64,000 nucleotides of DNA from the NCBI GenBank assembly GCA_016191815.1, contig JACPVI010000022.1:1-64000 (forward strand), given 5' to 3'. The position numbers and the translations under genes are program-made. Positions 1 to 64,000 of the stretch are shown here, piece by piece. The notes under the pieces are model-generated. The model was not told the origin of the DNA and ran no database searches. It was given only the letters and a program-made list of their open reading frames with translations. The stretch is from Myxococcales bacterium (GTDB lineage Bacteria; Myxococcota; Myxococcia; Myxococcales; Myxococcaceae). Numbering within the stretch: position 1 is the stretch's first letter; every line of letters starts with the position of its first letter.

Positions 1-207
1 CCCGGGGCGGATAACTCGGCGAGCGGGACCGCGCACCCGCCACCGCGCCAGTTGGACACCAACCAGGTGCGCCTCTTGTGACGCGCGGCCGTTCCCGAAG
101 GCGTACCGAGCGAAACCGTCGCTGGAAGTCGGCACGGCACGCGCGGACGAGCGCCGGCGTGCGCACCGGCCCCCCCCGCCCCTCGAGGCAAAAAGGGCGA
201 ACCCGAG
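1..207. other. Left-edge region with no recognised gene
   Basis: The first 207 bases lie downstream of the minus-strand comF-like gene. The only open frame here encodes an arginine/proline-rich low-complexity translation typical of a GC-rich shadow frame. I see no convincing hairpin, RNA gene or conserved protein. It could include the end or leader of a gene beyond the window. Confidence 0.4.
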
Positions 208-909
208 TTAGAGCGAGAGCAAGTCCGCCCGGGCCAGCGTCAGCACCTGCACCTCGCGCGCGCCGGCGTCTAGCAGCGCCGAGGCGGCGGCGCGGGCGGT
301 GGCTCCGGTGGTGAGCACATCGTCGAGCAAGAGCACCGACAGGCCGGCCGCGCTGCCGACGGCAGCAAAGGCGCCCGCCACGTTGGCCTCGCGGGCCTGG
401 TCGGACAGCCCAACCTGGCGGCCGGTGTCCTTGGTCCGCACCAGCAGCTCGCGCGCAGCACCGCCATCGACGCGCTTGGAAAGCTCGACCGCGAGCAACA
501 TCGCCTGGTCGTACTTTCGCGCCCGGAAGCGGCGCTCGTGAAGGGGGATGGCGGCGACCAGCCGCGGGGCTCCTTCGAGGAAGTCCGCGGCAAAGCCGGC
601 CAGCAACTCGGCCAATGGCCGCGCCAACTCCGGGTGGTCCTCGTACTTGAAACGGTGGATGGCGCGGGCGACCGCCCCCTGGTGGGTGAAGGGGGCGAAG
701 GCGCGGCAGAAAGCAGGAGGGCGCGCGAGGCAGCGCGGGCAGCCGCCCTGGAACTCGCCCGGCTCGGAGCAGCGAGGGCAGCACCGCCGCGGCAGGCGCT
801 CCACCTCCGGCTGGCAGGCCTCGCAGAAGTGCCCAGGGGCGGGCAGCACCGCTCCGCAGGCCACGCAGGAGGGCGGGAAGATGACGTCGAGCAGGCCGGA
901 GAGCCCCAC
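208..909 (-). CDS. comF: ComF family amidophosphoribosyltransferase-like protein
   Basis: 233 residues, the usual length for ComF/GntX proteins. The N-terminus has a zinc-ribbon-like set of cysteine pairs (CVAC near residue 15, then CEAC, CCPRC and CPRC). The C-terminal half is a type I phosphoribosyltransferase fold with the PRPP-binding loop LLLDDVLTTGATA near residue 195. The family is linked to DNA uptake in competent bacteria, but its biochemical role is poorly defined. In this window the next minus-strand gene is gpmI, 2.7 kb away; the intervening cassette is on the other strand. The family call is secure, the competence role is not. Confidence 0.9.
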   Translation of the reverse strand: MGLSGLLDVIFPPSCVACGAVLPAPGHFCEACQPEVERLPRRCCPRCSEPGEFQGGCPRCLARPPAFCRAFAPFTHQGAVARAIHRFKYEDHPELARPLAELLAGFAADFLEGAPRLVAAIPLHERRFRARKYDQAMLLAVELSKRVDGGAARELLVRTKDTGRQVGLSDQAREANVAGAFAAVGSAAGLSVLLLDDVLTTGATARAAASALLDAGAREVQVLTLARADLLSL

Positions 910-966
910 GCTCCGAAGCTACCACCCGCCCCGAGGGCACGCTTTCTCCGGCGGCGGCGCGCTGAC

Positions 967-996
967 TTGTGCGGCTCGAATCGACTTCTCTATAGT
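967..996 (+). promoter_or_regulatory. Putative sigma-70-type promoter of the repeat-peptide cassette
   Basis: TTGTGC at 967-972 is separated by 18 bases from TATAGT at 991-996, a fair match to -35 and -10 boxes in otherwise GC-rich DNA. It lies 36 bases before the ATG at 1033. A GGGGAGG ribosome-binding sequence lies between them. This is inference from sequence only. Confidence 0.4.
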
Positions 997-1032
997 CAAG
1001 GTGTCCGACTGCATCCGGGGAGGCGCGCGGCC

Positions 1033-1782
1033 ATGACCACCAGAATCAAGCGAGGCGGAACGCCCCAGCTGCCCAAGAAGGCGATCTCGCACAAACCTGT
1101 CCATGGGCAGGCAGTGAAGCAGGCCAAGGCGGCCGCAACCGCCCAAGTGCTTCCCCGCCGCGCCTGGAAGGACGACCAGGCGCTGCTCAAGGCCGAGAAG
1201 CGCGCGCTCGAGGGGCTTCGCCCGGAGTCCAAACCCTACCGGCTGCCCGGCTCGGTCGCGATGCCGCTCTACGGAATCGCTCTTCCGCCAGGGGGCCGCA
1301 AGCCTCCGGTGATGCAACCCCTCTATGGAATCTCCGGGCCCCCCGATAGCTCCCGGCGCCCCATCGTCAAGCCGATGTACGGCGTGACGTTGCCTCCTTC
1401 TCCGATCAAGCCCCCGGTGGTGCAGCCGCTCTACGGAGTGTTTCAACCCCCGGGCGGAGTTCGGCCTCCGCCCTTCTTGCCGCTCTACGGGATTTTCAGG
1501 CCCCCCGGCGGCTACAAGCCGCCGCCCATCCTCCCGCTCTACGGCATCATCAGGCCTCCGGGAGGCATCAAGCCGCCGCCCATCCTCCCGCTCTACGGCA
1601 TCGTGAGGCCTCCCGAGGGCTACAAGCCGCCCATCGCGCAGCCGCTGTACGGCGTGGCCCTGCCGCCCCCCGAAAGCAAACCTCCGGTGTTCAGACCGCT
1701 CTACGGGGTCGCCTTGCCTCCGGACAAGCCGCGCGAGCCGATTTTCCAGCCGCTGTACGGAATCGCGCTGGCTCGCGAGTAG
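1033..1782 (+). CDS. PLYG tandem-repeat protein, candidate multi-core RiPP precursor
   Basis: 249 residues. The first 77 residues are basic and repeat-free, with no signal peptide. From residue 78 to the end the protein consists of 18-residue units such as PLYGIALPPGGRKPPVMQ: nine full units plus a final PLYGIALARE. Each begins P-L/M-Y-G-I/V, followed by a proline pair and a basic residue. The ATG at 1033 was chosen because GGGGAGG lies just upstream and upstream codons overlap the comF region. A radical SAM/SPASM gene starts 16 bases after its stop, so a leader-plus-repeated-core peptide substrate is the simplest reading. A structural proline-rich protein is the alternative. I do not recognise a named family. 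Confidence 0.75.
   Translation: MTTRIKRGGTPQLPKKAISHKPVHGQAVKQAKAAATAQVLPRRAWKDDQALLKAEKRALEGLRPESKPYRLPGSVAMPLYGIALPPGGRKPPVMQPLYGISGPPDSSRRPIVKPMYGVTLPPSPIKPPVVQPLYGVFQPPGGVRPPPFLPLYGIFRPPGGYKPPPILPLYGIIRPPGGIKPPPILPLYGIVRPPEGYKPPIAQPLYGVALPPPESKPPVFRPLYGVALPPDKPREPIFQPLYGIALARE
1264..1779 (+). repeat. 54-bp tandem coding repeat, 9 full units plus a partial one
   Basis: Ten in-frame occurrences of P-[L/M]-Y-G-[I/V] at a constant 18-codon spacing. The glycine codon of the motif varies (GGA, GGC, GGG) and the Leu codon varies (CTC, CTG), while Pro, Tyr and Gly never change. The spacer between motifs is more variable but keeps a PP pair and a Lys or Arg in most units. This pattern indicates selection on the peptide rather than recent DNA duplication. 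Confidence 0.9.
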
Positions 1783-1798
1783 GGTCCGCACACAGAGC

Positions 1799-3169
1799 AT
1801 GCCGAAGAGCTTGGCCCTCAGCGCCGAGAGCGCGACGGACTATGCGGAGCGTGCCCGCGCGCGCCTGCAGGGCTTCTCGCGGGGCACCTACGCGGTATGG
1901 GAGTTCACGCTCAAGTGCAACCTGGCCTGCGAGCTGTGCGGCTCCCGTGCGGGCAGCGAGCGCCGCAAGGAGCTCTCCACCGAGGAGGCGCTGGAGGTCG
2001 CCCGGCAGCTCGCCGAGGCGGGGGTGAAGGAAGTCACCTTGATCGGCGGGGAGATTCTCCTGCGCAACGACTGGCAGCAGGTGGTGCGCGCCCTGAACGA
2101 CCACGGTCTGTTGTGCAGCATCCTCACCGGGGGGTACGGAGTCTCGCTCACCACGGCGCGGAGGATGAAGGCCGCCGGGGTGGCCTACGCCGCCATCTCG
2201 GTGGACGGGATGGAGGCCACCCACGACCGGCTCCGCGGCAGGGAAGGCTCGTGGACGTCCTGCTTCCGTACCATGGAGCACTTCCGGAGCGTGGATTTGC
2301 CCTTCTGCATCAACTCGCAGCTCAACCGCGCCACCGGGCCGGACATCCCGCGCCTGTACGAGGCCATCCACGCCGCCGGCGCGCGGGGCTGGATGGTGCA
2401 GCTCACCTTCCCGATGGGGAACGCCGCGGACCACGCCCGGGAGCTGTTGCAGCCCTGCGAGCTGTTGGACCTCTACCCGATGCTGGCGGTGGTGTTTCAG
2501 CGGGCGCACTCCGAGGGAGTGGGAATGAGCGCCGGGGACAACGTGGGCTACTACGGCCCCTACGAGCTTCTCTTCCGCAACTCCATGCCCACCGAGGAGC
2601 CATCGCTGTGGCAAGGCTGCCAGGCCGGGCTCTACACCGTGGGGGTGGAGTCGGACGGAATCATCAAGGCCTGCAGCTCGCTGCCCACCGGCGGGTTCTC
2701 CGCGGGGAACATCCGCCGCCAGCCGCTGCGAAAAATCCTCGCCAAGAAGGAGATGCGCTTCAACCTGGGCGGCGGCACCCGGGCCGGAGTGGCCCACCTG
2801 TGGGGCTTCTGCAAGCGCTGCGAGTACGGGGCGCTCTGCCGGGGCGGGTGCTCGGCCACCGCGTACGTGTTCTTCAACCGGCGGGGTAACAACCCCTACT
2901 GCCACCACCGCGCGCTGGAGCAGCAGCGGCGCGGGGTGAGGGAGCGGGTGGTCCCGGCGCGGAAGGCCACCGGCCGCCCCTACGACTTCGGCCTGTGGCA
3001 GCTTGTGGAGGAGCCCATCGACGCTCCCTGGCCGAGCGATGATTCTCACCATTTCACCTGGGACCGCATAGAGTGGCCCGCCGGCTTCGAGCCTTGGCTG
3101 GCGAGTGCGCCGGCAAACGAAGGAGCGCAAGATGGCCGAGAACATGTACCTCCTGAAGGTGACGAATGA
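1799..3169 (+). CDS. Radical SAM/SPASM domain peptide maturase-like protein
   Basis: 456 residues. The radical SAM cluster motif CNLACELC has cysteines at residues 40, 44 and 47, and a GGE motif follows near residue 80. The C-terminal 170 residues hold many cysteines (CQAG, CSS, CKRC, CRGGC, YCHH), as in SPASM domains that carry auxiliary iron-sulfur clusters. Enzymes of this architecture commonly modify ribosomal peptides by C-C, C-S or C-O crosslinks, though some act on other substrates. The gene directly follows the PLYG-repeat gene, and its end overlaps the next small gene by 38 bases, so all three are probably one operon. The exact reaction cannot be read from the sequence. Confidence 0.9.
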   Translation: MPKSLALSAESATDYAERARARLQGFSRGTYAVWEFTLKCNLACELCGSRAGSERRKELSTEEALEVARQLAEAGVKEVTLIGGEILLRNDWQQVVRALNDHGLLCSILTGGYGVSLTTARRMKAAGVAYAAISVDGMEATHDRLRGREGSWTSCFRTMEHFRSVDLPFCINSQLNRATGPDIPRLYEAIHAAGARGWMVQLTFPMGNAADHARELLQPCELLDLYPMLAVVFQRAHSEGVGMSAGDNVGYYGPYELLFRNSMPTEEPSLWQGCQAGLYTVGVESDGIIKACSSLPTGGFSAGNIRRQPLRKILAKKEMRFNLGGGTRAGVAHLWGFCKRCEYGALCRGGCSATAYVFFNRRGNNPYCHHRALEQQRRGVRERVVPARKATGRPYDFGLWQLVEEPIDAPWPSDDSHHFTWDRIEWPAGFEPWLASAPANEGAQDGREHVPPEGDE

Positions 3170-3407
3170 CGTGGCGTCGTGGGTGTCGCGGCGGCTGATG
3201 ATGAGCAAGGCGCCCTCCCACGTGAGGCTTGCCACCGAGATGCAGCTGAGCAACTACGGCTATCCGCCCAACGCGGTGGGGGCGCTGCTCCAGGTCAACG
3301 AGGACGGCCTGGTGGTGGGCGTCGAGGGCAAGGAGGACGTGCCCCGCGCCTTCGTCCCCTGGAGCAACGTCGGCTACCTGGCGGACGGCGCCGGACTCGG
3401 CAAGTAG
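3132..3407 (+). CDS. Small conserved-looking protein overlapping the radical SAM gene
   Basis: 91 residues, starting at an ATG inside the last 38 bases of the radical SAM gene, which implies coupled translation. There is no signal peptide or membrane segment. The middle carries NYGYPP, which faintly echoes the Tyr-Gly and Pro-Pro features of the repeat protein. The rest contains short alternating hydrophobic stretches (ALLQVNEDGLVVGVEG) consistent with a small beta fold. It may be an accessory, recognition or second substrate protein of the cassette. I do not recognise the family. Confidence 0.6.
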   Translation: MAENMYLLKVTNDVASWVSRRLMMSKAPSHVRLATEMQLSNYGYPPNAVGALLQVNEDGLVVGVEGKEDVPRAFVPWSNVGYLADGAGLGK

Positions 3408-3442
3408 CCGGGCCTCGCCCTTCCGCTCGCCGCCTCTGCCCC

Positions 3443-3463
3443 AGCCCTCGCCGGCCGAGGGCT
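3443..3463. terminator. GC-rich hairpin after the repeat-peptide cassette
   Basis: AGCCCTCG (3443-3450) and CGAGGGCT (3456-3463) form a perfect 8-bp stem with a 5-base loop. There is no T tract on either side, so it is at best a weak or factor-assisted terminator between the plus-strand cassette and the minus-strand gpmI gene. Confidence 0.35.
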
Positions 3464-3575
3464 AGGGTCGAGTTGCATCCTGGGGTGCGAAGCTTGACTT
3501 TGATCGCCACGCAGGGAGGGGGATGGTTCAAGTGGGCCGGCCAGCTCGGGGCGATGCGCGGGCTCAGGCGCGAAG

Positions 3576-5117
3576 TCAGAAGAGGCCTTTGCGGTTCATC
3601 TCCTCGGGCTGAGGCAGGCCCATCACCTTGCACAGGGTGGGGGCGATGTCCGCCAGCACGCCGGGCTTGAGCTTCTGACCGCGGAAGTCCGGGTGGGCGA
3701 GGTGGAAGGGAACCGGGTTCAGCGTGTGGGCGGTGTGCGGCTCGCCGGTCTTCGGGTCCACCATCAGCTCGATGTTTCCGTGGTCGGCGGTGACCACCAT
3801 CGTCAAGCCCAGCTTCTCGCTCGCGCGCCAGAGCTTCCCCAGGCACTCGTCCACCACCTTCACCGCCCGGATGGCGGCGGGCAGCACTCCGGTGTGGCCC
3901 ACCATGTCCGGGTTGGCGTAATTCACCAGGGCGAAGTGGTACTGGCTAGACTCGAGGCGCCTCAGAAGCTCGTCGGTCACTTCCCGCGCGCTCATCTCCG
4001 GCTTCAAGTCGTAGGTCTTCACCTCCCGCGGCGAAGGGACGAGCAGCCGGTCTTCTCCGGGGTAGACCACTTCCCTGCCGCCGTTGAAGAAGAAGGTCAC
4101 GTGGGCATACTTCTCCGTCTCGGCGGTGCGGAACTGGCGGAGCCCGGCCGCCGAAACCAGCTCCGGGAAGATGTGCCGTGGCTGCTCGGGAGGAAACGCC
4201 ACCGGCAACCCCTCGAAGGTGGCGTCGTACCGTGTCAGGCAGACAAAGCGGCCGAGCCTCAACGGCCCGCGCTCGAACTCGCGGAAGTCGGGGTAGGCGA
4301 GCGCCCGAGTCAGCTCTCTCGCCCGGTCGGCGCGGAAGTTGAAGAACATCGCCACGTCGCCATCGCGCATCAGGCCCATCGGCTCTCGTCGTCCTCCCAC
4401 CACCACCGCCGGCTCGACGAATTCGTCGGTCACCTTCTCCGCGTAGGAGGCCTTCACCGCCGCCGAAGCACTCTCGGCCCGCTTGCCTTCCCCACGCACC
4501 ATGGCGTCGAAGGCGCGCTTCACCCGGTCCCACCGCTTGTCCCGGTCCATCGCCCAGTAGCGGCCGCTCACCGTGGCGATCCGCCCCGAGGAGGTTTCCG
4601 TAAGGAAGCGCTCCAGCTCCTCGAGGTAGCCGAGCCCGCTCTGAGGCGGGGTGTCCCTCCCGTCGAGGAAGGCATGCACGACCACCCTCGAGAGGCCCTT
4701 CGCCTTGGCCGCCCGGACCAGCGTGTAGAGGTGCTCCATCGAGGAGTGCACTCCGCCCGGAGAAACCAGCCCGAGGAGGTGGAAGGCCGCCCCGTCCGCC
4801 TTCGCCTTCTCCATCGCCTGGGCGATGGCCGGGTTTCGCGCCAGCTCGCCCGATTCGCAGGCGCGGTTGATGCGCACCAGGTCCTGGTAGACGATGCGCC
4901 CGGCCCCGATGTTGGTGTGGCCCACCTCGGAGTTGCCCATCTGGCCCTCCGGGAGGCCCACCGCCAGCCCTGACGTCTCCAGCCGGGTGGAAGGGAAGTC
5001 CTGCGCCAGGCGGTCCAAGTTGGGAGTGCCGGCGAGCAGGATGGCGTTGGCTTCACGCTCGGCGCGGAGGCCCCAGCCGTCGAGGATGATCAACAGGGCA
5101 CGGTGAGCGGGAGTCAT
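3576..5117 (-). CDS. gpmI: 2,3-bisphosphoglycerate-independent phosphoglycerate mutase
   Basis: 513 residues, the family's normal size. It interconverts 3- and 2-phosphoglycerate in glycolysis and gluconeogenesis in the cytoplasm. The alkaline-phosphatase-like metal site is visible: DGWG at residue 12 onward, GNSEVGHTNIGAG with the catalytic serine near residue 63, and TADHGNIE near residue 445. The start at ATG 5117 puts ALLIILDGWG at the expected N-terminal position. It is convergent with the repeat-peptide cassette. Confidence 0.97.
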   Translation of the reverse strand: MTPAHRALLIILDGWGLRAEREANAILLAGTPNLDRLAQDFPSTRLETSGLAVGLPEGQMGNSEVGHTNIGAGRIVYQDLVRINRACESGELARNPAIAQAMEKAKADGAAFHLLGLVSPGGVHSSMEHLYTLVRAAKAKGLSRVVVHAFLDGRDTPPQSGLGYLEELERFLTETSSGRIATVSGRYWAMDRDKRWDRVKRAFDAMVRGEGKRAESASAAVKASYAEKVTDEFVEPAVVVGGRREPMGLMRDGDVAMFFNFRADRARELTRALAYPDFREFERGPLRLGRFVCLTRYDATFEGLPVAFPPEQPRHIFPELVSAAGLRQFRTAETEKYAHVTFFFNGGREVVYPGEDRLLVPSPREVKTYDLKPEMSAREVTDELLRRLESSQYHFALVNYANPDMVGHTGVLPAAIRAVKVVDECLGKLWRASEKLGLTMVVTADHGNIELMVDPKTGEPHTAHTLNPVPFHLAHPDFRGQKLKPGVLADIAPTLCKVMGLPQPEEMNRKGLF

Positions 5118-5225
5118 GGCGCGGTCCGCTCATAGCGCAGCGCGGCCGCGCTCGCTCGCGAATCGGTGGTCCAGAGCACCGAACGGGTAGCGCTCTCGCA
5201 TCCCCCCAAAAACCCGCTCGATGCT

Positions 5226-8200
5226 CTACGGGTAGCTGCACGTTCCCAGGTTGCACACCTGGTTGGGCGGGCACACCACGCCGCAGGCGCCGCAGTTGTT
5301 GCGGTCGAAGTCGGTGTCCACGCACTGCCCGCCGCAACTGGTGAGGCCCACCTGGCAGGTGCACACCCCGCCGACGCAGCCCATCACCCCGGGGCTCCCC
5401 GGGCAGACGTAGCCGCAGGCGCCGCAGTTGAGCCGGTCGTTCTGCAAGTCGCGGCAGACGCCGCTGCAGTTGGTGAAGCCCACCGCGCAGACGCACTGCC
5501 CTCCGACGCAGAACTGGTTGAAGGCGCACACCCGGCCACAGGCGCCGCAGTTCCGCCGGTCGTTCTGGAGGTTCCGGCAGATGCCGCCGCAGAAGGCGGA
5601 GCCAGCGGTGCAGTAGCAGATCCCTCCCACGCACTGCAGGTTGGTGCCGCACCGGTAGCCGCAGCTCCCGCAGTTGCTGGCGTCGGTGGCCAGGTTGAAG
5701 CAGGAGTTGTTGCAGTTGCTGAGCGGGCTCGGGCACTGGGTGAGGCACACCCCGTTGGAGCAGACCTGGCCCGCGGAGCAGGTCCTCCCGCAGGCGCCGC
5801 AGTTGTTCGGGTCGCTCGCGAGCTTCACGCAGGTGTTCCCGCAGCGGGTGTAGCCGTTGGCGGCGTTGCACTGGCAAATGCCGCCGAAGCAGGTGTTGCC
5901 CGGGCCGCAGCTGTTGAAGCAGGCGCCGCAGTGCTGGGCGTTGGTGGAGAGCGAGACGCAGGAGCCGCCGCAGTTGGTCTGGAAGCCGAAGCACTGGGTC
6001 TGGCACTGGAAGAAGTTGCAGACCTGGTTCGCTCCGCAGGTCCTCCCGCAGGCGCCGCAGTTGTTGGGGTCGCTCATCAGCCGGACGCACTGGTTGCCGC
6101 AGCGGGTGTAGCCGGCCGGGCAGACGCAGGTGCTGTTCACGCAGGAGCCGAGCGAGCCGCAGCTATTCCCGCAGCTCCCGCAATTCTGCGGGTCGGAGGT
6201 GGGGTTGACGCAGGAGGTTCCGCACTGCAGGTAGCCGGTGGGGCAGGGCCCTCGGCAGACGCCGCCGGTGCAAGAGATGCCGGACGGGCAGGCCACTCCG
6301 CAGGCGCCGCAATTCTGCGGGTCCACCGAGGTGTCCACGCAGGAGGTGCCGCAGAGCGTCTTCCCGCTGCCGCAGGTGCACATCCCCGCGGTGCAGCTCG
6401 TGCCAGAGGGGCAGACCTTCCCGCAGCCGCCGCAGTTGTTGGGGTCGCTCTGGGTGTTGATGCACGCCGCTCCGCACTGGCTGGTGCCGGGGGGGCAATA
6501 ACAGGTCCCCGCGCTGCAGGAGGCGCCGGAGGGGCACTTCACTCCGCAGCCGCCGCAGTTCTGCGGATCAGACTGGGTGCTGACGCATGCCCCGCCGCAG
6601 TTGGAGGAGCCCGGCGGGCAGAGGCAGGTACCCAGCGCGCAGACCGCGTTGGCCGGGCACTTCACTCCGCAGCCGCCGCAGTTTTGCGGGTCGGTCAGGG
6701 TGTTGACGCAGGCGCCGCCGCAGTTGGTGGTTCCGGAGGGGCACTGGCACACCCCGCTCGAGCAGGCCGCTCCGGCGGGGCACTTGATGCCGCAGCCTCC
6801 GCAATTCACGGGGTCGGAGAGCACGTTGACGCAGGCGCCGCCGCAGAGCGCGCTCCCCGGCGGGCAGAGGCAGGCGCCGGCACTGCACGCGGCCCCGGAG
6901 GGGCACTTCACGCCGCAGCCGCCGCAGTTTTGCGGGTCGGTCTGGGTGCTGATGCAAACGCCCGAGCAGTTGGAGGTGCCGGACGGACACCGGCAGCTCG
7001 CCCCGCTGCAGGTGGCGCCGGCGGGGCACTTGACGCCGCAGCCGCCGCAGTTGAGCGGATCAGACTGGATGTCCACGCAGCTTCCGCCGCAGAGGACGCG
7101 CCCGGAAGGACACTGGCAGACGCCGCTCAGGCAGGGGGCTCCCGCTCCGCAGGCGATGCCGCAACCGCCGCAGTTCTGCGGGTCGGTCAGGGTGTTGACG
7201 CAGGCACCGGCGCAGTTGGAGGTTCCGGACGGGCACCTGCAGCTCGCTGCGCTGCAGGTTGCTCCCGCGGGGCACTTCACTCCGCAGCCGCCGCAGTTGA
7301 GCGGATCCGACTGGACGTCCACGCAGGTGCCACCGCAGAGGATGCGTCCGGAGGGGCACTGACATGCCCCGTTGAGGCAGGAGCCTCCCGGCCCGCAGGC
7401 GATGCCGCAGCCGCCGCAGTTTTGCGGATCGATTTGGAGGTCGCGGCACACCGTGCCGCATAGCTTCTGTCCGCCGGGGCAGGTGCAGGCGCCCATCGCG
7501 CACTTCGTGCCGGAGGGGCACACCACCCCGCAGCCGCCGCAGTGCTGCGGGTCGCTGGAAGTGTCCACGCACGCGCCGGAGCAGACCGTCCCTCCGTTCA
7601 GGCACCGGCAAGTGCCGGCGCCGCAGGACTGACCCGGCCCACACCGGATGCCGCAGCCGCCGCAGTTCTGCGGGTCGCTCGAGGTGTTCACGCAGGAGCC
7701 GCCGCACAGCGTGCTTCCGGCAGGGCAGACGCAGGCGCCTGCGGCGCAGCTCGTCCCTGACGGGCAGGGGTTGAAACAAGCGCCGCAGTGCAAGGAGTCG
7801 GTTTGTAGGTTGACGCACCGGCCGGCGCAGTTGGTGAGGGGGGCGCAGCTGGTGGTGCAGACGCCAGCGTTGCACACCTGGCCGGCTGCGCAGCGAAGCC
7901 CGCAGCCGCCACAGTGGTTGGGGTCGGAGCGGACGTCCACGCAGGTGTTGTTGCAGCTGAGGAACGGAGCGGTGCAGACGCAGGCGCCCCCACGGCAGCT
8001 GTGCCCGGCCGGGCAGGCGTTCCCGCAGGCCCCGCAGTGGAGCGCGTTCGACTGGAGGTCCACGCAGCTGCCGCTGCAGAGGGCGCGCCCGGAAGGGCAC
8101 TGGCACGCCCCGTTGAGGCAGGACGCGCCCGCCCCGCAGACGATGCCGCAGCCGCCGCAGTTTTGCGGGTCGCTCGAGGTGTTCACGCAGGAGCCGCCGC

Positions 8201-9392
8201 ACAGGGTGCCTCCGGTGGGGCAGGCGCAGGCGCCCGAGGCGCAGCTCGTCCCGGAGGCGCAGACCTTGAAGCAGGCGCCGCAGTGCAAAGAGTCGGTTTG
8301 TAGGTTGACGCACCGGCCGGAGCAGTTGGTGAGGGGGGCGCAGCTCGTGGCGCAGGCTCCGGTGTTGCACACCTGCCCCGCTGCGCAGCGGACCCCGCAC
8401 CTTCCGCAGTGGTTGGGGTCGGATCGGACGTCCACGCAGGCGTTGTTGCAGCTCTGGAAGGGCGCGGTGCAGACGCAGGAGCCCCCCTGGCAGCTGTGCC
8501 CGGGCGGACAGGCCTTTCCGCAGGCGCCGCAGTGAAGCGAGCTCGTCCTCAGGTCCACGCAGCTCCCGGCGCAGTCGGCGAGGCCGGAGGCGCACGCGCA
8601 CCTGCCCGCCGCGCAGCTCCGCTCGTCCGGGCAGACGTTGCCGCAGTTGCCGCAGTTGAGCCGGTCGGTCTGGAGGTTCCGGCAGAAGCCGCCGCAGCTC
8701 GTCTCTCCCGGCGGGCAGGACTTGAGGCACTTGCCCCCCTGGCACCGTTCGTCCGAGTCGCAGATCGCCTTGCACCCGCCGCAGTTGTAGCGGTCAACGC
8801 CCGTGTCCACGCACGACTGCCCGCACTGGGTGAGGCCCACGTCGCACTTCTTCACGCAGGTGCCCGCCTGGCACAGCTCTCCGCTCGGGCAGGCCTTGCC
8901 GCAGGCGCCGCAATTCTTCGGGTCGGAATCCAGGTTGGCGCACTGGCCGGAGCAGTTCTTGAGCGGTGCGAGGCAGGCGCAGCCTCCGTTCGAGCAGGTG
9001 AGGAGCTCGGCGCAGGCGTTGCCGCAGCTGCCGCAGTTCTTCCGATCAGTTGTCAGGTTGACGCAGCTGTCGCCGCACCGCGAGGTGCCCCCCTCGCAGC
9101 TCTGCGAGCACTTTCCTCCCTGGCAGACCTGTCCGCTCGGGCACGGCCGCTCGCAGGTGCCGCAGTGCTGGCGGTCCGTGGAGAGGTCCACGCAGGCCCC
9201 GTCGCAGCGGGTCTTTCCCGGCTGGCAAGTCCCCTCGTCGGGCACACAGCGGCCGGAGGAGCAGACCATCCCCTCCGGGCAGGGGAGGTCCCCCTCCGAG
9301 CCACAGAAGAGCGGCTCGGTGCGCGCGCACCCCAAAAGCCACGCCCCCAGCGCCAGGGGGAGCCACCAGCGCAGCAGTCTGGTCATAGTCAT
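5226..9392 (-). CDS. Very large cysteine-repeat lipoprotein
   Basis: 1388 residues. The N-terminus has a hydrophobic stretch ending LLGC, so Cys22 is the probable lipidated residue and the protein is exported and membrane-anchored. After residue 55 the protein is almost entirely units of about 40 residues with the pattern C-x6-C-x3-C-V-x5-DP-x-NCG-x-CG-x2-C-x5-C-x4-C-x-C; I count about 32. Similar Cys/Gly repeat proteins occur widely in myxobacterial genomes, but their role is unknown. The density of disulphide-forming residues suggests a stiff, extended extracellular rod or adhesin. No enzyme domain is visible. The ATG at 9386 is an alternative start. Confidence 0.85.
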   Translation of the reverse strand: MTMTRLLRWWLPLALGAWLLGCARTEPLFCGSEGDLPCPEGMVCSSGRCVPDEGTCQPGKTRCDGACVDLSTDRQHCGTCERPCPSGQVCQGGKCSQSCEGGTSRCGDSCVNLTTDRKNCGSCGNACAELLTCSNGGCACLAPLKNCSGQCANLDSDPKNCGACGKACPSGELCQAGTCVKKCDVGLTQCGQSCVDTGVDRYNCGGCKAICDSDERCQGGKCLKSCPPGETSCGGFCRNLQTDRLNCGNCGNVCPDERSCAAGRCACASGLADCAGSCVDLRTSSLHCGACGKACPPGHSCQGGSCVCTAPFQSCNNACVDVRSDPNHCGRCGVRCAAGQVCNTGACATSCAPLTNCSGRCVNLQTDSLHCGACFKVCASGTSCASGACACPTGGTLCGGSCVNTSSDPQNCGGCGIVCGAGASCLNGACQCPSGRALCSGSCVDLQSNALHCGACGNACPAGHSCRGGACVCTAPFLSCNNTCVDVRSDPNHCGGCGLRCAAGQVCNAGVCTTSCAPLTNCAGRCVNLQTDSLHCGACFNPCPSGTSCAAGACVCPAGSTLCGGSCVNTSSDPQNCGGCGIRCGPGQSCGAGTCRCLNGGTVCSGACVDTSSDPQHCGGCGVVCPSGTKCAMGACTCPGGQKLCGTVCRDLQIDPQNCGGCGIACGPGGSCLNGACQCPSGRILCGGTCVDVQSDPLNCGGCGVKCPAGATCSAASCRCPSGTSNCAGACVNTLTDPQNCGGCGIACGAGAPCLSGVCQCPSGRVLCGGSCVDIQSDPLNCGGCGVKCPAGATCSGASCRCPSGTSNCSGVCISTQTDPQNCGGCGVKCPSGAACSAGACLCPPGSALCGGACVNVLSDPVNCGGCGIKCPAGAACSSGVCQCPSGTTNCGGACVNTLTDPQNCGGCGVKCPANAVCALGTCLCPPGSSNCGGACVSTQSDPQNCGGCGVKCPSGASCSAGTCYCPPGTSQCGAACINTQSDPNNCGGCGKVCPSGTSCTAGMCTCGSGKTLCGTSCVDTSVDPQNCGACGVACPSGISCTGGVCRGPCPTGYLQCGTSCVNPTSDPQNCGSCGNSCGSLGSCVNSTCVCPAGYTRCGNQCVRLMSDPNNCGACGRTCGANQVCNFFQCQTQCFGFQTNCGGSCVSLSTNAQHCGACFNSCGPGNTCFGGICQCNAANGYTRCGNTCVKLASDPNNCGACGRTCSAGQVCSNGVCLTQCPSPLSNCNNSCFNLATDASNCGSCGYRCGTNLQCVGGICYCTAGSAFCGGICRNLQNDRRNCGACGRVCAFNQFCVGGQCVCAVGFTNCSGVCRDLQNDRLNCGACGYVCPGSPGVMGCVGGVCTCQVGLTSCGGQCVDTDFDRNNCGACGVVCPPNQVCNLGTCSYP
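5229..9227 (-). repeat. About 32 coding repeats of ~40 codons with nested duplications
   Basis: The unit is marked by NCG-x-CG or HCG-x-C. Units 6-9 and 10-13, counted from the N-terminus, form a four-unit block duplicated at a 495-bp offset. For example, the DNA at 8268-8370 is almost the same as at 7773-7880. Units 16-17 and 18-19 are a second duplicated pair. The central units are the most alike and the terminal units most diverged. Confidence 0.85.
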
Positions 9393-9481
9393 GGGCGGCC
9401 GTCCGGCTCCACGGACCGTTCCTTCAGCTTAGAGGAAGAGCGGCACCAGGGCGAACCGGCGCTCGGGCCCCCTCACCCTGA

Positions 9482-9506
9482 CCCTCTCCCGCCAAGCGGG
9501 AGAGGG
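9482..9506. repeat. Perfect 11-bp hairpin of a REP-like type
   Basis: CCCTCTCCCGC at 9482-9492 pairs with GCGGGAGAGGG at 9496-9506 over a 3-base loop, preceded by CCCTCACCCTGA. It lies between rlmH and the cysteine-repeat gene, 22 bases past the rlmH stop. Palindromes of this composition are found dispersed in many high-GC proteobacteria. It may also end rlmH transcripts, but there is no T tract. Confidence 0.55.
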
Positions 9507-9527
9507 AAGCGCGCAACGGGGGTGTGG

Positions 9528-10013
9528 TCATTTGTGGTATGGCTCTCCCCGGAGGATGGTGAAGGCGCGGTAGAGTTGCTCGAGGAGCACCAGCCGCGCG
9601 AGCCGGTGGGGCAAGGTCATCCGCGAGAGGGAGAGGACGAGCTTCGCCCTCTGCCGCACCTCGGAGGAGAGTCCCTCGTCGCCGCCCACCGCGAAGAGGA
9701 GGTCCCGGCTCTCCGACTGGGCGCGGGCGAGAAAGCGCGACAGCTCCACCGAGGAGAGCTGCTGCCCGCGCTCGTCCAGGGCCACCAGCCAGTCCCGCGG
9801 AGAGGCGAGCTTGAGCAGCGCCCGGGCCTCCTCCTCGAGCGCCTGCGCCCCCGCGCGCCTCGACTCGGGAAGCTCTACCAAGGAAAAACCCGCGTAGCGC
9901 GAGAGCCGCTTCTGGTACTCGGCCACCGCGGGCGCGAACAGCCCCGCGCGATCGCGCCCGATGGAGGCGACCCGGACTTTCAGGCCACCAGCTCCCGCGG
10001 GGCGTCCACCCAC
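9528..10013 (-). CDS. rlmH: 23S rRNA pseudouridine-1915 N3-methyltransferase RlmH
   Basis: SPOUT-class methyltransferase that acts on pseudouridine 1915 of 23S rRNA in assembled ribosomes. Visible family features are KVRVASIGR at the N-terminus, [12 protein letters not shown] (the SAM-binding knot) near residue 108 and [19 protein letters not shown] at the C-terminus. Two starts compete: GTG at 10013, preceded by GAGG, gives 161 residues; CTG at 9983 overlaps the rsfS stop as CTGA and is where family similarity begins (151 residues). I give the longer form. It is the last gene of a proA-rsfS-rlmH run. Confidence 0.95.
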
Positions 10014-10429
10014 AGCCCCTCGAGGTCGTAGAAGGCGCGCACCTCCGCGAAGAAGAGGTGCGCCACCACCTCGCCGAAGTCCAAGAGCACCCAGTGGCCG
10101 CTCTCCAGGCCCTCGGTGCCGATCGGCCGGTAGCCCTCGTCCGCGAGCTTTTCCTCCAGGTGTTCGGCCATGCTGGTGACTTGCCGCTCCGACTCGCCCG
10201 AGGCAATCACCAGGTAGTCGGCGTAGGTGGCCCGGCCGCGCATGTCGAGGATGACGACGTCGGTGGCCTTCTTGTCCAAGGCCAGCGAGGCGGCTCTGTG
10301 CGCCAGGGCGTGGGAACGGGGCGGCTCCTCCACGCGCGCGGGCGCCTCCTCGTGGTGCGGCTTTGCCGGCCGCTTCGGCTCCGGCGAGGGCCGCTTCGCT
10401 CGGGCTGGCTTCTTCGGGCGGGTGGACAT
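9980..10429 (-). CDS. rsfS: Ribosomal silencing factor RsfS
   Basis: 149 residues. It binds the large-subunit protein uL14 and blocks subunit joining when nutrients are limited. The core [27 protein letters not shown] with [15 protein letters not shown] is typical. The first 45 residues are a Lys/Pro/Arg-rich extension beyond the usual bacterial protein. The ATG at 10429 is chosen over one at 10474 because the latter would overlap the end of proA. Its stop overlaps the likely rlmH start region, implying coupling. Confidence 0.95.
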
Positions 10430-10457
10430 GCCTTGGCTCTTTCGAAGGCGCGGCACC

Positions 10458-11714
10458 TTAGCGCACCTGGCCATCTCCGTGGACGAGGTACTTCTGCGCC
10501 GTCAGCTCCCGCAGGCCCATCGGTCCGAAGGCGTGCAGGCGGGAGGTGGAGATGCCGATCTCCGCTCCGAGCCCCAGCTCTCCGCCGTCGTTGAAGCGGG
10601 TGCTGGCGTTGACCATCACCGCGGAGGCGGTCACCTCTCGGCCGAAGCGGTCGGCCGCCGAAAGCTCGTTGGTGACGATGGCCTCGGTGTGCGCCGAGCC
10701 GTAGCGGGCGATGTGCTCCAGCGCCTGCCCGATGTCCCGCACCACCCGGACCGCCAGGACGAGGTCCAGAAACTCGTGGCCGAAGTCGCCCGGGAGCGCC
10801 GGCCGCACCGGCACCTTCGCCCGCCGCAGGATGACCACCGTCTCCGGACACCCGCGAAGCTCCACCTTCGCCGCGGAGAGCCTGCGGCCCGCCCGCGGGA
10901 GGAAGGTCTCGGAGACCTTCCGGTCCACCAAGAGGCACTCCGCCGCGTTGCACACGCCAGGGCGCTGGGCCTTGGCGTTGAGGATGATCTCCTCCGCCAT
11001 CGCGAGGTCCGCGCTCTGGTGCACGTACACATGGCAGACGCCCTTGTAGTGCTTCACCACCGGCACCCGCGCGTTCTCGGCCACGAAGCGGATCAACCCC
11101 TCCCCGCCTCGCGGGATGCAGAGGTCTACCAGTCCCTCGAGCGAGAGCAGCTCGAGCATCGCCTCATGCTCCACGGTGGGCACGAGCTGCACCGCCTGTT
11201 CGGGGATGCCCGCCGCGGAGAGCCCAAAGGCCAGGGCCGTGGCGATGGCCCGGTTCGACCTCCGCGATTCCTTTCCGCCCCGGAGGATGACCGCGTTGCC
11301 GCTCTTGAGGCAGAGCGCCGCCGCCTCCGAGGTCACGTTCGGCCGCGACTCGTAGATCATCAGCACCACTCCCAAGGGGAGCCGGACTTTCTGCACCCGG
11401 AGCCCGTTCGGCCTCCGCCAGCTGTCCACCACCTCGCCTACCGGATCGGGCAGCGACCGCACCGCCTCCACCGCTTGGGCCGTTGTCTCCAGCCTCTTCT
11501 TGTCGAGCAGCAGCCGGTCCAGGAAGGCCTCGTTCTTCCCCTCGCGGCGGGCCAAGGCCAAGTCCTCGGCGTTGGCCTCGAGGATGGCGCGGGCGCGCCG
11601 GCGAAGGGCTTTGGCCATCTCGGCGAGGGCGCGGTCCTTCTTCTCGGTGGGCGCCACGGCGAGGGCGCGGGACGCGTCGCGGGCGGCCGCGGCGAGCGAG
11701 CGCATCGTGCTCAT
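10458..11714 (-). CDS. proA: Gamma-glutamyl phosphate reductase (proline biosynthesis)
   Basis: 418 residues, the normal family length. It catalyses NADPH-dependent reduction of glutamate 5-phosphate to glutamate semialdehyde, the second step of proline synthesis. Family signatures include [20 protein letters not shown] near residue 114 and [14 protein letters not shown] with the catalytic cysteine near residue 255. No proB is seen nearby. Upstream is a divergent TPR gene whose start lies 20 bases away. Confidence 0.97.
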
Positions 11715-11733
11715 GCTATGGGTCTACCACGCG

Positions 11734-12042
11734 ATGACCGAACGCGAACGGCAGTTCCTCGAGCTGGTCCGCGAGTTCCCCGACTCCCCGATGGGCCACT
11801 TCACCTTGGGCCGGCACTACCTGGAGGAGCGGCGGTGGGCAGAGGCGGCGCGCTCGCTGGAGGAGGCAGTCCGGTTGGATCCGGTCTACGCCGCCGCGCT
11901 GGTCTGCCTGGGGGATGCCTACGCCGCCCTCGGCGATCCCGGCAAGGCCAAGGAAACCTACCTGCGGGCACTCGCCTCTCCGCTCGGCCAGCGGGACCAC
12001 AGCCTGGTGGAGGACGTCGAGCGCCGGCTCTCCGAGCTGTGA
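11734..12042 (+). CDS. Small TPR protein
   Basis: 102 residues, all alpha-helical, with about two tetratricopeptide units (GHFTLGRHYLEERRWAEAARSLEEAVRLDP, given here only in part: GRHYLEERRWAEAARSLEEA, and GDAYAALGDPGKAKETYLRA). TPRs mediate protein-protein contacts. There is no signal peptide, so it is probably cytoplasmic. It is divergent from proA with a 19-base gap. An in-frame ATG at 11713 would add seven residues. Confidence 0.75.
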   Translation: MTERERQFLELVREFPDSPMGHFTLGRHYLEERRWAEAARSLEEAVRLDPVYAAALVCLGDAYAALGDPGKAKETYLRALASPLGQRDHSLVEDVERRLSEL

Positions 12043-12050
12043 GCGCCAAG

Positions 12051-12143
12051 CTAAGAGAAGAGCTTCATCGCCAGCACCAGCGCCAGCGCCAGCGCGATCA
12101 CTCCGCCGAAGATGATTCCGTAGCCCAGGAAGTACTGGGGCAT
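12051..12143 (-). CDS. 30-residue putative membrane microprotein
   Basis: A short open frame reading MPQYFLGYG then GGVIALALALVLAMKLFS (central residues omitted). It is one hydrophobic segment of about 20 residues with a Lys near the end, consistent with a single-pass inner-membrane peptide. It starts 52 bases after the stop of the outer-membrane protein gene on the same strand and may be its operon partner. A GAGG lies about 20 bases upstream, farther than ideal. It is convergent with the TPR gene. Function unknown. Confidence 0.4.
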   Translation of the reverse strand: MPQYFLGYGIIFGGVIALALALVLAMKLFS

Positions 12144-12195
12144 GGTGGGGGCGGGAGCGCGTTCCTCTGGAACCCTTTCCATCTCGGCTTGGCTA

Positions 12196-13257
12196 TCACA
12201 ACCGCCAGCTCAACCCCAGCCATCCGAGGTGCCGGGAGTAGCTGAGCTTGTTCTCGGGCAAGAGGCTCACGTACAGGGCGTACCGCAGCTCGACGTCCAT
12301 GTGGTCGGACACCGGCCGGACGAGCTTGGCGGAGAGCGAGTTGTGGGCCTCCTCGTCCTCGAGCAGGCAGATCTTCAGCGAGTCCAGGCTCGCCTCGCTG
12401 GAGAGGCAGAATCCGCCCAGGCGGGAGAGCTGGACGGTCGCCTGGGCGATCAAGGTCACTCCCCAGAACAGCCGCGAGCCGAAGGTGGCCGCGACCCGGT
12501 GGCGAAGGGCGCTCTCCCCGGCGCTGTTCGACCGCTGTCCGGCAAAGGCATAGGAGACGGTGATGCTCGGCTGTCCGCGGAAGGCGTACCCCGCTCCCGC
12601 GCTCAAGGCCAGGTCGCGCCGGACCGCCGTTTGGTCGGGTTCGGCGAGGTCCATGTACTTGCGGAAGCCCAGGTCCCCGAACGCGAAGGCGGAGTGCCGG
12701 CGGTCGAACCGGTAGCGGGCGTAGGCCCCCAGCTCGGGGGAGGAGAAGCTGTAGGCGATCCGGTTCCAGTAGACGAACCGGTGCGCTCCGCCGCGGAGGC
12801 GCAGCTCCAGCCTGGGACTGGGAACCAGCTCCAGGAAGCCCTCGCCGGAGAGGTCGCTGTAGTCGCGGTCCCCTCCGCGGTGGTCCTTCGCCCTTCCGGC
12901 CAGGCCCAGCCCAAAGCTCCGGCCGAGGGCCACCATTCCCTCGGCGGCGGCCGACTGGATGAGCACGTCCGCCTCGGACACCTTGAGGAACTTTCGGGCT
13001 CCAAAGTCGTAGCTGCCGGCCAGGTGCGAGGAGGCGCCTTCCACTTTCCCCTCGGCGTTGGCGAGGGCGGAGAAGACTACGTCCTGCCGCGGCGAGCCCT
13101 CGGGCGTCGGGCCCTGGCCGTTGGGGTCGGCGCTGACGAAGTCTCTCCTTGCGTTCGAGTCGTAGCCGGAGCCGAGCCAGACCCGGAGCGCGCCGCCGGA
13201 CTCGGCCGTCGCCGGCAGCGAGTAGAGGATTGCGACGGCGGCGAGGCGGGCGTTCAC
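12196..13257 (-). CDS. Putative outer-membrane beta-barrel protein
   Basis: 353 residues from GTG 13257. The start gives VNARLAAVAILYSLPATA as a signal peptide. The mature part alternates hydrophobic and polar residues with many Arg, Tyr and Gly (for example LELRLRGGAHRFVYWNRIAY), and ends in LGLSWRL, an aromatic-containing barrel-like end. An in-frame ATG at 13296 is an alternative start but has no ribosome-binding sequence. I do not recognise a substrate or specific family. Confidence 0.6.
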   Translation of the reverse strand: MNARLAAVAILYSLPATAESGGALRVWLGSGYDSNARRDFVSADPNGQGPTPEGSPRQDVVFSALANAEGKVEGASSHLAGSYDFGARKFLKVSEADVLIQSAAAEGMVALGRSFGLGLAGRAKDHRGGDRDYSDLSGEGFLELVPSPRLELRLRGGAHRFVYWNRIAYSFSSPELGAYARYRFDRRHSAFAFGDLGFRKYMDLAEPDQTAVRRDLALSAGAGYAFRGQPSITVSYAFAGQRSNSAGESALRHRVAATFGSRLFWGVTLIAQATVQLSRLGGFCLSSEASLDSLKICLLEDEEAHNSLSAKLVRPVSDHMDVELRYALYVSLLPENKLSYSRHLGWLGLSWRL

Positions 13258-13373
13258 CGGGATGGGCGCCCCTCGGGCAGGCGCCGCGACAACCATATCG
13301 GCAAACCGCGAACGTTGGAGAGCCGACTCGCCCGGGTTGGGCTAAGCCGGGCGCAGCCGATAGATTCGGAGGG

Positions 13374-13895
13374 ATGCGGAAGTCCCTCGCCGCCCTGCTC
13401 GCCCTGGCCGCCTGCGGCCCCCCGGCCCTGCGCGCCGACCTGCGGGGGGAGACCACCGTGCAGGGAAACCCCAACCAGCCGCAGCTCACCACCTTCCCCA
13501 CCATCGGCAGCCTGAGCAACCTGGACCTCGCGGCGCTCCCGGACCTGAAGAGCCAGAACGTGGACCCCGATCAGGTCAGCTCGGTGAAGGTGGACCTGGC
13601 CAAGGTGAAGGTGCTCAGCCCCCCGGAGCAGGACCTCTCTTTCCTCGACAGCCTGACCCTGCTCATCCGCGCCGGCGATTCGGAGACGGTGATCGCCGAG
13701 AAGAGCGGCATCGCCTCTTTGGGACTCTCGCCGCCCAACCCCACCTTGGTGTTGGAGGTGAAGAGCGTCGAGCTGAGGCCGTACCTCAAAGGCCCGCCGG
13801 CCACCATCCTGGGCCGGGCGAAAGGAAGGCACCCCGTCCAGGACACCCGGATCGAGGCCGCGGTGGGGCTCCGCTTCGAGACCGCCGCCTTCTAG
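13374..13895 (+). CDS. Hypothetical lipoprotein
   Basis: 173 residues. MRKSLAALLALAAC is a lipoprotein signal with Cys14 as the lipidation site. The mature part is mostly beta-strand-like, with LDSLTLLIRAGDSETVIAEK and LVLEVKSVELRPYL. Spacing and length resemble periplasmic or outer-membrane lipoproteins without an enzymatic motif. It is divergent from the beta-barrel gene and convergent with the coiled-coil gene that ends six bases later. Function unknown. Confidence 0.75.
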   Translation: MRKSLAALLALAACGPPALRADLRGETTVQGNPNQPQLTTFPTIGSLSNLDLAALPDLKSQNVDPDQVSSVKVDLAKVKVLSPPEQDLSFLDSLTLLIRAGDSETVIAEKSGIASLGLSPPNPTLVLEVKSVELRPYLKGPPATILGRAKGRHPVQDTRIEAAVGLRFETAAF

Positions 13896-13901
13896 CCTTG
13901 G

Positions 13902-14999
13902 CTACTTGAGCGAGCGGGCCTTCTCCTCGAGCTTGCTGGCGCGGAGCTTGACCTCCTCCATCACGCCCTTGAGGCGGGCGCGCTGGATTTCCAGGTCCTC
14001 GAGGTCCTCGTCTCCGCCGCTGGCGATGGACTTTTCCCGGCCGGTGCCCACGGTGGGCCTGGCGTCCGAGGCGCGCGCGGAGCGGGTCACCACCGTCTCG
14101 GTGACCTGCGGCATCGGCGCCTTTTCGCTCTGGTTGACGTCGCGGGCGTTGGTGTCCACCGAGCCGAAGGAGGGGGTGGAATCAGATGGCGGAGCCGCGG
14201 CCGCGGTCCCGGACTCGGTCTTGGGCGCGGGCGCGCCCGCTCCGAAGGCCTTGATGCCGTCGTCGGCGGTGGTGGTGCGCTCCCGCTCCACGCTCTCCGT
14301 CTTGAGCCGCAGGCGGCGGTCGTTGTCGTCGAAGATGGACTCGTCGCCCAGAAACTCTCCCATCCGCCGGTCCAGCTCGCGCTCCTCGCGCTTCTCGGCG
14401 ATGCGGGCCTCCAGGGCCTTGAGCTCGCGGCGGACCTTGTCCTCGGTGTCGCGCAGCGCGTCCACCTGCTCCAGCAAGTCCTCCGGGTCGTCCGAGGCGG
14501 TAGGCGACTCCAGCGCCGGCACCGAGGCGGGCGGCAAAAGGCCCCGCACCTTCTCCCGCTCCGCCCTCAGCGAGCGCATCCGGGAGATGATCTGCTTTCG
14601 CGCCTCGCGGTCCTCGAGCCGGTCGAACTCGGCGCGCAGCCGGGACAGCTCCTCGGAGATCGCCGCCAGGTAGCTCAGGTTCTCCCGGTCGGCGGCCTCC
14701 TCCGCCACCGACACCTCCCGGGCCAGCGAGGTGAGCGAGCCGGACAGCTCCTGCGAGCGCCGCAGCGCGGACTGAAGCTGATCGCCGCGAAGCAGCTTGC
14801 CCTTGTGCTCGGCCTTCAGCGCCTCGATTTGCCCGGCAAGCCGGTCAAGCTCGGAGCGCAGCGACGCCTGCCGGTCCCTCAGCCCCTCGAGCCGGCTCCG
14901 CGCCTCCCCTGCGGCCTCGCGCGAGGCCTCGAGCTTGCTCGCCCCGAAGGCCGGCACCGAAAGGAGAAGCACTGCCGCTATGGAAGCCGTCCACCTCAT
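13902..14999 (-). CDS. Exported coiled-coil protein
   Basis: 365 residues. The signal peptide is MRWTASIAAVLLLSVPAFGA. Residues 20-210 are Glu/Arg/Leu-rich heptads that predict a long coiled coil. Residues 225-325 are Ser/Thr/Pro-rich and probably disordered, and the last 40 residues are again helical. This resembles periplasmic scaffold proteins. It lies downstream of the sigma-54 regulator region on the same strand but is separated from it by a terminator. Confidence 0.75.
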   Translation of the reverse strand: MRWTASIAAVLLLSVPAFGASKLEASREAAGEARSRLEGLRDRQASLRSELDRLAGQIEALKAEHKGKLLRGDQLQSALRRSQELSGSLTSLAREVSVAEEAADRENLSYLAAISEELSRLRAEFDRLEDREARKQIISRMRSLRAEREKVRGLLPPASVPALESPTASDDPEDLLEQVDALRDTEDKVRRELKALEARIAEKREERELDRRMGEFLGDESIFDDNDRRLRLKTESVERERTTTADDGIKAFGAGAPAPKTESGTAAAAPPSDSTPSFGSVDTNARDVNQSEKAPMPQVTETVVTRSARASDARPTVGTGREKSIASGGDEDLEDLEIQRARLKGVMEEVKLRASKLEEKARSLK

Positions 15000-15140
15000 C
15001 GAGGATGTCGCTCAAGCAACCCGGGTGCCAGGCCGTCCGCTGCCCAGGCTGCTGGCAGCGCGGGGAAAGATGAAGAAAAGCGACTGATTGGTCAACTCGG
15101 GAAGGGTGGGCGGAGCGCCGCTCCCACCTTGGGGCGCACG

Positions 15141-15176
15141 AAAAACCAGCGGAGCCTCGGAAATCCGAGGGTCGGA

Positions 15177-15184
<8 letters not shown>
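15141..15184 (-). terminator. Rho-independent terminator of the sigma-54 regulator gene
   Basis: On the minus strand an outer stem CCAGC/GCTGG encloses an inner stem CCTCGG/CCGAGG with an ATTT loop, directly followed by TTTTT. The outer stem begins just inside the 3' end of the regulator gene. This is the clearest intrinsic terminator in the window. Confidence 0.7.
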
Positions 15185-16592
<1,408 letters not shown>

Positions 16593-16772
16593 TCGCTCTC
16601 CGGCGCGGAATGGGCCGCATCAGAGCACAGCTCGCGAGCCGCAGTCGCGACGGTCTCGCGTTAGCGGTCAGTGCAACAACCGGTCCCGGTACCGCACCCG
16701 GCGGTTGAGCGCGGCCCATGTCGTGAGACCATGAATCAACCGAATCGATCTCACCTGCCGCAGATCTCTGGC

Positions 16773-17414
16773 CTAGTGCGTGAGCGGGTGCTCGGGGAGT
16801 GGCCTCTCCCTCGCTGGCGGGACCGCGAAGGGACGCGCCGCCGGGGCGCCCTTGGCCAGCTTCTCCATGCCGCTCGCGAAGCGGAACAGCTCGCGGAAGA
16901 GCCACGCCGCGCCCAGCGCCGCGTCGGAGAAGAGCTTCCTCGCCGCCTGGCCGGAGAACAGCGGAGGGCTCTCCTCGCGGCTGATCACCAGCTCGCCCGC
17001 CTTCACCCCGACCGCGTAGTCGTAGACCAGCTCGCCCCCCAGGTAGCCGGTGTAGGCCGCGGCCAGGGTGCTGGCCACTCCCACCGCCGCCGAAGCCGCG
17101 GTCGGCCGGTGCCGCTGCCGCCAGAAGGTGAGCCCGAGCGCGCAGAGAGCGAGCGCCAGGTTCCCGATTCCGTGGAGGAACATCACGTCCTTGGAGCGCT
17201 TGCCCGCAGTGCGCACCTCCTGCGAGGCCGCCATTCCCGCGACTCCGGCGAGCAGCGCCCCGCCCGCGCCGACCATCCACAGCTTGCTTCCCAACCTGGC
17301 GAGGAGCCGGTCCCTCCGGGCGACGGCCGCCAGGTCGCAGATCGCCGCCGCCGGGAGCGCGCTCAGCGGGGCGTGAACGAGGATCGGGTGCAGCTCGTGC
17401 AGTCGGATAGCCAT
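16773..17414 (-). CDS. DUF2231-like membrane protein
   Basis: 213 residues. It opens with RLHELHPILVHAPLSALPAA, the hallmark of DUF2231 proteins, which are multi-pass inner-membrane proteins of unknown function. Four hydrophobic segments are visible in residues 8-150. The C-terminal 60 residues are Pro/Arg-rich and soluble. The ATG at 17414 was chosen because AGGGGGAAAGG lies just upstream, and it places the family motif at the N-terminus. Divergent from the next gene. Confidence 0.8.
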   Translation of the reverse strand: MAIRLHELHPILVHAPLSALPAAAICDLAAVARRDRLLARLGSKLWMVGAGGALLAGVAGMAASQEVRTAGKRSKDVMFLHGIGNLALALCALGLTFWRQRHRPTAASAAVGVASTLAAAYTGYLGGELVYDYAVGVKAGELVISREESPPLFSGQAARKLFSDAALGAAWLFRELFRFASGMEKLAKGAPAARPFAVPPARERPLPEHPLTH

Positions 17415-17527
17415 GTGCCTTTCCCCCTGCCGCGACGGTAGGCACCGTTCCTTGGCCGGCAACTGGCGAAGGCTCGGCTGCTCACCCTTTTTTGGCATGG
17501 CAGCCTGGCTGTGCGAGAGTCGCCTCG

Positions 17528-18253
17528 ATGTGTCGGAGCTGGCCGGCATTCCGCGGTGCGCTGCTCTGCCCGGCGGCGTTTTTGGCGGTGGCCTGCGGGC
17601 CACCGGGAGCCAGCCTCTCCTCGCTGCCTGAAAAGGCGATGGTGGTGTCCCAGCGCGCCGGGGCCTGGCAGCTCGCCTTGGAGTACGACCCGGGCCCCTC
17701 TGGCTGCAGCCCGATCGGCGGTGCCAAGGCGAAGCAGGACGACAAGGAGCTCAAGCTCATCGACCGCGGCGGCGCGCGAGACGGCGCCTGTGTCTTCCCT
17801 TCTTGGTCGGCGCAAGCGCTTCCGCCCACCACCGCCTTCGTCACCTTCCGCCTCGAGGACGGGAACGGGAAGCTGGTGGCCACCTTCCGCAACCTGTTCG
17901 CCGAGCGCGCGGTGGCGCTGAAGTCCCCGGCGTCGCTAAAGGCGCGGGTTGGCGAGTGGGTGCAGTTCGAGTACCTCCCGGACACCGACTCGCTCTTCGA
18001 GCCGGAGGTCCGCTTCGTGGGCGATGGCCAGCCGGAGCCGGGCACCACCTGGCTGAGCCCCCTGTTCGGCCAGGCGCAGCTCGAGCGAAACCGCATCCTG
18101 GTGGCGGTGCCGGGAAGGCAGGGCCCGGCCATGGGCCGCCTGTTCTTCTCCGCCTCCGCCCGCTCGGAGGTGTTCGCCTGCGAAGGGCCTTCCTCCTGCC
18201 GCTCCGACGGAGTGCGCTACGAGCTGAGCTCGGCCTTCGAGGTGCTCCCTTGA
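17528..18253 (+). CDS. Hypothetical lipoprotein
   Basis: 241 residues. The signal sequence ends LAVAC, with Cys23 as the likely lipidated residue. The mature protein is mainly beta-like, with a cysteine pair in GCSP and GACVFP, and FACEGPSSCRSDG near the end that could form disulphides. Its 3' end overlaps the convergent histidine kinase gene by 37 bases. I do not recognise a family. Confidence 0.75.
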   Translation: MCRSWPAFRGALLCPAAFLAVACGPPGASLSSLPEKAMVVSQRAGAWQLALEYDPGPSGCSPIGGAKAKQDDKELKLIDRGGARDGACVFPSWSAQALPPTTAFVTFRLEDGNGKLVATFRNLFAERAVALKSPASLKARVGEWVQFEYLPDTDSLFEPEVRFVGDGQPEPGTTWLSPLFGQAQLERNRILVAVPGRQGPAMGRLFFSASARSEVFACEGPSSCRSDGVRYELSSAFEVLP

Positions 18254-19677
18254 GCACTCCGCGGCAAGGGTAGCTCCAGGCGGAAAGTGGTGGCCCCCGG
18301 CCGAGAGTTGACCTCGAGGTTCCCCCGGTGCGCCTGGACAATCTTCCTCGCCAGCGGCAGTCCGAGCCCGGTGCCCTTCTCCCGGGTGGTGAAGAAGGGC
18401 TCGAAAATCTTCTCCTGCGCCTCGGCGGGAATCCCCGCTCCCTGGTCCGACACCTCCACCCGATAGCGGCCGTCGAGCTTCCTCCCGGTCAGCTCCACCG
18501 CCTGGTTCGCCTCCGAGGCCTGCACCGCGTTCTTGAGCAGATTCACCAGCGCGGACAGAAGGAGGCCTTGATCTCCCTCCAGGGTGGCGCGCTCGGCCGA
18601 GAGCCGAAGCTCTACCGAGCGGGCCTGGGCGTCGGAGCGGATGAGTTCCCCCGCCGCCTCGATCAGCTCGTAGGCCTCCAGCGGCGCGGCGGCCAGCTTC
18701 TGCTCCCGCGCAAAGGCGAGGAAGTCCTCCACGATGCGGCGGAGGTAGTCCAGCTCCTTGCGGATCCGGGCGATGTGCGCGCGCGCCTCCTCGGGGCCGC
18801 TCGCCAGCTCCTCGGACAGGAGCCCCGCGAACAGCTCGATGCCGCCGATCGGATTCCGCACCTCGTGGGCCACTCCGGCGAGCATCATCTTGAGCTGGCG
18901 GTCGCGGCTCTCCAGCGCCCGCCGCATCGTCTCCAGCTCGCGGGCGAGCACGCCGATCTCCAAGGTGGGCTCGGGCGGGACAGAGGTGGCGAGGTCCCCC
19001 CGGCCGATCCGGAGCGCGCTTTCCATCAGCCGGTTGAGCGGACGCGAGAGGCCCCTCGCGGTGAGCATCGCGAGCAAGGCGAGCAGCACCAGCCCGGAGG
19101 ACACCAGCGCGGCGTAGCCGCGGAAGAGGCGATTCAGAGGGCCGAAGAACTCGGCGCTGCCCTCCACTCCGATCGCGGCCACCACCTTGCCTTCGTGCAG
19201 CACCGGCGCGTAGCCGGTCTTGTAGAGGCGGCCGTCGGGGCCCTCGAAGAGCACCTGGGAATAGGCCGGGCCGGCCTCCTGGAACAGCTTGGCCAGCTCG
19301 AGCCGGTCGCGGAGCAGCTCGGGTACCTCCGCCCCGGCGGGGAGGCCGCCTCCGGCGTCGACCCGCATCGCCCCGCGGGAGTCGAAGGCGAAGATGCGGC
19401 GCGCCCCGGCGGCCTCGCGCACGGAGGTGAGCTGCCGGAGGATGTTGCGGTAGGTGCGGGTCCCCTCGCCCGCGTCGTCGTCGCGGACGATGGTGAGCAG
19501 CCGCTCCCCGTTCACCTGGGTAGCGGCGGAGGCCGCCACCGCGGCCAGGCTCCGCCCCAGCTCGTCCTCCAGCACGCTGCGGGCGAGCACGTACCCCAGC
19601 GCGCCGAGCAGGGCGAGCAGCGCCAGGGTGGGGAGGAGGAAGGTGGCCAAAAGCCGCGAGCGGAGCGACTTCAGCAC
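18217..19677 (-). CDS. Membrane sensor histidine kinase
   Basis: 486 residues. Transmembrane segments at about 10-32 and 183-205 flank a periplasmic sensing domain with features of a Cache-type sensor (GRLYKTGYAPVLHEGKVVAAIGVEGS). A HAMP linker follows (RPLNRLMESALRIGRGDL). The dimerisation/phosphoacceptor box is AHEVRNPIGG, and the ATPase has NLLKNAVQA, DQGAGIP and GTGLGLPLARKIV. It phosphorylates a response regulator; the NtrC-type gene at 15177-16592 is the nearest candidate. A PilZ gene stops seven bases upstream of it, probably in the same transcript. Confidence 0.93.
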   Translation of the reverse strand: MLKSLRSRLLATFLLPTLALLALLGALGYVLARSVLEDELGRSLAAVAASAATQVNGERLLTIVRDDDAGEGTRTYRNILRQLTSVREAAGARRIFAFDSRGAMRVDAGGGLPAGAEVPELLRDRLELAKLFQEAGPAYSQVLFEGPDGRLYKTGYAPVLHEGKVVAAIGVEGSAEFFGPLNRLFRGYAALVSSGLVLLALLAMLTARGLSRPLNRLMESALRIGRGDLATSVPPEPTLEIGVLARELETMRRALESRDRQLKMMLAGVAHEVRNPIGGIELFAGLLSEELASGPEEARAHIARIRKELDYLRRIVEDFLAFAREQKLAAAPLEAYELIEAAGELIRSDAQARSVELRLSAERATLEGDQGLLLSALVNLLKNAVQASEANQAVELTGRKLDGRYRVEVSDQGAGIPAEAQEKIFEPFFTTREKGTGLGLPLARKIVQAHRGNLEVNSRPGATTFRLELPLPRSAQGSTSKAELSS

Positions 19678-19683
19678 GACACG

Positions 19684-20052
19684 TCAGCTCTCACGGCTCG
19701 CCGGCTTGCGGTTGCAGATATCGAGGATGAGCGCCATCGAGTCCTCGTCGAAGTTGACGAACTCGATCCCCATCCCGGGTGTATGGCTCTTGTCCTCGGG
19801 AGGGTTGACCCGCACCACCCTCCCCAACCCCTCGATGAGCTTCGAGCCATCCTTCAGGGAGAATTGCAGGTAAATCATCGCCCCTTCCTCGCGGGGCTCG
19901 CTGGTGCGGATGAACATCCCTCCCGGGGAGATGTTGAGCGAGTACTCGGCGAGGAAGTCCTCGAAGGTGTTGAACCGGAATTGGACGAGCAGGCTCAGCG
20001 GCGTGCGCGGGAAGCGCCGCTTCTCACTCGGGGTTCGGCCGTCGTCGTCCAT
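19684..20052 (-). CDS. PilZ domain protein, Myxococcus TIGR02266-like
   Basis: 122 residues, a single PilZ domain. The cyclic-di-GMP-binding elements are RRFPR near residue 12 and NISPGGMF near residue 40, and the C-terminal MGIEFVNFDEDS is typical of the myxobacterial subgroup. PilZ proteins bind c-di-GMP and act as effector switches. Its position just before the histidine kinase suggests a link between second messenger and phosphorelay, but that is inference. Confidence 0.88.
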   Translation of the reverse strand: MDDDGRTPSEKRRFPRTPLSLLVQFRFNTFEDFLAEYSLNISPGGMFIRTSEPREEGAMIYLQFSLKDGSKLIEGLGRVVRVNPPEDKSHTPGMGIEFVNFDEDSMALILDICNRKPASRES

Positions 20053-20104
20053 ACCGCGGCGATACTAGCCCGGCAAAGGGCGGAGATCCCGAACCCCGCG
20101 CCAT

Positions 20105-20197
20105 TCAGGGCCGGAGCACCGCCTTCCGCGTGACGTGGGTGTTCCCCTCGAGCGCCTGGGAGATGGGGCAGCCCTCCTTGGCCGCCTCGGCCTTCAG
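20105..20197 (-). pseudogene. C-terminal remnant of an OsmC/Ohr-family gene
   Basis: About 30 codons reading LKAEAAKEGCPISQALEG, then NTHVTRKAVLRP and a stop. The Ala-Lys-x-Gly-Cys-Pro-x-Ser-x-Ala-Leu pattern is the conserved C-terminal part of OsmC/Ohr peroxiredoxins, which detoxify organic peroxides; the Cys is the second redox residue. The N-terminal ~110 residues are absent: upstream the frame runs into radA, whose stop it overlaps. It looks like a truncated gene with radA sequence abutting the break. Confidence 0.6.
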
Positions 20198-21543
20198 CCG
20201 AACATCGCCTCCAGCGCCTCGGAGAGGGTGTCGACGCCCCTGGGCTCCAGCTTCTGCCCCTCCAGCCGCCTGGCGCTGGCCTTGGGGAGGATGGCGGTGC
20301 GAAAGCCCATCTTCGCCGCCTCGGCCAGTCTCGGTTCCAGCTGGGAGACCGCCCGGACTTCTCCGGCCAGGCCCACCTCTCCCAGGACCAGGGTGTGCGG
20401 ATCGATGGCGCGGTTTCTGAGCGAGGACACCAGCGCGGCGCACACCGCGAGGTCGCTCGCCGGCTCGGCGAGCTGGATGCCTCCGGCGACGTTGACGAAG
20501 ATGTCGCAGCCGACCAACTGGACGCCCTCCTTCTTCTCCAGCACCGCGGCGAGGAGGGCCACCCGGTTGGTGTCCACGCCCATGGCGGTCCTTCGCGCGG
20601 TGCCGTAGCCGGTGGGCGCCACCAGGGCCTGCACCTCGACCAGGAGCGGCCGGGTGCCGTTGACGGTGCTGGTCACCACCGAGCCCGCCTGGCCTTCGGG
20701 GCGCTCGGAGAGAAAGAGCGCCGAGGGGTCCGCCACCTCGGCGAGCCCGCTGCCTTTCATCTCGAAGACGCCGATCTCGTTGGTGGAGCCGAAGCGGTTC
20801 TTGTGCGCCCGAAGGATGCGGAACGGGTGGCCGCGCTCGCCCTCGAAGTAGAGCACGGTGTCCACCATGTGCTCGAGCACCCTCGGGCCGGCGATGGAGC
20901 CGTCCTTGGTGACGTGGCCGACCAGGAAGGTGGGCACACCGCTCTTCTTGGCGAAGGCCATCAGCCGGCCGGCCACCTCGCGCACCTGGGAGATGGAGCC
21001 GGGGGCGCTGGAGAGCTCGGGGAGGTACATGGTCTGGATGGAGTCCACCACCAGCGCGGCGGGCCTCAGCTCCCCGGCGGCGGCCAGCGCTTTAACGGCG
21101 TCGGTCTCGGCGAAGAGGTGCAAGTTCGGCGAGGCCACTCCCAGCCGCTCGGCGCGCATCTTCACCTGGCGAGGCGACTCCTCGCCCGAGACATAGAGGG
21201 CGGCGTGCTCGCGCGAGAGCCGGTCCAAGGCGGAGAGGAGCAGGGTGGACTTGCCGATGCCGGGGTCTCCGCCGAGCAGGACCAGCGAGCCGTCCACCAC
21301 TCCGCCTCCGAGGACGCGGTCCAGCTCGGCGATCCCGGTGCTCTTCCGCGCCTCGGTCTCGGAGGGCACCTGGGCGATGGGGACTGGCTTTTGGCCGCCC
21401 GCAGCCGGCGGCCGGCGGGCCAGCTCGGGGACCAGCTCTTCCACCAGGGTGCCCCAGCCGCCGCAGTCGGGGCACCTTCCCAGCCACTTGGGAGCCTGGT
21501 GGCCGCAGGACTGGCAGGCGAAGAGCGTCTTGGGTTTGGCCAT
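20194..21543 (-). CDS. radA: DNA repair protein RadA
   Basis: 449 residues. A RecA-like ATPase that promotes branch migration in recombination. The N-terminal C4 zinc finger is CQSCGHQAPKWLGRCPDCGGW, then Walker A GGDPGIGKST near residue 90, the RadA motif HKNRFGSTNEIGVFEM near residue 255, and a Lon-like C-terminal domain. The ATG at 21543 puts MAKPKTLFACQSCG at the standard family start. The last codons overlap the OsmC remnant. Confidence 0.97.
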   Translation of the reverse strand: MAKPKTLFACQSCGHQAPKWLGRCPDCGGWGTLVEELVPELARRPPAAGGQKPVPIAQVPSETEARKSTGIAELDRVLGGGVVDGSLVLLGGDPGIGKSTLLLSALDRLSREHAALYVSGEESPRQVKMRAERLGVASPNLHLFAETDAVKALAAAGELRPAALVVDSIQTMYLPELSSAPGSISQVREVAGRLMAFAKKSGVPTFLVGHVTKDGSIAGPRVLEHMVDTVLYFEGERGHPFRILRAHKNRFGSTNEIGVFEMKGSGLAEVADPSALFLSERPEGQAGSVVTSTVNGTRPLLVEVQALVAPTGYGTARRTAMGVDTNRVALLAAVLEKKEGVQLVGCDIFVNVAGGIQLAEPASDLAVCAALVSSLRNRAIDPHTLVLGEVGLAGEVRAVSQLEPRLAEAAKMGFRTAILPKASARRLEGQKLEPRGVDTLSEALEAMFG

Positions 21544-21611
21544 GGCCCGCACATAGCCGATCGCTCTGACGCTGAATCGGCCAGGGCGGGACACGCGGGC
21601 ATCGGCCGGAC

Positions 21612-21824
21612 TTACGGGTCCTTCCTGAACTTGGGCCGCCAAGGGCCCGGAGCCTCCCTCGGGGTGGTGAGCAGGCCGTGCTCCTCCAGCCACTGCCGCT
21701 TCATCGGATCGCGCGGCTTGTGAGTGAGCTGCGAGGGATCGAGCCGCTCCCATTGCTCACCCAGGGCAGCGCGCCTGCGCCGCAGCTCTTCCTGGTACTC
21801 GTCGAAATCGATCTCGGCTGTCAT
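21612..21824 (-). CDS. Small hypothetical protein coupled to a nucleotidyltransferase-like gene
   Basis: 70 residues, charged and soluble, beginning IDFDEYQEELRRRRAALGEQ and ending GPWRPKFRKDP. Its ATG overlaps the stop of the upstream 199-residue gene as ATGA, so the two are translationally coupled. The pairing of a small charged protein with a nucleotidyltransferase-like protein resembles toxin-antitoxin or regulatory modules. I do not recognise the family. Confidence 0.6.
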   Translation of the reverse strand: MTAEIDFDEYQEELRRRRAALGEQWERLDPSQLTHKPRDPMKRQWLEEHGLLTTPREAPGPWRPKFRKDP

Positions 21825-22420
21825 GGTGTCTCCAGGCGCTGCCGCACGCGCCGGACAATAGCGTCCAGCGAGTCTGGGCTGCGCATCTCCGCCGACAGCT
21901 GGTCGAGCGCGTCCAGCACCCGCTGCTCCGCAGCGCGGCGGCGAAGCTCCTCCGTGTGCAGTCCGGGGTGTAGCCGCAGCAGCATGAGCGCCGTGACGCC
22001 GTCAATCTCGGCGCCTCCCCACCTGAAGCCGTTCAAGCGATCGAGCAAGAGGTCCGGCACAGAAACGACTCGCAGCTTGCGGCCTCTCACATTTACGGTC
22101 ACGGTCGACTCGCCGGGGTCCAGGTGAGCCGAAGGGAACTCCACCCACAGGCCGCACTCCGGGTGGACGTAGTGGCGTCCCTTCCTGTGGAAGCCCAGGC
22201 CCTCGAGCGCCGGTTGAGGATTGCCCGGTGCGACGAAGTCGATGTCCCCGCTCACGTAGGCGCCAGCGGTGTGAAGCTGCGCCGCGCCTCCCCCCACCAG
22301 AATCGGGTCGATTCCGGCGGCGCGCAGCGCCTCGGCAATCAGCGCGGCCGCCTCGACGAGATGCTCCCGAATGTCGCCGCGCGCGCACACTGCCCGAAGC
22401 TCGTCCTGCAGCTCCATCAT
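21821..22420 (-). CDS. Nucleotidyltransferase-fold protein
   Basis: 199 residues. The segment IDPILVGGGAAQLHTAGAYV followed by SGDIDFVAP (residues about 42-70) fits the G-G/S plus D-x-D catalytic strand of the nucleotidyltransferase superfamily, as in AbiEii-like and related uncharacterised groups. A helical region follows with VPDLLLDRLNGFRWGG. The ATG at 22420 was chosen; an earlier in-frame start adds 22 unrelated residues. The gene precedes and overlaps the 70-residue ORF. A defence or toxin-antitoxin role is plausible but unproven. Confidence 0.65.
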   Translation of the reverse strand: MMELQDELRAVCARGDIREHLVEAAALIAEALRAAGIDPILVGGGAAQLHTAGAYVSGDIDFVAPGNPQPALEGLGFHRKGRHYVHPECGLWVEFPSAHLDPGESTVTVNVRGRKLRVVSVPDLLLDRLNGFRWGGAEIDGVTALMLLRLHPGLHTEELRRRAAEQRVLDALDQLSAEMRSPDSLDAIVRRVRQRLETP

Positions 22421-22516
22421 GAGCCGATGATTAGTCCATCGGCCGGGAGGGGTCGAGGTGGGCCTGCCGATCGCCCTCGCGCCCAAAGGAGGCTAGCCTT
22501 CGTGTCGGGGGAGCCG

Positions 22517-22882
22517 ATGCGCAAGAAGACTCCGGCGGCCGAGGAGCTGTTGCTCGCGGCCGAGCACCAGCTTGGAAGGCGGCTACCGGAGAAGTTCCGG
22601 GCCCGGCTTTTGCGGGAGAACGGCGGCGAGGTGCGCGCGCGGGGAGAGGCCTGGACGCTCTACCCGGTGTTCGACCCCTCCGATGCCCAGAGCGCCAAGC
22701 GCACCGCCGGCCACCTGGTGCAGGCGACGGAGATGGCGCGCGAGTGGCGGGGCTTTCCGCAAGGCGCGGTGGCGATCGCCGAGAACGGAGACGGCGACTA
22801 TCTGGTCCTTCGCGGCGCGGAGGTCGACCTGTGGGACAGCCACAGCGGCGAGACCATCCCCGTGGCGGTGTGGTGGGGCTAG
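22517..22882 (+). CDS. SMI1/KNR4 (SUKH) family protein
   Basis: 121 residues. The order of features matches SUKH proteins: LGRRLPEKFRARLLRENGGE near residue 18, then a central WTLYPVFDPSD and GAVAIAENGDGDYLVLRG near residue 85. SUKH proteins often act as immunity proteins to polymorphic toxins, and some have other roles. A GGGGGAG lies six bases before the ATG. No toxin gene is adjacent, so its partner is unknown. It is divergent from the nucleotidyltransferase pair. Confidence 0.75.
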   Translation: MRKKTPAAEELLLAAEHQLGRRLPEKFRARLLRENGGEVRARGEAWTLYPVFDPSDAQSAKRTAGHLVQATEMAREWRGFPQGAVAIAENGDGDYLVLRGAEVDLWDSHSGETIPVAVWWG

Positions 22883-22891
22883 GTCGAAGCA

Positions 22892-23706
22892 CTAGTCTGC
22901 CGGCCACTGGTAGGTGAGCGACAACCAGGGCATGGGCACCAAGCCGAGCTCCAGCCCGCGCTGGGAGAACGTCCATACCCCGCCAGCGTCGACCGAGAAT
23001 CGCTCGGCTATCAGGCGCACCGCCGCCGATTCGAAGAGGAAAAACTCCCGCCGCCCGAGGATCGGCATCAGCCAGTTCTCAGACACCAGCGCGACATTTC
23101 CGTCCACCCGCACGGCGCCGCTCAGAGTGACGATCAGCTCTCCCAGATCGAGCACATCGGCAATGCTGCCGGCGATGATGAAGGGGTGCCCCAACGAGAG
23201 ACTGAGGTGCGCATCCGGCTCCCCTAGCGTCGCGGTGAAAAGACAAAGCCGACTACGAGGGGGCTGCCGAAGTCCCGCATCAGCAAGAGGGCCTGAGCGC
23301 CGGCAGCGAGGTGGAGCGTATCGCACACCGGCAGGCCACCCTTCACGGCGACGATGGCGTTGAGACCGTCTACGCCCAAGAGCAAGGCCGGAAGGACGCT
23401 CTCGGCCTGCAGCGAGAGGTGGTCGGAGACCCCCACGCCCACCGATGAGAAGAACAGCTCCTTTTGGGAGAAGTGGACCTCCCCTTGCTTCAGCATGAAC
23501 GCGGAGGGGCCGTAGAGATACCGCGTCCTGGTCGGGTCCTCCAAGCCACGGATGCGCCTGCGCCGGGCCCACGAGTCCGGGTCAACATTGGGCCGGGGAA
23601 CGTAGGGTTCGACCCGCGAGCCAACGCCTCCGTCGAGTTCGTCGGCTCGCGCCAGGCCGATCGAGGCCACTAGCGCAACCCACACCGCGACCGCGTTCTG
23701 CCGCAT
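22892..23706 (-). pseudogene. Exported hypothetical protein gene with a frameshift
   Basis: The N-terminal frame starts at ATG 23706 with a signal peptide (MRQNAVAVWVALVASIGLARA), continues through SAFMLKQGEVHFSQKELFFS and reaches a stop at 23224. The next frame continues the same beta-rich protein from TATLGEPDAHLSLSLG to a stop at 22892. The switch falls at or near a run of four A at 23238-23241 (T on the coding strand); one extra base there would restore a single 272-residue protein. It is either a true pseudogene or a sequencing error. Family not recognised. Confidence 0.65.
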
Positions 23707-23916
23707 GGCGGCGCACAGCCGAGCAGATCGCGACCGCGGCGCCACTCGCCTGGCCTCCGGCTTGCTCCAGACGAACGCCCAGTCCGGCGCAGGAGCTGAG
23801 CGAGGCGCGCGCGACGCAGCGCATACTTTGGGCACCGCCACTTGCTCGGCGAGGCGCGGCCGGCAATGGCCTCCGCGACGCCGAGATTTCGGCCGGGCTC
23901 ACGGCAGGCGAGAAGG

Positions 23917-24738
23917 TCAGCTCAGGCTCTCGTTGTAGAACTTCTGGGCTGCCTGGCCCCGCGCCGGGTTGATGTACGCCGGCCGTTCGAAGTACCTGCA
24001 GAACGCCATCCCGGCGTCGTAGGCATTCCCGGACGCCCGGAGCTTGCCGAGGGCGTAGCTCTCGCCGTGGTTCAGCTCGTACCACAGGTACTCGAGCTGC
24101 CCCTTGAACGACGTGCTGCTGTAGCCGTGCTCCTTCGTCCACCGCTTCATCGCCTCGCCCCGCCCCAGGTGCCACTGCGCGACGCCGAAGGACGTCCCGC
24201 CGTCACCCACCGCGCTCGGGTTGAAGCCCGACTCGTACAAGAGGTTGCCCGCGATGCCCGCGGCCTGGGCCCGGGTCAACCCCTTCGACATGAAGAACTT
24301 GATGGTCTGCTCCGCGTTTCCCTTCACCCCGGGTCGGTTCTCGATGCCCGACACCGGGCTGGGGCCCGGCGTCACGGGCGCCGGCTGCTCCGGCGCCTTC
24401 CCGCCCGAAGGGATGTTCAGCATCTGCCCGGGGTAGATCAGGTTGGGGTTCTTCACCTGCGGGTTCGCGTCGATGAGCGCCCGCAGGCTCACCCCGGAGC
24501 GTTGGGCGATGCCTGACATGGTGTCGCCCGCCCGCACCCGGTACTTCTCTCCGCCGGAATTCGAGCTCGGCCCGGGCTCGAACGTGTCCTTGGTGCCGGG
24601 AATCGTCACCTGCTGCCCGGCATAGATGAGGTTGGGGTTCTTGATTTGCGGGTTCGCGGAGATGAGCGCCTTCAACGTGACGTCGTTGCGCTGCGCGATG
24701 ACCCACAGACTGTCGCCGGGACGAACGGTGACCTTCAT
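23917..24738 (-). CDS. Two LysM domains plus phage-tail-type lysozyme
   Basis: 273 residues. LysM repeats lie at about 2-48 and 61-108, each with PGDSLWVIAQRN- or AGDTMSGIAQRS-like starts and NPNLIY-x-GQ. After a Pro-rich linker, residues 140-270 match the phage tail lysozyme group (GLTRAQAAGIAGNLLYESGF, FGVAQWHLGRGEAM). It should bind and cut peptidoglycan. The start at ATG 24738 leaves no signal peptide. Secretion by lysis, an injection device or a non-classical route is possible. The upstream flank is a dispersed repeat. Confidence 0.85.
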   Translation of the reverse strand: MKVTVRPGDSLWVIAQRNDVTLKALISANPQIKNPNLIYAGQQVTIPGTKDTFEPGPSSNSGGEKYRVRAGDTMSGIAQRSGVSLRALIDANPQVKNPNLIYPGQMLNIPSGGKAPEQPAPVTPGPSPVSGIENRPGVKGNAEQTIKFFMSKGLTRAQAAGIAGNLLYESGFNPSAVGDGGTSFGVAQWHLGRGEAMKRWTKEHGYSSTSFKGQLEYLWYELNHGESYALGKLRASGNAYDAGMAFCRYFERPAYINPARGQAAQKFYNESLS

Positions 24739-24816
24739 GACTACGCTCCCGCTGCCCCTTTGCTTCGTATTGGATTCTCGAAAAACGAGAGGGCTGAGTT
24801 GCCTGGGTCCATGGCC

Positions 24817-24976
24817 AGGGCGGCACGAGCTGGACTTCACTTGCTTCGATTAGGCCTCGGAAATCCGAGGGCCAGGCTGAATTCCAGGTCGCGCGCAGCG
24901 GCGCAGCGGACCTGCCTGCTCAGCAATTCCGCGCGGTTACCCGGAGGCCGCGCCCGGCATCTGCTGTGCTCCGGCC
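24817..24976 (+). repeat. ~160-bp dispersed repeat, copy 1
   Basis: Aligned by eye to 28081-28240 in the same orientation. Shared blocks in order are CACGAGCTGGACT, GGCCTCGGAAATCCGAGGG (with a CCTCGG/CCGAGG hairpin), CAGGTCGCG, CCTGCCT, AGCAATTCC, CGGTT, GGCAT and TGTGCTCC, with variable bases between. There is no open frame of note. It may be a small non-autonomous mobile element or an intergenic RNA-hairpin repeat. Confidence 0.65.
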
Positions 24977-25261
24977 GGCGATGGGCCGAAGAACCGCCCT
25001 CACTCTTCCGATCATTCGCCCAGGGGCTCGGGCTTCACGCGGGGCGGCGCAGGCGTCAAGCAGGAACTTGAACGCTGTCCTCAGCTCCGGGTACTTGCGG
25101 CTGCTGTTCTCCACGGATTCCTTCAGCTCGTCCAGCCTGCGCTGCGCGACGTTCCCGGCGACCAGTCGGGCATCCTTGAGCGGCTCGTGGCGCAGCCTGT
25201 TGGCGGCGAGGACGGCTGACTCGCGAGCCTGCGCCCGCTCCTTCAGCTCTTCGCCGCACAT
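24920..25261 (-). CDS. Hypothetical protein running into a dispersed repeat
   Basis: 113 residues with a helical, charged start (MCGEELKERAQARESAVLAA) and a middle VENSSRKYPELRTAFKFLLD. It starts at an ATG that overlaps the end of the lipoprotein gene by 19 bases, a typical coupled arrangement. The last ~19 residues are coded by the dispersed repeat, so the natural C-terminus may have been lost. It is not recognised as a known family and may be only a partial gene. Confidence 0.45.
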   Translation of the reverse strand: MCGEELKERAQARESAVLAANRLRHEPLKDARLVAGNVAQRRLDELKESVENSSRKYPELRTAFKFLLDACAAPREARAPGRMIGRVRAVLRPIAGRSTADAGRGLRVTARNC

Positions 25262-26166
25262 CGGCCCGCGTCACAGGGGCCGAATCCCTCGCCGCCGCAA
25301 CCGAAACGCCTGATGAAGCCATCCTGGCAGAAGCGCACGGCGTCACCTTCGCAGGCGGGCGCGTCCGTCGAGCACTCGTTTCCGCTGTACGCGCACCTGC
25401 CGGACTCGCAGCGCCGGTAGGTGGGCCTGGCGGAGCAGTCGAGGCGAGATTCCTTCTCGTCCGGACACGAGATGGCGACGGTCCCCTCGCAGCGCGACTC
25501 CGTGCCGCTGCAGCTCTTGTCGCCCACGCACTGAGGGTCGCCCCCGTCCGCCGGCACTGCGCAGCGCCGTCCCACTCGCCCGCAGTCGGCCAGCGCCAGC
25601 GTGTCCCCCAGGCACGCTTCGACGGAGTTGCCGCGGCAGACCGGCTTGCGGTCAGCGCTGCACCGCTCGAGGCCACAGGCATTGAACGCCGCGAAGAAGA
25701 AAGAGGTGCGGCCGCACACGCCGCCGAAGCGAGCACAGTCAACCGAGAAGCGGTGTCCGTCCCGGGTGCAGCCGGTCAGCACCGCTCCCTCGCAGCGTCC
25801 CCGCTCCAGCCCCTCGGGAGTACAGCTTCCGCCTTCGCCCGAGAGCGCCCAGCAGCGGTTGGCCTTGGTGCAGTCGCCTCGGGCCGACAACAGGCAGGAG
25901 TAGACCTCGCGGATGGGCTGCTCCAGCCCCGTCTTCACCGGCGGGTTGGACTCCAGGGTGCCCGGCAACGGCAGGTAGGGCGAAGTCTCCGAAGTACACG
26001 ACTCGATCGATCCTCCGAAGATGTAATTGAGCTCCTTGGGCGAGCAGGCCTGGAGCGTCATGCAGATGCGCGCTGCGTCGTCGCGCCCGAACGCGGGCCC
26101 AGAGCAAGTGCAGCCCGCGCCCAGCATGGGCAGCAGCAAGGCCGATACAAGACCGAGGTGACGCAT
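25243..26166 (-). CDS. Cysteine-rich lipoprotein
   Basis: 307 residues. The signal sequence ends LGAGC, with Cys19 as the lipidation site. The mature protein carries over 30 cysteines in irregular pairs (ACEGDAVRFCQDG, CEGTVAISCPDE, CRGNSVEACLGD), a repeating C-x-G-x3-x-C pattern about every 40 residues. It is similar in style, but not in sequence, to the large cysteine-repeat lipoprotein at 5.2-9.4 kb. It was probably exported and disulphide-stabilised. Function unknown. Confidence 0.75.
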   Translation of the reverse strand: MRHLGLVSALLLPMLGAGCTCSGPAFGRDDAARICMTLQACSPKELNYIFGGSIESCTSETSPYLPLPGTLESNPPVKTGLEQPIREVYSCLLSARGDCTKANRCWALSGEGGSCTPEGLERGRCEGAVLTGCTRDGHRFSVDCARFGGVCGRTSFFFAAFNACGLERCSADRKPVCRGNSVEACLGDTLALADCGRVGRRCAVPADGGDPQCVGDKSCSGTESRCEGTVAISCPDEKESRLDCSARPTYRRCESGRCAYSGNECSTDAPACEGDAVRFCQDGFIRRFGCGGEGFGPCDAGRCAAKS

Positions 26167-26356
26167 CGGCGCTCCTTCGTGACCGGGCGGCCGTCTTCCG
26201 AGGTGCTCCGCGGCGTGTGGGCCGGAGCGAGTCTCCCACTCGCGAGCGAACGCCTCAACCTCGAAGCCGCCGCGAAGGGGACCGTCGCTGAGGCCGGCGG
26301 TTTGCTCTGGTCTCCTCTGGCGAGCGGATAGGTCCCTGGGTAAGCTCTCACGCCCG

Positions 26357-26971
26357 ATGGAGACGCTGGAAACCTACTTCGCGCAGCAGCCGCAGCGTCA
26401 GTTCACGGCCGATGAGTACCAGATGATGATCGATGCAGGCATCATCGCGGAGGACGAACCGGTCGAGCTCCTGGAGGGCTTTCTCGTCGCCCGCGCTTCG
26501 GGGTCGCCGCTTCGCAACAGGTTGATTCGGAGATTGAACCGGCACTTCAGTCGCGCCCTGAGCGATGCCTACGAGGTCGGTGTGCAGACGTCGCTCAGTC
26601 TGGCGAGGTCCGTGCCCGAGCCTGACCTTTCGATCGTCCGGGTGTCCGAGGTAGACACCGCCCCCCAACACCCGCGTAGCGCTGTGCTGGTGATTGAGGT
26701 TTCCGCAAGCTCGCTGGAATTCGACCGCCAGAAGGCGCGCATCTACGCAGGCGCGGGCATTCCCGAGTATTGGATCGTGAACGTCCACGAGCGGTGTGTC
26801 GAGGTGTACCTGAGGCCCGACCGCGAGCGCGCCCAGTACGCATCGAAGACGGTGGTCGAAGCGGGAGCCGTGTCGCCAAAGAGGCTCCGATGCCCGCCGG
26901 TGAAGTTGGCCGAGCTCTTTCGCTACCGGAGCCGCCAGCGTGCCAACGGAGCGCGCTACCCGCAGCACTAG
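26357..26971 (+). CDS. Uma2-like PD-(D/E)XK nuclease-fold protein
   Basis: 204 residues. The hallmarks of the Uma2/DUF820 group are VELLEG near residue 38, PEPDLSIV near residue 90 (catalytic Asp), VLVIEVSASSLEFDRQKARI near residue 115 (Glu and Lys) and YAGAGIPEYWIVN. The fold suggests a DNA-cutting enzyme; cellular roles are largely unknown, and many copies are found in multicellular bacteria. It stands alone between accessory genes and ends in a strong hairpin. Confidence 0.85.
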   Translation: METLETYFAQQPQRQFTADEYQMMIDAGIIAEDEPVELLEGFLVARASGSPLRNRLIRRLNRHFSRALSDAYEVGVQTSLSLARSVPEPDLSIVRVSEVDTAPQHPRSAVLVIEVSASSLEFDRQKARIYAGAGIPEYWIVNVHERCVEVYLRPDRERAQYASKTVVEAGAVSPKRLRCPPVKLAELFRYRSRQRANGARYPQH

Positions 26972-27003
26972 CCCAACTTCCGCCTGAACTGCGGAAGTTG
27001 GGC
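26971..27003. terminator. Strong 13-bp hairpin after the Uma2-like gene
   Basis: GCCCAACTTCCGC (26971-26983) pairs perfectly with GCGGAAGTTGGGC (26991-27003) over a 7-base loop. The first base is the last base of the TAG stop. There is no T tract, so it might block exonucleases or act as a binding site rather than a classical terminator. Confidence 0.5.
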
Positions 27004-27050
27004 CCTAGCGCCTCGACCAGGGCGCGGCGATTCCTGTCTGTGGGCGCGGT

Positions 27051-28086
27051 TTGACTCATCCGCGGGAGAGGCGGACAATTTCACTGGGGGGGGGGGAAGT
27101 TGCCCCTTCCGGAGGAGGACTCGATGCCTCGCTCACTGGCCTCGGCGGCTGCGTTAGAACACCGATGCCAATAACAAGGGAGACCCAGCAGGGAGACCCA
27201 GCGCGGCTGTGTGCCAACAAGGGCATCGACCTCTACAGCAAGTTCGATCGCTGCCACCCTTCCAGCAACACGGAAATCGCCTTCGCGAAGGACATCCGGG
27301 TGCAATGGGTGGATCCGGAGGACCTCTGGCAGTGCCGGTGCGAGTGCGACGACCCCTCCGCGCCGGGAGCGGTCATCGTGGCGCCCATCCAGGGATGCTC
27401 TCCAGGCGCCTTCGATGACGCCGAAGCAGGGGACCGTGCCCAGGCCTGCCAGCACGTCTGTGGCGGAACGATGTGCGGGGATGCGCCGTCCTGCTGAATC
27501 GGCGCATGCCGAAGCGCAATCGCCGACGATCGGACGGCGTTCATCGTCCCTCCGCTGGGCTGCGAGACTGAGGCGCCTCCCATCCGCGTCTCACCTTCGG
27601 GCGACTACCAGATTCACCTCGACGAGGCGGCCTCCTTCGCCATCGTGGGGACGATGGATGACAAGGGGAACCTCTCCGAGATGGGGCGAACGCAGCTCAG
27701 AGGACGAATCTGGCTCAACGAGAATCCGGACCCCAGCGGGCGCCGGGTGGACATCGCGAACATGAGGCTCAGGGCCGCAGACTTCATCGTCTCCGGCGGG
27801 CCGCTGGGCGGCGTGAAGCTGAACATGACCAACACCGTCGACACTACTCCTCCGGTGCTGGACTTGGGCACCGCCACGGTTTGCTTGTGGCCGCCCAACC
27901 ACGAATTCGCCCGGTTTGAGCTGGGTCGCGAGATTGCCTTCGCGCTCTCGGACAAATGCGACGCCAGCCCTTCCATTCAGATCATCGGCCTGGTCGCCGA
28001 CGAGCAGGCCGATGCCCTGGGCTCGGGCTCAACGCAGCCAGATGTGGCTCATGGAAAGACGGCGGGATGCGTGCGCGCCGAGGGCC
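27051..28086 (+). pseudogene. Cysteine-rich exported-type protein gene with internal stop and lost 3' end
   Basis: One continuous frame is broken by a single TGA at 27495-27497. Before it there are cysteines (CRCECDDP, ACQHVCGGTMCGDAPSC). After it comes IGACRSAIADDRTAFIVPP, and near the end TVCLWPPNHEFARFELGREI and ALSDKCDASPSIQIIGLVAD, which resemble a bacterial HYR/Ig-like module with a WPPNH motif. At 28081 the frame enters the second copy of the dispersed repeat and the family sequence ends (GCVRAEGR). The 5' end also lacks a clear signal peptide. The gene appears dead, with several lesions. Confidence 0.6.
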
Positions 28087-28240
28087 GGCACGAGCTGGAC
28101 TCCCCTGCCTCGAATAGGGGCCTCGGAAATCCGAGGGAGGGCGGGTTTTCAGGTCGCGGTCGCCGAGCCCCGGGGGTGGCCTGCCTAGCAATTCCAATCG
28201 GTTGGTCGTATGCCGCCACTGGCATCGCCTGTGCTCCCGC
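28081..28240 (+). repeat. ~160-bp dispersed repeat, copy 2
   Basis: Same block order and orientation as the copy at 24817-24976, with the CCTCGGAAATCCGAGG hairpin at 28121-28136. It starts where the 27-kb pseudogene loses its reading sequence and ends 20 bases before the next gene's ATG, so it may also supply that gene's leader. Identity between copies is partial, with several short gaps. Confidence 0.65.
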
Positions 28241-28260
28241 CCAGGCGCGGAGGTGCCTGC

Positions 28261-30390
28261 ATGCTGCGCCGACTCTCTCTCGCTCTCGCCGTACTCGCCG
28301 CCGGCTGCGGGAGGGGCCCGAACGTGGACCGCTCGCGGGCGGCCCTGAAGCCGGTGGAGGGCTGCCAGGACCTCCAGGAGCACCTGAGGGAAGTGGCGCT
28401 CTCGCGGATGAACCAGCAGCTCGACGAGAACCTCCAGCGAGCGCGCTCCTCGGGCTGCAATAGCTGGGGGACTGCCTACCCGAGCGCGCGAGGCGCCGAC
28501 ACCGTGATGGCCGCCGGAGCGCCCGCTCCGATGTCTCCCAGCACCGCCACCGGCTCAGGCGGCGGTGGCGGCTCGGGCGGCGCGAGCCAGTACTCCACCA
28601 CCAACACCCAGGTGGTCGGCGTGGACGAGGCGGACTTCATCAAGAACGACGCCTCTCACATCTACCTCGCCGACGCCTCGGGCCTCACCATCGTCAGGGC
28701 CTGGCCTCCGGAGCAGAGCCAGCTCGTCTCCCGCACGCCAATCTCCGGAACCGCCCACCGCCTCTTCGTGGAGCGCGACCGGGCGGCGGTGTTCAGCCGG
28801 CTGACTGCGACGGAGGCCGGCTCTTCGAGCCTCCGCTACGCATCCGGCCGCGAGTGCACTTACGGCTACGACTGCGAATTCACCGGGGACGGCTTCCCGA
28901 TGCAGGTGACGGTCCTGGATATCTCCGACCGCGCCAAGCCGGTGGTGCTGCGGGAGATCCGCACCGGCGGCTCCTACCTCAACTCGCGGCGGGTCGGCTC
29001 GGCGGTCCACGCGGTCGTCACCTCCCCGAGCGTAGACATCCCCGGCCTGCGGTACTGGCCCCAGAATCTCGCCTGCAATCCGCTGGACTTCGCGGGGACG
29101 GCCATCGCCAGCCAGTTCGAGGAGCTGCGCCGCCAGAACGCCCAGCTCATCCGCGAGGCGGACCTGCTCTCCAGGCTGCCGGTAGTGCAGGAGCGCCGCT
29201 CCTCGAGCGAGCCTTTCGCCCCCGCAGCCGGAGAGGACTGCCAGGGCTTCTACCGGAGCCAGCTCGGCGACGGAGACAGCTTCATCGGGCTCCTCTCGCT
29301 GGACATCGCAGGCCTGGGCGAGGTCGCCTCCACCACGGTGGTGGGACGGCCGGGAGCGGTCTACGCCACCTCCGGCGCGCTCTACATCGCCTCGCGGCAC
29401 CAGCACCGCTCCGGGGAGTCCTGGTTCTTCGCCGACGCCTCCGCCCAGCCGGAGGCGAGCACCATCCACCGCTTCGCGCTGGAGAACGGCGAGCGCCCGA
29501 GCGCGAGCTACCAGGGCAGCGGGGTGGTGAAGGGCAGGGTGCTCAACCAGTTCGCGCTGGATGAGCACCAGGGCTTCCTCCGCATCGCCACCACTACCGG
29601 CCGGCTGCCGGATCCCAAGGTGCACAGCACCATCACCGTGCTCGAGCCGACCGGCGCCGGCCTGGAGGAGGTCGGCCAGATCGATCAGATCGCCCCCAGC
29701 GAGGACATCCGCTCGGTGCGCTTCGAGGGAGGGCGCGGCTTCGTGGTCACCTTCAAGAAGACCGACCCCTTGTTCGTGCTGGACCTCAAGGACCCCGCCG
29801 CCCCGGCGATCGTGGGCGAGCTGAAAATTCCGGGCTTCAGCACCTACATGCACATGCTCGACGACGACCACGTCTTGAGCATCGGCTACGACGCCGCCGA
29901 CCAGGGCAGCTTCGCCTTCTTCCAGGGAATCCAGCTCCAGATCTTCGACGTCTCCGACCCTGCCGCGCCGCAGCTCTCTCAAAAGACGCTCATCGGCACC
30001 CGGGGGACCAGCTCCGAGGCGGCCACCAATCACCTCGCCTTCAACTTCTTCGCGCCCAAGGGACTGCTCGGGGTGCCGATGGCGGTGTGCGAGAGCAACA
30101 CCTCCGCGGGCAGCTACGGGGCCACCATGACCTTCAGCGGCCTGATGGTGTTCGGCGTCTCCACCGCGACGGGCTTCGACTACCGGGGCGGCGTCTCCCA
30201 CCCGGTCACCGCTCCCACCAACGGCTACACCGACAGCGGCTGCTACAACTGGTGGACGCAGTCGCGCTCGAAGGTGAAGCGGAGCGTCTTCATGGACGAC
30301 TTCGTCTACTCGGTGGCGACCGACGCCATCAAGGTGAACCGGGTGGACGCGCTGGGGTCCGACCTGGCGGTGGTGGCGCTCTCGCCGTAA
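28261..30390 (+). CDS. Beta-propeller domain lipoprotein
   Basis: 709 residues. The lipoprotein signal MLRRLSLALAVLAAGC has Cys16 as the anchor site. A Ser/Gly linker near residue 100 leads to YSTTNTQVVGVDEADFIKND, the opening signature of the secreted beta-propeller family (Pfam Beta_propel). Blades continue to the end with LDISDRAKPVVLRE and VLDLKDPAAPAIVGELKIPG. It is a large extracytoplasmic protein that likely binds a ligand or protein; no enzyme activity is known for this group. Some cysteines (CTYGYDC) may form disulphides. Confidence 0.8.
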   Translation: MLRRLSLALAVLAAGCGRGPNVDRSRAALKPVEGCQDLQEHLREVALSRMNQQLDENLQRARSSGCNSWGTAYPSARGADTVMAAGAPAPMSPSTATGSGGGGGSGGASQYSTTNTQVVGVDEADFIKNDASHIYLADASGLTIVRAWPPEQSQLVSRTPISGTAHRLFVERDRAAVFSRLTATEAGSSSLRYASGRECTYGYDCEFTGDGFPMQVTVLDISDRAKPVVLREIRTGGSYLNSRRVGSAVHAVVTSPSVDIPGLRYWPQNLACNPLDFAGTAIASQFEELRRQNAQLIREADLLSRLPVVQERRSSSEPFAPAAGEDCQGFYRSQLGDGDSFIGLLSLDIAGLGEVASTTVVGRPGAVYATSGALYIASRHQHRSGESWFFADASAQPEASTIHRFALENGERPSASYQGSGVVKGRVLNQFALDEHQGFLRIATTTGRLPDPKVHSTITVLEPTGAGLEEVGQIDQIAPSEDIRSVRFEGGRGFVVTFKKTDPLFVLDLKDPAAPAIVGELKIPGFSTYMHMLDDDHVLSIGYDAADQGSFAFFQGIQLQIFDVSDPAAPQLSQKTLIGTRGTSSEAATNHLAFNFFAPKGLLGVPMAVCESNTSAGSYGATMTFSGLMVFGVSTATGFDYRGGVSHPVTAPTNGYTDSGCYNWWTQSRSKVKRSVFMDDFVYSVATDAIKVNRVDALGSDLAVVALSP

Positions 30391-30499
30391 GAGCTGCGCG
30401 GGGCCGCGCCATCCGCCCGGCATGACGCGCGTCAAGCCCGCAGCGGCCGCGCGACCGTATCCTTGGGGCCTGGACGGACGCAGCTCTCGTCGGGCAACC

Positions 30500-31648
30500 A
30501 TGATCAGGTCCGGCCTTCGGCCCTCCTTCGGCACCACGCTCGCGAGCGGCGTCTTTTTCTTCCTGGCGCTCGCGGCGAGCGCGCAGCCCACCACGGCCAC
30601 TCAGCCGGAGGGTGTCACTCGCGCCCCACCACCGCCGGAGCACTCCGCCGAGCACCAGCAGCAAGTCCCGGAGGAGGACTTCTCCAAGCTGACGCTCGCG
30701 CAGTTGATGGAGGTGGAGATCGTCCCCACCCAGCTCGTCGACACCCATGCGCACGCGCGCGGCGAGGTGATGATCAGCTACCGGCTGATGACGATGGCGA
30801 TGAAGGGCAACCGTGTCGGGACGAGCCGGGTCGAGGCGGACGAAGTCCTCCGGGCCTTCGCGATGAGCCCGACGGAGATGAGCATGTACATGCACATGCT
30901 CGAGCTGATGTACGCGCCGGTGGATTCCGTCACCTTCATGGCCATGGTGCCGTACAAGATGCTCTCCATGAAGCACGTGGCGCGGGACCCCCAGGTCGGA
31001 ATGGAGGGCCACTCCGCCGAAGAAGGGGGATTCCCGGAGCGGACCACCGGACTAGGCGACGTGACCGTGATGGGGCTCTATGCGGCCCGGACCAGCCCCT
31101 GGAGCCAGCTCGTGCTCCAGGGCGGGGTCAGTTTCCCCACCGGCTCGGTGGACGAGATGCTCGGGGACCGGCGGCAGGAGTACATGATGCAGCTCGGCTC
31201 CGGGAGCTTCGGCCTGGTGCCCGCTCTGGCGTTCGTGGGCCAAGCGCACCCTTGGACCATGGAGGCCCGTGCCCAGGCCACCTTCCGGCTCGGGATGAAC
31301 CGACACGGCTACCGGCTGGGCAACGAATACTCGGTCTCGGCGCTGGGGGCCTACAAGTTGAGCCGACAGGTGGCCGCCTCGATCAAGGCCGAGGGCCGTT
31401 GGTTCGACGGAATCAACGGGGCCGACCCCACCCTGGATGCGGCAATGGAACCGACGATGAACCCATCGCTCTACCGCGGCAAGCGGGTGGACCTGGGCTT
31501 CGGCTTGACCTTGCACGAAGGCGCCGGCGGATCCAAGGGGCGGGTGAGCCTCGGCCTCGAGGCCGGTCTGCCGGTGCTCCAGCAACTGGAGGGCCCCCAG
31601 CTGGAGGTCGACTGGTATGGGGCCGTCACCGTGAGCTTCGCTCGATGA
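30500..31648 (+). CDS. Outer-membrane-type protein with TonB-plug-like N-terminal motif
   Basis: 382 residues. A signal peptide (FFFLALAASA) is followed by DFSKLTLAQLMEVEIVPTQL, like the start of TonB-dependent receptor plug regions. The next 100 residues are unusually rich in Met (over 15) and contain several His. The remainder alternates in beta-barrel style (WSQLVLQGGVSFPTGSV, VDLGFGLTLHEG) and ends VTVSFAR. Met/His richness hints at copper or other metal contact, but no metal system is nearby. The next gene overlaps it as ATGA. Confidence 0.65.
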   Translation: MIRSGLRPSFGTTLASGVFFFLALAASAQPTTATQPEGVTRAPPPPEHSAEHQQQVPEEDFSKLTLAQLMEVEIVPTQLVDTHAHARGEVMISYRLMTMAMKGNRVGTSRVEADEVLRAFAMSPTEMSMYMHMLELMYAPVDSVTFMAMVPYKMLSMKHVARDPQVGMEGHSAEEGGFPERTTGLGDVTVMGLYAARTSPWSQLVLQGGVSFPTGSVDEMLGDRRQEYMMQLGSGSFGLVPALAFVGQAHPWTMEARAQATFRLGMNRHGYRLGNEYSVSALGAYKLSRQVAASIKAEGRWFDGINGADPTLDAAMEPTMNPSLYRGKRVDLGFGLTLHEGAGGSKGRVSLGLEAGLPVLQQLEGPQLEVDWYGAVTVSFAR

Positions 31649-32202
31649 TTCGACTTTCCACCGGAAGGACTTGCCGTAGCCTGCCCGCGCTCTTGGCGCT
31701 ATGGGCGAGCACCGCCGCGCTCGATTGCCTCGCTCAGGGCAAGGCCTCCCGGGAGGTCGCCTTGAAGAAGGCCTTCGTGCTTCACTTCCTCAGTCTCGTC
31801 GATTGGCCCGAGGACAAGCTCCCTCGGGAAAGCGCGGAGCTGGTCTTGGGCATGTACGGCTTCGACCCGCTCGGAGCCGCCCTGCACGGGCTCACCGGCA
31901 AGGTGGTGAGGGGAAGAAGGCTCGTGGTTCGGCACTTCACCAATCTGGAAGAGGTGTCGCAATGTCACGCCCTCTTCGTCAGCCCCTCCGAGCAAAAAAC
32001 TTTGCGAGCCGTCTTCGACGCGCTCGCCGATTCGAGTGTCCTCACGGTGAGCGACACCGCCGGCTTCGCCGAGCAGGGGGGAGTCCTCAACCTGCGCTCG
32101 GGGCAGAACCACGTCCGCTACGAGCTCAACCGCGAGGCGGCTCGCCGGGCACGGCTGACGCTGGGGCCCGAGCTGCTTCGCCTGGCGAGAGTCGTCCGCT
32201 GA
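31645..32202 (+). CDS. YfiR family protein
   Basis: 185 residues. The signal peptide region is followed by VALKKAFVLHFLSLVDWPED, and the YfiR/DUF4154 hallmarks are clear: a Cys in QCHALFVSPSEQ and VLTVSDTAGFAEQGGVLNLR, ending RYELNREAARRARLTLGPEL. YfiR proteins are periplasmic and in Pseudomonas restrain a diguanylate cyclase. No cyclase is adjacent here. Its start is coupled to the preceding outer-membrane gene, so it may receive a signal from it. Confidence 0.85.
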   Translation: MIRLSTGRTCRSLPALLALWASTAALDCLAQGKASREVALKKAFVLHFLSLVDWPEDKLPRESAELVLGMYGFDPLGAALHGLTGKVVRGRRLVVRHFTNLEEVSQCHALFVSPSEQKTLRAVFDALADSSVLTVSDTAGFAEQGGVLNLRSGQNHVRYELNREAARRARLTLGPELLRLARVVR

Positions 32203-32344
32203 CAGCCTGGGGCTTTCCCCGGGACTGAGCCCAGGCGGTCGAGGCGCGAGCCTTGCGGAGATGGGCCGGACGGCTAGCTCGCTCACGGGGACAAAAGAAG
32301 TACCGCGTCGCGCCGCCGTCACGCCCGGGATACAACCCGGCCTG

Positions 32345-33649
32345 ATGGGCGCACACCTTCGGATGCTGCTCGGAATCGCCGCCGGGGCGGTGCTGGGGAT
32401 AGCCTCCCGCGCGCTCGCGCCCGAGCCCGCCCTGGCCTGGACCGTAGACCACCTCTCCCGGCCCGTCGGGCAGGTCTTCCTCCGCCTGCTGTTCATGCTG
32501 GTGGTGCCCCTGCTGTTCGCCGCGTTGGTGATGGGCATCAGCGGCCTCGAGCTTCGCAAGCTGGGAAGGCTCGGCCTGAGGACCCTGGGGTACACCGTGG
32601 TGGTCTCGGCCATCGCGGTGCTCATCGGGATGGCGCTGGTGAACGCGCTCCGGCCCGGCGAGGGCCTGCCAGAAGAGCTTCGCGAGCTGGCCCGCAAGAC
32701 CGCCGCACTGACGCCCGTGCCCGCGCCGCCGGACACCAAGGCCGCCGCGCTGCTCGTCTCCATGGTTCCCGACAATCCGCTCAAGGCCGCCGCCTCGGGG
32801 GACATGATCGGCCTCATCGTCTTCTCGCTCATCTTCGGAGTGGGCCTCTCGTTCACCCACACCGGGCCCGCGGCGCGCCTCCGCGAGGCCATCGAAGGGC
32901 TGTACGAAGTGATGATGACCCTGATCGGCGGCGTGCTGCGGCTCGCGCCCATCGGCGTGGCCGCGCTCTTGTTCACCATGACCGCCCGGCTCGGGGTGGA
33001 GGTGCTGCAGCAGCTTCTTGCCTACGTGGGAGTGGTGCTGCTCGCGCTGGCCGTCCACATGTTCGTGGTCTACTCAATCTCGGTGCGGGTGCTCGGCGGC
33101 CGCAGCCCCTTGCGCTTCTTCTCGGACGTGCGGCTGGCCATCGCGACCGCCTTCGCCACTGCCTCTTCCAGCGCCACCCTTCCCACCGCGCTCAAGGTAG
33201 CCGAGGAGAACTTGAAGCTGCCCCCCCATGTGAGCCGGTTCGTGCTCACCGCGGGCTCGGCGATGAACCAGAACGGCACCGCGCTCTTCGAGGGGGTGAC
33301 CGTGCTCTTCCTGGCGCAGCTCTTCGGAGTCGAGCTCACCCTCGCCCAGCAGTTGGTGGTGATGCTGATCTGCATCCTGGGCGGGATTGGAACCGCCGGA
33401 GTCCCCGCGGGCTCGCTGCCGGTGATCGCGATGATCCTGGGTATCTTCCAGATCCCCCCGGAGGGGCTGGGGCTGATCCTCGGGGTGGACCGCTTCCTCG
33501 ACATGTGCCGCACCACCTTGAACGTCACCGGCGATTTGGCGGCGGCGGTCTACGTGGCCAGGGGCGAGCCGGCGGCGGCCACCGTCCCGGCTTCGGAGGC
33601 CCCCGCCTTCGAGGAGGCGCCCGTCAACCCGAGTCCACGCCGCGGTTGA
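32345..33649 (+). CDS. Dicarboxylate/amino acid:cation symporter (DAACS family)
   Basis: 434 residues with about eight hydrophobic membrane segments. The conserved substrate-binding region is seen as [20 protein letters not shown] and [20 protein letters not shown]. Members such as GltP and DctA import glutamate, aspartate or C4-dicarboxylates with sodium ions or protons. The ATG at 32345 was chosen because it gives the family's normal N-terminus; a further upstream in-frame start lacks similarity. The substrate cannot be told from the sequence alone. Confidence 0.9.
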
Positions 33650-33693
33650 CAAGCCCCGCTCCCTCCCGTAACTGCGGCGGCTCCGAGGTAGCC

Positions 33694-34725
33694 ATGCCGA
33701 CCGACGGAGTCCTCTTCCACGCTCACGCCCACCGGCAGGTGGACCCTTCGCCTCCGAGCGGAGTGACGCTCCGCCACGACTGGGCCCAGGACGAGGTCCG
33801 CGCCATCCACGACTCGCCGCTTTTGGAGCTGGTGCACCGGGCGCACTCTCTCCACCGCCTGGGCTTCCCGGACGGGAGAGTGCAGCTTTGCTCGCTCTTG
33901 TCGGTGAAGAGCGGCGGCTGCTCGGAAGACTGCTCCTACTGCCCCCAGTCGGCCCGCTTCGACACCGGGGTGCAGCCCGAGCGGTTGCTCCCGGTCCCCC
34001 AGGTGCTCGAAGAGGCAAAGAAGGCGCGCGCGCTCGGGGCCACCCGCTTCTGCATGGGCGCCGCCTGGCGAGAGGTGAAGGACGGCCCCCAGTTCGAGGC
34101 GGTGCTGGAGATGGTGCGCGGAGTCCGCGCCCTCGGCCTCGAGGCCTGCTGCACGTTGGGGATGCTCTCCGCCGAGCAGGCCCGCAGGCTGAAAGAGGCC
34201 GGCCTCACCGCCTACAACCACAACCTCGACACCTCGCCGGATTTCTACGGGGAAATCATCCGCACCCACGCCTACCGCGAGCGGCTGGAAACCATCGCCC
34301 ACGCGCGCGACGCCGGGATCGCCGTCTGCGCCGGGGGCATCATCGGCATGGGGGAGTCGGTTCTCGACCGCTGCCGGATGCTCCTCGCCCTCGCCAACCA
34401 ACCGGCCCACCCGGAGTCGGTGCCCATCAACGCCCTGGTGCCCATCCCGGGGACTCCGCTCGAAGGCCGGCCCAAGGTGGAGCCTTTGGAGCTGGTGCGG
34501 ATGATCGCCACCGCCCGCATCCTCATGCCGATGTCCGTCGTCCGGCTCTCCGCGGGCAGGCTCGCCTTGAGCGAGGAGGCGCAGCTGCTCTGCCTTCTCG
34601 CCGGCGCCAACTCCATCTTCTTCGGAGAGCGCCTGCTCACCACCGGCAACCCGAGCTACCAGGCAGACATGGCTCTGCTCGAGAAGGCGGGGCTGCGGCC
34701 GCTCGAGCCCGAAGGCCTCCGATGA
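33694..34725 (+). CDS. bioB: Biotin synthase
   Basis: 343 residues. It is a radical SAM enzyme that inserts sulfur into dethiobiotin to form biotin. The cluster motif CSEDCSYC (Cys 76, 80, 83) is followed by [10 protein letters not shown], and later [12 protein letters not shown] and [20 protein letters not shown]. The ATG at 33694 leads straight into conserved sequence after about 30 residues. Its stop overlaps the bioF start as ATGA. First gene of the bio operon. Confidence 0.97.
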
Positions 34726-35924
34726 GCCTCGCGCGCGCGCGGGTGCCTTCGCCCCCCATCGCCCCATCGGCGGAATGGGCACGCGCCGAGCTGGCTTCAC
34801 TCGAGGCCCGAAGGCTGCTCCGGCGCCTCGAGCCGGTCGAATCGCGGCGGGGCGCGGTGGTGAGAGTCGGAGGGCGGGAGCTGGTCAACTTCTCCAGCAA
34901 CGACTACCTCGGGCTGGCCTCCGACCAGCGGCTGGCGGAAGCGGCCCGGCGAGCGCTCGCGGAGGGGGTCGGCGCCGGCGCCTCGCGCCTGATCTCGGGG
35001 GATCGCTCGGCCCATCACTCCCTCGAGGGGAGGCTGGCGGAGTTTGAGCGGGCCGAGGCGGCGGTGCTGTTCGGCAACGGCTACGCGGCCAACCTGGGCG
35101 TGCTCTCCGCGCTGTGCGGGGAGGGCGACGTCATCTTCTCGGACGAGCTGAACCACGCCTCCATCGTGGATGGCTGCCGGCTCTCCCGCGCGAGGACGGT
35201 GGTCTACCCGCACTGCGACCTGGAGGCGCTGGAGCGCTCGCTCCGGGCCGTCCCCGGCCGCCGCCGGTTGGTGGTCACCGACGCGGTCTTCTCGATGGAC
35301 GGGGACTTGGCACCGCTGGAGGGGCTGGTGAAGCTGTGCCGTGAGCACGGCGCGGCGCTGGTGGTGGACGAAGCCCACGCCACCGGAGTCCTCGGCCCTC
35401 GCGGCGAGGGGCTGTGCGAGGAGCTGGGCCTCTCGGCTTTCGTCGACGTGCGGGTGGGAACCCTGGGCAAGGCGCTCGGCGCCTACGGCGCCTACGCGGC
35501 GAGCTCGGCCCCAGTGCAAAAGCTGCTCGTCAACCGCGCCCGCTCGCTGGTGTTCTCCACTGCGCTTCCTCCCGCGCTGTGTGCGGCGGCCCAGCGGGCG
35601 GTGGAGTTGGTGGAGGCCGAGCCACAGCTGCGCGCCCGGCTCTGGAGGAACATCCGCGCGTTCGCCGCTGCGCTCAATAGGCTGGGAATCCCCGCGCGGC
35701 CGAGAAGCGCCATCTTCCCGGTAGTGCTGGGCGAGCCCGAGCGCGCCCTGGAGGCAGGCCAGCGGCTCGCGGAAGCGGGGCTTTGGGTGAAACCCATCCG
35801 GCCGCCCACCGTGCCCGAGGGCACCAGCCGGCTCCGCTTCGCCATCTCCGCCGCCCACAGCCTGGAGCACATCGAGCGAGTGGCTGCGGCCCTCGAGAAA
35901 GCGGGGCTGCGCGGTGAGCGCTGA
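34722..35924 (+). CDS. bioF: 8-amino-7-oxononanoate synthase
   Basis: 400 residues. A PLP enzyme joining pimeloyl-ACP/CoA and alanine in biotin synthesis. Typical features: [10 protein letters not shown] near residue 55, [52 protein letters not shown] and the PLP-Lys in [11 protein letters not shown] near residue 250. It overlaps bioB by 4 bases and bioA by 11, so it is translated in a coupled run. Confidence 0.96.
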
Positions 35925-37266
35925 ACCCTCTCGCCACCAGCGCCTGCTCGAGTCGGACCGTCGCCACCTCTGGCATCCCTTCACCCAGATGCAGCTCTGG
36001 CCGGACGACCAGCCGCTGATCATCGAGCGCGCCGAGGGAAACTACCTCTTCGATGACCTCGGGAATCGTTACCTGGACGGCGTCTCCTCGCTCTGGGTGA
36101 CGGTGCACGGGCACCGGAAGCGGGAGCTCGACGACGCGGTGCGCGCGCAGCTCGAGAAGGTGGCCCACTCCACCCTGCTCGGCCTCACCTCGCCGCCGGC
36201 GATCGAGCTGGCGGAGAAGCTGGTGGCGCTCGCGCCGGAGGGACTGAGCAAAGTCTTCTATTCGGACAGCGGCTCCACCTCGGTCGAGGTGGCGCTGAAG
36301 ATGGCCTACCAGTACTGGAGGCAGAAGGGGCGGCCCGAGAAGCGGCGCTTCTGCGCGCTCGATAGCGCCTACCATGGCGACACGGTGGGCGCGGTCTCGG
36401 TGGGAGGCATGGAGCTTTTCCACGGCACCTTCCGAGGGCTGCTCTTCGAGGTGGAGCGCATCCCCGCCCCGCACGCGTATCGCTTCGCAGGAAGGGGAGA
36501 CTGCGGCGAGTGGTGCCTGCGCCAGGCGCAGCGGCTCTTCGAAGAGAAGGGCGGCGAGCTGGCCGCGCTGGTGGTGGAGCCATTGGTGCAGGGGGCGGCG
36601 GGGATGCTGGTGCAGCCCCAGGGCTTCCTCGCCCGCCTGGAAGCGCTCTGCCGAAAGCACGAGGTGCTGCTGGTCTGCGACGAAGTAGCCACCGGCTTCG
36701 GCCGCACCGGCACCATGTTCGCGGTGGAGCAGGAGGGCGTCCGCCCCGACTTCCTCTGCCTGGCGAAGGGCCTCACCGGCGGCTACCTCCCGCTCGCCGC
36801 CACGCTCACCACCGGCGAGGTGTACTCGGCCTTCCTCGGCGAAGCCGCGGAGCTGCGCACCTTCTTCCACGGGCACACCTACACCGGAAACCCGCTCGCC
36901 TGCGCGGCGGCGCTCGCCTCCCTCCGGCTGTTCGAGACCGAGCGCACCCTGGAGAAGGTGAAGCCCGCCGCCGCTGCGCTCGCCGAGGGCCTGGCAGAGG
37001 TCGCGCGGCTCGAGCACGTGGGCGAGGTGCGGCAGCGCGGGTTGATGGTGGGGGTCGAGTTGGTGAAGGACCGCCGCACCAAGCAGGAGTACCCCTACGG
37101 CGAGCGGATGGGCCACCGGGTTTGCCTCTCTCTGCGCAAGCGGGGAGTCCTCCTCCGGCCGCTGGGGAACGTGGTGGTGTTGATGCCGCCGCTCTCGCTC
37201 CAGGCGGAGGAGGCACGCCTGCTCGCCCGCGCGCTCCGCGACTCCATCGCCGAGGTGTGCGGCTGA
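35914..37266 (+). CDS. bioA: Adenosylmethionine-8-amino-7-oxononanoate aminotransferase
   Basis: 450 residues from GTG 35914. A class III PLP aminotransferase making 7,8-diaminononanoate with SAM as the amino donor. Evidence: [12 protein letters not shown] near residue 19, [36 protein letters not shown] with the cofactor Asp, and [20 protein letters not shown] with the PLP-Lys near residue 288. It overlaps the end of bioF and shares one base with the start of bioD. Confidence 0.96.
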
Positions 37267-37952
37267 TGAGCTCGAGGCCGAGCCCGCCGCCGCTGCGGAT
37301 GTTCGTCACCGCCACCGACACCGGAGTGGGCAAGACCGAAGCCGCCTGTGCCTTGCTCTCGCTCCTGGCTGACCGCGGGCTTCGGCCGGCGCCCTTCAAG
37401 CCATACGAGAGCGGATGCGCGGATCCGCGCCGCCCCCCCGACGCGCTGGCGCTAAGGAAGGCCGCCCAAAGCGACGACGAGCTCGCGCTCGTCTGTCCCC
37501 ACCGCTTCCGCCTGCCCCTGGCCCCGGGAGTCGCCGCCGCGCGCGAGGGCCAGGAGCCGTCCTTCCGCCAAACCCTTGCCGCCTGGAGGTCCTTCCGCGG
37601 GCGGCCAGTCGTCGCCGAGGGCGCCGGCGGGCTGCTCGTGCCCATCGACTCGAAGCATGAGGTGGTCGACCTGATCCGCGCGCTCCGCCTGCCGGTGCTG
37701 CTGGTGGCGAGGGCGGGGCTAGGGACGCTCAACCACACCTCGCTGTCGCTCGAAGCGCTGCGAAAGCGGCGCATCGAGACGCGGGCGGTGCTGCTGGTGA
37801 GAGGCGCGAGGGGGAGCGACGAATCGGAGCGCGAAAATTCCGCGCTCATCCGGGAGCGCCACCGGGTCGAAGTGCTCGGCCCGGTGCCTTTCCTAAGGCG
37901 CGCCAGCGAGCGCCGGGCGGCCTTCCGGCGAGCGCTCTCGCCGCTGCTCTAG
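37266..37952 (+). CDS. bioD: Dethiobiotin synthetase
   Basis: 228 residues. An ATP-dependent enzyme that closes the ureido ring of dethiobiotin. The P-loop TDTGVGKTEA is at residues 17-26. FKPYESGCADP gives the substrate Lys, and VAEGAGGLLVPI near residue 117 is conserved. It is the last gene of the bioB-F-A-D set. Its end overlaps the convergent zinc-ribbon gene by four bases. Confidence 0.94.
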   Translation: MSSRPSPPPLRMFVTATDTGVGKTEAACALLSLLADRGLRPAPFKPYESGCADPRRPPDALALRKAAQSDDELALVCPHRFRLPLAPGVAAAREGQEPSFRQTLAAWRSFRGRPVVAEGAGGLLVPIDSKHEVVDLIRALRLPVLLVARAGLGTLNHTSLSLEALRKRRIETRAVLLVRGARGSDESERENSALIRERHRVEVLGPVPFLRRASERRAAFRRALSPLL

Positions 37953-38368
37953 GCCCCGACGGCGATGGCGAAGATGGCGATCGCGAAGGCCAGCATGAGC
38001 GCCACGGCGATCAGCACGAGCTGCCCGTAGCCGAGCACCAAGCCGGTGTTGGCAAGGGCGAGGCCGTCCATCCGCCCACCGGAGACGCGGATCTCGTTCC
38101 GCGCGTGGTGCCCGGCGACGATCGCCACCAGCGCTCCGACGAAGGGAAGGGCCACGTAGCTCAAGACGCCGAAGGCCAGGCTAACCACCGCGCTCGAGCT
38201 GGTGGGAGCGGTGCGCGGTGCGGGCGCTACTTGCCGGGGAGCGGCGGCCTGCACGCGCGAGTCCGCCTCGCAGCGCATCACCTTCTCGCCTTCCGGCGTC
38301 ACCTCGCCGCAGCTTGGGCAGAACAGCCTTCCGGGGGCCAATCGACCATCGCAGGTTCCGCAGAGCAT
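37949..38368 (-). CDS. Zinc-ribbon protein with DUF4190-like membrane domain
   Basis: 139 residues. CGTCDGRLAPGRLFCPSCG at the N-terminus is a four-cysteine zinc ribbon. Two hydrophobic segments at about 65-87 and 108-137 enclose AGHHARNEIRVSGGRMDGLA, the signature of DUF4190 membrane proteins. The function of such small inner-membrane proteins is unknown. The ATG at 38368 was chosen because the ribbon begins directly after it. Confidence 0.8.
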   Translation of the reverse strand: MLCGTCDGRLAPGRLFCPSCGEVTPEGEKVMRCEADSRVQAAAPRQVAPAPRTAPTSSSAVVSLAFGVLSYVALPFVGALVAIVAGHHARNEIRVSGGRMDGLALANTGLVLGYGQLVLIAVALMLAFAIAIFAIAVGA

Positions 38369-38588
38369 CTTTTCTCCTCGCGAACAGCCGGCCCTACGAA
38401 AGTGCCGCCGTGCGATTGCGGCGTCGGTGCGCGCGCCGGTTTCTTGCGCCCGAGCCGCGGTTGATCCTGCGCGCGGGGAGGCAACAGGGGTGTGCTTCCC
38501 ACCCCGGAGCAGATCAACTTCTTTTCGCTCTCTGGTGCGCGGTCGCGAATTGGACGGGGGAGGCGATCCGCGCGACAACGCTCGGCGC

Positions 38589-38867
38589 ATGGCTCAGATC
38601 ATTGACCTCTCGATCGTCGCGGATGCCAAGCGGTACTTTCACAAGCTGCTCGACCGGCGCGGCATCGCCTACTTCCTCCGGAAGGAAGGCCACCAGCTCT
38701 TCCAGATCGAGCAATCGAAGGTGGAGATGGTGGTCCGGACTGCCGCCCGGGCCCGCCCGGCGCACATGCCGCGGCCGCCGATTCACGCGGTGGACCGCGC
38801 CCGCAAGGAGATCCGCCGGGAGCTGATCCGCCGGGTGGTGCAGGCGATGCTGCAGACCGGCCTGTAG
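38589..38867 (+). CDS. Small basic hypothetical protein
   Basis: 92 residues, with no signal or membrane segment. The N-terminal half has IDLSIVADAKRYFHKLLDRR and a short beta-like FQIEQSKVEMVV. The C-terminal half is highly basic and helical (ARKEIRRELIRRVVQAMLQT), which could bind nucleic acid. It is divergent from the zinc-ribbon gene. I do not recognise the family. Confidence 0.6.
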   Translation: MAQIIDLSIVADAKRYFHKLLDRRGIAYFLRKEGHQLFQIEQSKVEMVVRTAARARPAHMPRPPIHAVDRARKEIRRELIRRVVQAMLQTGL

Positions 38868-38975
38868 GCCTGGCCTCGCCTCGGTCGGGCCTCCGCTCTG
38901 CTCGGCCCGGACGGGCTCACGCCCGGCTCGACGGTGGGCTCCGGCAAGGTGGCGTCGCGCGGTACAGTCTCCCCT

Positions 38976-40157
38976 GTGGCTTTCTCTCGCCGCACCGGAT
39001 GGGACCGCCGGCCGAACCCGCTCGCGGAGCGGCTGGAGGCCTTGCGGCGCACCGGCGTTCCGCTGGTGGACCTCACCGAGTCGAATCCCACCCGCTGCGA
39101 GCTGGAGTACCCCAAGCAGCTCCTCGATGCCCTGGCCGCGCCGGAGGCGATGGCCTACGAGCCCGACCCGCGCGGGCTGCTCACCGCGCGGGAGGCGATC
39201 TGCCGGCACCTGGCAGGGCAGGGCGCCCAGGTGGAGCCGGACCAAGTGCTCATCACCGCCTCCAGCAGCGAGGCCTACGCCTTCCTCTTCAAGCTGCTGT
39301 GCGATCCGGGCGACGAGGTGCTGCTCCCCAGTCCGAGCTACCCGCTCTTCGACTTCTTGACCGGGCTCGAATCCGTGCAGCCGAGGCCGTACGTGCTCTC
39401 CTTCGAGGGGCGGTGGAGGCTTCACGCCTCGCTGCTCGCCGAGGCCGCGGGACCGCGCAGCAGGGCGGTGCTGTCGGTGAGCCCGGGAAACCCCACCGGC
39501 AGCTTCCTCCACCGGGCAGAGCTGGCGGAGCTCGCCGCGCTGTGCGCCGAGCGAGGTTGGGCGCTGATCGTGGACGAGGTGTTCGCCGACTACGGCTTCG
39601 GAGAAGACCCCGAGCGGGTGGGCTCGGTGGCGGGCCTCGAGCTGCCCGCGCTGACCTTCTCGCTGGGAGGGCTGTCCAAGAGCGCCTGTCTTCCGCAGCT
39701 CAAGCTCTCCTGGCTCGTCGCCTCCGGGCCGAAGGAGCAAGTGGGAGAGGCGATGGACCGCCTCGAAGTCGTAGCGGACACCTACCTGTCGGTGGCCACG
39801 CCGGTGCAGCATGCTCTGCCTGGCCTCTTCTCGCGCACGGCCGGGGTGCGGGAGCAACTGAAGGCGCGAATCGCCGAGAACCGCGCGCTGCTCGAGAAGG
39901 CTCGGCCGCCGGGGGCGAGCTGGTCGGTGCAGGAAAGCGAGGGAGGCTGGTACGCAGTCCTGCGCATCCCTGCGGAGCCCGGGGAGGAGAAGGTCTGCCT
40001 CGCGCTGCTCGACCGCGGAGTGGTGGTGCACCCCGGCTTCTTCTACGACTTCCCGCGCGGCGCCCATCTGGTCGTCTCGCTCATCCCGCCGCCAGCCGCC
40101 TTCGCCCGGGGAGCGTCCTTGCTGGCAGGTGTCCTGAGCGGGCCGGTCCCAGGTTGA
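38976..40157 (+). CDS. PLP-dependent class I/II aminotransferase
   Basis: 393 residues from GTG 38976. Fold type I features are LTESNPTRC near residue 33, SSEAYAFLFKLLCDPGDEVL, VSPGNPTGS near residue 170, VDEVFADYGF near residue 198 and the PLP-Lys in LGGLSKSACLPQLKLSWLVA near residue 230. It resembles aspartate/alanine-type aminotransferases. An earlier in-frame start at 38934 would add 14 residues without similarity. The substrate is not predictable and neighbours give no pathway. Confidence 0.88.
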   Translation: MAFSRRTGWDRRPNPLAERLEALRRTGVPLVDLTESNPTRCELEYPKQLLDALAAPEAMAYEPDPRGLLTAREAICRHLAGQGAQVEPDQVLITASSSEAYAFLFKLLCDPGDEVLLPSPSYPLFDFLTGLESVQPRPYVLSFEGRWRLHASLLAEAAGPRSRAVLSVSPGNPTGSFLHRAELAELAALCAERGWALIVDEVFADYGFGEDPERVGSVAGLELPALTFSLGGLSKSACLPQLKLSWLVASGPKEQVGEAMDRLEVVADTYLSVATPVQHALPGLFSRTAGVREQLKARIAENRALLEKARPPGASWSVQESEGGWYAVLRIPAEPGEEKVCLALLDRGVVVHPGFFYDFPRGAHLVVSLIPPPAAFARGASLLAGVLSGPVPG

Positions 40158-40189
40158 GCTTTCGATGCGGGCCGCATACTTTGTCTGAC

Positions 40190-40456
40190 ATGAAGGACGC
40201 GGTGATGACCGTCCGGGTTCCCGCGCGCACGCGACGCCGCATCGAGGCGCTCGCCCGGAAAGAGGGCCGCTCGCTGTCCCAGGAGGTGGAGCGTCTGCTG
40301 GAGCAGGCGATCGGCGAGGTAGCCTCGGGCCGCAGGCGGGGCGCTCGAAGCCTCGCCGGTGCCTTGCGCGGCGGCCGCGCGCCCTCCCTCTCCGAGTGCG
40401 GAGAAGTGCGTCGCCTCCTTTCGGCCGCGCTCGCCGCACGAGGCGCCGACGTGTGA
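40190..40456 (+). CDS. Ribbon-helix-helix antitoxin of a VapBC-type module
   Basis: 88 residues. VMTVRVPARTRRRIEALARK followed by EGRSLSQEVERLLEQAI is a ribbon-helix-helix DNA-binding domain. The C-terminal 45 residues (ARSLAGALRGGRAPSLSECG) are likely the toxin-binding tail. Its stop overlaps the toxin start (GTGTGA). Antitoxins of this kind bind their own promoter and neutralise a PIN toxin. Confidence 0.8.
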   Translation: MKDAVMTVRVPARTRRRIEALARKEGRSLSQEVERLLEQAIGEVASGRRRGARSLAGALRGGRAPSLSECGEVRRLLSAALAARGADV

Positions 40457-40845
40457 CCGCCTTCGTGGCCGACACCCACGCCCTGCTGTGGCACCTGATG
40501 GAGCCTCGGCGCCTCGGGCGAGGAGCCAGGCGAGCATTCGCGGCCGCCGATGCCGGCCGCACGCTGTGCTACGTGCCGGCCATCGTGCTGGTCGAAGCCT
40601 GGCTCCTGCACGAGCGGGGTCGGACCCGCGTGGGAGCGGCGCAAGTCCTGGCGACTCTTGCCGCTCACCCCGGCTACTCGCTCCTCCCGCTGGACGCCGA
40701 GCAAGTGGTGGAGTTCGGAGGTCACCCGGCGGTGCGCGATCCGATGGATCGCCTCATTCTCTGCGCCGCGCTGGTGACCGGCTCGAAGCTCGTCAGCGCC
40801 GACGGTCAACTGGGCGGGCAAGGCGTCGAGGTGGTGTGGGACTGA
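40453..40845 (+). CDS. vapC: VapC-type PIN-domain toxin
   Basis: 130 residues from GTG 40453. The PIN active-site acids are visible: Asp in VADTHALLWHL near residue 6, Glu in IVLVEAWLLHE near residue 47, Asp in AVRDPMDRLILCAALVT near residue 100, and Asp in VSADGQL. These bind magnesium and cut RNA, commonly tRNA. Directly coupled to the antitoxin gene. Confidence 0.88.
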   Translation: MTAFVADTHALLWHLMEPRRLGRGARRAFAAADAGRTLCYVPAIVLVEAWLLHERGRTRVGAAQVLATLAAHPGYSLLPLDAEQVVEFGGHPAVRDPMDRLILCAALVTGSKLVSADGQLGGQGVEVVWD

Positions 40846-40894
40846 GGCGCGCGAGATGGAGACGAGACCACCGCCGGAGAAGTAAGAAGCTCTC

Positions 40895-42148
40895 ATGCTT
40901 GGCTTGCTCGTGGCATCGGCGCTGGCCGCCGGTGAGGCGAAGATCGCGGTAATGACCCTGGAGGCCGGCGAGGGCGTGCCGGAGAAGACGGCCTCCGCCA
41001 TCACCGAGGCGGTGATCGCCGAGTTGCGCCGCCTCCCCAACGTCCGCGCGGTGACCCCAGCGGAGATCGCCACCCTGCTCAGCTTCGAGCGGCAGCGGCA
41101 GCTCCTCTCCTGCAAGGAGGACGCAAGCTGCATGGTGGAGCTGGGCGCCGCGCTCGGGGTGAGCCGGCTCTTGATGGGCAGCGTCGCCAAGCTCGGCCGG
41201 AGCTGGCTCGTCCACTTGAAGCTCATCGACGCGGAGAAGGGTGCCGCGGTCGCGCAGTCGGATCGGAGGTTGAAGGACAAGTCGATCGACGACGTGCTCG
41301 ACTCGCTTCCGGCGATGGTGGCCGAGCTGTTCGGCAAGTCGCTCATACCGCCCGAGCCGCCATCTGCGGTCGGCACCGCGCCTCCAACGCAGGGGCCAGC
41401 GCCCGCCACCTCCGTCTCTCCTCGGGAGCCCGGCGGCGTGGACGAGCCGTACCCAGGCGATGTTCGCCCGAAGCTGGCGCTCGTCCACGACGGGAAGGGC
41501 CACTATCTCGCCTTTACGCCGTACGCGGGGCTCGAGACTCCGCTGTTCGCAGGAGACGGTGAGAGCTTCTGGGAGCAGCGGATCGGCGGGGGCGGCGCCC
41601 AGGGCGACACCCAGTTCGACCTGGTGTTCTGGGACCCGCGCTTTCCTGCCGGCTACCAGCGCAGCTTCGACTTCAAGGAAGGCAAGTACACCCTGCAGTG
41701 CGGTGAAGCCGTCTACCCCTACCCGCCGGTGCCGCAGAAGGCCGCGGTGCCCCTGCTCAAGAAGGCGAAGCTCTTCAAGCCAAGGTGGAGGCGCTCCGTC
41801 CAGGCGCTGGCGCGGGACGACGCCGGCACCTACTACCTGGTGGACGGACCGCGCGAAGAAAAGGACGAGTCGCGCAAGCTCCGCCTCTTCGTGGGCCCCC
41901 GAGGGCGGCTCCGCGAGCTACCCCTCGATGACTCCATCCAGGATGCGAAGGGGCTCCTGCTCCTCTCCGCCGAGGGTCGCCTGCGAGTCCCGCCCCGCGG
42001 CGAGCACGCCGAGTGGATCACTCCCGGAGGGAAGCTCGAGCTGAGCAACTTCGAGCTCGGCCCCCGGGAGGCGAAGCTGGTCTACGGCGAGCTGGGGCTC
42101 TACAAGGGCGAGCCGCTGAGGACCGCCTGCGACCCGTACCTGCCCTGA
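40895..42148 (+). CDS. Exported CsgG/TolB-like domain protein
   Basis: 417 residues. MLGLLVASALAAGEAKIAVM is a short signal-like start. Residues 20-145 resemble the alpha/beta CsgG/TolB-N-like domain found in myxobacterial proteins that count stress or cell state (ITEAVIAELRRLPNVRAVTP, CMVELGAALGVSRLLMGSVA). A Pro-rich linker follows and then a beta-rich C-terminal half with YLAFTPYAGLE. It abuts the convergent ligand-binding gene with no gap. Function unknown. Confidence 0.65.
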   Translation: MLGLLVASALAAGEAKIAVMTLEAGEGVPEKTASAITEAVIAELRRLPNVRAVTPAEIATLLSFERQRQLLSCKEDASCMVELGAALGVSRLLMGSVAKLGRSWLVHLKLIDAEKGAAVAQSDRRLKDKSIDDVLDSLPAMVAELFGKSLIPPEPPSAVGTAPPTQGPAPATSVSPREPGGVDEPYPGDVRPKLALVHDGKGHYLAFTPYAGLETPLFAGDGESFWEQRIGGGGAQGDTQFDLVFWDPRFPAGYQRSFDFKEGKYTLQCGEAVYPYPPVPQKAAVPLLKKAKLFKPRWRRSVQALARDDAGTYYLVDGPREEKDESRKLRLFVGPRGRLRELPLDDSIQDAKGLLLLSAEGRLRVPPRGEHAEWITPGGKLELSNFELGPREAKLVYGELGLYKGEPLRTACDPYLP

Positions 42149-43579
42149 CTACTTCTCCGGCGCGGCGATGGTCTTCACCGTGGCAAAGGAGCCTCCGGTC
42201 GCGGTGCTCACCTGCCACAGCTCGATGGGCGAGGCGGCCTCTCCGGTGGCCGGATCGAAGTTGAGCTTCCCGCTCGCGCCCTCGATGTCGATGGAGTTGC
42301 CGCTCTGGAGCGCCGCCTTCGCCGGGGTGAACTCTCCGGGCGTCAGCTTGAAGACGGGACCGAGGGAGAGCTTGGTGAGCCCCTCGGCAATCCGTTCTCC
42401 GGTCACCGGCTGGCTCCCATCCGCGCCGACCGCGTAGGCCGCGCCCAAGGCCAAGACGTACATCGCGTCGTAGCTGTGGGCGGTGAAGGAGTAGTCCTCC
42501 GCCTTCACTTGGTACTTGGCGAGGAAGCGCTCGCTGAACGACTGGAAGGCCGCGCCCGCTCCCTGCGCCGGAGCCGTCCCGTAGGCGGCGTCGAGCTCGC
42601 CCGCGGGAGAGCCCGACACCAGCGTCGGATCCTTGGCGCTGTCGGTGAAGAGCCAGCGATGCCCCGAGGCCTTGGTGAGGTTCGCCTTCTGCGCTGCCGC
42701 GGTGGTGACGCGGACCGCGTCGTCGGGGAAGGCGATCAGCACCGTCGCCTGCGGCCCGAAGCTGGAAAGCCCGTTCACCGCCGCGTTCACCTCACCGTTG
42801 CGCGAATACTGGAAGCTGCGGATCTCCCGGGGCGGCTGATTGAAGCGTTCCGCCAGCACCTCCTTGAGGCCCTGCCCGTAGGGGTCGTCGAGGTAGACCA
42901 CCCCCACCTTGGTGACCGGGGTAATCGGCGGGTTGCACTCCGGCGAAGGGCATCCGGCAATCAGCAGATCCGCGATGACTCGTCCCTGAATCGCGTCCGA
43001 CGGAGCCGTCCTCCACACCAGCCCGGTGGAGCCCGAGCCCTTGTCCGGCAGGAAGGTGATCTCCGGGCTGGTGGCGGTCGCGGTCATGATCAAGGTGCCA
43101 CGCGGTACCGTCTCTTGCTGGGCGGCGATGGTCTGCGAGCTGCCGGAGGTGATCACCGCCGGCGCCAAAAGCTCCTCGGCGAGCCAGGTTGCCTGCTGCT
43201 TGATCCGATCCTTGTCCCCGGCGGTGTCGCACACGTAGAGCGCGAAGGGCCTCCCGGCCACTCCGTCGCGCTGGTTCACCTCTTCCAGCGCGAGCGCCAT
43301 CGCGTTGAGCCCCTGCTTCTCGGATTCGTCCTTCTGCCCGCTCGAGAGGTCCCCGCCCAAGCTGATCGGCAGCGCGGCGGCGAGCGCGATCCGCCGCGGG
43401 TTGTCCGTCGCGCCCAGGCTTTGGTTGCACCCCTCCGGCTGCCGGATGCAATAGCGCTGGAGGCAGACCGCACCGCCGGCGCACTCCGAGTCCTTGGCGC
43501 ACTCCTCGAACCCGCGCGCGGTGACGAAGCTGCAACCCGCCGCCGTCCCCACAGCCAATGCGATGAGCACCCTCGCCAT
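42149..43579 (-). CDS. Lipoprotein receptor-ligand-binding (periplasmic binding) protein
   Basis: 476 residues. The lipoprotein signal is MARVLIALAVGTAAGC, Cys16. A short Cys-rich part CAKDSECAGGAVCLQRYC follows, similar to modules seen in myxobacterial lipoproteins. Residues 60-470 are a two-lobed periplasmic-binding domain of the branched-chain amino acid/receptor type (ALAAALPISLGGDL, VYLDDPYGQGLKEVLAERFN). No ABC permease or ATPase is nearby, so it may be a sensor or orphan binding protein. Its start shares one base with the stop of the upstream TPR gene. Confidence 0.85.
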   Translation of the reverse strand: MARVLIALAVGTAAGCSFVTARGFEECAKDSECAGGAVCLQRYCIRQPEGCNQSLGATDNPRRIALAAALPISLGGDLSSGQKDESEKQGLNAMALALEEVNQRDGVAGRPFALYVCDTAGDKDRIKQQATWLAEELLAPAVITSGSSQTIAAQQETVPRGTLIMTATATSPEITFLPDKGSGSTGLVWRTAPSDAIQGRVIADLLIAGCPSPECNPPITPVTKVGVVYLDDPYGQGLKEVLAERFNQPPREIRSFQYSRNGEVNAAVNGLSSFGPQATVLIAFPDDAVRVTTAAAQKANLTKASGHRWLFTDSAKDPTLVSGSPAGELDAAYGTAPAQGAGAAFQSFSERFLAKYQVKAEDYSFTAHSYDAMYVLALGAAYAVGADGSQPVTGERIAEGLTKLSLGPVFKLTPGEFTPAKAALQSGNSIDIEGASGKLNFDPATGEAASPIELWQVSTATGGSFATVKTIAAPEK

Positions 43580-44400
43580 CAGAACCTCACCGACAGCCCC
43601 GCCCCCGAGGGCGCCGGCAGAAAGGTGACCGACACCTCCTTGGCTGGCGCCGGCTCACCCTTGGGGTAGAGGACCACCGCCGCCACCGCCGCCGCCACGC
43701 CCACCCCGAAGCCGACGTCGGCCAAGAGCGCCTTGCCGCGGGTCTCCGCCTCGAGTCGCTTCTTCGAATCCACGTTCGAGGCCTCGGTGAAGCTCTTCTT
43801 CGACGCCTGCGCGCCCAGGCCGAAGAAAGCGCCTGCCCCCAGCCCCGCCACCGCCACTCCGCCGGAGATGAAGGACAAGGTCCGGCCCAGGCTCCTGCTC
43901 CGCTCTCGCTGTTCGGCCTCCGCGCGCTGCTTGGCCTCCAGCTCCTCCGTCTGGCGCTTGGCCGCATCGGCCTCGCCTCTCAGCTTCTCCTGCGCGGCGC
44001 GGGACTCCTCCTCGAGGCGCTGCCGTTCCTTCTCCCGCTGCTCCCTCGCCGCTTGCTCCTTGGCGATCAGCCCCCGCAGCCGGTCCATCGCCAGGTTGGC
44101 CCGCTTCAGTAGCTCTGGGTCGGCGTCCTCCATCGAGACGTAGCGACGGTAGAACTCCAGGGACTTCTCGAGGTCCCCGGCCTGGTCGTAGGCGCGGGCG
44201 ATGTTGTAGATGAGCTTCGAGTTGGGAGCCTGCTCGTGGGCCTTGAGGAGCAGCTCCGCCGATTCGCGGTACTTGCCCTGCTCGTAGAGCTGCCCGGCCT
44301 CCTTGATCAGCTCGGCGGCGCGCCTCTGTCCCTTGGAGGCGGCGTGCGCTCCGGCCGAGAGCAGCGCGCACGCGGCGCAGACAGCGGCAGAGAGCCCCAT
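43579..44400 (-). CDS. Exported TPR and coiled-coil membrane protein
   Basis: 273 residues. A signal peptide (ACALLSAGAHA) precedes a TPR region with AGQLYEQGKYRESAELLLKA and IARAYDQAGDLEKSLEFYRR. Residues 110-170 are a Glu/Arg/Gln coiled coil. Two hydrophobic stretches follow (ISGGVAVAGLGAGAFFGLG and VGVAAAVAAVVLYP). This arrangement is common in myxobacterial envelope proteins. Its stop overlaps the ligand-binding gene start (TGATG), suggesting the two work together. Confidence 0.75.
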   Translation of the reverse strand: MGLSAAVCAACALLSAGAHAASKGQRRAAELIKEAGQLYEQGKYRESAELLLKAHEQAPNSKLIYNIARAYDQAGDLEKSLEFYRRYVSMEDADPELLKRANLAMDRLRGLIAKEQAAREQREKERQRLEEESRAAQEKLRGEADAAKRQTEELEAKQRAEAEQRERSRSLGRTLSFISGGVAVAGLGAGAFFGLGAQASKKSFTEASNVDSKKRLEAETRGKALLADVGFGVGVAAAVAAVVLYPKGEPAPAKEVSVTFLPAPSGAGLSVRF

Positions 44401-44447
44401 GGCCCCGGGAGACTACCGCCCTTCGCACCGCTTGGGTGCCAACTTCG

Positions 44448-46226
44448 CTATCTGAGATTGGAGAGCAAGAGCTGCCGCTCCAGCTCCAGCGTCATGGGGA
44501 CCTTGGGGCCGATCTCCTTGAAGAAGGAGCCTACCGACTCCAGCTCGGCCTTCCACTCGCCCTCGTCGATGGCGGTGGCCTCGTCCACCCGCTCCGGGGC
44601 GATGTCCAACCCGGAGAGGTCGATGTGGCCCTCCCTGGGCACCCAGCCGAGCAAGGTCTCCTGGGCGCCGACGGTCCCGTACGCCCGGTCGATGATCCAC
44701 TTGAGCACGCGCATGTTCTCGCCGTAGCCCGGCCAGAGGAACTTCCCGTCCTTGCCCTTGCGGAACCAGTTCACCTGGAAGATCTTCGGCGGGTACTGAA
44801 CGTCTCGCTGCATGTCGAGCCAGTGCTGCCAGTACTCGCCCATGTGGTAGCCGCAGAAAGGCAGCATCGCCATCGGGTCGCGCCGCACCACCCCGACCTT
44901 CCCCGCCGCGGCGGCGGTGGTCTCGGAGCCCAAGGTGGCGCCCATGAACACCCCGTGGCTCCAGTTGAACGACTGCATCACCAAGGGGACGGTGGTGCTC
45001 CTCCGGCCGCCGAAGATGATGGCCGAGATGGGCACTCCCTCCGGGTCGTCCACGTACTTGGAGAGCGCCGGGTTGTTCTGCATCGGCGCGGTGAAGCGGC
45101 TGTTGGGGTGCGCTGCCTTCTCCGGCGAGCCCTTCTTCCACGGGCGGCCTTGCCAGTCGGTCAGCTCCTCGGGCACTTCCCCATCCAGGCCCTCCCACCA
45201 GACGGAGCCGTCCTTGGTGAGGGCGACGTTGGTGAAGAGGGCGTCGCGGCTGATGGTCTTCATCGCGTTCGGGTTGGAGCTGAAGCTGGTGCCCGGGGCG
45301 ACGCCGAAGTAGCCGTTCTCCGGGTTGATCGCCCACAGCCGGCCGTCCTTGCCCGGCCGCATCCAGGCGATGTCGTCTCCGATGGTCCACACCCGCCAGC
45401 CGGCGAAGCGCTTGGGAGGAATCAACATCGCGAAGTTGGTCTTCCCGCACGCCGAGGGGAAGGCGGCGGCCACGTAGGCCATCCGGCCGGCAGGGTCCTC
45501 CACCCCGAGGATGAGCATGTGCTCGGCCATCCACCCTTCCTTGCGGCCGAGGTAGCTGCCGATGCGCAGGGAGAGGCACTTCTTTCCCAACAGGGCGTTC
45601 CCGCCGTAGCCGGAGCCGAAGGACCAGATGGCGTTGTCCTGGGGGAAGTGACAGATGTAACGCCGTTCCGGATTGACATCGCCGGTGCAGTGCAGCCCGC
45701 GGTTGAAGTCGTTGGAGCCTCCCAGCATGTCCAGGGCGGCCTTCCCCATGCGGGTCATCACCCGCATGTTGAGGACCACGTAGACGCTGTCGGTGAGCTG
45801 CAGGCCGACCTTGGAGTGGGCGGAGCCCAACGGCCCCATCACGTAGGGGATGACGTACATCGTCCGGCCGCGCATCGAGCCGTCGAACAGCTTGCGGAGC
45901 TTCCCGTAGGCATCTTCGGGCGACATCCAGTTGTTGGTGGGCCCGGCCTCCTCGCGGGAGGGTGTGCAGATGAAGGTCAGGTGCTCCACCCTGGCCACGT
46001 CGTTCGGGTGGGAGCGGTGGAGGTAGCTGCCCGGGTGTTTCTGCGGGTTGAGAGGAATCAGCACCCCCGCGGCCACCGCCTGCTCGGTGAGCCGGCGCTT
46101 CTCCTCCTCCGAGCCGTCGCACCAGTAGATGCGGTCGGGCTTGCCGAGGGCGGCCATCTCGGCCACCCAACCTTTCACCTCGGGGTTGTCGGTGAGCGGT
46201 GCTCCGGACGATTGCTGGGCTGCCAT
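44448..46226 (-). CDS. pckG: Phosphoenolpyruvate carboxykinase (GTP)
   Basis: 592 residues, the usual length for the GTP enzyme. It makes PEP from oxaloacetate in gluconeogenesis. Seen are [20 protein letters not shown] near residue 255 with the hyperreactive Cys, [19 protein letters not shown], and [19 protein letters not shown]. The overall arrangement fits the GTP form, not the ATP form. The M16 peptidase gene ends 25 bases upstream on the same strand. Confidence 0.97.
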
Positions 46227-46251
46227 CGTTCCCTCCTCGAAGTTGCGGGGG

Positions 46252-49005
46252 CTAGTTGGACTTCGGCTCGGCAGCGGGCCGCGCCTCGAGAGGCCCCAGC
46301 TCGAGCTTGGGCACCTGCGAGCTAATCACCTCCGGATCGCCGACCAGCACCACCCCGAGCTTGTCGGGGTCGAGGTACGCCTCGGCGGCCCGCTGCACTG
46401 AGCCGAGATCCGCCGCCCGGTAGCCGGCGATGATCCGCTCGTACCTATCCAACGGTTGCGCCTCGAGGAACAGCCCGGCGCCGGCTCCGGCCAGCCCTTC
46501 CGCCGTCTCGAAGGAGCCGGGGATGGAGCGGATCCGCCCGGTGCGGGCGGCCTCCAATTCCTCGGCGGTGATGGGCCTCGACTTGATCGCCGAAAGCTCG
46601 TTCAGAAACTCCGAGATGGCCGGCCCGGTGACGTCCGCCCGCACCGCGCTCGAGGCCACCAGCGGCCCCACCCCGCGCCGGGCGTCCACGTAGGCCCTGG
46701 CGCCGTAGGAGTAGCCCTTGGCCTCGCGGAGGTTCATGTTCAGCCGGCTCCCGAAGAAGCCGCCGAACACGGTGCTGGCCAGGTCCAGCGCCAGCTCGTC
46801 GGGGTGGCCCGCCGCCAGCGCCGGCCGGCCCATCACGATCACCGTCTGGTTCAGTCCCTGCTTGGGCACGTACACCACCCGCCGCCGCTTCTCCACCTTG
46901 GGCTCGGGAGGGCTCGCCGCCGGCTGGGCGGCGCCCTTCCAGCCGCCGAACCACTTGCGCGCCAGCGCCCCGGCCTCTTCGAAGCTGAGGTCTCCGGCCA
47001 AAACCAGCGCCGAGGCCTTGGGGCCGACCCGCTCCGACCAGAAGCGCCGCGCGTCCGGCAGGGACAGGGGCGAGATGGTGGGGGGCGTCCCCGAGGTGAC
47101 GTGCCCGTAAGGATGGTCTGCCCCGAAGGCGGTGGCGGTGAAGGCGTCTGAGGCGAGGAAGTGCGGGCTTCCCACCTTGGAGGCGAGATCCGCCAGGTGC
47201 TGCTTCTTCCTGCGCTCGAAGGACTTGGGCTCGAAGCGCGGGCGCAAGACGACATCGGCCAGGAGCGAGAGGCCGGCGTCGGCGTTGCGCTTGAGCACGG
47301 TGGCTCCCACCGTCGCCCCGTCGGGGCTGACCCTCACCCACGGTTGGGTCCCCAGGTCCGCGAAGGCGGCGTCCAAAGCCAAGGCGTCGCGCCCTCCGGC
47401 GCCCTCGAGCAAGAGCCCGTAGGTCAGCTCGGCCAGCCCGGCCTTGCCCTTCGGATCCGCCGCGCTGCCCGCCACCACCGCCACCACCGCCGCCACCAGC
47501 GGAAGCTCATGCCGCTCGCTCACGATGACGGTGAGCCCGTTCTCGAGCACCACCTGCTTGAAGGCAGGCGTCACCAGCGCGGGCGCCTCGCCGGGCTTGG
47601 GGGGGCTCGCCCTCCACGCCTCCGGGTCCACCGCTTTCTCGGCAGGGGCCGGCTTGGGTGGTTCGGCCGCCACCGGGGCGGTTTTCCTGGGCACCGCGTG
47701 CATCACCACCCGCCGCTGGTCGGAGAGGACGGTCCGGGCCAGCTCCAAGACCGCCTCCGGCGTCACCCGGTCGTACCGGGCGAGATCCTTGGCCAGAAAG
47801 CCGGGCTCTCCGAGGAAGTGGTTGTAGCTCTGCAGGCGGTCCGCCTTTCCGCCGAAGCCGCCCACCGATTGCAGCCCGGAGAGGGTGTGCGTCTCGAAGC
47901 GGTTCCGCACGCGGGCGATCTCCTCCTTGGAGACGCCCTTGGCCCGCACCTGGCCGAGCACGAGGTCGATCTCCGCGAGCAGCCGGTCGGTGGAGACGCC
48001 GGGCCGCGCCACCGCCTCGATGGCGAACACCGACTGGGCGCCCATGCTCTGCTGGGCGGCCACCACGCTCTGGGCGAGCTGCTTCTCGTGCACCAGGCGC
48101 TGGTAGAGCCGGCTCGCCTTCCCGTCCGAGAGCACCGAGGCGAGCACGTCGGCGGTGGCGTCGCCTTCGCTGAAGATGGCCGGCGAGTGCCACATCGCGA
48201 AGAGCTTGGGCAAGAGCGCCACCTTCTCTTCGAAGCGCAACACCGTCTCCTTCTCCGCCCGCACCGAGGCCACCTCGGGGAGCTTGGGCCTATTGCCGCC
48301 GGGCAGGGCGCCGAAGTACTTCTCGATGAGCGATTTGGCGCGGGCGGGCTCGAAGTCGCCCACCACCGCCAAGGTGGCGTTGGCCGGGGAGTACCAGGTG
48401 CGGAAGAACTTCCGCACGTCCTCCACGGTGGCGGCGTCGAGGTCGTCCATCGAGCCGATCACCGCGCCGTAGTAGGGGTGCGGCTTGGGGAAGAGGGCCT
48501 GCCATGCCACCTCCTCCGCCAGCCCGTACGGGGCGGTCTCGGTTCCCTGGCGGCGCTCGTTCTTCACCACCTCTTGCTGGGTCTTCAGCTTCTCTTGGGT
48601 GAGGGTGTCGAGCAGAAAGCCCATCCGGTCGCTCTCCAGCCAGAGCGCGGTCTCGAGGTGGTCGGTGGGCACGGTCTGGAAGTAATTGGTGCGGTCGAAG
48701 TTGGTGGTGCCGTTGAGGGCGGTCGCCCCCAGCCGCTCCAGCATCGAGATGTGCGCGTCGTCGCCCACGTTCCTCGAGCCCTGGTACATCATGTGTTCGA
48801 AGAGGTGGGCGAAGCCGGTGCGCCCCGCCTCCTCGTGATAGGCGCCCACGTGGTACCAGAGGTTCACCGCCGTCACCGGGAGCCGGTGGTCCTCGGAGAG
48901 GAGCACCTCCAGCCCGTTGTCGAGCCGGTACTTCTCGAAGGGGATTTCCAGCGCCCGCGCCGGCAGCGCCAGGGCGAGCGAGAGGGCCAACGTCGCACGC
49001 AGCAT
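46252..49005 (-). CDS. Exported two-domain M16 (pitrilysin-type) metallopeptidase
   Basis: 917 residues. The signal peptide is [18 protein letters not shown]. The first M16 domain (about 20-440) has the inverted zinc motif HLFEH at 67-71 and a downstream Glu-containing helix. The second (about 490-890) lacks the motif ([13 protein letters not shown]) and has the R/Y-type structural region ([20 protein letters not shown]). It is a periplasmic or secreted clam-shell peptidase. The ATG at 49005 is chosen because upstream codons have no signal peptide. Confidence 0.93.
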
Positions 49006-49181
49006 CTTGTCCTCCGAGGGGTGGGGCTCTAGCAGACCGCGCGACCGGGCGCTCCTATTTCGGTGGGCCGTCCCGCCCAAGCGCTCGGCACTGTGCAGCC
49101 AGGCGGCGTGACGGCGGCCCGGGGGAGGGCTTTGCGGGTGAGGCTTCCCCTCCGCGCCCGCTGGGGTACTCTGTGGCCTGC

Positions 49182-49805
49182 ATGGCACCGGACGACGAAG
49201 CCGAGGACAGCCGCTGGCGCAGGATCAAGGCGGTCTTCGTGGACATGGTGGGGGAGCTTTCGAAGTCCGGGCCACCCACCCAGGGTCCGCTGGAGCGCGT
49301 GCTCGAGCGGCTGCTCATCGAGGCGTGCGCAAAAGAGCAGACCACGGTGGACGAGTTCGTCGCCGCCCTGGAGAGCGACGAGCCTTTGAGGGACGAGCTA
49401 CAGGCCGAGGTGTCGCGCCTGCTGTCCGACCCGGCCCTCTCCGCGGCGCGGAAGGAGTCCCAGCGCCGGGAGCTGGAGCGGCACCTCATGCTCCTGCGCT
49501 TCCTCCTCGGCGGGGCAGAGCCGCCGGAGTGGGTCTGGGAGCCGATCGACGAGGAGGAGCGGACGAAGATCCGCAACGCCCGGCAGACCTCTCCTGAGGA
49601 CCCCTCGGTGCTCACCCGCATCGAGAACGCCCTCAAGAAGGCCGCCGAGCGGCCCGAGGCCTTCGGGAGCTGCGAGGCATGCAAGGAGCCGATCGCCCCC
49701 GCGAGACTGGAGCTGATTCCCTTCGCCGAGCGGTGCGCGAAGTGTCAGAAGGCCGCCGAGACGAAGCCCGAAGAGAGGCCCACCGTGCCGGTGAGGCGGT
49801 TCTAG
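49182..49805 (+). CDS. DksA/TraR-type zinc-finger protein
   Basis: 207 residues. The C-terminal CEACKEPIAPARLELIPFAE followed by CAKCQ is the DksA/TraR four-cysteine zinc finger. The N-terminal 140 residues are helical with several acidic stretches, and there is no DxxDxA tip sequence typical of canonical DksA. It may bind RNA polymerase or have a different role. An in-frame GTG at 49173 would add three residues. It is convergent with the VanY-like gene, overlapping by four bases. Confidence 0.75.
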   Translation: MAPDDEAEDSRWRRIKAVFVDMVGELSKSGPPTQGPLERVLERLLIEACAKEQTTVDEFVAALESDEPLRDELQAEVSRLLSDPALSAARKESQRRELERHLMLLRFLLGGAEPPEWVWEPIDEEERTKIRNARQTSPEDPSVLTRIENALKKAAERPEAFGSCEACKEPIAPARLELIPFAERCAKCQKAAETKPEERPTVPVRRF

Positions 49806-50716
49806 GGCCGGTACTCCCAGTGCCACGGCTCGGAGGGGACGGTCCGCCGGAAGCCGTAGGCCGCCGCGTGCGCCGCCAACCAACGGTAGGCCGCCGAGGA
49901 GGTGCTCCCCACCGAGATGTCCGCCGCGATCCCTCCCTGGTGGTTGGAGTAGCCCGGCCGCGCCGCGAGGTTGCCTCTCCCGGACCGGTAGAGGTTGTAG
50001 AGGTACTGCTGCTGCGCCATGGTGCGGAAGCCGCTCACCGGCGTCAGCCTCACCCCGTCGCGCAGCGCCGCCTGGTACATCCGGTTGTAGGCATCAGCCG
50101 CGTCGGAGCGCATCTTCTGCCCGTTGGGGATGGGCTTCACCGTGATCGTCCTGGGCACCCCGTTCACGTACCCGGTCACCGTCGAGCCGCCGGAGCTTCC
50201 GCCGGGGTTGCTCACCGGCCCGCTCACGTGGACGCCCAGCCGGCTCCAGGTCTGCGGGCCCACCACTCCGTCCACCGCGATGCCGCACCTGCGCTGGAAC
50301 GCCTTCACCGCCGCCTCGGTGCGCGGGCCGAAGGCCCCGTCCGCCGGGCCGGGGTCGAACCCCAGGGCCCGCAGCCGCGCTTGAAGCTGCCTCACCGGCT
50401 CGCCCCTCGCCCCCTGCCGCAAGGTCGGCCCGGAACCGCCAGACGCGCCAGCACTGCCAGCCGAGAGCAACCTGCCCCACGTGACAGGACCGACAACCCC
50501 GTCTACCGAGATTCCTCGGTTGGCCTGGAAAGCCCTCACCGCGGCCTGCGTCCGTTGCCCGAAGATGCCGTCCACCGGCCCCGGATCGAAGCCGGCCGCG
50601 CGCAGCTTCTGCTGCAAGAGCGCGACCGAGGGGCCGCGAGAGCCCAACCGGAGCGTGGGCTGGGAGGCGGTGAGCGGCGCGGAGCTGGAGGTGACTCGGG
50701 CTGCGGAGGAGATCAT
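49802..50716 (-). CDS. Peptidoglycan-binding M15/VanY-like peptidase
   Basis: 304 residues. Two PG_binding_1 modules lie at about 24-85 (LLQQKLRAAGFDPGPVDGIF) and 95-150 (LQARLRALGFDPGPADGAFG). The C-terminal domain has YSNHQGGIAADI and EPWHWEY, zinc ligands of VanY-type D-alanyl-D-alanine carboxypeptidases. It should trim peptidoglycan peptides. The ATG at 50716 gives MISSAARVTSSSAPL, with no signal peptide, as in endolysins. The TTTCTCG/CGAGAAA inverted repeat upstream may be regulatory. Confidence 0.85.
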   Translation of the reverse strand: MISSAARVTSSSAPLTASQPTLRLGSRGPSVALLQQKLRAAGFDPGPVDGIFGQRTQAAVRAFQANRGISVDGVVGPVTWGRLLSAGSAGASGGSGPTLRQGARGEPVRQLQARLRALGFDPGPADGAFGPRTEAAVKAFQRRCGIAVDGVVGPQTWSRLGVHVSGPVSNPGGSSGGSTVTGYVNGVPRTITVKPIPNGQKMRSDAADAYNRMYQAALRDGVRLTPVSGFRTMAQQQYLYNLYRSGRGNLAARPGYSNHQGGIAADISVGSTSSAAYRWLAAHAAAYGFRRTVPSEPWHWEYRP

Positions 50717-50984
50717 GTTCTTCCCTCGAGAAAACCAACGTGTTTCTCGGGCCGAATCGGACGGCGTTTCTGTCGGGAGAGGTGGGTGTAAACGAGGTTG
50801 ACCGCGCCTGGGCGGTGGGGCTTGGGCGGTTCGTTCCTCATGCTCGGCGGATGAGGGCCGCCGCCAGCTTCTTCGGTGCGCGGCCGCACCATGCCGATTT
50901 TTTCGTTCGTCGAGAAAAATCCCCGAAAAAATCCCGCCGCGCATCGGGAGGAAGTGAGGGGAGGTGTCACCTTGACGGATCGGC
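50717..50984. promoter_or_regulatory. 268-bp divergent intergenic region with AT-rich islands
   Basis: CGAGAAAACC at 50727-50736 and GTTTCTCG at 50742-50749 form an imperfect inverted repeat. AT-rich runs (GATTTTTTCG and CGAGAAAAATCCCCGAAAAAAT) lie at about 50898-50927, and TCGAGAAAA occurs twice (near 50726 and 50907). It sits between the divergent VanY-like gene and the motility-like operon and probably holds promoters for both. No specific operator is recognised. Confidence 0.35.
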
Positions 50985-51395
50985 ATGCGGTTCGCTTTAG
51001 TTTCGAAGTTGATGCGCCGATTGCTCGCCCTGGTGGTGGTGTTCGCAGCGCTGGGAGCGATCCCGGCGGGTACCTTCGCCTCCGAAGCCTTTGCCGGAAG
51101 CGGCCGATCGGCGAAGAAGGCGGCCGCTTCGAAGGCAGCGGTGAAGCGGGCGCCGAGCGTGAAGCTCAAGTCGGCGGAGCAGCCGGTAGCCGAGACCTCG
51201 GCGCCGCCGCCCTCGGGCGCGCCTCCCACCCGCGGCCCGACCCGGATCGACTTCGACGACCGCCTCATCCAGGGCCAGACCAACCGCTCGGGCGCGGTCT
51301 ACCTGTATGACCGCAAGGAGCTCAAGACTCGTTCGATGGTCAAGAAGCGGGAGAGCTTCCGGGAAGAGATCGTAGGCTCCGTGTACGATGGGTAG
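50985..51395 (+). CDS. Small exported protein leading the motility-like operon
   Basis: 136 residues. A second Met at 51012 gives a clean signal peptide (MRRLLALVVVFAALGAIPAG), so the true start may be there. The middle is Lys/Ala/Pro-rich. The C-terminus, from RIDFDDRLIQGQTNRSGAVY to ESFREEIVGSV, is charged and looks like a folded interaction tail. It ends 25 bases before the FHA-protein gene and is likely in the same operon. I do not recognise the family. Confidence 0.6.
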   Translation: MRFALVSKLMRRLLALVVVFAALGAIPAGTFASEAFAGSGRSAKKAAASKAAVKRAPSVKLKSAEQPVAETSAPPPSGAPPTRGPTRIDFDDRLIQGQTNRSGAVYLYDRKELKTRSMVKKRESFREEIVGSVYDG

Positions 51396-51420
51396 CTGAG
51401 GGCGGCCGCAAGGAGCCTTG

Positions 51421-53517
51421 ATGAGCGGACAACCCGCGGTGCTTCAGGTGGTCATCCTGCGGGACGGGCTCCTGGTGGGGACGGAGGTATTCGTCCCCGG
51501 AAGCTACGCGGTGGGCTCCGGGCCGCAGTGCGAGCTCAAACTGGACGACGCGAGTGTCTCGGCGAGCCACGCCACCCTCTACTTCCAGAACGGGAAGGCG
51601 GCCATCCAGGACGCGGGGGGCCAAGGCGGAGTCTTCGTCAACGGCCACAAGGTGAGCGCCTGCGAGGTGCGCTCGATGGACGAGGTGGTGATTGGCCCCT
51701 TCGTGATGAAGGTCCGGGTGCTGGCGCAGAAGCCCCAAGGCAAGGTCGCGCCTCCACCCGAGGTGGCCGCGCTGCTGCAGGGCACTCCTTTGCCCACCAA
51801 GGCGCCGCTGGCGGGGAGGTCGCCTCCCGGCCACGGCAAGATGGTCACCCCGCAAGGGGCGGACGCCACCGTCCCGATGGCGCGGCCGGCCACCCCGCCC
51901 CCGCCGCCCAACAATCCCCAGACCATGCTTTCAGCGAGGCGGATCGCGGCGGCGCCCCAGCCCGCCCAAGGACCTGCCCCAGCCAAGGCGCCGCACCTTC
52001 GGGCGGTGCCTAAGCCGATCTCCGACGACGAGCAGCTCACCGAGAACTTCGACGTACCGACCGAGCTGGCGCCGGCCACGGTGGCCTCCTCGCACAGGAA
52101 GTCCCGCCGTCCCCAGCCGGCCGCGGAGCGGCGCCCGCACCGGAAGCCTTCGCCTCCGCCGGTGCAGGCCGGTGAGCTGGGGAAGGGCCGGTCCAAGCTG
52201 TTCCTGGAGCTGTACTGGGGCGAGGTGAGGCGGGAGGCGCGCAGCTACGGCTCCCTCACCGAGAAGCGGCCGCTCATCGGCGCGCACGATGAGCACGCGC
52301 CCTTCCCGCTGTGGGGCTTCACCCTGCCGGCCTCGCCGTTCACCCTCGCCGAGACCAGCGCGGCAGACGCCTACCGGGTGTTCGTGCCGCGCAGCGCGGT
52401 GGCCGAGCGGCGCCACAAGGACGGCAACTTCTATCCTGTGGCGCCCGAGGAGCTGGAGTCCGAGGGCGGACGGCGCTTCCTCACCCTCTCCAAGGGGATG
52501 GCGGCCCGCCTCTCCGAGGGGGAGATGTCGCTGGTGGCCTACGTGCAGCCGCCGCAGCGCCAGCCCTTCGTCAACCCGCTGCAGGGCCTGCCCTGGCTGG
52601 CCATCACCATCCTTTTGGTGACGAGCGCCGGCTTCGGCGCCTTCCTCTATTACGGGCCGCAGCCGGTGGAGACGGCGGACTTCCAGCAGAGGAACCTCCC
52701 GCCGGTGGCGGTGCGCCTGATCGCCCCGGAGAAGAAGAAGAAGGAGGAGGCGAAGAAGAAGCTCGAGGAGCTGAAGGAGAAGGCCAAGAAGGCCGAGAAG
52801 AAGAAGGAGAAGGAGAAGGCGGTGGTCGAGAAGCTGCCGCCCAAGAAGGAGAAGGAGGTCCCCCCGCCGCCGGCCGAGAGCAAGGCGCTCAAGGCCCTCG
52901 CCAAGCTGACCGCCGCCGGTCCGGCCAGCAAGGACATCCTCGCCGCGGTGGACAAGCTCGGCAACGGCCCCGGCTCCAAGTTCGCCAAGGAGAGCAACTA
53001 CAAGCTCTCCGGGCTGATCGGCAAGGCGCCCATCGCCAACGCCGGGCTGGGCACCTTCGGGCTGGGCGGCGGAGGGGGCGGAGGCTTCGGCACCAAGGGG
53101 GCGGAGATTCTGAGGGGCCGCGGCGGCGGGGGCATCGGGGCTCTGGGAGCGGGCTCCATCGGCCGGGGCGCGGTGGGCGGAGTGGTGACCAGGGCCTCCG
53201 CCCGCAGCGTGGCGGTGCAAGGCAGCATCGACCGCGAGGCGGTGGCGAGGGTGGTGAACGCCCACCTCCAGGAGGTGCGCGCCTGCTACGAGCGAGCGCT
53301 GCTCAAGGACCCCGGGCTGGCGGGGAAGGTGGTGCTCGAGTGGACCATCTCCACCGGCGGCAAGGTGGTGACCGCCAAGACCAAGAGCTCCACCCTGAAA
53401 AACTCCGCGGTGGAGGGCTGCATCCTGCAGAACTTGAAGGGGTGGACGTTCCCGCCCGCCAAAGGGGGCATCGTCATCGTCAGCTACCCCTTCCTGTTCA
53501 ACTCGGTCGGGTACTGA
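51421..53517 (+). CDS. GltG-like FHA/AgmX-PglI C-terminal envelope protein
   Basis: 698 residues. FHA domain at about 5-100 (GSGPQCELKLDDASVSASHA), a Pro-rich linker, a middle domain at 250-385, one membrane segment near 390-412, a long Lys/Glu helix (about 440-480), a Gly-rich stretch, and a C-terminal TonB-like domain at 600-698 (VRACYERALLKDPGLAGKVV). This order matches the myxobacterial GltG/GltJ and paralogous Nfs proteins that span the inner membrane and reach the outer membrane in gliding or spore-coat machines. AAGGAG lies just before ATG 51421. FHA binds phosphothreonine peptides. Assignment to glt versus nfs is not decided. Confidence 0.8.
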   Translation: MSGQPAVLQVVILRDGLLVGTEVFVPGSYAVGSGPQCELKLDDASVSASHATLYFQNGKAAIQDAGGQGGVFVNGHKVSACEVRSMDEVVIGPFVMKVRVLAQKPQGKVAPPPEVAALLQGTPLPTKAPLAGRSPPGHGKMVTPQGADATVPMARPATPPPPPNNPQTMLSARRIAAAPQPAQGPAPAKAPHLRAVPKPISDDEQLTENFDVPTELAPATVASSHRKSRRPQPAAERRPHRKPSPPPVQAGELGKGRSKLFLELYWGEVRREARSYGSLTEKRPLIGAHDEHAPFPLWGFTLPASPFTLAETSAADAYRVFVPRSAVAERRHKDGNFYPVAPEELESEGGRRFLTLSKGMAARLSEGEMSLVAYVQPPQRQPFVNPLQGLPWLAITILLVTSAGFGAFLYYGPQPVETADFQQRNLPPVAVRLIAPEKKKKEEAKKKLEELKEKAKKAEKKKEKEKAVVEKLPPKKEKEVPPPPAESKALKALAKLTAAGPASKDILAAVDKLGNGPGSKFAKESNYKLSGLIGKAPIANAGLGTFGLGGGGGGGFGTKGAEILRGRGGGGIGALGAGSIGRGAVGGVVTRASARSVAVQGSIDREAVARVVNAHLQEVRACYERALLKDPGLAGKVVLEWTISTGGKVVTAKTKSSTLKNSAVEGCILQNLKGWTFPPAKGGIVIVSYPFLFNSVGY

Positions 53518-53586
53518 CGGCGGCGCGAGGTCGCTCAACCAGGAGCGCTCAACTCAAGTAGAGTACGCCCGGCCAGGGGGTCACAG

Positions 53587-54225
53587 ATGCGATCCGCACT
53601 GCTCAGCTTGACGCTGTTGGCTCCGGCTGCCGCGCTCGCGCAGCTCCAGGAGCTGGAAAACCCGGGCACCGTCTCCGCCATCCAGGAGCGCTACTACCGG
53701 ATGAACCACGAGTTCACCCTGGGGGGCGGGACCTTGCCCTTGGACGCCTTCTACAAGGGCTTCTATCCCCAGGTCTCCTACACCTACCACTTCAGCGACT
53801 TCCTCGGCTGGCAGGTGGGCCGCGGCGCGATGGTGTACGGGCTCAAGACCGGCCTGAGGGAGCAGCTCGAGCGCGACTTCGGCGTGCTCCCCACCGCCTT
53901 CGAGGAGGTGCAGTGGATGGTCGGCTCGGACCTGATGCTCAGCCCCTTCTACGGCAAGGCGGCGGTGCTCAACCGGGCGGTGTGGCACTTCGAAGCCTTC
54001 ATCATCGCCGGCGGCACCGTCTTCAAATTCAACCGCAGCCCGATCGACTTGCGCCCCGCGGTGAACCTGGGCCTGGGCGCCCGGCTGTTCCACAACCGCT
54101 ACGTCTCCTACCGGCTGGACATCACCAACAACTTCATCGTCTCGCCCAAGATTTTCTCCGGCGGGGCGCTGAACGTGCCGATGATCCAGCTCGTCGCCGC
54201 CTTGAACCTGGGCGCCACGGAGTAG
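53587..54225 (+). CDS. Outer-membrane beta-barrel of the motility-like cluster
   Basis: 212 residues. The signal peptide MRSALLSLTLLAPAAALA is followed by QLQELENPGTVSAIQERYYR and a beta-rich part (FYPQVSYTYHFSDFLGWQVG, RYVSYRLDITNNFIV), consistent with an 8-strand barrel. Glt and Nfs systems include two or three small barrels of this kind. It lies 69 bases after the FHA gene and two bases before the next TPR gene. The exact Glt counterpart is not certain. Confidence 0.7.
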   Translation: MRSALLSLTLLAPAAALAQLQELENPGTVSAIQERYYRMNHEFTLGGGTLPLDAFYKGFYPQVSYTYHFSDFLGWQVGRGAMVYGLKTGLREQLERDFGVLPTAFEEVQWMVGSDLMLSPFYGKAAVLNRAVWHFEAFIIAGGTVFKFNRSPIDLRPAVNLGLGARLFHNRYVSYRLDITNNFIVSPKIFSGGALNVPMIQLVAALNLGATE

Positions 54226-54227
54226 GC

Positions 54228-55721
54228 ATGTCCTCGCGCTCCGCCCGCATTCTCCCCCGTGCGCTTTTCGGGGCCTTGCTCCTCTCGCTGCCGGCCGCCG
54301 CCGCGGAGGAGGAGAAGAAGCCCGAGCCGCCTTTGCCCCCGCCGCAGAAGATAGACCCCAAGCTGTTCGATGAAGCCTTGGAGGCCTACTTCGCCGGCAA
54401 GCCGAAGGACGCGGCGCCCAAGTTGTTCCAGTACACCGAGGGCGTCGCCCAGACCGACGAGAATTACGCCTGGGCGCAGCTCTTCCTGGCCAAGTCGCTC
54501 ATCGACCTCGGGCTGCCCCACGCCGGCGCGGTGTACCTCGCCAGAATCGCCCGCGAGCGCTCCAACCCCGACGTCCTGCCCCGCGCCCTGGAGGAGCTGC
54601 GCACGCTGTTCGAAAAGGCCCACGACGAGCGGATGATCGACGAGCAGGTATTCGGCGCTTTGGACCTGGGGTTCCTCCCCGAGGAGACCTCGGCCTTCGC
54701 CCACTACCTCCAGGGGATGGTGGACCTGCGGCTCGCCAACGAGCGGTGGGCCACCACCCACTTCGCCAAGCTCCCGGAGAACTCCGCAGAGGCCAGCCGC
54801 GCCAAGTACGCCATGCTGGTCACCCGGCTCAAGGACACCAAGAAGGACCTGCCCAAGGACATGATCGACGAGTTCCTCGCCCTCTCCAAGGACGAGAAGC
54901 TCACCCAGGAGGCGCGCAACGACGCCCTGATGGCGGTGGCCCGGCTCCGCTACGAGCTCAAGGACTACCAGGGCGCCCTCGACGCCTACCGGCAGGTGCA
55001 GCTCCCCCAGCTCCACCCCGGCCGCGCCACCCTCTATTTGGAGGAGGCCTGGGCCCGCTACCAGCTCGGGCAGGCCCACGCCGCGATGGGCATCCTCACC
55101 ACCTTGGACGCGCCCTCCTTCCGCGACGAGTTCCTCCCCGACAAGTATCTGCTCCGGGCGATGATCTACCGCGACCTCTGCCACTACCTGCCGGCCAAGC
55201 GCGCCGCCAAGGAGCTGACCCGGCGCTTCGCCGACTCCCTGGAGGCGATCCGCGAGCGGGAGGATCTGACCAAGGACCAGAGGCTGAGGAGGGCCGCCAC
55301 CTCCCGCGGGCCCACCAAGCGCGCCTCTCAGTTCCTCGAGTCGCTGGAGCTGGAAGGCGAGCGGCTGGGCCGCTTCGCCGGCAGCTTCGGCGATCGGCTC
55401 TACGCCCACCTCACCAAGCTGTACGACCTCGCCTACGCCGAGGCCACCCGCGTCTTCGAGGAGCGGCTGCGAAACTCGGTGCGCGCCGAGGCGGACAAGC
55501 TGCTCCGCGCCGCCGAGCAGGTGCGGTTGATGGAGTACGAGGTGGGGCTCAAGCTCTACGAGCGGGTCAAGCGCGGCTCCAAGCTGGTCACCTCGCCGGA
55601 AGAAGAAGCGCTCTCCCCCGTCCAGGTGGCCTTCCGCTTCAACGGCGAGTACTGGAACGACGAGCTGAGGAGCTACCGCTTCTCGCTCAAGTCCCGCTGC
55701 ATCGAGGAGACCGGCGAATGA
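54228..55721 (+). CDS. Exported TPR protein of the motility-like cluster (GltE/AglT-like)
   Basis: 497 residues. A signal peptide (ALFGALLLSLPAAAA) leads into Glu/Pro-rich sequence and TPR-like helices (FDEALEAYFAGKPKDAAPKL, ARLRYELKDYQGALDAYRQV). The last 100 residues are a charged helical tail. AglT-type TPR proteins belong to the periplasmic part of the gliding apparatus; similarity is by architecture and context. Its stop overlaps the next gene as ATGA. Confidence 0.65.
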   Translation: MSSRSARILPRALFGALLLSLPAAAAEEEKKPEPPLPPPQKIDPKLFDEALEAYFAGKPKDAAPKLFQYTEGVAQTDENYAWAQLFLAKSLIDLGLPHAGAVYLARIARERSNPDVLPRALEELRTLFEKAHDERMIDEQVFGALDLGFLPEETSAFAHYLQGMVDLRLANERWATTHFAKLPENSAEASRAKYAMLVTRLKDTKKDLPKDMIDEFLALSKDEKLTQEARNDALMAVARLRYELKDYQGALDAYRQVQLPQLHPGRATLYLEEAWARYQLGQAHAAMGILTTLDAPSFRDEFLPDKYLLRAMIYRDLCHYLPAKRAAKELTRRFADSLEAIREREDLTKDQRLRRAATSRGPTKRASQFLESLELEGERLGRFAGSFGDRLYAHLTKLYDLAYAEATRVFEERLRNSVRAEADKLLRAAEQVRLMEYEVGLKLYERVKRGSKLVTSPEEEALSPVQVAFRFNGEYWNDELRSYRFSLKSRCIEETGE

Positions 55722-58700
55722 GCGCCCTCGCCGCCTGCCTCCTCCTCGCCTCCTCGGTGGGCCAGCTCCCGAGCTTCCTCGCCGAAAAAAGGCTGGAGAA
55801 CCCGATCGTCTCCCGCCAGAAGGAGCGCGCCCAGCTCGTCACCAAGCTCCGCCGCGACATCTTCAAGGTCGACCGGTCGCTCGGCGAGACCGAGCGGCTG
55901 ATCGCCAAGAGCCGCAACGCCCCCTACCTGCCGGACCTCCAGTTCCGCCTGGCCGAGCTGTACGTGGAGAAGAGCCGGTACGTCTACTACTTGCAATCGG
56001 AGAGCCGGCCCGAGGGCGTCAAGGGGGCGCTGGTCTCCCCGGAGACCAAGCTGCTCAAGCAGAAGGCGACGCAGATCTACAACCGCATCCTGCGCGAGTT
56101 CCCCGACTTCAAGGACGGCGACAAGGTCACCTTCTACCTCGCGCACGAGCAGCGAGAGCTGGGCACCTTCGACGAGATGCTGAAGACTTTGGGGGAGCTG
56201 ATCCGCAAGTACCCCCAAAGCCCCTTGCGGCTCGACTCGGAGCAGATCCTCGGGGACTACTTCTTCGACAAGGCCGACCTCACCGAGGCGGAGAAGCACT
56301 ACAAGGCCATCCTCGACGCGCCATCCTCCCCGGTGCACGACCTCGCCCGGTACAAGATGGGGTGGATCCGCATCAACCAGGACAACCACGCCGAGGCGGT
56401 GGGCTTCTTCGAGGCGGCGGCGGCCTCCGCGCCGATCGCCGGGGTGGACCAGCAGAAGGCGCTCAACGTCAAGCGCGAGGCGCTGCTCGACTTGGTCTAC
56501 AGCTACACCGAGGCCCGCAAGCCCCAGGGGGCGCTCAACTACTTCGAGAAGCTCTCCGAGTCGCGGGCCACCTTCGCGCTCGCCTTGGACAAGCTCGGCA
56601 ACCGCTACTTCATCAAGCAGCAGTACGAGTTCGCCATCCCGGCGGTCCGAAAGCTGATGGAGGTCCAGCCGGACCCGGAGCTGGACCCCGAGCGGTCGGG
56701 GAAGCTCTACGACTCCCTCAAGGCGGCCAAGGGCAAGGTGGTGGCGCGCCCGGAGGACATCCGCTTCATCGCCCGCTCCGCCCTCCACGCCAAGGTGGAC
56801 CCCTCGATGCCCGAGCCGGAGCGGAAGAAGCAGCTCGTCGAGCTGGAGGAGATGGCGAGGGACCTCGCCACCCAGCTCCACGTGGCTGCCCAGAAGAAGG
56901 ACGACCGCCAGCACTACCTCGACGCGGCCCGGGCCTACGAGGAGTACCTGGCCCTCTTTCGGCCCAAGCAGCACGTGGTCACCATCATGAAGAACCGGGC
57001 CGATGCGCTCTATGCCGCGAAGGAGTTCCCCTACGCGGCGCGGCAGTTCGAGGAGCTGGCCCAGTTGCTCGACGGCAAGGACCCCAAGGAGCACGAGAGC
57101 GCGCTCTACGGGGCCCTGCTCGCCCACTACTCCGCGCTCAAGCCCGGAGACGTGGAAGAGCTGAACGCCTTCGAGGTGGCCGACGCCCGGCAAGCCCTGA
57201 AGCTGCTCGGGGCGGCCTTCCTCTCCCGCTACCCGAGGAGCGAGCACGCGGTGGAGGTGAAGTTCAACATCGCCCGGGCCTACTACGAGGACGGCGAGTA
57301 CGAGAAGAGCGCCGAGCTGTTCAGGAAGTTCGCGCTCGATCACCCCGAGCACAAGGACGCGGTGGCCGCCGGCAACCTGGCCTTGGACTCCCACCGCCAG
57401 CTCAACGACTTCAAGGGGCTGGAGGAAACCGGCCGGGCCCTCTTGGGCTCGAGGCTTTCCGCCACCTTCCTCGCCGACGTGCGGAAGATTCTCACCGACG
57501 CCAAGAGCGAGGCGTTGGGCGAGCTGGCCCTCAAGAGCTCCGAGGAGACCGGCGACGTGGTGGAGGGCCTGCTCAAGGTGGCCGAGGAGAACAAGGGGCA
57601 GGACATCGGCGAGAAGGCGCTCTACGGGGCCTTCGCCGCCGCCCGCGACAAGCGCGACCTCCAGAAGGAGCGGGAGCTGGGCGCGCGCATCGTCGCCGAC
57701 TACCCCAAGTCTGGCTTCATCTCCGACGTCCTGCTCACCCTGGGGCGGCACGCCGCCGAAGGGGCCCGCTTCGCCGAGGCGGCCGGCTGGTTCGAGCAAG
57801 TGGGCCAGAAGCTCGGCGCCGACACCGCCGGATTGGACGGGTGGCTGGCGGGGGCGCGGCTCAGGCTGGCCCTGGGCGACTACCGCGAGGCGGTGAGGGA
57901 CCTCGAGGCGGCGGCGGACGCCGCCGGCGCGCGGAAGTCGGAGGTGCTGGTGCTCTTGGCCGAGGCCCGCATGAAGATGAAGGAGCCCCAAAAGGCCCGC
58001 GCGGTGGCCGAGCAGGCCCTCAAGCTGGACAAGCACAACTCCGCCGCCGCCGCCGTCCTGGCCCAGGTGGTGGCCGAGACTCCGGGGGAGCGGCCTGAGC
58101 CTTTGGTGGACGTCCTGACCGCCATCGCCAACGGCCCCAACGGGCAGACCGAGGAGACCGCCAAGGGACTCTGGCACCTCGGGGACATGCTCTTCCGCGC
58201 CTACACGGCCCTGCCGCAGGACAAGGTGGAGGAGAAGGTCGCCGCCCTCCAGCAACTGGAGGGCGTCTACGCCCAGGCCGCCCAGATGGGCTCGCCGGAG
58301 TGGGCGGTGGCTTCGCTGTGGCGGATCGCCCTCTCCTTCCAGCACATCGCCGATGTGGTGGAGGCCACCCCCTTGCCCGACGGCCTCTCCGCCGCCGAGG
58401 TGCAGCAGTTCCGCGCCGCGGTGAAGGAGCAAGTCACCCCGCTCAAGGAGCGCGCCGAGGGGACCTTCAAGGCCTGCCTCTCCCGCGCCAGCCAGCTCGA
58501 GGTGTTCAGCCCGGCGGTGATCGGCTGCCGGGAGAGGAGCGATTCGGCCAGCTCGCCCATCCCCGCGCCGCCTCCCCCGCGCGCCACCAACCTGGACGAG
58601 GTGCAAAAGCGCGCCGAGACCCAGATGGACCCCGCCTCGATGGAGGCTCTGGGAATCGCCTATCTCGCCGCGGGCCAGCTCTCCTTGGCCCAGCTCGCCT

Positions 58701-58975
58701 TCGCCCGCGCGGTGGAGCTGGAAGAGCAGCGCGCCTCGGCCCACTCCGCCCTGGGCTACGCGATGCTCCTCCAGGGCGACGCGATGGGCGCCAGGGCGGA
58801 GTACGGGCGCGCGCTCGACGCCGACCCAACCCTGGAGAAGGCCAGGGCCAACCTGGCGGCGCTCAAGTGCCGCTTCAAGGACGTGGAGGGCGCCAAGCGC
58901 GAGCTGTCGGTGGTGAAGGACACCTCCGGGCTCTCCGGGCCGGAAGTGGATCCCGAGTGGAGGCACTGCCGGTGA
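55718..58975 (+). CDS. Very large TPR repeat protein (GltD/AgmU-like)
   Basis: 1085 residues. A short signal-like N-terminus is followed by repeated TPR helices across the whole length (ELYVEKSRYVYYLQ, FNIARAYYEDGEYEKSAELF, YRRAL-type units), plus a last TPR part ending PEVDPEWRHCR. In Myxococcus a protein of similar size and make-up, AgmU/GltD, is part of the gliding machine and is seen in periplasm and outer envelope. The gene overlaps both its neighbours by four bases (ATGA and GTGA), so it is tightly coupled. The exact orthologue needs a search. Confidence 0.7.
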   Translation: MSALAACLLLASSVGQLPSFLAEKRLENPIVSRQKERAQLVTKLRRDIFKVDRSLGETERLIAKSRNAPYLPDLQFRLAELYVEKSRYVYYLQSESRPEGVKGALVSPETKLLKQKATQIYNRILREFPDFKDGDKVTFYLAHEQRELGTFDEMLKTLGELIRKYPQSPLRLDSEQILGDYFFDKADLTEAEKHYKAILDAPSSPVHDLARYKMGWIRINQDNHAEAVGFFEAAAASAPIAGVDQQKALNVKREALLDLVYSYTEARKPQGALNYFEKLSESRATFALALDKLGNRYFIKQQYEFAIPAVRKLMEVQPDPELDPERSGKLYDSLKAAKGKVVARPEDIRFIARSALHAKVDPSMPEPERKKQLVELEEMARDLATQLHVAAQKKDDRQHYLDAARAYEEYLALFRPKQHVVTIMKNRADALYAAKEFPYAARQFEELAQLLDGKDPKEHESALYGALLAHYSALKPGDVEELNAFEVADARQALKLLGAAFLSRYPRSEHAVEVKFNIARAYYEDGEYEKSAELFRKFALDHPEHKDAVAAGNLALDSHRQLNDFKGLEETGRALLGSRLSATFLADVRKILTDAKSEALGELALKSSEETGDVVEGLLKVAEENKGQDIGEKALYGAFAAARDKRDLQKERELGARIVADYPKSGFISDVLLTLGRHAAEGARFAEAAGWFEQVGQKLGADTAGLDGWLAGARLRLALGDYREAVRDLEAAADAAGARKSEVLVLLAEARMKMKEPQKARAVAEQALKLDKHNSAAAAVLAQVVAETPGERPEPLVDVLTAIANGPNGQTEETAKGLWHLGDMLFRAYTALPQDKVEEKVAALQQLEGVYAQAAQMGSPEWAVASLWRIALSFQHIADVVEATPLPDGLSAAEVQQFRAAVKEQVTPLKERAEGTFKACLSRASQLEVFSPAVIGCRERSDSASSPIPAPPPPRATNLDEVQKRAETQMDPASMEALGIAYLAAGQLSLAQLAFARAVELEEQRASAHSALGYAMLLQGDAMGARAEYGRALDADPTLEKARANLAALKCRFKDVEGAKRELSVVKDTSGLSGPEVDPEWRHCR

Positions 58976-59487
58976 GGGAGCCTCGAAACACCCTCTTCAC
59001 GCGAAGCTCCGCCGGCCTGGTGACTGCCGGGGTCTGCTTCGCCGCCTTGGGCTGCGGGCCGCAAGATGGGCCCAAGTACCGGCTGGAGGGGAGCCTGGGG
59101 GTGCTGTTGGACCTACGGTACGACTTCGCGCAGGTGGAGATGTCCATCGAGCAGGTGGCGGTGGTGTTCGCGCGCAACCGCGAAGAGGGCCAGGACACGG
59201 CGATGAAGGTGACCGCCAACTTGCTCGGCGCGGCGGTGGAGGCGGACTCTCCGCTGGATCTCGCCGAGATCACGCCCTCCGGCGCGCAGCGCGGAGTGAT
59301 CTCCCGGAACGTCTTCGAGGACCCGAGGAAGACCTTCCCCAAGCTCCAGCGCGGGCGGCTGGTGTTCCGCCGCTCGCCCATCTCCGGGGAGACCGTCCCC
59401 GGAGAGGTGTCCTTCACCTTCGAGAACGGGACCGACCTCGCCTCCGGGCGGACCGTGTTCGGAAAGTTCGAGGCCAGCGTGCCATGA
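58972..59487 (+). CDS. Lipoprotein of the motility-like cluster
   Basis: 171 residues from GTG 58972. The signal ends FAALGC, so Cys28 is the lipidated residue. The mature part has beta-rich sequence (GSLGVLLDLRYDFAQVEMSI, RLVFRRSPISGETVPGEVSF). It overlaps the large TPR gene by four bases and the next gene as ATGA. It is likely an outer-membrane-attached subunit. I do not recognise the family. Confidence 0.7.
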   Translation: MREPRNTLFTRSSAGLVTAGVCFAALGCGPQDGPKYRLEGSLGVLLDLRYDFAQVEMSIEQVAVVFARNREEGQDTAMKVTANLLGAAVEADSPLDLAEITPSGAQRGVISRNVFEDPRKTFPKLQRGRLVFRRSPISGETVPGEVSFTFENGTDLASGRTVFGKFEASVP

Positions 59488-60122
59488 ATCTCGCTTTCCG
59501 CTCCGCCCTTTTGCTGCTCGGCCTTTTCTGCGCCGCCTGTGCCTCCTACGGGAAGCGGGTGCCCGACCGGTTGCTGGAAAAGCTTCCCTACGAGAGCCGC
59601 ATCGAGCTTCTGGAGGCGGAGAACGATCTCGCCCTGGCGATCGACCGGCTGGACGAGGCGAAGGCGGAAATCCTCCGCACCCGCGACGCCATCCGCCGCG
59701 CCAAGGACCGGAGGTCCGCCGCCAAGGACGAGGTGGGAAAGGCCGACGACAACATCGCCCGCGAGGTGGCCGAGCTGGCGGTGGCCGAGGCCGACGCCCG
59801 GGTGGATTTCCTCCGCGCCCGCCAGCAGGTGAACGTCGAGGAGGAGAGAATCCATGAGCTGGCACTCCGCTGCGCCCACGCTCGGTTCGAGCTGGCGCGG
59901 GTACAAATAACGCGGAAGGCGAAGGTGGAGGGCTCCGAGTCGCTCCCGGTACCGGACTTCGAGGGACAGGTGAAGGAATGCGAGGCGGCGGTGGCCCAGA
60001 GGAGGGCCGAGTCCCGCGAGCGCGCCCAGCAGATGGCCCAGGCCAAGGACGCCTGGGAGAAGCAGAAGAGCGCCTTGGCCAAGAAGACTTTCGATGCCCG
60101 AGCGAGCCCCTATGTGGAGTGA
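59484..60122 (+). CDS. Coiled-coil lipoprotein of the motility-like cluster
   Basis: 212 residues. The signal sequence ends GLFCAAC, with Cys19 as the lipid site. The rest, from about residue 40, is one long Glu/Arg/Ala-rich coiled coil (RIELLEAENDLALAIDRLDE, AKDAWEKQKSALAKK). It resembles envelope spacer or spring-like lipoproteins. It overlaps the preceding lipoprotein gene, and the next gene begins 19 bases after its stop. Confidence 0.7.
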   Translation: MNLAFRSALLLLGLFCAACASYGKRVPDRLLEKLPYESRIELLEAENDLALAIDRLDEAKAEILRTRDAIRRAKDRRSAAKDEVGKADDNIAREVAELAVAEADARVDFLRARQQVNVEEERIHELALRCAHARFELARVQITRKAKVEGSESLPVPDFEGQVKECEAAVAQRRAESRERAQQMAQAKDAWEKQKSALAKKTFDARASPYVE

Positions 60123-60140
60123 GCCGAAGGGGGTGTGCGG

Positions 60141-62072
60141 ATGATCTCCCTGTTGCTCCTCTTGGCGCTGTCCCAGACGCCCGAGGAGAAGGCTGCCCTC
60201 CAGCGGACGGTGCAGGTGGAGTCCGCCCAGCTCAAGGAGGCTCCCGACGACACCTCCGCCCTCTACCGGCTGGGGATGGCTTACCTCTCCCTTGGCCAGC
60301 CCAAGAAGGCGGTGAAGCCCTTGGAAGAGCTGTGCCGGCTCGACCCCGAGTCGGTGGACGGGAAGATCCTGCTCGCCCAGGCCCTGCGGCGCTCGGGCGA
60401 GGCGCAGCGGGCGAAGGAGCTTTTGGACCAGGCCATCGAGAAGACACCGGAGGACGCCTCGCTCCGCGCCGAGCGGGGGCTTTTGGCCCGGCTGCTCGAC
60501 GAGACCGACCTCGCCATCGAGCACTTCTCCAAGGCGGTGGAGCTGTCGCCCGACGACGCCGAGCTGCGCTTCAACCAGGGAGAGGCCCTCCACAAGCGAG
60601 GGAAGACCGACGAGGCGATCGCCGCCTACCGCCACGCCCTCCAGCTCGACGCAGAGCTGACTCCGGCGAAGGTGAACCTCGGCAAGGCGCTGGCGGAGAA
60701 GCGGCTGTACGGCGAGGCCAAGGAAATCCTGCGCTCGGTGGTGAAGCAGACCTTGGCGGACGCCGAGGCCCACTACAACTTGGGGGTCATCCTCCAGCGC
60801 GAGGGCGACTACTCGGGTGCGGTGGCGGAGTTCGAGCGGGCGCTGGCCGCCAACCCCAAGCACGCGCTCGCCTGCAACAACCTCGGGGTGGCGCTGGACG
60901 CGAAGGGAGACCACAAGCGCGCGCTGGAGCAGTTCAAGAGGGCCATCGCCCTGGAGCCCTCCTACGCCGAGGCGCACTTCAACCTCGGGCTCTCCTACTT
61001 CCGGATTGGAGACAACTTCCGGGCCACCCGGCACTTCGAGACCGCGCTCAAGCTGGAGCCGCGGGCGAGCGGGCCCTACATCCAGCTTGGGACGCTCTAC
61101 TTGCGCCAGGGGAAGAAGGACCGCGCGGTGGAGGCCTTCAAGAAGGCGGTGGCCGCCACCGAGGACGACCGCACGTCGATCTCCCGGAGGGAGATCCACA
61201 AGAGGGGCACCGAGGCCTACCGGGGCCTCGCGCTGGCCTACCTCGAGTCGGGCAAGCCCAAGGAGGCGGTGGAGACCTTGAAGGCGGCGGTGAAGGTGTT
61301 CCCCGACGATGCCTCCGCGAGGGCAGCGCTGGGCGAGGCGCACCTGGCCTCCGGCGAGCTGGACGAGGCCATCGAGCAGCTAAAGAAGAGGCTCGAGCTG
61401 GAAGTTTCTCCCGAGGCCAAGCTGGACCTGGCGAGGGCCTATGCCCGAAAGCGCGTCTCCAAGCAGGCCGAGCCGCTGTATCTGGAGGCGGTGAAGGCCG
61501 ACCCCAAGGACCTCGCCGCGCGGGACGGGCTGGTGGACCTCTACCTCGCCATGGGCAGCTACCCGGCGGCGGAGAAGATCCTCCAGGAGGCGCTGAAGGC
61601 GGACGAGAAGGATCTGAACGCGATGTGCCGGCTGGGCATCCTGCACTCGCGCAAGCAGCGGCCGGATCTGGCGTTGCCGCTTCTCGAGCAGGCGGTGGAC
61701 CGAGATCCCACCCAGCTCGAGGCGCGGGCGGAGCTGGGGTTCATCTACCTTCGCGGCGGCGACACCGACAAGGCGCTGAGGACGATTGGGGAGGTGCTCT
61801 CGAACGAGCCGCGGCACGCGCTGGCGCTGCACTACTTGGGGGTGGCGCTGTACCGGAAGGGGCAGGCGGACAAGGCGGAGGAGTCGTTCAAGGGGGCGAT
61901 CCAGGTGGATCCGTCCTTCGCCGCGCCGCACTTCTCCTTGGGAGAGCTGTACGAGGCGCAGGGGAAGAAGGACGAGGCCCGAAAGGAGTACGAGGCGGCC
62001 GCCAAGCTCGAGCACCCCGAGGCGGCGGAGGCCTTGAAGCGGCTGGGAGGCGCGCAGGCCTCCTCCAAGTAG
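60141..62072 (+). CDS. TPR repeat protein at the end of the motility-like cluster
   Basis: 643 residues. MISLLLLLALSQ is a short signal-like start. The rest is an array of canonical 34-residue TPR units (for example AEAHYNLGVILQREGDYSGA and AEAHFNLGLSYFRIGDNFRA), at least 12. An AAGGGGG sequence lies just before ATG 60141; a GTG at 60135 is an alternative. It is probably a periplasmic scaffold that binds several partner proteins. The downstream region carries a VapC remnant. Confidence 0.75.
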   Translation: MISLLLLLALSQTPEEKAALQRTVQVESAQLKEAPDDTSALYRLGMAYLSLGQPKKAVKPLEELCRLDPESVDGKILLAQALRRSGEAQRAKELLDQAIEKTPEDASLRAERGLLARLLDETDLAIEHFSKAVELSPDDAELRFNQGEALHKRGKTDEAIAAYRHALQLDAELTPAKVNLGKALAEKRLYGEAKEILRSVVKQTLADAEAHYNLGVILQREGDYSGAVAEFERALAANPKHALACNNLGVALDAKGDHKRALEQFKRAIALEPSYAEAHFNLGLSYFRIGDNFRATRHFETALKLEPRASGPYIQLGTLYLRQGKKDRAVEAFKKAVAATEDDRTSISRREIHKRGTEAYRGLALAYLESGKPKEAVETLKAAVKVFPDDASARAALGEAHLASGELDEAIEQLKKRLELEVSPEAKLDLARAYARKRVSKQAEPLYLEAVKADPKDLAARDGLVDLYLAMGSYPAAEKILQEALKADEKDLNAMCRLGILHSRKQRPDLALPLLEQAVDRDPTQLEARAELGFIYLRGGDTDKALRTIGEVLSNEPRHALALHYLGVALYRKGQADKAEESFKGAIQVDPSFAAPHFSLGELYEAQGKKDEARKEYEAAAKLEHPEAAEALKRLGGAQASSK

Positions 62073-62098
62073 CGGCCGGTGCGTCCCTGTGCGAAGGG

Positions 62099-62284
62099 CA
62101 TGCGCCGAGCGCGAGAGATGCGGTGCATGCGGCGGTGATGCTCGACAACGACATTGAGCGGATTGTCACCTTCGACGCCGGCTTCGACTCCGTCCCCGGC
62201 ATCGTGCGGCACCCGCTCCGGCCGCCGTTCAGTGCAGCCGGATCTTCCCCTTCGGGCCTCGGGCCGGACGCGCGCGACGGGTGA
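62099..62284 (+). pseudogene. C-terminal remnant of a VapC-like PIN toxin
   Basis: In frame, the segment at 62108-62217 reads SARDAVHAAVMLDNDIERI followed by VTFDAGFDSVPGIVRHP. This is the conserved last part of one VapC subgroup, with the catalytic Asp pattern and the D-x-G-F-D-x-V-P-G-I ending. There is no start, no upstream PIN part and no antitoxin. It overlaps the end of the minus-strand metallopeptidase gene. It probably marks past loss of a toxin-antitoxin module. Confidence 0.6.
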
Positions 62285-62861
62285 TCATCCGCACCCTTCC
62301 CCAGAAGAGCTGCTCCTCGGTGTACACCTTGCGGCTATTGCTTTCCGAGGCGTAGTTGGCCCCGGGCCGCTCCAGCCACTGGAGGATGCTCACCTCTCCG
62401 TCGTGCGCGAAGGGGGCCCACAGCTCCGGTGGGCACCGCTTCAGGTACCGGCGCACCAGCGGCCGCAGCCTGTGCGCGAAGCCGCCACCCAGCCGGGCGT
62501 GGCGCCGGGCGCCCGACAAGGTGCCGTCAAACCTCGGCGAGATGTGGAACAACTCGTGGAGCAGGGTGGCGATGCGCGCCTGCGGCGTGCTGGCCCGGAA
62601 GAACAGCGGCCGCAAGGTGACGCAGTAGAGCATCCGCCTCCCCCGGAGCCGGATCGTCGGCTTCACTCGTCCCGCCTTGTCGCGGCTCCTGGCCCCCTCG
62701 AAGGTGAGCGGCTTCACCGTGCCCCTCGAGGAGCGGCGGGCCTCTCCGGCCACCACCAGGATGCGCCCGGGCCGGATGTGCGAGAACTCGGCCATCGTCG
62801 CCGCGACGTGCTTGACGAGCGCCTTGACGGCCTGGTTGAAGTTCGGGCGTCGGCGGGCCAC
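62229..62861 (-). CDS. Putative zinc metallopeptidase (HELFH motif)
   Basis: 210 residues. LLHELFHISPRFDG near residue 100 contains an HExxH zinc motif. A later Glu or His could be the third ligand. The sequence has no signal peptide and its N-terminal part is basic (MARRRPNFNQAVKALVKH). The organisation resembles a poorly known group of putative metallopeptidases found in phages and bacteria. The substrate is unknown and activity is unproven. Confidence 0.65.
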   Translation of the reverse strand: MARRRPNFNQAVKALVKHVAATMAEFSHIRPGRILVVAGEARRSSRGTVKPLTFEGARSRDKAGRVKPTIRLRGRRMLYCVTLRPLFFRASTPQARIATLLHELFHISPRFDGTLSGARRHARLGGGFAHRLRPLVRRYLKRCPPELWAPFAHDGEVSILQWLERPGANYASESNSRKVYTEEQLFWGRVRMITRRARPARGPKGKIRLH

Positions 62862-62940
62862 GGGACGGGTCCAATGTTAACCGCTCCGCGCGCGGAAACG
62901 CTTGGGTCTCGCTCGCCGATTGGCAGATGATGCGCGCCCC

Positions 62941-63708
62941 ATGAGCACGCTCCCTAGGCCGGCCGCCCTCTTTGCGGCCCTGTCCTTCGCCGCCTGCGGC
63001 CCGCCGCAAGAGCCCCCGCCGCCCGATGCAGGGCCGGATACGAGCTGCGGCATCGACTGCACCGCCCAGGAGCGCTACGGCCTCACCGTCAGCCGCTGCT
63101 TCGAGTACTCGACCACCTCCGCGCCGGCAAACCCCGCCGAGCTGGGCGCCATCGTCAAGCCGGTCGAGACGCTGGAGGGAGGCCTCGCCGTCCTCCCGCT
63201 CGAGTACCGCCAGAGCGGCCAGGTGAAGATGACCGACTACTTCGCTATCAGGGCAGGGGACCTCCTCCTCGCCCGCCGCACCTTCCTCCCCGGGCAGTCG
63301 GTCACCTACAAGGACGAGGGGGGCAACATCGCCGGCGCCAAGTGGCTCACCGGCGCCGCGGCGTCGGGAGAGAGCTTCACCACCTCCATCCAAGCCGACG
63401 TGATCGGCAGCGGGCCCAGGCGCACCGAGCCCACAACCTACCGGGTCAGCCTGGCCGAGCCGACGACCTCCGAGCAGACGGTTCCGCTGCAGAAGTTCGA
63501 CTCGGCGAGGAAGATGCTGTACTCGGAGACGCCCGACCACGGCGCCGACCCCAGGCGCCTCTGGGTGCCGGGGACCGGCTTTGGCTTGTTTTCCACCTAC
63601 TTCAGCCCGACCGCAGGGGGCACTGCCCAGGAGTACCGGCTGCAGCGGATCCGCGACATCGGCACCCCCGACGGCGGCACCACCGAGTGCGGCCTCGGCT
63701 CTCCGTAG
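62941..63708 (+). CDS. Hypothetical lipoprotein
   Basis: 255 residues. The signal ends LSFAAC, with Cys19 as the lipid site, followed by a Pro-rich stretch and CGIDC. The mature part is beta-rich (MTDYFAIRAGDLLLARRTFL). No enzyme motif is seen. The next gene begins nine bases after its stop and also codes for a lipoprotein, so they may form an operon. Confidence 0.75.
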   Translation: MSTLPRPAALFAALSFAACGPPQEPPPPDAGPDTSCGIDCTAQERYGLTVSRCFEYSTTSAPANPAELGAIVKPVETLEGGLAVLPLEYRQSGQVKMTDYFAIRAGDLLLARRTFLPGQSVTYKDEGGNIAGAKWLTGAAASGESFTTSIQADVIGSGPRRTEPTTYRVSLAEPTTSEQTVPLQKFDSARKMLYSETPDHGADPRRLWVPGTGFGLFSTYFSPTAGGTAQEYRLQRIRDIGTPDGGTTECGLGSP

Positions 63709-63717
63709 GGAGCTCCC

Positions 63718-64000
63718 ATGAGACCTCGAAGCACGCTCCTGGCCCTCCTCGCTCTCGCCGGCTGCAAGTCCGGACCCGAGACCCGCGCGCCCGAAGGAGA
63801 ACCGGAGATGGCCTCCCAGGAGCTGACCGTCGCCGAGCAGGAGCTGACTGACTTTAAGCTCCGCCTGAGCGGCCAGGTCAGCTCGCCGGTGCCGGCCACG
63901 CTGGAGAAGGCCTTCTACGAGCTGGTGGTGGAGGAGAAGGTGGTCAAGAGCGGCGAGCAGCCGCTCGGAGTCGCGGTCCAGCCCGGCGCCCCTGCCCAGT
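63718..64000 (+). CDS. Lipoprotein, LEA14-like (partial, cut by window edge)
   Basis: The first 94 residues are seen. MRPRSTLLALLALAGC is a lipoprotein signal with Cys16 as lipid site. The region FKLRLSGQVSSPVPATLEKA followed by FYELVVEEKVVKSG resembles the start of a LEA-type-2 (WHy) beta-sandwich domain. The gene runs past the right edge. The family guess is tentative. Confidence 0.55.
   Translation, partial: MRPRSTLLALLALAGCKSGPETRAPEGEPEMASQELTVAEQELTDFKLRLSGQVSSPVPATLEKAFYELVVEEKVVKSGEQPLGVAVQPGAPAQ

Follow-up and report, generated by a model that had tools for sequence, protein, structure and literature searches.

In Pleurocapsa PCC 7319, the PlpXY system (Morinaka et al. 2018, after the accounts in PMC10533398 and PMC11002830) excises tyramine from precursors at X-Tyr-Gly, and several such events per precursor are possible (PMC10533398, PMC11002830, PMC10373908). 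The precursors PlpA2 and PlpA3 carry one site each, with a Nif11-type leader and a GG motif, while PlpY is encoded by a gene of its own. PlpY has been called a truncated RRE (PMC11002830) and, elsewhere, too small for the RRE (PqqD-like) fold, a βββ-ααα winged helix-turn-helix (PMC12710340). β-Residues are described in a review as giving spliced peptides potent protease inhibition (PMC10373908), and the statement that spliceotide products are protease inhibitors is repeated in PMC11117315.

We recognised the plp cluster in our set of loci (L146 and L159) by both published core sequences, AVAAMYGVVFP and PLFPIRPLYGLPI. The first is the core of PlpA3, whose M5G mutant tag is AVAAGYGVVFP; the second can be set beside the tag PIRPGYGLPI of PMC10533398. 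The gene order at these loci is an epimerase-like gene, PlpA3, PlpA2, PlpX and a small ORF, which appears to fit the accessions of PlpD, PlpX and PlpY, ending in 883, 880 and 879 (PMC11002830). The small ORF encodes 56 residues (MNSNQIPNKVATAAQKSDDSSSVLPRQGWQDKQAFIKALIKAKQSLEIAEISNFLT), lies 12 bases downstream of plpX and is PlpY by position.

Here we describe a cassette found in a stretch of 64,000 nucleotides from a Myxococcales bacterium (the window). It resembles the PlpXY system in three respects: its radical SAM enzyme is of the PlpX family (56% identity to PlpX), its X-Tyr-Gly cores stand in a Pro-Leu-Tyr-Gly context, and an LPRxxW partner module is present. However, its substrate has ten sites and no Nif11 leader, the PlpY-like module is fused to the substrate, there is no epimerase among its three genes, and an extra gene encodes a β-rich accessory protein that the plp cluster lacks.

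A three-gene cassette and its repeat protein

The cassette lies on the forward strand and consists of genes for a 249-residue repeat protein, a 456-residue radical SAM/SPASM enzyme and a 91-residue protein (Table 1). The enzyme gene begins 16 bases past the stop codon of the repeat gene, and the third gene overlaps its 3′ end; GGGGAGG and AAGGAG can be read from the sequence upstream of the start codons of the first (ATG) and third genes, respectively. Because both flanking genes, of housekeeping type, are oppositely oriented, the cassette is three genes long, and no exporter, protease or regulator is found among its genes (1033–3407). The initial annotation had described the three genes and their spacing, the lack of a nearby exporter or protease, the CxxxCxxC at residues 40–47 and the Cys-rich C-terminus of the enzyme, and all of it was confirmed.

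Table 1. Features of the cassette and its flanks (positions in the window).
Feature	Position	Strand	Basis or remark
ComF-like gene	208–909	-	flank of cassette, opposite orientation, housekeeping-type
Predicted multi-core splicease substrate, 249 aa	1033–1782	+	translation; basic tail at the N-terminus, then PlpY-like leader and ten Pro-rich core units of 18 residues
PlpY-like leader segment, residues 39–62, VLPRRAWKDDQALLKAEKRALEGL	1147–1218	+	HMM, hhalign, plp small ORF sequence, alignment
Predicted XYG splice site 1 (LYG)	1267–1275	+	motif spacing and sequence
Predicted XYG splice site 2 (LYG)	1321–1329	+	motif spacing and sequence
Predicted XYG splice site 3 (MYG)	1375–1383	+	motif spacing and sequence
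Predicted XYG splice site 4 (LYG)	1429–1437	+	motif spacing and sequence
Predicted XYG splice site 5 (LYG)	1483–1491	+	motif spacing and sequence
Predicted XYG splice site 6 (LYG)	1537–1545	+	motif spacing and sequence
Predicted XYG splice site 7 (LYG)	1591–1599	+	motif spacing and sequence
Predicted XYG splice site 8 (LYG)	1645–1653	+	motif spacing and sequence
Predicted XYG splice site 9 (LYG)	1699–1707	+	motif spacing and sequence
Predicted XYG splice site 10 (LYG)	1753–1761	+	motif spacing and sequence
Predicted PlpX-type radical SAM/SPASM splicease, 456 aa	1799–3169	+	TIGR04103 606 bits, PlpX identity, tree, Foldseek
CxxxCxxC of radical SAM [4Fe-4S] cluster, C40/C44/C47	1916–1939	+	conserved-column alignment
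SPASM region, seven conserved Cys (C274, C292, C338, C341, C347, C351, C368)	2618–2902	+	alignment; Pfam SPASM residues 274–341
Accessory protein, 91 aa, predicted small β-rich fold, unnamed family	3132–3407	+	relatives, co-occurrence, AlphaFold model
2,3-Bisphosphoglycerate-independent phosphoglycerate mutase	3576–5117	-	other flank, opposite orientation, housekeeping-type

The repeat protein contains ten P[LM]YG[IV] motifs, the first of which begins at residue 78 and the next at 96, 114 and so on to 240, with a spacing of 18 in every case, as initially annotated. At the DNA level the repeat is faint (3.1–3.2 copies, 78–83% matches). Between units, the five core codons show 72 synonymous and 33 non-synonymous differences, all 33 being exchanges of L/M or I/V, whereas the 13 spacer codons show 125 synonymous and 371 non-synonymous differences. 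Since core differences are mostly synonymous and spacer differences mostly non-synonymous, the core motif is kept by selection on the protein, and the repeat is due neither to chance nor to a recent DNA duplication.

The ten Leu/Met-Tyr-Gly sites adjoin a splicease-type gene, as expected of a spliceotide precursor, and window units such as PIFQPLYGIAL are closely similar to PIRPLYGLPI, on which PlpX naturally acts. Neither NCBIfam nor Pfam has a family for the 249-residue protein or assigns it a Nif11-like leader; PlpA2, in contrast, matches TIGR03798 (Nif11). A GG motif is absent shortly ahead of the first core. A search of the genome with the protein found no second copy and no other substrate for the enzyme. 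Being Pro-rich, of low complexity and without a known family, it could in principle be an ordinary structural protein beside an unrelated gene. We regard this as hardly credible, given the short gap to the enzyme gene on the same strand and the XYG-repeat precursors that adjoin PlpX-type genes in several phyla.

Relation of the enzyme to PlpX

The top NCBIfam model for the window enzyme is TIGR04103 (606 bits, E = 2.4e-182), followed at 352 bits by TIGR03913, the 'GDL motif peptide-associated' radical SAM family. PlpX of Pleurocapsa itself scores 824 bits on TIGR04103, and the curated equivalog cut-off of 725 bits is reached neither by the window enzyme nor by any other member from Myxococcota. 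By NCBI's rule the enzyme is thus not a TIGR04103 equivalog, although it is still nested in a clade with PlpX-type enzymes. Indeed, it is 56% identical to PlpX (419 residues) over residues 26–439 (E = 1.6e-178), retains all ten cluster cysteines of the CxxxCxxC motif and the SPASM region, and falls in a maximum-likelihood tree within a 56-row clade (support 100/99) shared with cyanobacterial PlpX-type enzymes, nearly all checked members of which adjoin XYG precursors. Foldseek matched it to SPASM enzymes, SkfB and anSMEcpe among them, and when the PDB was searched by sequence for a solved relative of PlpX, only distant SPASM enzymes were returned, SkfB being the best. By sequence, the window enzyme groups with the splicease PlpX. 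The cassette had initially been taken as undescribed, a view that does not hold for an enzyme so close to a characterised one; family searches, proposed at the same time for both proteins, gave TIGR04103 as the best family for the enzyme and none for the repeat protein.

The initial annotation had also pointed to cyclophane formation at the Tyr-Gly-Ile/Val of every unit, with a loss of 2 Da per unit; the enzyme would then be of the triceptide type and join Tyr to Ile/Val by a cross-link. The units do hold an aromatic three-residue stretch, and the rSAM/SPASM architecture fits such a reaction. However, the enzyme falls with PlpX, and the peptide cross-linking enzymes listed among its 25 best NCBIfam models, WgkB (62 bits) and DynA (48 bits), come far behind TIGR04103. 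The residue after Gly, moreover, varies among relatives (YGV, YGI, YGL, YGA, YGM, YGS), whereas Tyr-Gly is conserved. Cross-linking therefore appears quite improbable. Because PlpX excises tyramine from X-Tyr-Gly, the expected unit is Leu/Met-Tyr-Gly and the expected change about −135 Da per site, not −2 Da.

The branch of the window enzyme is very long (0.92). Of 124 columns that are near-invariant, with conservation of at least 93% among the 55 others, the enzyme differs at 16, including H46L, A86I and P293S. H46L falls inside the cluster motif. As judged from these substitutions, a changed or impaired reaction is possible: a diverged PlpX-derived enzyme might make another change at the same Tyr-Gly sites, such as oxidative cleavage or decarboxylation without rejoining. 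Against this stand the retention of every cluster cysteine and of the XYG cores, and the Eremiobacterota enzymes of L119 and L126, which depart from the near-invariant columns even more and still adjoin XYG precursors with a PlpY-like leader. We consider such a diverged reaction unlikely, and splicing of the PlpX kind the better reading. The tree gives the window enzyme no clear sister. The closest enzymes by identity are cyanobacterial. In view of the long branch and of its loose placement within the clade we do not claim horizontal transfer.

Multi-core relatives and the PlpY-like leader

TIGR04103-type matches (E ≤ 1e-80) occur in 48 of 195 Myxococcota genomes, with one group scoring about 600–680 bits and the rest below about 520. 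Beside the high-scoring group we found multi-site precursors with five ARYGVIRPP units (L006/L036), four AMRYGLRPP units (L037) or four AMKYGLxRPD units (L038), a 451-residue protein with five sites set between apparently globular stretches (L035), and one with four xYG sites that has a hydrophobic stretch at its C-terminus (L041). Other high-scoring enzymes adjoin short precursors that have one site and a GG motif (L039, L040, L042–L049), which look like classical cleaved RiPPs; at L050 and L051 the filters used found no precursor. Outside Myxococcota, ten sites are present in SZAS-1 (L112) and in an Eremiobacterota MAG (L114), seven in L131, and four or five in Thiothrix and Thiofilum (L107, L113, L116). 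None of the 76 cyanobacterial precursors tallied has more than four, and ten is the highest number among the precursors seen in this analysis. The association of XYG precursors with the enzyme is thus conserved across Myxococcota and other phyla, which bears out the suggestion of a multi-core, RiPP-type cassette with one rSAM/SPASM enzyme for many identical sites.

The multi-core precursors of SZAS-1 and Eremiobacterota, Thiothrix and Thiofilum, and Myxococcota (L006, L035–L038) have in common repeated PxxQP[LMV]YG[VI]-like units beside a PlpX-type gene and, in most cases, a PR-containing leader, as in the window. They differ from the window in having four to ten sites and other spacers. The accessory protein accompanies L006, L035–L038, L108, L109, L112 and L114, as in the window, whereas the Thiothrix types are without it. 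Multi-core XYG precursors other than that of the window are possibly covered by Scott et al. 2022. XYG proteins also adjoin Myxococcota enzymes related to TIGR03913 (L020–L023, and with CYG in L025, L033 and L034), but these enzymes form separate clades in the tree, and their partners have one or two sites per protein and no PR leader that we could see.

The leader of the window substrate resembles the 56-residue PlpY (VLPRRAWKDDQALLKA versus VLPRQGWQDKQAFIKA). Directly after plpX, 54 of 55 cyanobacterial loci have a small ORF, mostly of 48–98 residues, with an [LF]PRxxW-type motif and then a helix-like stretch, while none of 80 cyanobacterial XYG precursors has an LPRxxW-type motif. Outside cyanobacteria the motif is present in 11 of 19 multi-site precursors versus 26 of 4245 other ORFs of the same loci (Fisher 3e-19); the count includes loci in which the motif had first drawn attention, as well as near-duplicates (L110/L041, L123/L038, L006/L036). 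An HMM of the cyanobacterial PlpY-position ORFs matches residues 39–54 of the window protein, weakly when taken alone (E about 0.02). Run over 5006 non-cyanobacterial ORFs, the PlpY profile gave five best matches that are all XYG precursors, the window's being second, each of them weak singly (E 0.006–0.15; best shuffled match 0.095). Comparison of PlpY ORFs with the cis leaders by hhalign gave 94.9% probability over 28 columns, with both sets anchored at the motif. Because the window's own profile match is weak, the case that the leader corresponds to PlpY rests on the pattern across loci.

The simplest reading of these alignments is that PlpY would be a trans-acting leader or docking peptide, which here is fused to the substrate. 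The fusion of a helper peptide to its substrate suggests, in turn, what PlpY may do elsewhere. A PlpY-like leader in cis, in a ten-site substrate, looks new, though Scott et al. 2022 may bear on its novelty.

The accessory protein and the predicted product

The third gene encodes a protein for which Pfam has no family and NCBIfam gave a match at chance level only. Its relatives (32–62% identity) occur in seven of the 195 Myxococcota genomes, six of which have a multi-core cassette. Of the 15 Myxococcota genomes whose PlpX-type gene is high-scoring, 6 have the accessory gene, compared with 1 of the 180 others (p = 5e-7); within those 15, it is present in six of seven multi-site and none of eight single-site genomes (p = 0.0014). 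The gene stands next to further multi-core cassettes at L108, L109 (in two copies), L112 and L114, and Eremiobacterota and a MAG of the deltaproteobacteria are among its carriers. In one Myxococcota genome (G018) the gene lacks an adjacent cassette, and neither a precursor nor an rSAM fragment lies beside it on the contig. In another (G182) it lies about 7 kb from the cassette. With the one exception of G018, the accessory family was found only in the company of multi-core precursors, and it looks new.

We rejected the idea that the third gene is a PlpY homologue: it matches neither the plp small ORF nor anything else in the plp cluster, and it was not found in four cyanobacterial genomes searched whole. 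Since the plp cluster has no homologue of it, the accessory protein is not needed for splicing as such. Its AlphaFold model (pLDDT 91) is β-rich, with strands at residues 4–10, 30–35, 50–56, 59–64, 73–76 and 80–85 and one helix at 12–21, which rules out an RRE. Foldseek returned no match for the model at E ≤ 0.001, and VIA-align gave a best Z of about 3, its highest-ranking rows, all weak, including Hfq/Sm and a designed barrel of SH3 type; since both searches yielded only such weak Sm/Hfq/SH3-like rows, we claim no fold.

Taking together the sequence relationships, gene order, co-occurrence and conservation of sites and cofactor residues, we infer that the cassette comprises a substrate, its splicease and an accessory protein, with tyramine excised at ten sites under a cis PlpY-like leader; as a whole explanation we give this a probability of roughly 0.8. 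The leader VLPRRAWKDDQALLKAEKRALEGL would supply in cis the module that cyanobacteria provide as separate PlpY, and would probably dock on the radical SAM enzyme. The enzyme would then remove most of the tyrosine from the backbone at each of the ten regularly spaced Leu/Met-Tyr-Gly sites, leaving ten reactive keto groups in one protein. We propose that the 91-residue protein helps the enzyme to handle long, Pro-rich, multi-site substrates. The predicted loss is about 135.07 Da per site, or 1350.68 Da on full conversion, which would take the computed monoisotopic mass from 26,908.05 to 25,557.37 Da (initiator Met kept).

With neither a GG motif nor a nearby protease, the window substrate fits use of the whole modified protein, and the product is probably used whole, with many α-ketoamides. 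As to its biological function, inhibition of proteases by a multi-headed protein and service as a reactive scaffold are the most plausible candidates, a tentative assignment in which protease inhibition is an analogy, since it is taken from reviews of other spliceotides. The modified structural polymer suggested in the initial annotation is another possible use. A broader conjecture, to which we give slightly short of even odds, sees in PlpY a leader peptide that has become detached from its substrate, and not a truncated RRE. Spliceases would need an LPRxxW-helix docking peptide, heading multi-core precursors in cis and acting in trans in cyanobacteria, and the cis systems with the β-rich accessory protein would turn one protein into a decavalent α-ketoamide polymer that acts in its intact form, inhibiting proteases with several heads, for instance.

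The chemistry is of a known kind, that of spliceotides; what makes the cassette a variant is its ten-site substrate, headed by a PlpY-like leader in cis, and its new family of accessory proteins. Should our reading be correct, a single small cassette edits one protein's backbone at ten positions, and multi-ketoamide proteins to be used in labelling or protease inhibition could readily be obtained from it, while the accessory protein offers a new marker by which multi-core spliceotides may be found.

Small proteins and a repeat protein

At L131, a locus with a seven-site cassette, the gene of a 93-aa protein lies 3′ of the PlpX-type gene. No sequence match was found between this protein and the product of the window's third gene; it may be another small beta-barrel. 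On the L052 contig (genome G018), neither a precursor nor a radical SAM gene adjoins the accessory-family gene. The window's Cys-rich protein matches NF041328 in 20 stretches and Stig1 in 22.

Features in the window and at compared loci
Feature	Locus	Coordinates	Strand	Family
Cys-rich repeat protein, 1388 aa, MXAN_6577-like	window	5226-9392	-	NCBIfam NF041328, Pfam Stig1
PR-leader precursor	L119	5599-5979		
PR-leader precursor	L120	983-1534		
PR-leader precursor	L126	2362-3150		
Precursor, PR leader and four xYG sites	L041	8830-9234		
CYG protein beside rSAM gene	L025	2849-3190		
CYG protein beside rSAM gene	L033	2861-3241		
CYG protein beside rSAM gene	L034	2899-3252		
Small protein (93 aa) after PlpX-type gene	L131	3808-4089		
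Accessory-family gene	L052 (G018)	2651-2941		

Membrane-like segments

A hydrophobic segment is present in the L119, L120 and L126 precursors, together with a Cys right ahead of the first site (SGCAPTAVYGGPPP in L119), which suggests that these XYG proteins are membrane-anchored. The L041 precursor ends in a transmembrane-like stretch, LVLFVVGGLVAAAALLWWF.

The CYG proteins, found beside the rSAM clade that scores lowest among the main Myxococcota ones, have CxxC pairs as well as a hydrophobic stretch, and they contain the sequence LMACYGMPPC or one like it. Here Tyr-Gly directly follows a lipobox-like Cys, a putative Cys-Tyr-Gly site at the would-be lipidation cysteine.

TIGR03913-type enzymes

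The rSAM genes at four Myxococcota loci (L020-L023) are nearest to TIGR03913, the 'GDL motif' family (582 bits for L023, the one checked). They adjoin genes for two-site XYG proteins, with sites of the [PA][ML]YGV(F/V) type and helical-looking stretches between them. Spliceases may also occur within the TIGR03913 family.
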